From: Alphaproteobacteria bacterium
GTDB lineage: Bacteria; Pseudomonadota; Alphaproteobacteria; 16-39-46; JABJFC01
Assembly (NCBI GenBank): GCA_018662925.1
Contig: JABJFC010000030.1
Coordinates: 1-32,821 of the forward strand
Length of the DNA stretch: 32,821 nucleotides
Direction of reading: 5' to 3'
Shown: positions 1-32,821 of the stretch, piece after piece
Position numbering within the stretch: the stretch's first letter is position 1
How the letters are laid out: every line of letters begins with the position of its first letter
The notes under the pieces: generated by a model
The model's input: the letters and a program-made list of their open reading frames with translations, nothing else
Told to the model about the DNA's origin: nothing
The model's database searches: none
Translations under genes and position numbers: made by a program

Positions 1-1
1 G

Positions 2-22
2 AAAATGATGCTAGCTTCATAA
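2..22 (+). CDS. possible 3' end of an upstream gene (partial)
   Basis: One frame entering from the left edge reads six codons (K-M-M-L-A-S) and stops with TAA at 20-22. A terminator-like hairpin begins about 15 bases later, which is the normal spacing for the end of a gene. If the repeat at 72-140 belongs to an insertion sequence, these codons could be the end of its transposase. Six residues cannot identify a family, and chance is a real alternative. Confidence 0.15.
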   Translation, partial: KMMLAS

Positions 23-36
23 TAATATTTCTTAAG

Positions 37-75
37 AAGGGGTTACGTTTTCACCTAAAGAGTGTAACCCTTTTT
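37..75 (+). terminator. Rho-independent terminator at the left edge
   Basis: Bases 37-46 pair with 64-73 as a ten-pair stem with one G-T wobble. The loop is 17 bases, and a five-T run at 71-75 follows. This would end transcription arriving from the left and insulate thrS. The T run overlaps the start of the 69-bp repeat at 72, so the hairpin may belong to the repeated element. Confidence 0.6.
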
Positions 76-140
76 CTCTCCTTTTCCAGCTATTTCCTCG
101 TACTCAGAGCTTTTTTGTTTCTCTATCTCGGATCTAGGGT
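72..140 (+). repeat. 69-bp inverted repeat, left copy
   Basis: These 69 bases are the exact reverse complement of 32753-32821, with no mismatch. Identity stops abruptly after 140, where the sequence becomes unrelated thrS leader. It could extend leftward (1-71), but the other copy runs off the right edge, so this cannot be tested here. The sharp inner border, in intergenic DNA at both sites, suggests the end of a mobile element lying mostly outside the window. Read from the border outward, the end begins ACCCTAGATCCGAGATAGAG. I do not recognise the family. Confidence 0.95.
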
Positions 141-175
141 TTATTTACGATTTTTGGCCCTATGGCAGTATTTCC

Positions 176-203
176 TTGACCTTAGCGGGAAAGTGCATAG
201 AAT
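176..203 (+). promoter_or_regulatory. candidate sigma-70 promoter of thrS-infC
   Basis: TTGACC at 176-181 and TAGAAT at 198-203 are separated by 16 bases, each one or two bases from consensus. They lie about 40 bases before the thrS start and outside the repeat. I see no T-box-like leader in 141-243. Confidence 0.45.
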
Positions 204-243
204 TGCATCAACTTTTTAATTACGGTATGAGCCAAGTAATATT

Positions 244-2211
244 ATGATTAAGGTGACGTTTCCCGATGGAACGAGTCGGTCGTTTGAGAAAGCGGTTACT
301 GGGGCAGAAGTAGCTGCCTCCATCAGTAAATCTTTGGCCAAAGAAGCAGTGGCAGTTCGCGTCAATGGTGTTCTGTGGGATTTGACACGACCACTAGAGC
401 AAGATGTCCAGATCGAAATTGTAAAGCGGGATTCAGAAGAGGGACTTGATCTCATACGTCACGATGCGGCTCACGTCATGGCCGAGGCCGTGAAAGAGCT
501 TTATCCGGAGACCCAAGTCACCATTGGTCCATCCATCGAGAATGGTTTCTATTACGATTTTTACCGGGAAAAGGCCTTTACGCCCGAGGATCTGGAAAAG
601 ATCGAAGCGCGCATGGGGAAAATTGTCGATCGCAATGAAGAGATCATCCGAGAAGTCTGGAATCGCAAAGAAGCCGTGCAATTCTTTAAAGAAATGGGCG
701 AAGCCTTTAAGGCTGAAATCATCGAGGATATTCCCGGAGAAGAAGATATTACCTTCTATCGCCAGGGTAATTTTATGGACTTGTGTCGGGGCCCCCATCT
801 GCCATCAACGGGTAGCGTGGGCAAGGCCTTTAAGCTGATGAAGTTGGCGGGCGCCTATTGGCGTGGGGATTCCAACAATCCAATGCTGCAACGTATTTAT
901 GGAACGGCTTGGGCTAACGACAAGCAATTGAAACAATATTTGTTTCAATTGGAAGAGGCTGAAAAGCGTGATCACCGTCGCTTGGGGCGAGAGATGGATC
1001 TATTTCATCTGCAAGAGGAAGCCCCTGGCTGTGTCTTTTGGCACCCCAAGGGCTGGACCATATATACGACGCTACAAGAGTATATCCGTCGGAAGATCTC
1101 TAAAGCTGGCTATCAGGAAATCAATACGCCCCAACTTGTGGACCGCTCTTTATGGGAAGCTTCGGGGCATTGGGACAAATTTCGGGAAAACATGTTCACC
1201 GTCAAGGCTGATGATCGGGTTTATGCCTTAAAGCCCATGAACTGTCCCTGCCATGTTCAGATTTTCAAGAAGGGCACCAAAAGCTATCGGGACCTTCCCA
1301 TTCGGTTTGCCGAATTTGGATGCTGTCATCGGGATGAGCCCTCGGGATCTTTACAGGGGATCATGCGGGTGCGGGCCATGGTTCAAGATGATGCACATGT
1401 CTTTTGTACCCGCGAGCAGATTACGGAAGAAAGCAAGACTTTCTGTGATTTGCTATTGAGTGTTTATAAGGATATTGGCTTTGAAAGCGTACGGGTTAAG
1501 TTTTCGGATCGTCCAAAAGTGCGTGCCGGTTCAGATGCAGTGTGGGATAAGGCAGAAAAGGCTTTAAAAGACGCAGTTGAAGCAGCAGGGCTTGATTATA
1601 CCATGAACCCAGGAGAAGGCGCCTTTTATGGCCCCAAGTTGGAGTTTGTTTTAAAGGATGCCATCGGTCGTGAATGGCAGCTAGGAACTTTGCAAGTGGA
1701 CTTTGTGCTACCTGAACGGTTAGGCGCCACATATGTTGGCGAAGATGGTGAAAAGCATTATCCAGTGATGCTTCATCGGGCTATTTTGGGTTCTTTTGAA
1801 CGTTTTATAGGGGTGCTTATAGAGCATTATGCGGGTAAGTTCCCACTGTGGTTGGCGCCTACACAAGTCGTCATTGCAACGATTACCTCTGAAAGTGATG
1901 GGTATGGTGCGGAAATTCTAGAGAAGCTTAAGGCTTTGGGCATCAGGGCAGAAGCAGACCTCAGAAATGAAAAGATTTCCTACAAGGTGCGAGAGCATAG
2001 CCTGCAAAAAGTCCCGGTTATCCTGATTGTAGGGAAGCGCGAAATGGAAGATCGTCAGGTTGTTATTCGTCGCTTAGGTCAAAAGGATCAAGAAGTGCTT
2101 GCCTTAGGGGAAGCAATTGATAAACTAGTGGAGGAGGCAAAGTCTCCACTTGATAGAAACGATCAACCGTCGTCTGGATCTGCTCCTGAGGCGGTTTCGT
2201 CGGTTGTATAA
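244..2211 (+). CDS. thrS: threonine--tRNA ligase
   Basis: Class II aminoacyl-tRNA synthetase that charges tRNA-Thr in the cytoplasm. The 655-residue protein has the full domain order: TGS domain (about 1-61), editing domain, catalytic core, and anticodon-binding domain (from about 540). Editing-site ligands are visible as H73, H77, C181 and H185. The catalytic zinc ligands include C334 in MNCPCH and H385 in QDDAHVF. The last 20 or so residues (rich in S, P, E and V) extend past the normal end and look unstructured. The ATG at 244 gives the expected TGS start (MIKVTFPDG), although its Shine-Dalgarno site is weak. infC follows closely, as in the classical thrS-infC order. Confidence 0.98.
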
Positions 2212-2228
2212 ATTGGTTTAATAGTAAA

Positions 2229-2243
2229 AGGAATACGAACATC
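2229..2243 (+). promoter_or_regulatory. infC ribosome-binding site and ATC start codon
   Basis: AAAAGGA ends at 2232 and is followed, after eight bases, by ATC at 2241. This is ideal ribosome-binding spacing. No ATG, GTG or TTG occurs in frame between the thrS stop and the conserved IF3 N-terminus (GPRVNEKI), so ATC is the best start. IF3 rejects non-AUG starts other than GUG and UUG, which is the known basis of infC autoregulation where the start is AUU. The same feedback is inferred here. Confidence 0.75.
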
Positions 2244-2780
2244 GCTAGAACATTTCAACGTCCCTCGGGCCCCAAAGAAGTTGGTCCACGGGTAAATGAA
2301 AAGATTAACGCAAAAGAAGTACGTTTAATTAATCACGATGGGGAAGCTCTGGGGGTATATACCCTTGAGGAAGCGCTCAAGAAGGCAGACGAGGAAGGTC
2401 TCGATTTGGTGGAGATTTCTCCCCATGCAGAGCCTCCTGTCTGTAAGATTTTGGATTACGGAAAGTACAAGTTTCAAGCGCAAAAGCGTAAAGCTGAAGC
2501 TAAGAAGAAGCAAAAAATTACTGAACTTAAGGAAATTAAAATCCGTCCGGGCATTGAGGAGAACGACTATCAAATCAAGCTTCGGAAAATGAAAGAATTC
2601 CTTGGTGACGAGAATAAGGTAAAAGTAACACTTCGATTCAGAGGCCGTGAAATGTCCCATCGGGAGTTTGGAATTCAGCTTCTAAAACGCATCTCTGCTG
2701 ATCTAGAGGAACTTTGTAAGATTGAAGCCGCTGCCAAATTAGAGGGTCGCCAAATGGTTATGGTTTTGGGGCCAAAGTAG
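2241..2780 (+). CDS. infC: translation initiation factor IF-3
   Basis: IF3 binds the 30S subunit, prevents premature 50S joining and checks start-codon pairing. From the ATC at 2241 the protein has 179 residues, close to the usual 180. The N-domain carries GPRVNEKINAKEVRLI. Then comes the IF3 signature around DLVEISPHAEPPVCKILDYG, a lysine-rich linker and the C-domain ending MVMVLGPK. Starting only at the in-frame TTG at 2406 would give 124 residues and lose the whole N-domain, so that start is rejected. infC begins 30 bases after the thrS stop and is probably cotranscribed. rpmI and rplT, which often follow infC, are absent. Confidence 0.93.
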   Translation: MARTFQRPSGPKEVGPRVNEKINAKEVRLINHDGEALGVYTLEEALKKADEEGLDLVEISPHAEPPVCKILDYGKYKFQAQKRKAEAKKKQKITELKEIKIRPGIEENDYQIKLRKMKEFLGDENKVKVTLRFRGREMSHREFGIQLLKRISADLEELCKIEAAAKLEGRQMVMVLGPK

Positions 2781-2885
2781 GCCTCTTGTCAGACTCCACT
2801 TTTTGCTCGTCATGGGTATATCCCAGTAGTTATTTTCTAGTGTTTAGGCTATCCTGGAAATGTATGAAGGTTATGGGAGACTTTT

Positions 2886-4244
2886 ATGGAGCTTACTTTT
2901 CTGGGGGCCACAAGAACTGTCACAGGATCTAAGTATTTATTGACTATTGGCAAGCAAAAGGTGCTTGTTGATTGCGGCTTGTTCCAAGGTCAGAAGGAAC
3001 TACGGCTGCGCAACTGGGCTCCGTTGCCAGTGGATCCAAAGTCGATTGATTCCGTTTTGATCACCCATGCTCACATTGATCATACGGGATATTTGCCTCT
3101 TTTGGTTAAGAATGGTTTTGCAGGACCAATTTACGCGACAGCGGCTACATTTGACTTAAGTTCAATTTTGCTGCCGGACAGTGGGTATCTGCACGAAGAA
3201 GAAGCCCGACGCGCTAACAAGTACGGATACAGCAAACACCATCCAGCCCTTCCACTTTACACGCGTGAGGACGGGGAGACTGCCCTTAAGCAGTTTAAAA
3301 AAATAGATTTTGGAAAACCGTATCCACTTGTTCCCGGAGGATCCGTCACCTGGTTTCCAGCAGGCCATATATTAGGAGCGTCTCTTGTCCAAGTGCAAGT
3401 TGGAAAGAAAAAAGTTTTGTTCACGGGGGATTTGGGGAGATTTGATGATCCTTTGATGCGTGCCCCTGAAAGAATTTTAGGGGCGGACTATTTGATTCTA
3501 GAGTCAACATACGGGAATCATGTTCATGATGTCATTGATCCAGAGGAAAAACTAAAACAGATCATTAACGAGACAGCAAGTCGAGGGGGGACAATTTTAA
3601 TTCCCTCTTTTGCTGTGGGGCGTGCCCAGAGCCTCTTGTATTATATTTTTAAACTGAAGTCCGAGAAATTAATCCCAGATTTACCTGTCTTTCTTGATAG
3701 TCCAATGGCCATAAATGCGACCAAACTTTTGTGTCGTCACGCTAAGGATCATCGTTTAACTGATGCAGAGTGTAGAGAAGTTTGTAAGGTAGCGATGTGC
3801 ACAAATAGTGTTGAGCAGTCAAAGTCTATTGATGCAATAGCTTTTCCCAAAATTATTATTTCTGCCAGTGGGATGGCCGTAGGAGGACGCATCCTACATC
3901 ACCTAAAGGTATTTGCTCCCCAAGAGCGAAATACGATTTTGTTAACAGGGTTTCAAGCTGCTGGAACCAGGGGAGAAAAATTACTTTCTGGCTGCACAGA
4001 AATCAAAATTCATGGTGAATATTTTCCTGTCCGGGCACGGGTCGAAAAGTTAACGAATACTTCCGCGCATGCAGATTATGAGGAAATACTTCACTGGTTG
4101 CGAAATTTCAAAAGGGCTCCTAAAAAAGTATTTATTACCCATGGGGAGCTGGAGGCCTCACAAAGTTTGAAAGAACATATTGAGACAGATTTGGGATGGA
4201 GCTGTTATATTCCAAAATACATGGATAAGGAAACTTTGGCGTGA
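2886..4244 (+). CDS. beta-CASP metallo-beta-lactamase-fold ribonuclease
   Basis: Member of the CPSF73/TTHA0252-like family of zinc-dependent RNases. Visible metal ligands are H61, H63, D65 and H66 (HAHIDH), H161 (AGHILGAS), D182 (FTGDLG) and H419 (FITHGE). The beta-CASP insert occupies roughly residues 210-390, with motif C as H395 in TSAHAD. The C-terminal segment is the RMMBL type. The 452-residue length is normal for bacterial members. GGGAGA lies six bases before the ATG. The stop overlaps the GTG of the next gene (GTGA), so translation is probably coupled. The fold and catalytic site are clear. RNA as substrate comes from the family, and whether it acts as endo- or 5'-exonuclease cannot be told. 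Confidence 0.9.
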   Translation: MELTFLGATRTVTGSKYLLTIGKQKVLVDCGLFQGQKELRLRNWAPLPVDPKSIDSVLITHAHIDHTGYLPLLVKNGFAGPIYATAATFDLSSILLPDSGYLHEEEARRANKYGYSKHHPALPLYTREDGETALKQFKKIDFGKPYPLVPGGSVTWFPAGHILGASLVQVQVGKKKVLFTGDLGRFDDPLMRAPERILGADYLILESTYGNHVHDVIDPEEKLKQIINETASRGGTILIPSFAVGRAQSLLYYIFKLKSEKLIPDLPVFLDSPMAINATKLLCRHAKDHRLTDAECREVCKVAMCTNSVEQSKSIDAIAFPKIIISASGMAVGGRILHHLKVFAPQERNTILLTGFQAAGTRGEKLLSGCTEIKIHGEYFPVRARVEKLTNTSAHADYEEILHWLRNFKRAPKKVFITHGELEASQSLKEHIETDLGWSCYIPKYMDKETLA

Positions 4245-5752
4245 CACAGGGTAGCAATCTTTTGCAGTTAAAGCGTTTGGGCATAGATACCTATAAAGAG
4301 GCCGTCATTTATTTACGTACCGATTGCCACATGTGTCGCTCAGAAGGATTTGAGGTGCATGCTCGTGTAAGAGTGACGCTAGGGGGCAAGAGCATTTTGG
4401 CGACCTTAAACACACTGGAGGGAGATTTGCTGCAGCAGGGAGAAGCTTCTCTGTCAAATTATGCCTGGGAGTTATTGGGGGCAAATGATGGCGATCCCGT
4501 CCAATTGTCCCATCCAAATCCTTTGCAATCTTTAAGTTTTGTTCGGTCAAAAATTTACGGGAATAGCTTAAAAAAAGACGAAATCAAGAGTATCATTGGA
4601 GACATTGCACTGGGGCGATATTCAGATATACACATCGCGGCCTTTTTAACAGCATGTGCCGGTGGACGGTTAAATGAACAAGAAGTTACAAGTCTTACGG
4701 AATCAATGATAGAAGGTGGCCAAAAATTAACTTGGTCAGTAGATACGGTTGTTGATAAACATTGTGTCGGAGGACTTCCAGGAAATCGCACGACGCCTAT
4801 TATAGTACCTATTGTTACGGCATTTGGACTTACGATGCCGAAGACTTCTTCCCGAGCCATTACATCCCCAGCGGGAACGGCTGATACCATGGAGACGTTG
4901 GCTCCGGTGGATTTGGATTTAAAAGCTATGAAGCGTGTGGTAGAGCAGGAACAAGGCTGTATTGTATGGGGTGGTTCCGTTTCTTTAAGTCCTGCAGATG
5001 ACATCTTAATTGGTGTTGAAAGAGCCATGGATCTGGATAGCGAAGGGCAATTGGTAGCCTCAATGCTCTCCAAGAAAATATCCGTAAGTTCTACTCATGT
5101 TCTTATCGATATTCCGGTCGGTCCGACAGCTAAAGTGCGCTCATTCGAAATGGCCCATACCTTAGAGCACTTATTTCAAGTGGTTGCCCAGAAAATAGGC
5201 TTAAATCTCTCTATTATCCTCTCGGATGGATCCCAGCCAGTAGGGCGTGGAATTGGGCCGGCTTTGGAGGCATGGGATATTTTGGCCGTTCTGCAAAATA
5301 AATCAGAAGCGCCTCAAGATTTGAGAGAGCGAGCTTTGATTTTAGCAGGGAATATCCTGGAATTTTCTCCAAAAGTGGCAGTGGGGGAAGGCAGAAAGAT
5401 TGCCGAAGATATTCTAGAAAGTGGGAAGGCTTTTGAAAAGTTTCAAAAAATTTGTGAAGCTCAGGGGGGACTTCGAGAGCCTCCTGTAGCCAAGTACACC
5501 CACTCTATCCTCTCTCCGCAGAGAGGATGTGTTGCTAATATAAATAATAGGCAATTGGCTCGTTTGGCGAAACTTGCGGGGGCCCCCCACGATAAAGCTG
5601 CGGGTGTGGAATTACATGTGCCTCTGAGAACGTTAGTTGATAAAGGGGAACCCCTCGTAACAATTCATGCAGAATCTAAAGGTGAATTGAGCTATGCACT
5701 TTCCCTACTAGACCAAATCCCCGAGATTATTCAAGTGGAGGCAGGTGAATGA
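4241..5752 (+). CDS. AMP phosphorylase / thymidine phosphorylase-like protein
   Basis: Belongs to the long (about 500-residue) branch of the pyrimidine-nucleoside phosphorylase family that includes archaeal AMP phosphorylase, which converts AMP and phosphate to adenine and ribose-1,5-bisphosphate. Residues 1-85 form the extra N-terminal domain of this branch. The phosphate loop is DKHCVGGLPGNRTT at 172-185, in place of the KxSxGGxGDK form of ordinary thymidine phosphorylases. TSSRAITSPAGTADTME at 202-218 is also of the AMP-phosphorylase type. The usual serine of the loop is cysteine (C175). It starts with GTG overlapping the RNase stop, after AAGGAAA, and its stop overlaps the next ATG (ATGA). 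The nucleotide substrate is inferred; thymidine phosphorylase activity remains an alternative. Confidence 0.88.
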   Translation: MTQGSNLLQLKRLGIDTYKEAVIYLRTDCHMCRSEGFEVHARVRVTLGGKSILATLNTLEGDLLQQGEASLSNYAWELLGANDGDPVQLSHPNPLQSLSFVRSKIYGNSLKKDEIKSIIGDIALGRYSDIHIAAFLTACAGGRLNEQEVTSLTESMIEGGQKLTWSVDTVVDKHCVGGLPGNRTTPIIVPIVTAFGLTMPKTSSRAITSPAGTADTMETLAPVDLDLKAMKRVVEQEQGCIVWGGSVSLSPADDILIGVERAMDLDSEGQLVASMLSKKISVSSTHVLIDIPVGPTAKVRSFEMAHTLEHLFQVVAQKIGLNLSIILSDGSQPVGRGIGPALEAWDILAVLQNKSEAPQDLRERALILAGNILEFSPKVAVGEGRKIAEDILESGKAFEKFQKICEAQGGLREPPVAKYTHSILSPQRGCVANINNRQLARLAKLAGAPHDKAAGVELHVPLRTLVDKGEPLVTIHAESKGELSYALSLLDQIPEIIQVEAGE

Positions 5753-6636
5753 AGCCTCTCATCTTTAGCTTATTTGAAGAGAACACACTTGCAGATTCGG
5801 TGGCGAAAGGGCTTGAGGCTGATCGAGGAAAAATTCTTAGACGGAGATTTCCTGATGGGGAGACCTATCTTAGGGTCGAAGAGAATGTGAAGGGGCGGGA
5901 TATTGTGGTTGTTGATAGCTTGGATCAACCTGATGAAAAAATATTACCTCTTCTATTTTTCTCGGATACTGTGAAAGAGTTGGGGGCGAGAAGCATTGGG
6001 TTGGTTGCTCCTTATCTGGCATACATGAGGCAAGACAAGAGATTTCGTCCGGGGGAAGCTGTTACATCTAATTGTTTTGCGGGGCTGATTTCTAAATATT
6101 TCGATTGGCTTGTAACCTTGGATCCTCATCTCCATCGGCATAAAACATTAGATGAAATTTATTCAATTCCCAACTCGGTTGTTTCAGCTGCAGATTCGAT
6201 TGTGGAATGGATTGGATCACAAGTAGACAACCCATTGCTTATAGGGCCGGATGAAGAAAGCAAGCAGTGGGTTGTGCAGATTGCAGATGCCCTTGACGCT
6301 CCTAATATCGTTTTGGAAAAAACGCGTTTGGGAGATAGAACAATAGAACTCACTTTTCCCGATCTGGCAGCTTATAAAGACCATACTCCCGTTCTGGTGG
6401 ACGATATTATTTCGACAGCAACGACGATGATAGCTTCACTTCAAGAGTTAAAAAAAGAAAAATTTCACCCGGCAGTTTGTATTGGAGTCCATGGAATTTT
6501 TGCCGGGGATGCCTTTAAAAAGTTAAAGAGTGCAGGGGCAGAGAGAATTGTTACTTGCAATACAGTTCCCCATGAAAGCAACAAAATAGATATATCTGCT
6601 CCCCTTTGTGAAGGGATTTTGCAGCAACTGATCTAG
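5749..6636 (+). CDS. prs: ribose-phosphate pyrophosphokinase family protein
   Basis: PRPP synthetase family, 295 residues, closer in motifs and length to archaeal enzymes than to the roughly 315-residue bacterial housekeeping type. RQDK at 94-97 matches the ATP-binding region. H127 in DPHLH matches the metal-binding region, and K191 and R193 (EKTRLGDR) the catalytic loop. VDDIISTATT at 217-226 is the PRPP loop, so it is probably active. It overlaps the phosphorylase gene by four bases after a strong GGAGG site. Its position suggests a role in recycling ribose phosphates from RNA or nucleotides. It may be a paralogue, with another prs elsewhere, so the symbol is tentative. Confidence 0.85.
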   Translation: MKPLIFSLFEENTLADSVAKGLEADRGKILRRRFPDGETYLRVEENVKGRDIVVVDSLDQPDEKILPLLFFSDTVKELGARSIGLVAPYLAYMRQDKRFRPGEAVTSNCFAGLISKYFDWLVTLDPHLHRHKTLDEIYSIPNSVVSAADSIVEWIGSQVDNPLLIGPDEESKQWVVQIADALDAPNIVLEKTRLGDRTIELTFPDLAAYKDHTPVLVDDIISTATTMIASLQELKKEKFHPAVCIGVHGIFAGDAFKKLKSAGAERIVTCNTVPHESNKIDISAPLCEGILQQLI

Positions 6637-6644
6637 AGAACTTT

Positions 6645-7538
6645 TTACTTCCAGCGATTATGAAGCCAGAGCCATTGGCCAGGATGCTTGCGAATCCATT
6701 GCTCAAGAGTTTCGTTTACTTGTTCCATGATTCTGAGGACATCTTGTTCCTGATTCCCAGTTTTTTTGATCTCAAGGGGTGGATAAATCACGATGTGAAA
6801 TTTGGGCCCCTGAAGACGTTCTACAAAAATGGGAACGAGAGGGGTATCGTATTTTAGGGCAAATTGTGCGGCAGCGGGGGCCGTCATAGCTTCTTTTCCA
6901 AAAAAGGGAACGGAAATGCCATCATTCATTTTCTGATCCAATAACAAACCTAGATGCTGTCCCTGTTTGAGGGCTTTTAGCAGTTTTTTTGCCCCCTCGG
7001 GTCCTTTTGGAACGAAAGTCAAATTACTGGCTTTGGTGCGTGAAAAACGTATGAGCCAGTCAATGAGAGGATTGTTGGCACTTCGATAAACAACGTGAAG
7101 GGGGAACCCGTATCGCATGATGGAAAGGGCACCAAGCTCCCAATTTCCCACGTGCCCAGAAAAAAATATGCCCGGTTTGCCATCATTCATCAAAAGCTCA
7201 ATATACTCTGTTCCGGTAACTGTGGTATATTTTGGGTTGCTTAGAATGCGAGGGAGATGAGGAAATTCGCCACAAAATCGTCCAAGATTTTCCCACATGT
7301 TAGGGACAATACGAGCAAGTTCTTGCTGGGATTTTTTTGGGAAAGCCTTCCGTAAATTGCTATAGGCTCTATTGGTTACGGGCAGTTTAGGCCCTACGAA
7401 TCGAGCGAGTTTTCCGCCCACAGCAGAAGACCAAGCAAGGGGGAGTGCCCAAAAGAACCCGTAGAGGAGATAAGCGGGAATGGCTGCTAGGAAGTAGCCC
7501 AAATAAGTTTTAATTTTCAGAAGCTGTTTCATTTTCAT
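6645..7538 (-). CDS. lpxL: LpxL/HtrB-type lipid A acyltransferase
   Basis: Inner-membrane late acyltransferase that adds a secondary acyl chain to Kdo-lipid A. The 297-residue protein has an N-terminal membrane helix (about 12-33), the catalytic HX4E motif as H129 to E134 (HVGNWE), and the usual ending with WLWLHNRWK. It is the last gene of the msbA-waaA-lpxK run. The first ATG (7538) overlaps lpxK by 29 bases; a second ATG two codons on (7532) is equally possible. It converges with prs, leaving eight bases between stops. Lauroyl or myristoyl specificity cannot be told. Confidence 0.9.
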   Translation of the reverse strand: MKMKQLLKIKTYLGYFLAAIPAYLLYGFFWALPLAWSSAVGGKLARFVGPKLPVTNRAYSNLRKAFPKKSQQELARIVPNMWENLGRFCGEFPHLPRILSNPKYTTVTGTEYIELLMNDGKPGIFFSGHVGNWELGALSIMRYGFPLHVVYRSANNPLIDWLIRFSRTKASNLTFVPKGPEGAKKLLKALKQGQHLGLLLDQKMNDGISVPFFGKEAMTAPAAAQFALKYDTPLVPIFVERLQGPKFHIVIYPPLEIKKTGNQEQDVLRIMEQVNETLEQWIRKHPGQWLWLHNRWK

Positions 7539-8532
7539 ATGACAAAATAAGTTCCTTCAACCACTTTCTTTGCGAGATGCTTTTCCACTCCAATCTTATG
7601 GGAAGAGGAAAGATCCCCTTTTGATGCTTTTTGGGAAGCCGAAAGAAGTCTTTTTCCGTTGTGATCAAACAGGCTTTCTCTTTCCTGGAGCGCTTTTTCA
7701 AGAAGGAAAGTTCACGCTTTCTGTATTGGTGGTGGTCGCTATAGGAATGGGTTTCAACGACTTTCCCTCCCAATGATTCAAGGGTCTTGAAAAACTTTTT
7801 AGGAAAGGCAATACCAGCAAATCCAATGAATTTTTTTGGGAAACAGGCGGGTGTTTTGGCTAGCTCGGGCACAAGAATTGCTTCGAGAATGGGAAGATCC
7901 GGGTGGTTTCTTTTGAGGTATTGCTGAACGTTTTGCTTATCTTCACCAACAATTACTGCCACTTGGGCTCTTTTGAGCCCCTCCTGAAGTGGTTCGCGCA
8001 AAGGGCCAGCTGGAAAGAGGCGCATGTTTCCAAAGCCGTTCAAACCGTCAATAACGACAAAAGAACAATCCTTTTGAAGGGAGTTATTTTGGAAGCCATC
8101 GTCCATGACAATTACGTCGGCACCTGCTTCCATGGCCTTTTTGGCCCCTTGAACCCGATCACGGGAAATCCAAGTGGGGGCTGTTTGGGATAAAAGGAGT
8201 GGTTCGTCTCCTACTTGCCTGGAGCTATGAATCTGTGGATCTACCTTGAGGGGCCCCTTTAAGGCACCACCATAGCCGCGGGAAAGAAAGTGAACATTCA
8301 AGCCAAGTTCTTTCATTTGGGTTGCAATGGCGATGGCAGTTGGGGTTTTACCAGCTCCCCCGAGAATTAAATTTCCGATACAAAATATGGGAATTGAAAG
8401 ATCTACCGGAGTTGTAGAAGATGTTCTAGCCTGGTGGCATTGGCCATACAAATTGGATAATGGACTCAAAAGAAATCCACATAATCTATGAAAGGGACCT
8501 GTGTTCCTATACCAAAATGAGGGGGTGCGCAT
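7510..8532 (-). CDS. lpxK: tetraacyldisaccharide 4'-kinase
   Basis: Phosphorylates the 4' position of the lipid A disaccharide at the inner membrane. The P-loop GGAGKTP is at about residues 58-64, followed by the LpxK pattern (FLSRGYGG, then VIVMDDGFQN). I place the start at the ATG at 8532 (MRTPSFWYRN), giving 340 residues and the family's typical N-terminus. A longer frame from a GTG at 8565 lacks a Shine-Dalgarno site and would overlap waaA. Four bases separate waaA from this start. Confidence 0.95.
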   Translation of the reverse strand: MRTPSFWYRNTGPFHRLCGFLLSPLSNLYGQCHQARTSSTTPVDLSIPIFCIGNLILGGAGKTPTAIAIATQMKELGLNVHFLSRGYGGALKGPLKVDPQIHSSRQVGDEPLLLSQTAPTWISRDRVQGAKKAMEAGADVIVMDDGFQNNSLQKDCSFVVIDGLNGFGNMRLFPAGPLREPLQEGLKRAQVAVIVGEDKQNVQQYLKRNHPDLPILEAILVPELAKTPACFPKKFIGFAGIAFPKKFFKTLESLGGKVVETHSYSDHHQYRKRELSFLKKRSRKEKACLITTEKDFFRLPKKHQKGIFPLPIRLEWKSISQRKWLKELILSYENETASEN

Positions 8533-8536
8533 ATGA

Positions 8537-9835
8537 TTATAGCCTATAGGAAATAATAGAATCACCTGTTTTAGGTAAATAGGGTTCTATGTCAAGAATG
8601 ACCCTGTCTAAAACATCATTTTCAGATTTCGCCACATTCCGAGCAGCCGTTTCAAGCGTCCGAACTGCACTAGCATCACTAAAAAGCATGCGAAGCTCTT
8701 TGGCAAGTTCTTCTGAACTGTTTACACAAATTGCAGCATTTTCTTGATGGAATTTTTCAATCATGTCTCTGAAATTGTGAGTGTGTGGCCCCCAGAGCAA
8801 GGCAGAGTCAAGCATGGCTGGTTCTAACGGATTATGGCCCCCTGTTGGAACCAAAGAACCTCCCATAAACACAATGGGGGATAATCTATAAAATAGCCCC
8901 AGTTCTCCAAGGGTATCGGCGACGTAGATGTCCGTATCGGGAAGGATGTCCTTCTGGTCTGAGCGTAAGGCTACAGATAAACCCATACTAGAAAGAGTAT
9001 CTTGGATGAAAATGCCCCGTTCTGGATGGCGGGGCACAATGAGAGTTAGGAGGTGTGGGATTTCTTTTTTTAAAGCGAGGTGGGTTGCTGCAATTTGCTC
9101 TTCTTCCCCTTCATGGGTACTGGCGGCGAGCCATACGGGCCGTTTTCCAATGGTTGAATTCATGTGTGCCAGGGCTTCTGGGTCGACAGGAAGAGGGGCC
9201 GCACCAAATTTTAAATTTCCGGGGACGCGAATATGTTGAGCCCCAAGGGCCTTGAGCTTTTGAGCCGTTTCCTTGGATTGGGCGAGAGATATTTTAAAGC
9301 ACTGCAGGAGATCCTCAGCAAAGAATTTAAAACGGCGCCATCCTTTGAAGGATCTATCTGAAAGGCGCGCATTTACGAGCACCATAGGCACACCATAGTC
9401 GTGAGATTCATGGACTAAATTTGGCCACAATTCAGATTCTACCCACAGGATTAGATTTGGTCGCCAATGCCGCAAAAATCGTCGCACATAACGGACACGA
9501 TCGATGGGTATGTATTGATGAAAGGCGCGGTCGGGAAGTCGAGATTTCATCAGAGCTGCAGAAGTGACAGTCCCTGTTGTCAGCAAAATATGGCATGTTG
9601 GGCGAATTTCTAAGAGGCGATTTATTAAGGAAAGGATCGAGAGTGATTCCCCCACACTTGCTGCGTGAATCCATATGAGGTGTCCGGAAGGTTTTTCAAG
9701 AGAAGGAATTCCTTTCCTTTCTTTGAAGCGTTTTTTATCTTCTTTTCCAATGAATTTGCGCCATAGAAACACGCTCCACAGAATGGGACTTAAAAGAAAA
9801 ACAACAAATCGATAGAGTCGTATGACGGGCTTCAT
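8537..9835 (-). CDS. waaA: 3-deoxy-D-manno-octulosonic acid transferase
   Basis: Transfers Kdo from CMP-Kdo to lipid IVA at the cytoplasmic face of the inner membrane. The 432-residue protein starts with a membrane segment (about 8-26). The family motif IHAASVGE follows, with E63 at the position of the catalytic glutamate. The GT-B C-terminal domain carries the sugar-nucleotide signature around GGSLVPTGGHNPLEPA. The ATG at 9835 overlaps the previous gene's stop in an ATGA, implying coupling; an upstream in-frame start would add only eight atypical residues. Whether it adds one or two Kdo units cannot be told. Confidence 0.95.
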   Translation of the reverse strand: MKPVIRLYRFVVFLLSPILWSVFLWRKFIGKEDKKRFKERKGIPSLEKPSGHLIWIHAASVGESLSILSLINRLLEIRPTCHILLTTGTVTSAALMKSRLPDRAFHQYIPIDRVRYVRRFLRHWRPNLILWVESELWPNLVHESHDYGVPMVLVNARLSDRSFKGWRRFKFFAEDLLQCFKISLAQSKETAQKLKALGAQHIRVPGNLKFGAAPLPVDPEALAHMNSTIGKRPVWLAASTHEGEEEQIAATHLALKKEIPHLLTLIVPRHPERGIFIQDTLSSMGLSVALRSDQKDILPDTDIYVADTLGELGLFYRLSPIVFMGGSLVPTGGHNPLEPAMLDSALLWGPHTHNFRDMIEKFHQENAAICVNSSEELAKELRMLFSDASAVRTLETAARNVAKSENDVLDRVILDIEPYLPKTGDSIISYRL

Positions 9836-10533
9836 GCGGCTACTCCAGTCACATTGCAAGACTGATCAGCCCGTTCAGATATATTGATAAGTTCTCGTTC
9901 AATCTGTTTTCTCGTTTTTTCAAATTCTGCTTTGGAATTCGTCTTTGGATGAGGAATAGGGGCCCCCCATAGGAAGATGCCTTTGCCAAAGGGTTTTGCC
10001 CAAAGAAAACGATCCCATGTGTTAAATAGTTTGTGACGAGAAACAGAAAAGGCCACGGGTAAAATATCGGCTTTTGCAAGATATGCCATATTCACAATGC
10101 CATCTTTTGCTATAAACCGTGGTCCTTTTGGACCATCGGGAGTAATGCCTGTTGTGCCGCCAGATTTTAAAATTTTTAGCATGTTTCGGAGGGCTGCTGT
10201 CCCGCCTCGGGTCGAGGAGCCGGCTAGTGTTTTAATGCCAACATGTCCCATGACCTTTGCAATGAGTTTGCCATCGGGATGGGAGGAAATGAGCATGTGA
10301 AATGGTCTTTTCCAGCGCCAAGCATAGGCAAGCATCATCAAGCGATTGTGCCAAAAACAGGTGATGAAAGGGCGATTATCTGCGCAGTATGTATTTGGAA
10401 ACTCTTCCCCAACATATTGCCACCGGCATGTCCAAAACACCACGCGTAAATACTGAGCACAAACCCACGCTAGAATTGCTTGGGTGATGGGATGCTTGAG
10501 AATCTGTTTGATTGTGTGTTTCATAAAGCCCAT
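9832..10533 (-). CDS. DUF374-family lysophospholipid acyltransferase-like protein
   Basis: 233 residues with the features of the DUF374 (LPLAT-like) family: FWHNRLMM with H62, then SSHPDGKLI, GSSTRGG, and a conserved GITPDGPKGPR. An N-terminal membrane-associated helix covers about 17-36. In Alphaproteobacteria such genes often sit between msbA and waaA, which implies a role in lipid A or core acylation. The precise acyl transfer is not established by sequence. It begins seven bases after the msbA stop and overlaps waaA by four bases. A second ATG at 10524 is a possible start. Confidence 0.85.
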   Translation of the reverse strand: MGFMKHTIKQILKHPITQAILAWVCAQYLRVVFWTCRWQYVGEEFPNTYCADNRPFITCFWHNRLMMLAYAWRWKRPFHMLISSHPDGKLIAKVMGHVGIKTLAGSSTRGGTAALRNMLKILKSGGTTGITPDGPKGPRFIAKDGIVNMAYLAKADILPVAFSVSRHKLFNTWDRFLWAKPFGKGIFLWGAPIPHPKTNSKAEFEKTRKQIERELINISERADQSCNVTGVAA

Positions 10534-10540
10534 TTAGCCA

Positions 10541-12349
10541 TTAGACATAGGTACCCGTTAGGTCAGACTCTTCTGTCCCTATTCCATTTTGAGAAAATTG
10601 CATTTCACAGAGAGTTGCATAGACGCCTTCTTGCTTCAAAAGTTCTTTGTGCCTTCCCAGTTCAACAATTTGTCCATCTTTGAGGACACAAATCACATCT
10701 GCATCAACGATGGTGGAAAGTCTGTGGGCAATGATAAGGCATGTGCGCCCCTTCTGAAGAGTTTCTAATGCTTTTTGAACTTTTCGTTCCGATTCGGTAT
10801 CCAGTGCAGAAGTTGCTTCATCCAACAAAAGGATGGGGGCATCTTTAAGCAAGGCACGTGCAATGGCCAGGCGCTGGCGTTGGCCTCCCGAAAGCTTCAC
10901 ACCCTGTTCCCCCACGAAGGTATCGTATCCTTGGGGGAGTGATTCTATGAAATCGTGGGCGGCTGCGCTTTTGGCAGCAGAAACAATTTCGTCATCTGTT
11001 GCATCAACCTTTCCATAGCCAATATTTGCTTTGACTGTGTCGTCAAACAGCATGATTTCTTGGCTAACGAGAGCAATGTTACCTCGCAAAGAAGATAGAG
11101 TAGCCTTGTTAACGGGCATCCCATCAATTGAAATTTCTCCTTGCTGAACATCATAAAATCGGGGGATCAGATTTAAGAGAGTCGATTTGCCCCCACCACT
11201 CGGACCAACCAAGGCAATGGTTTTTCCTGCTGGAATCTGGAGTGAGATATTGTCGAGGGCTTTCTCATGTCCCTTATTATAGGAAAAAGAGACATTTTTA
11301 AATTCAATATATCCCTTGGGTGCGGATAGTGTTTTTGCTTGTGGTAGAGATTTAATCGTGGGTTCCACATCCATAACTTCAAAAACACGGACGGCAGCGG
11401 CGAGACCCTCTTGCAGGTTAGCGTTGAGAGTCGCAAGTCTTTTGATGGGGTCATAGGCTAGTAAAAGGGCTGTGATAAAGGAGAAGATGGCTCCAGGGGT
11501 GCGTGCACCGTTTATGACTTGTATGCCTCCATAAATGATGACCGTTACGATGGCAAGTCCGCCAATGGTTTCCATAATTGGTGAGGCAATAGATCTAATA
11601 CGCGTTTGCTTATAGGAAAATTTAAAAATAGATTCGGCAAGGTCGGATAGTCGGCTTTTTTCATAAGTTTCCATGCCATACGCTTTGACGAGTCGAGCCC
11701 CTTGAAAGACTTGTGAGAGAAGGGTCATAAGGCTGGCCACTTCAATTTGAGTCTTATTGGTGTTTTTCCGTACGCGTTTTCCAATACGCACGATAGGATA
11801 AATTGTTGTGGGGAAGACAAGAAAGGCCACTGAAGCTAACAGCCAGTCTTGATAAAACATGATGCCGATTAGAAAAATAATCGTGATAAAGTACTTCCCA
11901 ACGGCATTGAGTATGAAGAAAACCAGTTGTCGCATAATGCCCACATCGTTGACACATCGTGACATAAGTTCTCCGGATGGATGATTTTGAAAGAAGGCTA
12001 GATCGTTTTTCAGAAGAGAAGCAAAGAGATCCCGCTGGAGATCGGCAATCAAACGGTTTCCTAAAAAGCTCATGCAAATGGATTCACCATACATAGCAGC
12101 GCCCCGACCGGCAAAAACGAGCAATATGGTTAAGGCAACGGGATAAAGCATCGTTTCATCTTTTTTCAGGAAGATGTCATTGATAATGGGTTCTAGTAAC
12201 TTGGCCCAAGCAGCTGTACCCGCAGCGGCAATTGCCATAAAAAGAAAGGCAAAGAAAATCCGTGTGCGATGTTTCCGTATATAGTGCTTCGCTATGCGTT
12301 TGCAAATAGCATAAGATGAAGCATTAATAGTTGCGAGCAAAGAAGCCAT
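10541..12349 (-). CDS. msbA: lipid A/phospholipid flippase ABC transporter
   Basis: 602-residue half-transporter. The six-helix exporter domain occupies about 25-320 and the ATPase about 345-585. Walker A is GPSGGGKST at 382-390, the signature LSGGQRQRLAIARAL begins at 486, Walker B (ILLLDE) is at 506-511, and the switch histidine is H542 (IAHRLST). It heads the lipid A operon and so most likely flips core lipid A across the inner membrane. AGGAAAG lies 12 bases before the ATG. The last 20 residues are a short non-conserved tail. Being first gene, it probably carries the operon promoter in the gap shared with psd. Confidence 0.93.
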   Translation of the reverse strand: MASLLATINASSYAICKRIAKHYIRKHRTRIFFAFLFMAIAAAGTAAWAKLLEPIINDIFLKKDETMLYPVALTILLVFAGRGAAMYGESICMSFLGNRLIADLQRDLFASLLKNDLAFFQNHPSGELMSRCVNDVGIMRQLVFFILNAVGKYFITIIFLIGIMFYQDWLLASVAFLVFPTTIYPIVRIGKRVRKNTNKTQIEVASLMTLLSQVFQGARLVKAYGMETYEKSRLSDLAESIFKFSYKQTRIRSIASPIMETIGGLAIVTVIIYGGIQVINGARTPGAIFSFITALLLAYDPIKRLATLNANLQEGLAAAVRVFEVMDVEPTIKSLPQAKTLSAPKGYIEFKNVSFSYNKGHEKALDNISLQIPAGKTIALVGPSGGGKSTLLNLIPRFYDVQQGEISIDGMPVNKATLSSLRGNIALVSQEIMLFDDTVKANIGYGKVDATDDEIVSAAKSAAAHDFIESLPQGYDTFVGEQGVKLSGGQRQRLAIARALLKDAPILLLDEATSALDTESERKVQKALETLQKGRTCLIIAHRLSTIVDADVICVLKDGQIVELGRHKELLKQEGVYATLCEMQFSQNGIGTEESDLTGTYV

Positions 12350-12381
12350 ATTTAAAACATACTTTCCTAAATGTTACCTAG

Positions 12382-12411
12382 GGTATAGCCAACTTTAAGG
12401 GTTTTGTACAA
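12382..12411 (-). promoter_or_regulatory. candidate promoter of the msbA-lpxL operon
   Basis: On the minus strand TTGTAC (12411-12406) and TATACC (12387-12382) are 18 bases apart, about 35 bases before the msbA start. Each box is two bases from consensus. It is placed by eye in the divergent gap. Confidence 0.3.
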
Positions 12412-12420
12412 GGTAAAGTT

Positions 12421-12449
12421 TTGAGTAATAGATTTGAAATGGGTATTGT
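12421..12449 (+). promoter_or_regulatory. candidate promoter of psd-pssA
   Basis: TTGAGT at 12421-12426 and TATTGT at 12444-12449 are 17 bases apart, in the 196-base gap between divergent msbA and psd. The leader to the psd ATG would be about 90 bases. The match is moderate only. Confidence 0.3.
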
Positions 12450-12545
12450 AAAAGTGAGTTGTCCTTTTTTATCCAATAAAACTTTCTTTCGTTTCGTTAA
12501 AAATCAGTCTATAAGTTTCATGTTCTGAATAATAATTGAGGAAGC

Positions 12546-13250
12546 ATGAGTACGAAGGAAACGTTACAATCCATATTTGTTCCCATTAATCGGGCAGGTT
12601 GGCCTTTTATTGCCATTTTTTCTGTCATAGCCTTTGCTTTGTGGTTGCTTTCAGATTTTCTGGGATTTGTCGGAATTGTATTGACCCTCTGGTGTGTTTA
12701 TTTCTTTCGTGATCCGGAGCGTGTGACGCCTTGTCACGAAGGATTGGTTGTTAGTCCAGCCGATGGGGTGGTGCAGATGATACGGATCGTCTCTCCACCA
12801 AAAGAGCTGGGTATGGAAGGAAAACGTGTCAGAATCAGTATTTTCATGAATGTCTTTGATGTTCATGTGAACAGAATACCCATTGGAGGTGTTATTAAGA
12901 AAATACACTATCATGCAGGAAAGTTCTTTAATGCCTCTTTAGATAAGGCTAGCGAACACAATGAGAGGCAAATGTTTGCCTTGGATCTAGATGATGGTAC
13001 TGATATAGCGTTTGTTCAGATCGCAGGGCTTATTGCCCGGAGAATACTTTGCTATGTCAATGAGGATGGCAGTGTGAAAACGGGTCAACGATTTGGCATG
13101 ATCAGATTTGGGAGTCGAGTGGATGTATACTTGCCAAAGGGTGTTGAATCACTGGTCTGTGTGGGGCAAACTGCAACGGCAGGTGAAACAGTCTTGGCGA
13201 ATTGTCAGGGGAAATTACCGAAGAATCGAATTATTGGAGCTGTGCGTTAA
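12546..13250 (+). CDS. psd: phosphatidylserine decarboxylase proenzyme
   Basis: Makes phosphatidylethanolamine from phosphatidylserine at the inner membrane. This is the short bacterial form (234 residues). Hydrophobic segments lie at about 20-52. PADGVVQ and NVFDVHVNRIP are conserved. Self-cleavage is expected between G189 and S190 in RFGSRVD, leaving a pyruvoyl cofactor on the new alpha chain. GAGGAAGC precedes the ATG. The stop is immediately followed by the pssA GTG, so the two steps of PE synthesis form one operon. Confidence 0.96.
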   Translation: MSTKETLQSIFVPINRAGWPFIAIFSVIAFALWLLSDFLGFVGIVLTLWCVYFFRDPERVTPCHEGLVVSPADGVVQMIRIVSPPKELGMEGKRVRISIFMNVFDVHVNRIPIGGVIKKIHYHAGKFFNASLDKASEHNERQMFALDLDDGTDIAFVQIAGLIARRILCYVNEDGSVKTGQRFGMIRFGSRVDVYLPKGVESLVCVGQTATAGETVLANCQGKLPKNRIIGAVR

Positions 13251-14045
13251 GTGAAAAAGACCGTCTTAAAAGGAAAACCCCTAGCACGTTTAAAGGAAAG
13301 GCGTCTCAAGGAACTCGCCATTCATCGTCTCATCCCGAATATTCTTACACTGACGGCTTTGTGTGCTGGTTTGAACGGCATCCGCTTTGCCCTTATGGAT
13401 AAGTGGGAATTTGCAGTCATCGCCATTTTTGTCGCTATCATTTTTGATACTATGGATGGGCGTGTTGCGCGCTATCTAGATGCTTCAACGCGCTTTGGAG
13501 GTGAACTTGATTCCTTGTCAGACTTTGTGAGTTTTGGCGTTGCACCGGCAATCATACTGTATCTTCATACGCTTCAAAATTTTGGCAGAATTGGATGGGG
13601 AATTGCTCTTTTGTTTGCCATTTGTTGTGCTTTAAGGTTGGCAAGATTTAATACATTGGATATTGAAGGCACCGAGAAATTACCGGCCCAATTTTTCCGA
13701 GGCGTTCCAGTCCCTGCTGGTGCGGTCTTGGCTCTTTTACCTCTGATAATGACACTTGAGCCAGAGGTGAAATATTGGGTGCCGAGTGTTGCCATGGGCA
13801 TTTCCACAGTTGTTGGAGCCTTGCTCATGATCAGCCAAATCCCCACTTTTTCCCTTAAAAGCAGACGCATTAAGCAAAAGCACGTTTTGCCTCTCTTATT
13901 GTTGGTGGTGTTTTTTGTGGGGGCACTTGTAACGATCCCATGGGTTACCCTTTCCATCATGGGTATTGTTTATCTTATTACGATTCCCTTTAGTGTAAGA
14001 GCTTACAAGCGGTACTATGAGACAACCACTTATCATTCAGAATAA
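13251..14045 (+). CDS. pssA: CDP-diacylglycerol--serine O-phosphatidyltransferase
   Basis: Membrane enzyme making phosphatidylserine, the substrate of the psd product encoded directly upstream. The CDP-alcohol phosphotransferase motif is complete: D66, D69, G70, A73, R74, G83, D87, D91. About eight hydrophobic segments fill the 264-residue protein, after a basic N-terminus. The GTG start abuts the psd stop, and no in-frame alternative upstream makes sense. It is the membrane type II PssA rather than the soluble enterobacterial type. No terminator was found after it. Confidence 0.95.
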   Translation: MKKTVLKGKPLARLKERRLKELAIHRLIPNILTLTALCAGLNGIRFALMDKWEFAVIAIFVAIIFDTMDGRVARYLDASTRFGGELDSLSDFVSFGVAPAIILYLHTLQNFGRIGWGIALLFAICCALRLARFNTLDIEGTEKLPAQFFRGVPVPAGAVLALLPLIMTLEPEVKYWVPSVAMGISTVVGALLMISQIPTFSLKSRRIKQKHVLPLLLLVVFFVGALVTIPWVTLSIMGIVYLITIPFSVRAYKRYYETTTYHSE

Positions 14046-14297
14046 ATAAAGCAAAAAGCCTAAGAGCGGTCCTGTAGGAATTTTAGTTCTTATTATAGGT
14101 GATTTCCTAATTTTTCGAATTTTAATAGCATTTCGCTGGGAGAGTTTTAGTTTGTACTTTTCTTGTCTTAAATCATTTTTAATGCTTTACATTTCACCTT
14201 TTCTTTATAAATAAGGGGAAATTTAATGACTTTTGGGAGTATAAGTGCTAGTAGCAATAGAGAAGCAGTAATGGCGGTAGTGTTTGAGAGATAGTAC

Positions 14298-15650
14298 TTG
14301 GTGGAATATTTAGAAAAGTTGAAAAACTTCTTTCATCCTCATGTGGTTTCAGCTGGGCTTTTGGGGCTTCCAGGTGGACTGCTTTTTGTGTTGATTATGG
14401 CTACGTCGCAGGTTTGGCTTAGCGAGTCTGGCATTGATAAGACAACCATAGGACTCCTGGCGCTGGCATGTCTTCCTAATGCGCTGAAGTTTACATGGGC
14501 TCCATTTCTAGACCACGTTCGTCTTCCCATTTTAGCAAAGAGGTTTGGACATCGGCGAAGTTGGGCACTTCTATTACAAGCTTGTTTAATGGTTTCTCTT
14601 GTCGGTCTTGGATCTATAGAACCTCAAAACGATCTTTTGACAATGGCATTTTTTATGGTGTTGGTCTCCTTTTTTGGGGCAAGTCAAGATGTGGTTGTAG
14701 ACGCGTTTCGAATCGAACTCCTCCATAAAAAACATCATGTGGCAGGTGTTGCAATCAACGTTTTTGGGTACAGGATTGGTGCGATTATAGGTGGTGCTGG
14801 AGCTCTCTATTTAGCCGCTTACTTCGGCTGGTTCTGGACTTATGTCTTTATGGCGATCTGTGTTGGTATTTCATCCATGGCGATTCTTTTTAATGCTGAA
14901 CCAAAATCAATTTTGACAGATGCCATGAAGGAGAGGCAGGAGCGTGCACTCAATTATTTGAATCAGCGTGGACGTTCAAGAGGATTATCGACACGAATTA
15001 TGGTTTGGTGCTACGGGGCTTTCTTAGGCCCCCTTACTGATTTTTCAAAAAGAAAGGGTTGGCTTTGGATTTTTCTTTTTGTTCTTATTTTTAGGCTTGG
15101 GGATAATCTCATTAATAATATGGCCAACGTGTTTTATTTAAGTATTGGTTTTTCCAAGATAGATATTGCAAATGTCACTAAATTTTTTGGTGTATTTGCT
15201 ACGATCGTCGGCGGCTTTATGGGTGGACTAGCCCTAAAGAAGATTGGGCAGATGAGAGCCCTTTTATTCTGTAGCATTCTTCATCTGATTTCCAACTACA
15301 TGATGATTGTTCTCGCTCAAGTTGGGTACAATCTAGAGATTTTTTACCTAGCGATTGCCCTTGAAAACGTCACAGGGGGAATGGTTATTATTGCATTTAC
15401 CTCCTATTTATTACTTCTTTGCAATCGTTCGTACACTGGGACTCAATACGCACTTTTGTCTTCCCTTTGGTATTTGGGAACCCCTCTTGCGAGCATCGGT
15501 GGATGGCTTGCTGATCAAGTCAATGATTGGATAACTTTTTTCTCCATTGCTATGGCAGCAGCTCTTCCTGGTATATTTATCCTCCTTTGGATTACTTATA
15601 AATACCCCCAGGTCATGTTACATGACATAGATGAAAGACGCGCAGCGTAG
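14298..15650 (+). CDS. ampG: AmpG-like muropeptide MFS permease
   Basis: Twelve-segment MFS protein of 450 residues. The N-terminal part (LPGGLLFVL, SQVWLSESGIDKTTIGLL, LKFTWAPFLDH, HRRSWALLLQ, FGASQDVVVDAFRIE) follows the AmpG pattern. AmpG imports GlcNAc-anhydroMurNAc peptides for peptidoglycan recycling, although substrate is inferred. There is no ATG; TTG (14298) and GTG (14301) are adjacent start options behind GAGAG. The 252 bases before it (14046-14297) are AT-rich, with no other gene. They contain weak promoter-like TTTACA and TAAATA boxes near 14186-14213. It converges with the CinA-like gene, 22 bases apart. Confidence 0.85.
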   Translation: MVEYLEKLKNFFHPHVVSAGLLGLPGGLLFVLIMATSQVWLSESGIDKTTIGLLALACLPNALKFTWAPFLDHVRLPILAKRFGHRRSWALLLQACLMVSLVGLGSIEPQNDLLTMAFFMVLVSFFGASQDVVVDAFRIELLHKKHHVAGVAINVFGYRIGAIIGGAGALYLAAYFGWFWTYVFMAICVGISSMAILFNAEPKSILTDAMKERQERALNYLNQRGRSRGLSTRIMVWCYGAFLGPLTDFSKRKGWLWIFLFVLIFRLGDNLINNMANVFYLSIGFSKIDIANVTKFFGVFATIVGGFMGGLALKKIGQMRALLFCSILHLISNYMMIVLAQVGYNLEIFYLAIALENVTGGMVIIAFTSYLLLLCNRSYTGTQYALLSSLWYLGTPLASIGGWLADQVNDWITFFSIAMAAALPGIFILLWITYKYPQVMLHDIDERRAA

Positions 15651-15672
15651 ATTTGGAAATCGTAAAGTCTTC

Positions 15673-16644
15673 CTATTTTTTAAGCATGCCAGTACATTCT
15701 ACCGTTTTTCTAATTGTATCGGAGGGGCTAGGCAAGTTCATAATCAGCAAGACGCCGAGGATGATGAGAGCCGTACACCCAATCATAACGAATTTGGAAG
15801 GTCGCTTTCTGAACTTTCTTTTCTTTGGGAGAGGCTCCATTTTACTTGTGTCTAAATTTTTCTGTTGTTCGGCAAATTCTTCTGGCGTTTCTGTAAAAGG
15901 AAGAGCCCCGCAGTCGGAGATGAGATCACTAAGTTCACTGGCAATTTCATCTAACAACTCTTCATGAATACCACGTGCTACCAGACTTGTTCCATGGCCT
16001 TCTGGTAAATAGAAAGGATAGCTTCCTATGTCTATGTGGGAGTGTTTTTTTTGTAATTCCGTTAGCGGTTTTGCAACGATGCCTTCGGCTAGGAAACAGT
16101 TGATAGTGCGTGAAAAAACTTTACTGCCACGTTCAAGTGTTGGAATCAGCGCCTCAAACATACTGCGCATGATATAAGGGACACCTGCGAGAACGAAAAT
16201 ATTTTCGATCTGGAACCCTGGAGCAGTTGTTTCCGGATTATTGATTAAAATAGCTCCGACTGGCATCTGAGCCATCTTTTTTCGTGAATCGGTCAGATCA
16301 TCGCCGTAGTGCTCTTCAAGGCGCCTGAGGACTTCTTCATTGTATTCTAAGGGGAGGTCAACGGCTTCAGCAATGCAAGCTGCTGTAATGTCATCATGGG
16401 TTGGGCCAATGCCTCCAGTGGTAAAAACATAGTTATAGTCTTCTTTTACCTCTCGAACGGTCTCTATAATTGTTTCATCAATATCTGGAATTATTCTTAC
16501 TTCTTGCAGATAGATTCCAAGGTCAGCAAGTCCTTTGCCAATGTATTGCACATTTTCATCTGGGGTGCGTCCTGACAGAATTTCATTCCCAATAATAAGG
16601 ACACATGCCGTGGGATTCTCGCGGAAACTTTTGAATTTTGTCAT
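15673..16644 (-). CDS. CinA-N/MoaB-like protein with C-terminal membrane anchor
   Basis: Residues 11-175 are a molybdopterin-binding-like (MoaB/CinA-N) domain: LIIGNEILSGRTPDEN near the start, then FTTGGIGPTHDD at 74-85 and VLAGVPYIM at 151-159. Related alphaproteobacterial proteins are usually about 250 residues. This one has 323: after a linker there is a basic stretch (KKRKFRKRPSK, 274-284), a hydrophobic segment (about 286-303) and a 20-residue tail. That predicts a single helix holding the enzyme domain at the cytoplasmic face. The CinA C-terminal deamidase (PncC) domain is absent. Enzymatic activity of such stand-alone domains is uncertain (molybdopterin-related or nucleotide pyrophosphatase). 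It lies divergent to sfsA with 40 bases between starts. Confidence 0.85.
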   Translation of the reverse strand: MTKFKSFRENPTACVLIIGNEILSGRTPDENVQYIGKGLADLGIYLQEVRIIPDIDETIIETVREVKEDYNYVFTTGGIGPTHDDITAACIAEAVDLPLEYNEEVLRRLEEHYGDDLTDSRKKMAQMPVGAILINNPETTAPGFQIENIFVLAGVPYIMRSMFEALIPTLERGSKVFSRTINCFLAEGIVAKPLTELQKKHSHIDIGSYPFYLPEGHGTSLVARGIHEELLDEIASELSDLISDCGALPFTETPEEFAEQQKNLDTSKMEPLPKKRKFRKRPSKFVMIGCTALIILGVLLIMNLPSPSDTIRKTVECTGMLKK

Positions 16645-16684
16645 AGGTCTTTCTTACTCATTGAACGTAGGGTAGTATACTTCG

Positions 16685-17383
16685 ATGAAATTCAAAGCAC
16701 CACTCCTTACTGGGCATCTCATTCGTCGTTATAAACGATTTATGGCAGATATTGAACTGACTTCTGGAAAAATTATTACGGCCCACTGTGCCAATTCGGG
16801 GGCTATGTTGGACCTCTTAGAGGAAGGAAACAAAGTCTGGGTCAGTCCGGCTCAGAATCCGGATAGAAAATTAAAATATACGTGGGAATTAGTTGAGACA
16901 GATGGCACCATGGTAGGAGTCAATACTTCTCTTCCCAATGGTCTTGCGGAAGAGGGAATTTTGTCAGGGTTCTTTACGGACCTGCAGGGGTATGACTCGA
17001 TAAAGCGAGAAGTTAAATATGGCCAGAATTCACGTATAGATATTCTTTTATCAAAAGAAGATGGTTCAAAATGCTTTGTGGAAGTTAAAAATGTGCATTT
17101 AAAGCGGGGGCATCGTGCTGAATTTCCTGACTCAGTGACATCTCGTGGGACAAAGCACTTGAACGAACTTATGGCTATGGTGGATGCGGGAGATAGATCT
17201 GTGATGGTTTATATTATCCAACGGGACGACTGTAAGTCTTTTAGTCCCGCAAGAGATCTTGATCCTGTATACGGAGACACCCTGGATAAAGCAGCGCGGT
17301 TTGGGGTTGAACTTCTAGCCGCGGACTGTAGAGTGACTCCCGATGAGATTGTTCTTAATAGAATGCTACCGGTTGAATTATAA
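16685..17383 (+). CDS. sfsA: SfsA family protein (sugar fermentation stimulation protein A)
   Basis: 232 residues. The N-terminal OB-like part contains HCANSGAML (SfsA pattern HCPNTGSM). The nuclease-like core has D119 (RIDILL) and E133/K135 (FVEVKNV), matching the PD-(D/E)XK arrangement. SfsA binds DNA in enterobacteria, but its cellular role is unclear. Its pairing with map, 12 bases downstream, is common in Alphaproteobacteria and implies cotranscription. Confidence 0.95.
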   Translation: MKFKAPLLTGHLIRRYKRFMADIELTSGKIITAHCANSGAMLDLLEEGNKVWVSPAQNPDRKLKYTWELVETDGTMVGVNTSLPNGLAEEGILSGFFTDLQGYDSIKREVKYGQNSRIDILLSKEDGSKCFVEVKNVHLKRGHRAEFPDSVTSRGTKHLNELMAMVDAGDRSVMVYIIQRDDCKSFSPARDLDPVYGDTLDKAARFGVELLAADCRVTPDEIVLNRMLPVEL

Positions 17384-17395
17384 TGTGGAATTTAA

Positions 17396-18190
17396 ATGAA
17401 TATTGACGAAGACATAATCCTCCATGATGAGGCAGATTTTGAGGGAATGCGAAAGGCAGGTCGCCTGGCAGCGGAAACATTGGACTATATTACACCTCAT
17501 GTTGTGCCTGGAATTACGACAGAAGAGCTCAACACTTTGTGTCATGATTTTATTACAGACCGTAAGGCTATTCCGGCACCCTTAAACTATCGCGGATTTC
17601 CTAAATCCATCTGTACCTCTATAAATCACGTAGTGTGCCATGGGATTCCTGGACCAAAGACACTCATTAAGGGCGACATTATCAACATCGATGTGACGGT
17701 TATTTTAGATGGTTGGTATGGCGATACCAGTCGCATGTTTTATGTTGGAAACGTTCCTATTAAGGCTAGGCGACTCGTTGAAGTAACCTATGAGTCTATG
17801 ATGCGTGGGATAGAAGCTGTTAAGCCTGGGGCAACTCTTGGCGATGTGGGAGAAGCGATCCAAAGCTGTGCTGAAAGCCAGCGATATTCTGTTGTTCGGG
17901 ATTTTTGTGGTCATGGATTGGGAACGTTTTTCCATGGGGCTCCAACTGTCCTGCACTTTGGCCAAAAAGGTGAAGGCCTTGTCCTAGAGGAAGGGATGTT
18001 CTTTACCATTGAGCCTATGATCAATGCTGGAAAATATCATGTTAAGATTCTTGAAGACAAATGGACCGCTGTGACGCGTGATAAATCGCTATCGGCTCAA
18101 TTTGAGCACAGTATTGGTGTTACCAAAGAGGGGGCAGAGATATTCACTCTTTCACCAATGGGTCATACGCTTCCACCATACGAAAAATAA
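17396..18190 (+). CDS. map: type I methionine aminopeptidase
   Basis: Removes N-terminal methionine from new proteins in the cytoplasm. The 264-residue protein has all five metal ligands: D99, D110, H173 (CGHGLG), E206 (TIEPMI) and E237 (AQFEHSIG), at nearly the same numbers as the Escherichia coli enzyme. There is no N-terminal zinc-finger extension. It sits between sfsA and osmC on the same strand with 12-base gaps. Confidence 0.97.
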   Translation: MNIDEDIILHDEADFEGMRKAGRLAAETLDYITPHVVPGITTEELNTLCHDFITDRKAIPAPLNYRGFPKSICTSINHVVCHGIPGPKTLIKGDIINIDVTVILDGWYGDTSRMFYVGNVPIKARRLVEVTYESMMRGIEAVKPGATLGDVGEAIQSCAESQRYSVVRDFCGHGLGTFFHGAPTVLHFGQKGEGLVLEEGMFFTIEPMINAGKYHVKILEDKWTAVTRDKSLSAQFEHSIGVTKEGAEIFTLSPMGHTLPPYEK

Positions 18191-18202
18191 ATAGGAGTTC
18201 CC

Positions 18203-18652
18203 ATGTCTGAGCATAAAGTTACGACCAATTGGAAAATGAGCAAGCATCCCACCAATGCAAAGACCTATTCTCGGGATCATGAGTGGATTTTTGAAAATGG
18301 GCAGGTTGTTGAGGCTTCGGCAGCCCCAACATTTTTAGGGAACCCACAATGCGTAGATCCGGAACAAGCCTTTGTTGCTTCAATTGCCAGCTGTCATATG
18401 CTTACGTTTTTGTTTTTGTGTAGCCAGAAGGGATACCCTGTTCATCGATATCATGATGTCTCTGTTGGAACGTTGGAAAAAAATGAAATGGGTAAAATGT
18501 CCATAACAAAAATTAAGTTATGTCCTGAAATCACTTTTGGAGAGGGGGCTGTTCCTGCAAGAGAAATCATTGAAGAGCTCCATACACGTGCCCATCAAGA
18601 ATGTTTTATTGCAAACTCAGTGAATACAGAAATTATAGTATGTTGGAAATAG
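18203..18652 (+). CDS. OsmC family peroxiredoxin-like protein
   Basis: 149-residue OsmC/Ohr-fold protein with the two conserved cysteines, C64 (ASIASCHML) and C134 (HQECFIANS), which reduce organic hydroperoxides in characterised members. It lacks the Ohr-specific pattern I would look for, so the general OsmC name is safer. AGGAG lies six bases before the ATG. It follows map by 12 bases and precedes the HD gene by 16, in a likely four-gene operon. Confidence 0.9.
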   Translation: MSEHKVTTNWKMSKHPTNAKTYSRDHEWIFENGQVVEASAAPTFLGNPQCVDPEQAFVASIASCHMLTFLFLCSQKGYPVHRYHDVSVGTLEKNEMGKMSITKIKLCPEITFGEGAVPAREIIEELHTRAHQECFIANSVNTEIIVCWK

Positions 18653-18668
18653 GGAAGGGATTTGTGAC

Positions 18669-19313
18669 ATGCCACAAGAAATAGATTTTGATAAGGAGAT
18701 CAAATTTCTGGCGATCGCTGAAAATTTGAAAACGGAAATGCGGCACAGCTGGCTTTCAGATGGCCGTCACGAGAGTGTGGCAGAGCATACATGGCGGCTT
18801 AGTTTAATGGTTTTGCGTTATGCTCACCAATTGGATCAACCTGTGGATGTTTTAAAGTGCTTAAAAATAGCCATCGTGCATGATCTACCAGAAGCTATCG
18901 CTGGTGATATTCCTGTTATGGAAGCTCAGACATCAGAGGCAAAGAAAAGGAAAGAGCAAGCTGAGTTAGAGGGAATGACACGAATAAAGGATCTGCTTGG
19001 GGATGGAAATGGTGAGGAGCTATTTGAGATTTGGATGGACTATGAACGTCAGGATTCTTATGAAAGCAAATTTGTGAAGGCCCTCGATAAGCTGGAAGTA
19101 TTTATTCAACACAACGAGGCCCCTATAGAAACTTGGGAATATGGGGAAAAGGAAATGATGTTCCAAGACAAGTGGCTAAGAAAGTATTGTGCATTTGATA
19201 GTTTTTTAAATGCTTTTGCCAATAGAGTTACAGAGGATAGTCTAAATAAGCTCAAGGCTGCAGGTGAGGATCTTGAGGCTATAAAAAAGACGGCTTTGGA
19301 AAAAGCGGCGTAA
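18669..19313 (+). CDS. HD domain phosphohydrolase, YfbR/HDDC2-like
   Basis: 214 residues. The HD metal site is visible as H34 and H40 (RHESVAEHTW), H71-D72 (IVHDLPEA), and a later aspartate in VKALDKLE. This pattern matches the YfbR/HDDC2 group of 5'-deoxynucleotidases acting on dNMPs. The substrate is inferred from the group. AAGGGA precedes the ATG. It ends the sfsA operon; 167 bases separate its stop from the convergent ABC transporter gene, and I found no convincing terminator there. Confidence 0.85.
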   Translation: MPQEIDFDKEIKFLAIAENLKTEMRHSWLSDGRHESVAEHTWRLSLMVLRYAHQLDQPVDVLKCLKIAIVHDLPEAIAGDIPVMEAQTSEAKKRKEQAELEGMTRIKDLLGDGNGEELFEIWMDYERQDSYESKFVKALDKLEVFIQHNEAPIETWEYGEKEMMFQDKWLRKYCAFDSFLNAFANRVTEDSLNKLKAAGEDLEAIKKTALEKAA

Positions 19314-19480
19314 TCTGGCCTCCTTTTTCTGACTGAAATAACGCCCATGGAAAATTAGCCAAGACTATTTTAACATCCGTGGAAACTGAGTCGGGCTTAA
19401 CCATTTGAAATTACAGAAAAGACGATCTTATGGGGGCAATTTTCATGTCGTTCTTAGCTTTAAGAAAAACGTCTCATTTT

Positions 19481-20203
19481 CTATAGAATTTTCTCGAGAA
19501 AAGCTTTTGCTCTCTTAGTCTCAGGCTTTTTGAAAAATGTCTTAGGCGACGAATCTTCTATAATTTTTCCATGGTCCATAAAGAGAATTCGATCTGCAAC
19601 TTCCTGGGCAAAACCCATCAGATGAGTGACGATAACCATGGTAATGCCGGTATGAGCTAGACTTTTAATCACATCGAGAACTTCCCGGACCATTTCAGGA
19701 TCCAAGGCTGATGTGGGTTCATCAAAGAGAAGAATTTCTGGTTCCATGGCAAGAGCCCTTGCAATGGCCACGCGTTGTTTTTGTCCACCGGAGAGCTTGG
19801 AGGGGTAAACATTTGCCTTATCTGTGAGTCCGACACGTTTCAAAAGCTCTAAGGCTTTCTTTTCGGAACTATTTTTCGACCACTTCTTCAATTTGATGGG
19901 GGCGTACATGAGATTTTGCAGCACAGTCATGTGGGGGAAAAGATTGAAATGCTGGAACACCATGCCAATTTTTTGACGGATTTTATCTAAGGCAAACCCT
20001 TGCCCACTAATAACAGTGCCATCAAGAACAACTTTCCCAGTGGAAGGTTGCTCCAACACATTGATGGAACGTAGGAACGTTGATTTCCCAGATCCTGAAG
20101 GGCCCAGAATAACCACCACCTGACCTTTGGGAATCTCAATGGAAATATCTTTGAGAACGTGGAGATCGTGAAATCGCTTGGAGAGATGCTGAGTCTTAAT
20201 CAC
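19481..20203 (-). CDS. glnQ: polar amino acid ABC transporter ATP-binding protein
   Basis: 240-residue GlnQ/HisP-type ATPase. Walker A is GPSGSGKST near residue 34, the signature [15 protein letters not shown] near 138, Walker [13 protein letters not shown] follows, and the switch histidine is in VTHLMGFA. It has the PAAT-family Q-loop environment ([13 protein letters not shown]). GTG start with eight bases of overlap with the permease gene. The symbol is by similarity; the amino acid transported is unknown. Confidence 0.9.
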
Positions 20204-20855
20204 TGCGCTGGAGTCTCCTTTCGAATCTCTTAGCTGTCCAACTAAGGGCCATGACCATCACATAGTATATAAGACCGACCATTATGAGAGGCTCAAAATA
20301 TACATATTTTTCAGCAGCAATAATATTGGCACGCCTCAGAAGATCGGCTTCTCCTATGACAGAGATCAAGGTGGATTCTTTAAGAAGATCAATCATTTCA
20401 TTGATGAGAGCGGGGAGAATATTTTTAATGGCTTGTGGAAGAATAATATCTCTCATAGCTGTAGGATAAGGGATCCCTAAAGAAAGTGCTGCCTCCAATT
20501 GCCCCTTATTAACGGCTTTAATGCCGGCACGAATGATTTCTGAAACATAGGCTCCTGAATTGAGGGAAAATGTTAAAACGCCTGCTTCAAAAGCTGAAAT
20601 GCGATACCCGGTCAGTTGGGGTATCGCGAAGTAGAAGAGAGTTAACTGGACGAGGAGAGGCGTGCCGCGGAAAATGGAAGTATATGCATTTGCAAACCAT
20701 TGGAAGCCTCTTACATGAGATACTTTCATGAACGCAAGGATGATGCCTAATATAAATCCAAACGTGATTGAGATAATCGTGTATTGGAGGGTAACTAGGA
20801 TGCCCTGAGCAAGAAATGGGAGAGATGGAAGGACAAGGCCAAAATCTAATTTCAT
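20196..20855 (-). CDS. polar amino acid ABC transporter permease
   Basis: 219-residue His/Glu/Gln/Arg-type permease with about five hydrophobic segments. The cytoplasmic EAA loop is [22 protein letters not shown], which docks the ATPase. [18 protein letters not shown] is characteristic of this family. Only one permease gene is present, so the channel is probably a homodimer. It starts nine bases after the binding-protein stop. Confidence 0.93.
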
Positions 20856-20864
20856 GTTAAGGCC

Positions 20865-21641
20865 TTAGTTAACCTTTAACCACTTATCATGCAGCTTTTG
20901 GATGACTCCTTTAGATCGAAGAGCTGAGAGAGCTTGGTTTGCCTTGGCGACTAAGTCTGATCCTTTTGGAAAGGCCATGGCGGTTCCTTCTCCGTTATCT
21001 TCATCTATATCTTGGAGGCTAATCTGAGCTTCGTTTGCTTTATGATAGGCTCTAGCTGCGGTCCCATCGAAAATTGCGCCATCAATGCGCCCTGAAAGAA
21101 GCTCTTGAATTAGATCCCCTAGTTTTGTACGTGTTTCGACTTCAATACCTTTATGGGTTTTTGCCCAAATCTTTACGGCATTTTCTTGTGTTGAACCCAG
21201 TTGTACACCTATTTTTTTCCCCTTGTAATTCTTGAGATTTGGAAAATCTGAACCGGTTGGAAACAGCAAAGCATTCTTGACATAAAAATAGGGTTCGGAA
21301 AAATCCACACTTTTTCTGCGCTCTTCGGAGGGGCCTAATCCTGCAACGGCCATCTGAATCCTACCGGCTTGAAGGGCAGGAATAATGCCGGAAAAATCCA
21401 TATCCTTTAGCTCCATTTTTTGCCCCATTTCTTCTGAAAGGGCTTTTATGAGATCTATTTCAAATCCAACGATTTCTTGGGAACTTCCTTCAGTTTTATA
21501 AAATTCAAAGGGGGGATTATCCGCCGAAATACCTACAACGATAGGACGATCGTCCGTAGAAACGTTTGAGTCGTCACACGCAACGAGAAACAATGACATA
21601 AGCATTGAAACAAGAAGAGATATTTTTGGTAGGTATTTCAT
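20865..21641 (-). CDS. amino acid ABC transporter substrate-binding lipoprotein
   Basis: SBP family 3 protein, 258 residues from the ATG at 21641. That start gives a clean lipoprotein signal peptide ending LVAC (19-22), with a GGA nine bases upstream. A longer frame from 21680 adds 13 residues before the signal and lacks a ribosome site. Asp at +2 and +3 after C22 is the inner-membrane retention signal in E. coli, so it probably stays beside the permease. FEIDLIKALSEEMG and GIIPALQAGRIQMAV are typical of the family. Confidence 0.9.
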   Translation of the reverse strand: MKYLPKISLLVSMLMSLFLVACDDSNVSTDDRPIVVGISADNPPFEFYKTEGSSQEIVGFEIDLIKALSEEMGQKMELKDMDFSGIIPALQAGRIQMAVAGLGPSEERRKSVDFSEPYFYVKNALLFPTGSDFPNLKNYKGKKIGVQLGSTQENAVKIWAKTHKGIEVETRTKLGDLIQELLSGRIDGAIFDGTAARAYHKANEAQISLQDIDEDNGEGTAMAFPKGSDLVAKANQALSALRSKGVIQKLHDKWLKVN

Positions 21642-21957
21642 TTTGAGAATTCCAGATTTTGTGTATATGTTTTTTGTCATAAAGCTGTAGAGAAAGCAAC
21701 AGAAACAAGAGGAGAAAGAAAATGGGACTCTTCTTTAGTCGTTGGTCAAAGTGATTGGAATGCTGTATAAATAAAAGACTTGAAGAAGAAAAGTAAAAAT
21801 GCTACAAATACTTTTATTTTAAAGTGCTTTGTTATGTTCAATTTTCTTTTAAGAATAGTTTACGTCACTGTATTAGTTTCTCTTTATTTTGGAACTATCG
21901 CATCTGCGGCACGATTCTGATCTAATAACTGCATGATTCTTTTGTGAAAAATGAAAT
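21642..21957. other. AT-rich gap between metK and the ABC operon
   Basis: This 316-base stretch holds no credible gene. It has many A and T tracts and must contain the leader and promoter of the ABC operon. I could not find a -35/-10 pair worth calling, nor a strong terminator after metK. Confidence 0.6.
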
Positions 21958-23136
21958 CTACTGCAGTATCTCTTTAAACTTTTCGACTAAGTCTAGTCTT
22001 TCCCAGGAAAATCCACCATCGGCATCTGGATCCGGACCAAAGTGCCCAAACGTAGCTGTTCGTTCATAGATAGGTCGGTCTAGTTTTAGGTGGTCTCGGA
22101 TACCTCGCGGAGATAAGTCCATGAGTTTTGGAATGAGATCAAGAATTTTCTGTTCAGGAATCTTAGCTGTATGGTGGCAATTTATGTAAAGTGAGATTGG
22201 GTGAGAAATCCCGATTCCATAGGATAATTGGAGGGTGCAACTATCTGCCAAACCAGCGGCAACGATATTTTTTGCCAGGTATCGGAGGGCGTATGTTGCT
22301 GACCGATCTACCTTTGAAGGATCCTTCCCGGAAAATGAACCGCCTCCATGGGGAATAGATCCCCCATATGTATCTACAGTGAGTTTGCGGCCAGTTAGGC
22401 CTGCATCCCCGTCTGGTCCTCCTATGACAAAGCGGCCCGTGGGATTAATGAATATATTAGCATCGGGACACACCCACCCATCAGGAAGGGCTTTTTCTAT
22501 GTAGGGTCGCACTAATGTGCGCACTTGTTCTTGGCTCAGGTTTTCACTATGCTGAATAGAGAGCACGATGCTTGTTGCCTTATGGGGTTTTCCATCTTTG
22601 TATTGGATCGAAATCTGACACTTCCCGTCGGGGCCCAATTGAGCGAGTTTTTTGTCGTGAATATCGTTTGATATGGTTCTGAGGATTTTGTGGGCATAAT
22701 AGATAGGGGCTGGCATGTAGGCCTTAGTATCACGGCATGCAAAACCGAACATGATACCTTGATCTCCAGCGCCCTCTTCCTGGTGGTCTCCATTTTGATC
22801 TACATGAGCATCGACCCCCTGGGCAATATCGGATGATTGGTCGTGAAGGTAGTTCTGGACCTCAATGTCCTTCCAATGAAATCCTTGTTGCTCATAGCCA
22901 ATGTCTTGAATGCATTTTCGGACGATAGATTCAATGGTTTTGTTTGAGAGTTTTACTTTACTTTTTACCTCTCCCATTAGGATTACGCGATTTGTTGTTA
23001 CGGCTGTTTCAACGGCGACGTGGGCCCCGGGGTCTTTTTGGAGGTACGTATCTAGGATTGTATCTGAGAGACGATCACATATTTTATCAGGGTGGCCCCC
23101 CATAACGGATTCACTTGTAAAAATATAGTTGCGCAT
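21958..23136 (-). CDS. metK: S-adenosylmethionine synthetase
   Basis: Makes SAM from methionine and ATP; cytoplasmic. The 392-residue protein has the N-terminal active-site stretch with E9, H15 and D17 (GHPDK), GDQGIMFGFACRDT, and the phosphate loop GGGSFSGKDPSKVDRSA. In the first motif the usual SESVSEGHPDK reads SESVMGGHPDK, but the catalytic residues are kept. The ATG directly follows the lnt stop with no spare base, and GAAGG within lnt serves as ribosome site. The lnt-metK order is common in Alphaproteobacteria. Confidence 0.97.
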   Translation of the reverse strand: MRNYIFTSESVMGGHPDKICDRLSDTILDTYLQKDPGAHVAVETAVTTNRVILMGEVKSKVKLSNKTIESIVRKCIQDIGYEQQGFHWKDIEVQNYLHDQSSDIAQGVDAHVDQNGDHQEEGAGDQGIMFGFACRDTKAYMPAPIYYAHKILRTISNDIHDKKLAQLGPDGKCQISIQYKDGKPHKATSIVLSIQHSENLSQEQVRTLVRPYIEKALPDGWVCPDANIFINPTGRFVIGGPDGDAGLTGRKLTVDTYGGSIPHGGGSFSGKDPSKVDRSATYALRYLAKNIVAAGLADSCTLQLSYGIGISHPISLYINCHHTAKIPEQKILDLIPKLMDLSPRGIRDHLKLDRPIYERTATFGHFGPDPDADGGFSWERLDLVEKFKEILQ

Positions 23137-24774
23137 TTATCGCCTTCTCATTCTTGAAAAAAGGAAAGTGCTTCCCTTTAGAAATGCGGATAATCCCAGA
23201 ATAATCAGCAAAGCAAAGAGATTTCCCCAACGAGCGTAAGCCGGAGGTGTTGATATGGCCTTGGGAAGAGATATGTCGAGGATCCCTTTCTTAGACAATG
23301 GAAGGGACCCCTTGATACGTCCATAGGCGTCGACGACACCTGAGATACCGGTATTAGCAACCCGAACCATTGGAAGGCCTTCTTCGATAGCACGGACTCT
23401 CGCTATTTGAAAGTGTTGGTAGGGTCCGGTTGAGTTTCCATACCATCCGTCATTTGTTATATTCAGAAGCCACTGGGGACGCGATCCATCTGACGTGACT
23501 TCTCGCGGAAAAATAGCTTCATAACATATGAGAGGACTAAAAGTAGGCAGATCTCCCACTTTAAGGCTTTTCAAGCCCTTTCCTTCGGAAAAGTCTCTTG
23601 TTCCTTGTGTTACCTTAGAAACGGGGCCTAAGTATTGGATAATAGATCTCCATGGAATGTATTCTCCAAAAGGCGTGAGGTGGGATTTTTCATATGATTC
23701 TTGTAGTTTTCCCAATGAATCTACAACCACTAGAGAGTTCCATACTTCGCGATCATCATGGATATTTTCAGCAAGTGTCGTTAGATTTGCGCCAGTAAAA
23801 AGGAAAACATTCTCTTTCAATATGGAACTAAGATAACGGCCAACTTCCTCTTCATTTTCTCCAACATTTATGGAATATGGGAAAGCACTTTCTGCCCAAA
23901 TGATGGCATCTATATGGCGATCACTAGACTGTTTTGAAAGAGTCATGAGCGTTTCAAGATTTGCTTGCCTGTTCGCGGGATCCCACTTGAGTTTTTGGGA
24001 AATATTGGGTTGAACGAGCCGTAGAGTTGTATTCGTCGGTTTTTCTTCGGATGAGTTTCTGAGACGGTATTCTCCCCAAAGGAATAAGGAGAGAATGAGA
24101 CCAAGAATCATAAAAAATGCGAAGGCATTTTCCCGTCTGGAGGGTTCTAACAAAAAGAATGATCCACCTACAGTTATGGCAAGAAAGCTCATGCCGTAAA
24201 TTCCAAAAAGGCTTGCTCCTTGACAAAGGGATGTATTAAAGCAGAGCGAATAACCCACTAAACTCCATGGAAATCCAGTGAAAGCAAAGGATTGTATATA
24301 CTCTCCAATTGTCCATAAAATCGCGAAGGCAAGTAATCGAGAGAGGCCTTGCTTGTTGCTTGAACATACGAGTGTTAAGACAATAGCGGGATAAATTGAG
24401 AGATAAGATGGGAGAGCGACAAGGGAGAGTGGAATAAACCAAATGTGCTGTGAAAGATCTATGGTGAGAGCGGCAGAAATCCAATAGAGGCTTACGACAT
24501 AATATCCCATCCCAAAAAACCAGCCGGTAAAGAGGGCAGTCTTTAGTTTCTTGATATTTTCAGAGAGCAAAAGCAGACCACTAATTCCCACAACTAAGAA
24601 GGGTAGAGCATATATAGGCGGAAGGCTTAGAGCAGTACATGCCCCAAATCCTGTGGCCCACAGAAAGCACTTTGTTTCTGGAAGTTCTCTAAAGTATGTC
24701 AAAAGTTGGAGTATTATTGGCTTAGTGCGAAGCATGGGAAAGGACTTAGCTTTGAGTTTTCTGAGAGGGAGCAT
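23137..24774 (-). CDS. lnt: apolipoprotein N-acyltransferase
   Basis: Adds the third acyl chain to lipoproteins at the periplasmic face of the inner membrane. The 545-residue protein has about seven N-terminal membrane helices to residue 235, then a nitrilase domain. The catalytic triad is E295 (IWAESAF), K363 (YEKSHLTPFGEY) and C417 (LICYEA). The start is uncertain: the first ATG (24774) overlaps corC by 29 bases, while a second (24735, MLRTKP) avoids overlap but lacks an obvious ribosome site. It would modify, for example, the binding lipoprotein encoded downstream. Confidence 0.95.
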   Translation of the reverse strand: MLPLRKLKAKSFPMLRTKPIILQLLTYFRELPETKCFLWATGFGACTALSLPPIYALPFLVVGISGLLLLSENIKKLKTALFTGWFFGMGYYVVSLYWISAALTIDLSQHIWFIPLSLVALPSYLSIYPAIVLTLVCSSNKQGLSRLLAFAILWTIGEYIQSFAFTGFPWSLVGYSLCFNTSLCQGASLFGIYGMSFLAITVGGSFFLLEPSRRENAFAFFMILGLILSLFLWGEYRLRNSSEEKPTNTTLRLVQPNISQKLKWDPANRQANLETLMTLSKQSSDRHIDAIIWAESAFPYSINVGENEEEVGRYLSSILKENVFLFTGANLTTLAENIHDDREVWNSLVVVDSLGKLQESYEKSHLTPFGEYIPWRSIIQYLGPVSKVTQGTRDFSEGKGLKSLKVGDLPTFSPLICYEAIFPREVTSDGSRPQWLLNITNDGWYGNSTGPYQHFQIARVRAIEEGLPMVRVANTGISGVVDAYGRIKGSLPLSKKGILDISLPKAISTPPAYARWGNLFALLIILGLSAFLKGSTFLFSRMRRR

Positions 24775-25675
24775 CTTTTGTTCGCGTCTCCTGTTTTTGT
24801 TTCTTCCCTTTCGGGAGTGTGATTTTCAAACGCTTAATGCGTCTAGGGTCTGCCTCAATTATTTTAAACTTACAACCAGACTTATCTTGGATGTTTTCTC
24901 CCTTAGACGGCATGTGTCCAGCCAGCGAGACAACAAATCCACCAATCGTATCAATATCACTACTCTTAAGCGAGAGCAAAATTCCTGTTTTATCTTGAAA
25001 ATCTTCTATGGGAAGACGACCATCTGCAAGGAGGGAACCGTCGTGATGGTCAATAATCAGTGGTAACTCTTCTGACTCATGCTCATCTTGTATTTCTCCT
25101 ACAATTTCTTCAACAACATCTTCAATGGTAATTAGACCATCGATCCCCCCAAATTCATCTACTACCAAAGCCATATGTGTTCGGGTTTGTCTCATTTCCA
25201 GCAGAAGATCTTGGAGTCTCATAGAAGGAGATGTGAAAAGTACCTTCCTTACAATGCGTCGCAATTGAAATGCTTCTTGATTCTGCCACTGAGCAAACAC
25301 GTCCTTGATGTGAATCATCCCAAGAATATTATCGAGAGTTTCATGGTAAATGGGGAATCTTGAATAACCTTTCTCTATAAAAATGGGGATCAGATCTTTT
25401 AGACTTGTGGCGTCTGAAACGGCTTCAATATCAGCTCGAGGAACCATAATATCTTGAGTTTTGAGTTTTCTTAATCTTAGGGCATTAGCAAGGAGTTTGG
25501 CGTTTTCATCTTTGGAAGTCTCGGAAACCTTATCAATCAATTCTTCCAATGTTTCATCAAACGCCTTCTTGCCTTTTTGTCGATGAAGACTCCATATAAG
25601 CTTTTTTTGCAGTGTATTTTTTAGCTTTGTTAACAAAGAGTTACTCTGTGGTTCGGGGTCGTCTTCTTTACTCAC
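24746..25675 (-). CDS. corC: CorC/HlyC family CBS-domain protein
   Basis: 309 residues with two CBS domains (about 75-200: DIMVPRADIEAV near the start, GLITIEDVVEEIVGEIQDE at the end of the pair) and a C-terminal CorC_HlyC domain. It lacks the membrane domain of full CNNM/CorB transporters, so it is the soluble CorC form linked to Mg2+/Co2+ efflux and membrane integrity. The last 25 residues are Lys/Gln-rich. GTG start behind GGAGA, overlapping ybeY by eight bases. The ybeY-corC-lnt order is widely conserved. Confidence 0.93.
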   Translation of the reverse strand: MSKEDDPEPQSNSLLTKLKNTLQKKLIWSLHRQKGKKAFDETLEELIDKVSETSKDENAKLLANALRLRKLKTQDIMVPRADIEAVSDATSLKDLIPIFIEKGYSRFPIYHETLDNILGMIHIKDVFAQWQNQEAFQLRRIVRKVLFTSPSMRLQDLLLEMRQTRTHMALVVDEFGGIDGLITIEDVVEEIVGEIQDEHESEELPLIIDHHDGSLLADGRLPIEDFQDKTGILLSLKSSDIDTIGGFVVSLAGHMPSKGENIQDKSGCKFKIIEADPRRIKRLKITLPKGKKQKQETRTKDAPSQKTQS

Positions 25676-26186
25676 TTATGTCTCCAATCTCTGTATAGGG
25701 ACTCGGAATCGAAAAATGTTCCAAGACTTTACGCTCCAAGGCTTCCATTGTGACGGCTTCTTTATCAGATCCATGATCGTACCCCAACAGATGTAGAATA
25801 CCATGAACAACTAGATGCACCATATGATTTTGTACAGAAATCTTATTTTCTTTTGCCTCTTCGATTGTTGTTTCATATGCAATTACAATATCTCCTAGCA
25901 GAGAAATCTGGCCTATTTTTTCATCCAAGGCTGGAAAGGCAAGAACGTTTGTAGACTGGTCAATTTTTCTATAATTCTTGTTCAGAGTTTGGCTCATGGC
26001 ATCATCTGCAAAAACGACGGAGACCTCCATTTCTTTTGGGAGGTTGGAGAGTTGGAGAAGTTTTTTCTGAAATCCGACTTCAAAAGCGTGAAGTAGAGCT
26101 TTTTCAGCACGGCGCTCTAGATCTGGCACAACTTCTAGCCAGTCCGTGCATTCGATCAGGATATCAACTTTAAGAGATGGCTTCAT
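25668..26186 (-). CDS. ybeY: endoribonuclease YbeY (rRNA maturation factor)
   Basis: Zinc-dependent endoribonuclease for 16S rRNA 3'-end maturation and ribosome quality control. The 172-residue protein has the zinc motif H128, H132, H138 in HGILHLLGYDH. The region around NYRKIDQSTNVLAFP matches the family's conserved NxxYR-TNVLSFP stretch. It overlaps phoH by 17 bases and corC by eight, consistent with a tightly coupled operon. Confidence 0.96.
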   Translation of the reverse strand: MKPSLKVDILIECTDWLEVVPDLERRAEKALLHAFEVGFQKKLLQLSNLPKEMEVSVVFADDAMSQTLNKNYRKIDQSTNVLAFPALDEKIGQISLLGDIVIAYETTIEEAKENKISVQNHMVHLVVHGILHLLGYDHGSDKEAVTMEALERKVLEHFSIPSPYTEIGDISE

Positions 26187-27141
26187 ATGATTTTATGATC
26201 CTCGAAACTAAGGGGTTACGAACGACATCCTTGTAAGAGAAGTGGACGAAATCGATTTCTTTAATGTCTTTCAGTATCATGACAGCTTCTTGCAGTCCGG
26301 ATAGTTCTCCAGTTGGGAGGTCAATTTGAGTCATATCTCCCGTAATAACCATCCGTGAATTCTCGCCAAATCTGGTCAGGAACATCTTCATTTGGATATG
26401 GGTCGTATTTTGCGCTTCATCTAGTATAACGAAGGCATTGGATAGGGTTCGTCCACGCATAAAGGCTAGTGGCGCGACTTCTATCTCTCCATTATCGAGG
26501 CGTTTGATGATTTGATCCATTGGTAACATGTCTTCCAAGGCATCATATAATGGTCGTAAATAGGGGTCTATCTTGTCCCTCAAGTCTCCAGGCAAGAATC
26601 CTAGGCGTTCTCCAGCTTCTACCGCTGGGCGAGAGAGGATGATTCTTTCTATTTGCCCAGATAGTAGCATGGAGACCGCCTGTGCAACTGCCAAGTAGGT
26701 TTTCCCTGTCCCAGCAGGACCAAGTCCAAACACCATATGGTGACTCCGAAGAGATTTAATATAGTTTGCCTGCGTAGGTGATCTGGGGGTTATATGTTTT
26801 CGTCTAGTGGGAATAGAGAGTATTTGATCATCAACTGCTTGTGTTGCTTCATCAGCAGGGGATTGAATAAGTCTGATGGCGGAATCTACTTCTGCCAAAT
26901 CTACATCTAGTCCACGCGTCAGTCGGGTGTGGAGGGCGTTCAGGACAGCTTTGGCAATTTCAGCAGCTTTGGGTTCCCCCGTAATTGCTACTACATTGCC
27001 TCGGGAGGCGACCTGCACCTCGAGCAGTTTTTCAATCCTGGATAGATGCTGATTATGTTCTCCAAACAAGTTCGTCAGCAGGCGGTTGTCATCGAACTCA
27101 AGTTGTATAACAACTTCTTTGTTTGAACCGTTTTTTGCCAC
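26170..27141 (-). CDS. phoH: PhoH family ATPase
   Basis: P-loop ATPase of the PhoH/YbeZ type, often encoded beside ybeY and likely an RNA-associated partner. Residues 1-90 form a KH-like region and the ATPase follows. Walker A is GPAGTGKT at about 141-148 counted from the GTG, and Walker B is FVILDEAQN. No ATG is available. GTG at 27141 has better Shine-Dalgarno spacing from the AAGAGA than the adjoining TTG at 27144. It starts 11 bases after miaB. Confidence 0.95.
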   Translation of the reverse strand: MAKNGSNKEVVIQLEFDDNRLLTNLFGEHNQHLSRIEKLLEVQVASRGNVVAITGEPKAAEIAKAVLNALHTRLTRGLDVDLAEVDSAIRLIQSPADEATQAVDDQILSIPTRRKHITPRSPTQANYIKSLRSHHMVFGLGPAGTGKTYLAVAQAVSMLLSGQIERIILSRPAVEAGERLGFLPGDLRDKIDPYLRPLYDALEDMLPMDQIIKRLDNGEIEVAPLAFMRGRTLSNAFVILDEAQNTTHIQMKMFLTRFGENSRMVITGDMTQIDLPTGELSGLQEAVMILKDIKEIDFVHFSYKDVVRNPLVSRIIKSYEAIS

Positions 27142-27152
27142 CAAATTATCTC

Positions 27153-28550
27153 TTATCTGTAGTTATGTATCTCACCCGTCATGCTATTAGCATGAGCTAT
27201 TTTGATGAAAACGTCCAGAAGAGATCCTGTTAAATCTCTCGGACACTCCACTTGAACCGACTGGAGATATGGAGTCTTTCCTACGTATTGGTCTTTATGT
27301 TTTCCTTTTTTCTCAAAGAGTACGGGCAGTGTTTTCCCGACTGTTAATTTATTAAATCGGATCTGTTGAGCGTTGAGTAGTTGTTGAAGAGCTTGCAGCC
27401 TCTCACTTTTCACAGATTCAGAGACCTGATTTTCCATGGTACTTCCAGGCGTGCCAGGGCGAATACTGTATTTAAATGAATAGGCTTGAGCATAATCGAT
27501 ATCCTGAACCAACTGTAGAGTTGCAGCAAAGTCTTCGTCTGTTTCTCCAGGAAAACCAACGATGAAATCGGACGAGAAAGCGATATTTGGACACATATCT
27601 CGAAAACGATCGATAATAACTCTGTATTCGTCCGCGCTATGTTTGCGGTTCATTTTCTTTAGAATGGCATCTGAACCTGATTGGACAGGCAGGTGAATAA
27701 AAGGCATAAGTACATCTATATCCCTATGGGCTTCAATGAGAGCATCATCAACATCTCTCGGATGGGACGTGGTATACCGCAGGCGTTTTAAATTGGGGAC
27801 GCTTTCAGCAATAGCCATCGCCAATCTTCCCAGACCCCACTCTACTTTTCCATGGGGTGCTTGACCATGATAAGCATTCACATTTTGGCCTAGGAGAGTA
27901 ATTTCCTGAACTCCGATGGAGACAAGATGTCGAATGTCATGAACTATGTCTTCTACTGGACGAGAATATTCTGCCCCTCGTGTATAGGGAACGACGCAAA
28001 AGGTGCAAAACTTATCACAACCTTCTTGAATAGAGACAAATCCCGATGGACCTTCGGAATTTTTAGAGTCAGGGAGTTCATCAAATTTGGGTTCCACAGG
28101 AAAGTTCGTGTTGACAATATGTGTGGGGCTGTTGTCAGATTGGCTTATTTGTTTACGCTTGAGCTCTTCGAGCATCTTAGGAAGTTCATGGTAAGTTTGG
28201 GGGCCGAATACCATGTCTACGTAGGGTGCTCTTGCTGTAATTTCTTTTCCTTCCGCTTGAGCTGTGCATCCTGCAACTGCTAAGACGACTTTGTCCCCCA
28301 TATTAGCCCGTTTTGCTTTCAAAATTTTTAAACGCCCCAGTTCTGAAAAGACTTTCTCTGAGGCTTTTTCGCGAATATGGCACGTATTTAGAATAATTAA
28401 GTCTGCCTCTTCTTGGACGTTGGTTTTCACGTAGCCGTGAGGGGCAAGTACATCGGACATTTTTTGAGAATCGTACACATTCATCTGACATCCGTACGTT
28501 TTTATAAAAACAGATTTTGTTGAAAGCTGTGGCAGTTTTTCCTCAGGCAT
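27153..28550 (-). CDS. miaB: tRNA-2-methylthio-N6-dimethylallyladenosine synthase
   Basis: Radical SAM methylthiotransferase that modifies A37 of tRNAs reading UNN codons. The N-terminal cluster ligands are C21, C57 and C95. The radical SAM cluster is C178, C182, C185 (CDKFCTFC), and a TRAM domain lies near the end. I chose the ATG at 28550 because AGAGGA lies six bases upstream and the overlap with plsC is eight bases. A start at 28595 adds 15 unconserved residues inside plsC. miaA, which makes the substrate base, is not in this window. Confidence 0.96.
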   Translation of the reverse strand: MPEEKLPQLSTKSVFIKTYGCQMNVYDSQKMSDVLAPHGYVKTNVQEEADLIILNTCHIREKASEKVFSELGRLKILKAKRANMGDKVVLAVAGCTAQAEGKEITARAPYVDMVFGPQTYHELPKMLEELKRKQISQSDNSPTHIVNTNFPVEPKFDELPDSKNSEGPSGFVSIQEGCDKFCTFCVVPYTRGAEYSRPVEDIVHDIRHLVSIGVQEITLLGQNVNAYHGQAPHGKVEWGLGRLAMAIAESVPNLKRLRYTTSHPRDVDDALIEAHRDIDVLMPFIHLPVQSGSDAILKKMNRKHSADEYRVIIDRFRDMCPNIAFSSDFIVGFPGETDEDFAATLQLVQDIDYAQAYSFKYSIRPGTPGSTMENQVSESVKSERLQALQQLLNAQQIRFNKLTVGKTLPVLFEKKGKHKDQYVGKTPYLQSVQVECPRDLTGSLLDVFIKIAHANSMTGEIHNYR

Positions 28551-29349
28551 TTGAGGTCCTCTGTTGTGGATAATGTTTACCTGTAATTGTGTCACTCATA
28601 CCTTGAGACACTTGCTCATGACAATAGGTTGCAAGCTCTTTTCGGGATGAAAAATTTGAGGCATCAACAGGTTCATGAAAACGGATGTTTACAGTTACTT
28701 TTCCTTCACGGGAGAGCGAGTGCAAATGTGGAGGAAGTGTTAAGTCGCCAAACCAAGCGTAGCGATTTCTCAAATTCCGTCCTAAAGGCATACCTGAAGC
28801 TTGAGCGTAAGTGATTGTAACGGGCTGAATATAAAGCGGACGATCAATGTTTGAAAAGGCGAAGAGAGAGCTTTTGAAGGGGAGAACATGAGTGCCATCA
28901 TTACTTGTTCCTTCTGGAAAAAGGACAAGATTCTTGCCAGATTTAAGCCGTTCACCTATTGCCTTTAGCTGCGCTTTGATTGTATGGGGGGTACGATCTA
29001 TGAAGATGGATCCCTGAAGTTTTGCGTAGAGGCCAAATATGGGCCATTTTCGGACTTGGGCTTTTGCAATGAATGCAGCAGGAAGAATGGATCCTAGGAT
29101 ATTAATATCTAGATAGGAGATATGGTTTGAGACAAATAGTGTAGGACTAAGAGTTGAAGGTTTCCCAATACAATTGATACGTATGCCAAGAAGTCGATGT
29201 GAATAAGTTAGGATGAAAAAGGTGCATTTTGAAGGGAAAGAAGAGTTTTTCAAAAACAGATTTGTTATGAATTGTATAGGGAGGAATAGAACCGTTAGTC
29301 CCAGAGATAGACCCAATCGTGTAAAACTTCGAACATTGTGAAGAAACAT
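28543..29349 (-). CDS. plsC: PlsC/OlsA-type 1-acyl-glycerol-phosphate acyltransferase
   Basis: 268-residue membrane-bound acyltransferase with one or two N-terminal hydrophobic segments. The catalytic HX4D is H76 to D81 (NHISYLD), and the acceptor motif is FPEGTSNDG. PlsC makes phosphatidic acid; the related OlsA acylates lyso-ornithine lipid. Position 21 bases after an olsB-like gene makes the OlsA function plausible, but sequence alone cannot separate the two, and some enzymes do both. Confidence 0.9.
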   Translation of the reverse strand: MFLHNVRSFTRLGLSLGLTVLFLPIQFITNLFLKNSSFPSKCTFFILTYSHRLLGIRINCIGKPSTLSPTLFVSNHISYLDINILGSILPAAFIAKAQVRKWPIFGLYAKLQGSIFIDRTPHTIKAQLKAIGERLKSGKNLVLFPEGTSNDGTHVLPFKSSLFAFSNIDRPLYIQPVTITYAQASGMPLGRNLRNRYAWFGDLTLPPHLHSLSREGKVTVNIRFHEPVDASNFSSRKELATYCHEQVSQGMSDTITGKHYPQQRTSNA

Positions 29350-29370
29350 TAGCAGATCTCTTGGAGAAAA

Positions 29371-30171
29371 TTAAAGATAATGTCGGTTATACCGGTCGGT
29401 AATATGTTCAGTTTTTACAACAATACAGACATCAGTTGTATTAAACTCATGATCTATAACCGCTCCATCTCCCACATAAACACCGGCTCTCAGATACCCT
29501 TTTATAAGTGGCGGCAAAGAGGTAAGTATTTCTTTTAAATGAATTTCCTTAGATGGAAGGAGATTCATATCATTGTATAGATCTGGAAGCGCCTTTGGGC
29601 GCAAATCTTCGGGAGCTAAGTGGTTTTGATAGAGGTACGTTAGCGGAATATCTAACTTTTCTACAGAAGTTCCGGGAAAACTGGCACATCCGAATAGGAT
29701 GGCAACGTTATGACGAGATATGTAGGTGGCAAGCCCTCTCCACAGAAGTTGCATCGTTGGGCGTGTTCTACAATCTTTAGCTACGCATGAACGGCCTAAC
29801 TCTAATATCTCTCCTGGATAGTTTAGGATTTTCGAAATATCGTACTCACTAGCAGAGTAAAACTCAGCCTGATTTTTAACCATATGGCGGCGGATGAGTC
29901 TATATGTCCCGACAACCTTAGCATTTTGCTGATGATCGACAACCATGAGGTGATCACAGAATTCGTCAAAGGCATCAATGTCTCTTTGCTTTTCTACGGC
30001 TTCAGGAGATGGTTTCGCCTTCATTTCCTCAAAAAAAACCTGAAAACGTAAGTTTTGAACGGCTTTAATATCTTCGGGAGTTTTAGCAAGTCGCACTTCT
30101 AAATCCCCAAGTGAAAGCTGGGGCCAAGAATCTTGATTTACGGCCTGTTCGGTTGGAAGAGGACTCACCAT
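29371..30171 (-). CDS. olsB: OlsB-like ornithine-acyl-ACP N-acyltransferase (GNAT)
   Basis: 266 residues of the Acetyltransf_5/OlsB family. It has the N-terminal pattern LEVRLAKTPEDIKAVQNLRF, a QRDIDAFDEFCDHLMVVD stretch, GTYRLIRR, ELGRSCV, and a late SLPPLIKGYLRAGVYVGDGA. OlsB transfers a 3-hydroxyacyl chain from ACP to ornithine, the first step to ornithine lipids; plsC downstream could do the second. Such genes occur widely in Alphaproteobacteria. No ornithine-lipid hydroxylase is nearby. The gene has its own upstream gap, with a terminator separating it from mucR. Confidence 0.85.
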   Translation of the reverse strand: MVSPLPTEQAVNQDSWPQLSLGDLEVRLAKTPEDIKAVQNLRFQVFFEEMKAKPSPEAVEKQRDIDAFDEFCDHLMVVDHQQNAKVVGTYRLIRRHMVKNQAEFYSASEYDISKILNYPGEILELGRSCVAKDCRTRPTMQLLWRGLATYISRHNVAILFGCASFPGTSVEKLDIPLTYLYQNHLAPEDLRPKALPDLYNDMNLLPSKEIHLKEILTSLPPLIKGYLRAGVYVGDGAVIDHEFNTTDVCIVVKTEHITDRYNRHYL

Positions 30172-30213
30172 ATTGTACTAACTCTACCTTCAGTTTGGTC
30201 TAACGGCTACATA

Positions 30214-30240
30214 TTTATAATAATATTTCACTGGGTACAA
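30214..30240 (-). promoter_or_regulatory. candidate promoter of the olsB-to-metK run
   Basis: On the minus strand TTGTAC (30240-30235) and TATAAA (30219-30214) lie 15 bases apart, 43 bases before the olsB ATG. Spacing is short and the region is AT-rich, so this is tentative. A promoter here is expected because a terminator lies just upstream. Confidence 0.3.
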
Positions 30241-30296
30241 TAATGTTTCGGTTGCTCGGGGACAATCCCAAAATTTGGATTATCCATGAGAAAGAT

Positions 30297-30342
30297 AGAA
30301 TAAAGGCCTTCTCTATACCAAAAAGAGTAAGGCCTTTATTCT
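30297..30342 (-). terminator. strong bidirectional-type hairpin terminator after mucR
   Basis: Bases 30297-30310 and 30329-30342 are a perfect 14-bp inverted repeat. Inside it, CTCT and AGAG can pair further. It begins eight bases after the mucR stop, and a T-rich tract follows on the minus strand. It should end mucR transcription, leaving olsB to a separate promoter. Confidence 0.85.
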
Positions 30343-30350
30343 ACAAACGC

Positions 30351-30770
30351 CTAAGCAGATTTGCGTCGACGGGATCTTGTACCAAGACCGATTGTTTTAG
30401 CAAGTTGACTTCTTTGCTTCGTGTAGTTTGGTGCAACTACAGGATAATCTGGTCCGAGGCCCCAACGCTCTCTGTATTCATCGATCGTCATATTGTAGGC
30501 AGTCCTGAGGTGGCGCTTAAGCATTTTAAGCTTTTTCCCATCTTCAAGGCAGACGATATAATCTGGGGTGATCGACTCGTCAATTGGAACAGCTGGTTCT
30601 GAACGTGGAAGGCGAATAGTTGCTCCACCTCCAATTGATGAAAGTGCACTAAATACTTGCTGAATTAGTGTTGGGAGCTCAGTAACAGGAACTGTATTGT
30701 TTGTTACGTGCGCAGAAACTACATCCGTAGTAAGGCAAAGTAGTTCTGACTTTGTCAGTTGTTCGCTCAT
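30351..30770 (-). CDS. mucR: MucR/Ros family transcriptional regulator
   Basis: 139 residues with the MucR/Ros DNA-binding domain at about 66-130: SITPDYIVCLEDGKK, then LKRHL, NMTIDEYRERWGL, YPVVAPNY and IGLG, with a basic tail (RSRRRK). The Ros zinc ligands are C-x2-C and two His. Here the sites read C74, D77, H87, and A91-Y92 where the last His would be. So the finger is incomplete and may fold with little or no zinc. MucR proteins are global repressors that bind AT-rich DNA and often their own promoter; the 132 bases upstream are very AT-rich. AGAGG lies nine bases before the ATG. Confidence 0.93.
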   Translation of the reverse strand: MSEQLTKSELLCLTTDVVSAHVTNNTVPVTELPTLIQQVFSALSSIGGGATIRLPRSEPAVPIDESITPDYIVCLEDGKKLKMLKRHLRTAYNMTIDEYRERWGLGPDYPVVAPNYTKQRSQLAKTIGLGTRSRRRKSA

Positions 30771-30902
30771 AAGTTATAACCTCTTTAAAACTATGAATTG
30801 TCATTAAAAACTATAAAACTCGACACTAATTGTGCGTTGCTTGAGCGGATACTACACAAGTATGTTTAATATTGAAAGTATTTTTTTGCTTTTTCTTTAT
30901 TT

Positions 30903-31397
30903 TTATGAATAAGTGGCTATTTTTTTATAAATAATAGCGGTTTCAATAGTCGAACCTTGTCTGGAGTAGTAGTTGGATCTTTGATGTATTCTTTCAAACC
31001 CCAATGATTTATAAAATTTTTGGGCCACTAAGTTGTCTTTTGCGACCTCTAGAAAAATATTTATTGGGTTTATTTTACTTTCGTCAAAAATATATTTTAG
31101 TAATAAGTGGTAGAGAGCCTTTCCAACGCCTTTGTTTTGATATTTTTTCTGGACTGCAATTGCTTGTATTTCAACGTCTTCATACAGAGAGCTAAATAGG
31201 ATGAAGCCTACAATATCAGAATCAAATATGGCTTTAAACGCCGTATAGCGAGAGATTTTTAAAGACTCTTCTATTGTGTGGCTGCTCCATGCTGCATCAG
31301 CATATAGTTTCCATAGAGAACTTAGTTCTGCAGCATCATTTGCTGTTGCTGTCTCGTAAATTATGCTTTTGCTATATTTGTTTTGGGGATCTGACAT
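30903..31397 (-). CDS. rimI: RimI-like GNAT N-acetyltransferase
   Basis: 164-residue GNAT domain with the acetyl-CoA loop QKKYQNKGVGKAL and the C-terminal pattern NLVAQKFYKSLGF. Overlap by 26 bases with tsaB supports identification as RimI, which acetylates the N-terminus of ribosomal protein S18 in E. coli, because tsaB-rimI is a common pair. Similarity to RimI itself is moderate, so a different acetyl acceptor is possible. Confidence 0.8.
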   Translation of the reverse strand: MSDPQNKYSKSIIYETATANDAAELSSLWKLYADAAWSSHTIEESLKISRYTAFKAIFDSDIVGFILFSSLYEDVEIQAIAVQKKYQNKGVGKALYHLLLKYIFDESKINPINIFLEVAKDNLVAQKFYKSLGFERIHQRSNYYSRQGSTIETAIIYKKIATYS

Positions 31398-32028
31398 AGG
31401 CTGGCTTTAAATAAAAGGGCGAGATCGAATCAGCAGTTTCTATGTTAATTGCTGATAGACCTGCATACTTTGCGTGGGGGATCGATTTACTAGGATCAAA
31501 TTCAATATTGGGAATGTGGCACACTTCTCCCTTTATAAGGTTTTGCCCGTCTCCAATAATTCGCAGTGGAACTTCTGGTAAGAATGAAGGAATTTCTTCT
31601 GGATAGAGACAAACAGCTTCTCCAACTTCTTCGAGTGATGGTGAAAGCAACTGTGTGTATACCTCATTGCGTTTCGTATCTATGACTACCAGAGTATGTT
31701 TTCTTTCTGCTTGTTGATGGTTAAGAGCAGTTGCGAGTGTTCTAAAAGTTGTGACTCCCACTAAGGGAATATTGCCTGCTAAGGCTAAGGCACGTCCTGT
31801 TGAGATACCGATTCGAATTCCTGTGAAAGATCCTGGTCCGACTGTCGTTACAATTTTCTTTAGGTCCTTAAAGTAAAGGTTTTCTTGTTCCAGGAGGCTA
31901 ATTATTGAGGGCAGTAAGTGGGCAGCGTGACCTCTTTCTCTCGACTCGAAGTGTTCAGCGATAACTTTACCATCCCTGATGAGGGCGACGGACAAGGCTT
32001 TGCATGTAGTATCGAAAGCTAAAATCAT
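31372..32028 (-). CDS. tsaB: tRNA threonylcarbamoyladenosine biosynthesis protein TsaB
   Basis: 218-residue ASKHA-fold protein, partner of TsaD and TsaE in making t6A37 of ANN-decoding tRNAs. The start MILAFDTTCKALSVAL and the middle stretch VGPGSFTGIRIGISTGRALA are diagnostic. It is an inactive paralogue of TsaD that serves as a scaffold. tsaD and tsaE are not in the window. It begins 69 bases after the nitroreductase stop. Confidence 0.95.
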   Translation of the reverse strand: MILAFDTTCKALSVALIRDGKVIAEHFESRERGHAAHLLPSIISLLEQENLYFKDLKKIVTTVGPGSFTGIRIGISTGRALALAGNIPLVGVTTFRTLATALNHQQAERKHTLVVIDTKRNEVYTQLLSPSLEEVGEAVCLYPEEIPSFLPEVPLRIIGDGQNLIKGEVCHIPNIEFDPSKSIPHAKYAGLSAINIETADSISPFYLKPAYVRSPKQI

Positions 32029-32097
32029 TTTACTGATAAAACTCCTGTATGACTCTTATCATATCCTATTAATCCTTCAAAAATTAGTTGCGGAAAC

Positions 32098-32688
32098 CTA
32101 TAGGATTTTTGCGACCGTGTCAAAGCTTAGCCTTGGAGCGCGCGGGTAGAGTGCTTTGGGATCCCCGTATCCAAGGTTGCATAGGAAATCAGACTTTAGG
32201 ATGCCATCTGGGAAAAATTCCCCATTTACGCCTTCATTGTCAAATCCTGACATAGGGCCACAATCCAACCCTAGACTTCTGGCTGCAATCATGAAGTAGG
32301 CTGCTTGCAAAGTAGCATTTCGTTTTGCTGTATCAATAATTAGTTGATCTTTACCTTCAAACCAAGATTTGGCATCGGTTTGAGGGAAGAGCTCTGGAAG
32401 TCGTTCATAAAATTCTAGATCGTAGGCAAATACAGCGGTAATCGGCGCGCTCATGGTTTTTCCTACGTTTCCAGGATCTAGAAAGGGTTTAAGGCGTTCT
32501 TTGTCTTGTGAAGATTGGATAAATAAAATGCGTAGAGGGCAACAATTTGCACTTGTTGGTCCTAGGGCAGCTAGTTTGTATATTGACTCTAATAAATCCT
32601 TCTCAACGGTTCTTTTTGTCCATACAAAGTGCGTGCGCGCTTCTTCGAATATGATTTTGAGGGCTTCTTCAGAGAGAACTCTATCCAT
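32098..32688 (-). CDS. RutE/HadB-like nitroreductase (putative malonic semialdehyde reductase)
   Basis: 196-residue FMN-dependent nitroreductase-fold protein, the same length as E. coli RutE. Visible family features are EARTHFVW near the start, LAALGPTSANCCPLR (flavin binding), and GLDCGPMSGFDNEGVN. The ATG at 32688 has AGGAATA upstream. A longer frame to 32733 would begin inside a hairpin and adds 15 atypical residues, so it is rejected. No other rut genes are nearby, so uracil catabolism is not implied; a general quinone or aldehyde reductase role is possible. Confidence 0.88.
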   Translation of the reverse strand: MDRVLSEEALKIIFEEARTHFVWTKRTVEKDLLESIYKLAALGPTSANCCPLRILFIQSSQDKERLKPFLDPGNVGKTMSAPITAVFAYDLEFYERLPELFPQTDAKSWFEGKDQLIIDTAKRNATLQAAYFMIAARSLGLDCGPMSGFDNEGVNGEFFPDGILKSDFLCNLGYGDPKALYPRAPRLSFDTVAKIL

Positions 32689-32717
32689 TTTTATTATTCC
32701 TATTTTTTTATTAGTAT

Positions 32718-32748
32718 AAGCCCCCAGGAACATTGTTCAAGGGGGCTT
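32718..32748. promoter_or_regulatory. GC-rich hairpin in the nitroreductase leader
   Basis: Bases 32718-32725 pair with 32741-32748 (eight pairs, five of them G-C), and GAAC/GTTC can pair inside the loop. It lies 30-60 bases before the nitroreductase ATG, between that gene and the repeat. No good T run follows on either strand (TTTG on plus), so it is a weak terminator at best. It could also be a leader structure. Confidence 0.5.
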
Positions 32749-32752
32749 TGTT

Positions 32753-32821
32753 ACCCTAGATCCGAGATAGAGAAACAAAAAAGCTCTGAGTACGAGGAAA
32801 TAGCTGGAAAAGGAGAGAAAA
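32753..32821 (-). repeat. 69-bp inverted repeat, right copy
   Basis: Exact reverse complement of 72-140, running to the last base of the window, so its true length is unknown. Its inner border (32753) corresponds to position 140. Read outward from both borders the sequence is identical, so the same end of a repeated element faces the gene block on both sides. Confidence 0.95.

Follow-up and report, generated by a model that had tools for sequence, protein, structure and literature searches.

A candidate RuBisCO-independent NMP shunt encoded by a coupled nuclease, NMP phosphorylase and PRPP-synthetase-like operon in an alphaproteobacterium

What does an archaeal-type NMP phosphorylase do in a bacterium, when its gene lies between that of a putative RNase and that of a homologue of PRPP synthetase? 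The window analysed here, a stretch of 32,821 nucleotides from an alphaproteobacterial genome, carries this arrangement in the following features:

2886..4244, + strand: beta-CASP / RMMBL metallo-hydrolase (RNase), 452 aa, assigned by domain profiles, with RNase TTHA0252 as its closest solved relative
4241..5752, + strand: AMPP, NMP (AMP) phosphorylase homologue, 503 aa, with a GTG start overlapping the nuclease stop (TIGR02645 / NF003338)
4850..4867, + strand: SRAITS segment of AMPP, aa 204-209, matching aa 194-199 of the Thermococcus AMP phosphorylase
5749..6636, + strand: PRS2, class III-like PRPP-synthetase homologue, 295 aa, with an ATG overlapping the AMPP stop (NF005537 / PRK07199)
6127..6138, + strand: HLHR motif of PRS2, aa 127-130, with H127, H129 and R130 invariant in 109/109 AMPP-linked PRS
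6250..6258, + strand: D-x-E loop of PRS2, aa 168-170, with E170 replacing the Gly of D-x-G-G / D-x-G-A in 109/109 AMPP-linked copies

The open reading frames, read on the plus strand, overlap at GTGA (4241-4244) between the nuclease and AMPP and at ATGA (5749-5752) between AMPP and PRS2, and a purine-rich stretch precedes each of the three starts, in keeping with the ribosome sites that a sequence-only reading had claimed for them. The same reading had described a coupled three-gene operon with whole catalytic motifs, which the open reading frames, the profiles and direct motif reading bear out. A promoter and terminator scan returned matches no commoner than in shuffles, and an Rfam search of the window gave no match.

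The phosphorylase and the nuclease

AMPP belongs to its family by a wide margin, scoring 683 bits against NF003338 (cut-off 434) and 608 bits against TIGR02645 (cut-off 435), and the motifs DKHCVGGLPGN, KTSSRAITSPAGTAD and SKK can be read directly in its translation. Against TIGR03327, the AMP-phosphorylase equivalog, it reaches 479 bits and misses the cut-off of 535, although positions 2-493 of 500 are aligned, and it is therefore filed as a homologue rather than as an archaeal equivalog. The AMP-binding and proton-donor residues of the Thermococcus AMP phosphorylase, at 11 active-site positions that we take to be those given in UniProt, are all identical in AMPP (11/11). AMPP thereby shares its active-site residues with the NMP phosphorylase of the archaeal NMP shunt (Thermococcus kodakarensis TK0352), with ribose-1,5-bisphosphate (R15P) as the expected product.

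In ordinary bacteria, R15P metabolism is known mainly from phosphonate breakdown, in which PhnN is the ribose-1,5-bisphosphate kinase. In one natural PhnN::AMPP fusion, the PhnN half and the NF003338 half each score above their NCBIfam cut-offs. Such fusions recur among Burkholderiales as well as on a plasmid from Rhodobacterales, and those examined with their flanks lie in nadC operons. Because of these fusions and the identity of the AMP-site residues with those of the Thermococcus enzyme, R15P is very probably the product of AMPP, so that the previously suggested step from NMP to R15P is well supported.

Databases usually annotate this family as "thymidine phosphorylase family protein", and AMPP might accordingly be a thymidine or pyrimidine-nucleoside phosphorylase with a PRPP synthetase nearby; it belongs to the same superfamily, and its R261, S274 and K278, presumably nucleobase-contact positions, align with nucleoside phosphorylases. 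Such an activity is nonetheless highly improbable, since AMPP aligns at 341 bits with the Thermococcus AMP phosphorylase versus 141 bits with the best nucleoside phosphorylase, bears the SRAITS signature where the pyrimidine-nucleoside phosphorylase 7m7k has SGRGLGH, and occurs in PhnN fusions that imply a bisphosphate product.

The nuclease combines Beta-Casp, RMMBL and Lactamase_B domains in the profile search, and its motifs HAHIDH, GHILGAS, TGDLG, ESTYG, SAHAD and ITHGE, read directly, include an intact metal site. It shares the metallo-beta-lactamase, beta-CASP and RMMBL domains and motifs with RNase TTHA0252 and the CPSF-73-like RNases; unlike them, it is operon-bound, and it falls under the equivalog cut-offs of aCPSF1 and of type VII Cas14, the latter identity being rejected at 358 bits versus a cut-off of 800. 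Its linkage to AMPP makes it plausible that it supplies NMPs.

Distribution of the gene set

Two surveys, of 249 Pseudomonadota genomes and of 150 genomes of one family, found PRS2 in 31 and 19 genomes, respectively, and AMPP, usually adjoining, in all 50 of them (31/31 in the larger survey, Fisher p = 1.6e-37 uncorrected for phylogeny, and 19/19 in the second). In the 249-genome survey, 30 of the 32 AMPP-PRS2 gene pairs lie at most 300 bp apart. In 38 of the best 80 GTDB loci, the nuclease shares its strand with AMPP and lies immediately 5' of it, and in 6 further loci it follows PRS2 on the 3' side; it is translationally coupled to, or tightly beside, the AMPP-PRS2 genes in many lineages and several gene orders. 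The operon genes occur together in Alpha-, Beta- and Gammaproteobacteria, in Bacteroidota and on one Chlamydiota plasmid, a spread that rules out restriction to close relatives. The co-occurrence survey proposed for this locus thus reveals an association that is not local, with the genes together across several phyla and half of the carriers lacking RuBisCO. Some AMPP genes stand without PRS2, and a few of these have no PhnN fusion either. The search for carriage by phages gave a match at 55% identity on a single faecal "phage" contig that lacks annotation, the others among the matches listed staying below 30%. In the open-access papers searched, we found no description of the gene trio, or of R15P with phosphoketolase.

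The PRPP-synthetase homologue and the fate of R15P

PRS2 scores 389 bits against NF005537 (cut-off 322), and FPDGE, RQD, DPH, KTR and DDIIST were read directly in it. Its best solved relatives (1u9y, 3mbi, 3lpn and 4twb) are archaeal, so the label "archaeal-like" given to it earlier is correct. Like class III (archaeal) PRPP synthetases, it keeps the fold, the R5P loop and the catalytic residues, namely FPDGE, RQD, H127, D168, K191 and R193 of the K-x-R loop, and the DDIxS(T/S) loop. Unlike them, it has the HLHR motif and an invariant D-x-E where solved PRPP synthetases have DxGG or DxGA, the R5P loop of its AMPP-linked relatives usually contains a basic residue, and in both surveys it is confined to AMPP genomes. 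The D-x-G loop presumably adjoins the diphosphate end in PRPP synthetases. Because Glu occupies the place of this Gly in all AMPP-linked copies, PRS2 may act on R15P itself.

The archaeal NMP shunt proceeds through R15P isomerase and type III RuBisCO; here the partners of AMPP are instead a PRPP-synthetase homologue and a nuclease, and the absence of both archaeal enzymes, noted earlier for the window, extends to the whole genome (96.7% complete), in which neither RuBisCO (PF00016) nor the IF-2B family (PF01008), which includes R15P isomerase, gave a match. Among the 249 genomes, RuBisCO is present in 17 of 33 with AMPP, a mild enrichment (p = 0.008, uncorrected for phylogeny); being half-present, it is rejected as the general sink and is an alternative one in some lineages only. 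PhnN shares R15P chemistry with AMPP through the phosphonate branch, but it is absent from the source genome and from 24 of the 31 AMPP+PRS2 genomes, its fusions examined with flanks lie in nadC operons, and it shows no enrichment with AMPP (9/33 genomes versus 49/216 others, p = 0.66), so that it is rejected as the usual successor of AMPP. In the source genome, PRS2 is the only step found that could lead from R15P to R5P.

PRS2 could instead be an ordinary PRPP synthetase working forward, with AMPP recycling the bases and ribose of NMPs and PRPP plus bases returning to nucleotides. Its conserved catalytic residues agree with this, as does nadC, a PRPP consumer, beside the PhnN::AMPP fusions; moreover, the class I prs of the source genome is frameshifted in the assembly, and a genuine frameshift would leave the making of PRPP in this organism to PRS2. 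Such a cycle would nevertheless be nearly futile, NMP being broken to R15P only for ATP to be spent on converting R5P to PRPP, and it is opposed by the invariant E170, the position of PRS2 as the only R15P-to-R5P route found, and the catabolic, low-oxygen-induced setting described below. We regard conventional salvage as possible, though rather unlikely.

A slightly less probable proposal, and a tentative one, is that PRS2 is no PRPP synthetase in function and works on R15P, catalysing R15P + AMP -> R5P + ADP. The attack on the beta-phosphate would be kept, ADP standing in for ATP (R5P + ADP -> R15P + AMP), and the reaction would run in reverse; in a variant, R15P + ATP -> PRPP + ADP would take the place of PhnN. 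The canonical PRPP synthetase of M. smegmatis uses ADP poorly as a donor, which counts against an ADP mechanism for ordinary PRPP synthetases, and the Thermoplasma enzyme 3MBI reportedly adopts a closed conformation with ADP-Mg. A 2026 survey of PRPP synthetases defined extra bacterial classes and never mentions a phosphorylase.

Low oxygen and a proposed route for RNA ribose

Phosphoketolase and acetate kinase recur as neighbours of AMPP, as do stress genes. Phosphoketolase is no more than about 6 kb away in 14 of the best 80 GTDB loci and acetate kinase in 7, and a Criblamydia plasmid operon encodes phosphoketolase, glucan phosphorylase, an ATP-cone protein, the nuclease, AMPP, PRS2 and acetate kinase. 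Phosphoketolase is present in 11 of the 33 AMPP genomes, two thirds being without it, and is absent from the source genome. In B. diazoefficiens at 0.5% O2, an MBL hydrolase, a PRS, a "thymidine phosphorylase" and a phosphoketolase, matched to the operon by annotation and gene order, are all induced in RNA and protein (PMC6515984 Table 2). By this matching, the counterparts of AMPP and PRS2 in B. diazoefficiens are bll3117 and bll3116. These neighbours and the Bradyrhizobium induction point to ATP-yielding ribose catabolism. Together with the lack of PhnN here and in most carriers and the invariant loop change in PRS2, they leave the destination first proposed for the ribose, PRPP and nucleotide synthesis, less well supported.

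Linkage also extends to universal stress proteins, CBS proteins, polyhydroxyalkanoate-type genes and P-type ATPases. With the low-oxygen induction and the AMPP genes that have neither PRS2 nor a neighbouring nuclease, this would fit a role of AMPP in setting the AMP pool and the level of R15P, as a regulator, under energy stress, the nuclease being linked through the stress regulon only. The coupling or tight adjacency of the nuclease in so many lineages and gene orders makes such a role improbable.

We consider it somewhat likely that the operon is a bacterial form of the archaeal NMP shunt that works independently of RuBisCO, in four steps. Judging by its family and linkage, the beta-CASP enzyme would degrade RNA; AMPP, on strong grounds, would use phosphate to cleave the resulting 5'-NMPs, releasing free bases and R15P; and PRS2, whose partnership with AMPP is near-obligate, would connect the ribose bisphosphate with R5P/PRPP, most usefully by a return to R5P in which the anomeric phosphate is kept, carried by a nucleotide. 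When oxygen is limiting or the cell is stressed, R5P would then pass through Xu5P to phosphoketolase and acetate kinase and yield ATP, a step proposed from gene linkage in other species and absent from the source genome; in the source organism, R5P would go to the pentose-phosphate pathway or to PRPP.

If PRS2 does act on R15P, AMPP and PRS2 would together turn RNA-derived NMP and phosphate into base, R5P and ADP, and R5P feeding phosphoketolase would amount to a fermentation of RNA. The fermentation enzymes beside the operon in some bacteria suggest that RNA can serve as an emergency fuel under oxygen shortage. A widespread, low-oxygen-induced module for RNA ribose without RuBisCO would explain hundreds of "thymidine phosphorylase" and spare PRPP synthetase genes, and would give a concrete answer to the role of archaeal-type NMP phosphorylases outside archaea.

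Operon organization and conservation

The sequence-only reading described three overlapping genes, which our re-reading of coordinates and overlaps in the window bears out:

2886-4244, + strand: beta-CASP/RMMBL metallo-hydrolase (nuclease), 452 aa, first gene
4241-5752, + strand: NMP/AMP-phosphorylase homologue (AMPP), 503 aa, GTG start
5749-6636, + strand: PRPP-synthetase homologue (PRS2), 295 aa, third gene

Four-base overlaps join nuclease to AMPP (GTGA) and AMPP to PRS2 (ATGA), and the trio is flanked by an infC-like gene on one side and convergent lipid A genes on the other. Profile scores lie far over the family cut-offs, except for AMPP against the strict archaeal equivalog TIGR03327, under which it falls (479 of 535 bits) yet matches end to end. 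The nuclease shares domains and motifs with RNase TTHA0252, and its gene linkage makes it a putative 5'-NMP supplier for AMPP. Elsewhere in the window, by eye, a CinA/MoaB-like protein (15673-16644, -) carries a hydrophobic, membrane-anchor-like C-terminal segment that looks atypical for its family, and an HD-domain hydrolase (18669-19313, +), unlinked to the operon, resembles the 5'-nucleotidase YfbR.

Among 249 Pseudomonadota genomes (completeness at least 90%), AMPP occurs in 33 and PRS2 in 31, all 31 of which also carry AMPP, counts not corrected for phylogeny; the two genes lie within 300 bp in 30 of 32 pairs. The two AMPP genomes lacking PRS2 hold a PhnN (ribose-1,5-bisphosphate kinase) fusion and a broken AMPP, respectively. 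In a second survey, of 150 genomes from one family, AMPP accompanies PRS2 in 19/19 genomes, again without correction for phylogeny, and most AMPP genomes without PRS2 carry the PhnN fusion; three exceptions have neither, and include AMPP amid stress or polyhydroxyalkanoate-type genes, or nuclease without PRS2. Of the best 80 among at least 575 GTDB relatives, 65 have PRS2 immediately 3' of AMPP and 38 have the nuclease immediately 5' of it. In some lineages the nuclease lies 3' of PRS2, and elsewhere the order is nuclease-PRS2-AMPP, so the linkage withstands rearrangement. The carrier genomes belong to Alpha-, Beta- and Gammaproteobacteria and to Bacteroidota, with one MAG each from Gemmatimonadota and Myxococcota, and include Criblamydia; the association is real, conserved and not confined to close relatives. 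An ATP-cone domain protein, which may sense nucleotides and regulate the module, recurs beside it at ten Bacteroidota and Criblamydia loci, at one of which (L107) it also bears an Mrr-like nuclease domain.

In the AMPP tree, the window copy groups with a Legionellaceae MAG (69-70% identity, SH-aLRT 99), apart from other alphaproteobacterial copies, which suggests horizontal transfer. The host itself is probably an alphaproteobacterium, to judge by its relatives. Together with relatives on 116 plasmid records, 46 of them predicted conjugative, this grouping points to a horizontally moving module. A near-identical 13 kb stretch containing the trio, apparently a recently spread genomic island, is shared by Burkholderiales genomes and Pseudomonas rhodesiae (six loci).

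AMPP substrate and PhnN fusions

AMPP aligns to the Thermococcus AMP phosphorylase (4ga5) with 341 bits, versus 141 for the best nucleoside phosphorylase. AMPP and the Thermococcus enzyme are identical at G168, S194-S199, T203, D256, S264 and K288, which we take from the UniProt entry to be AMP-binding or catalytic positions; the SRAITS stretch is replaced by SGRGLGH in the pyrimidine-nucleoside phosphorylase 7m7k. The archaeal enzyme converts NMPs into ribose-1,5-bisphosphate (R15P; PMC8376864, PMC9700705).

In one genome (G288), a single open frame encodes PhnN (168.8 bits, cut-off 156) and AMPP (NF003338, 543.5 bits, cut-off 434). In the family survey, PhnN lies directly 5' of AMPP at six examined loci and three further copies show the same long span, while on Pacificitalea and Variovorax plasmids single phnN-annotated genes extend across AMPP. 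Because PhnN, its natural fusion partner, acts on R15P, the product or substrate of the AMPP domain family is very probably R15P rather than ribose-1-phosphate. The earlier proposal is largely right as far as R15P, with the NMP-to-R15P step predicted from AMP-site identity and the fusions. Gene positions, conservation, co-occurrence, the fusions and the neighbouring genes are observed directly, and all reactions of the pathway are inferred.

The gene upstream of the fusion is nadC in G288 and on both plasmids. This pairing of nadC with the fusion gene (L145:7425-10080, L188:3261-6227 and L189:3292-6287; Burkholderiales and a Rhodobacterales plasmid) is a candidate PRPP-forming route, perhaps serving pyridine nucleotides.

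The PRS2 reaction

PRS2 retains FPDGE, RQD, H127, D168, K191 and R193, and should thus bind nucleotide and ribose 5-phosphate (R5P) and transfer phosphate. Position 170, on a loop that in PRPP synthetases faces diphosphate, is Gly in solved enzymes (DxGG, DKGA, DRGA) versus Glu in 109/109 AMPP-linked homologues, 21 of which share only 30-41% identity with window PRS2; the His and Arg residues of an HLHR motif show the same invariance. Whole-genome searches of the source genome found neither RuBisCO nor the IF-2B/R15P isomerase family, and no PhnN match above cut-off. Since no other R15P-using enzyme was found, PRS2 might convert R15P and AMP into R5P and ADP, or form PRPP from R15P, a role we consider unlikely. 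A canonical PRPP synthetase shows hardly any activity when given ADP (PMC5395218), which counts against the former reaction. Besides, a one-base shift immediately 3' of the RQD motif puts the genome's class I prs (outside the window; contig C57, 73210-74138) into two reading frames, either an assembly error or a real loss; if real, PRS2 would be the sole intact PRPP-synthetase homologue and required to make PRPP, arguing against an R15P role.

Fate of the ribose

Across the 33 AMPP carriers of the 249-genome survey, RuBisCO occurs in 17 and PhnN in 9, the latter at background rate. Within about 6 kb of AMPP, phosphoketolase lies at 14/80 loci and acetate kinase at 7/80; as genomes of several megabases hold on average only about 0.2 phosphoketolase genes (one in five), well under one such neighbour would be expected by chance. 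Phosphoketolase was not found in the source genome. Criblamydia and Ciceribacter offer the clearest cases. A Criblamydia sequanensis plasmid (Parachlamydiales; L151, 1-9674) carries phosphoketolase, glucan phosphorylase, ATP-cone protein, nuclease, AMPP, PRS2 and acetate kinase, a fermentation-like operon by its predicted content. Ciceribacter has PRS2, a "xylulose 5-phosphate 3-epimerase"-annotated gene of phosphoketolase size, nuclease and AMPP, and Legionella anisa places AMPP and PRS2 with an alternate F1Fo-ATPase, another energy link.

In Bradyrhizobium diazoefficiens at 0.5% O2, genes that we equate with the trio by annotation and gene order are induced (PMC6515984, Table 2): bll3115 (MBL hydrolase; protein log2 2.9, RNA 15.4-fold), bll3116 (PRS; 4.4, 7.7-fold) and bll3117 ("thymidine phosphorylase family"; 2.1, 5.1-fold), as is the phosphoketolase bll2518 (4.3, 8.2-fold). 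The endpoint first proposed, PRPP and nucleotide synthesis, should hence be revised, as the phosphoketolase and acetate kinase neighbours and the low-oxygen induction favour ATP-yielding catabolism of RNA ribose at low oxygen over PRPP supply.
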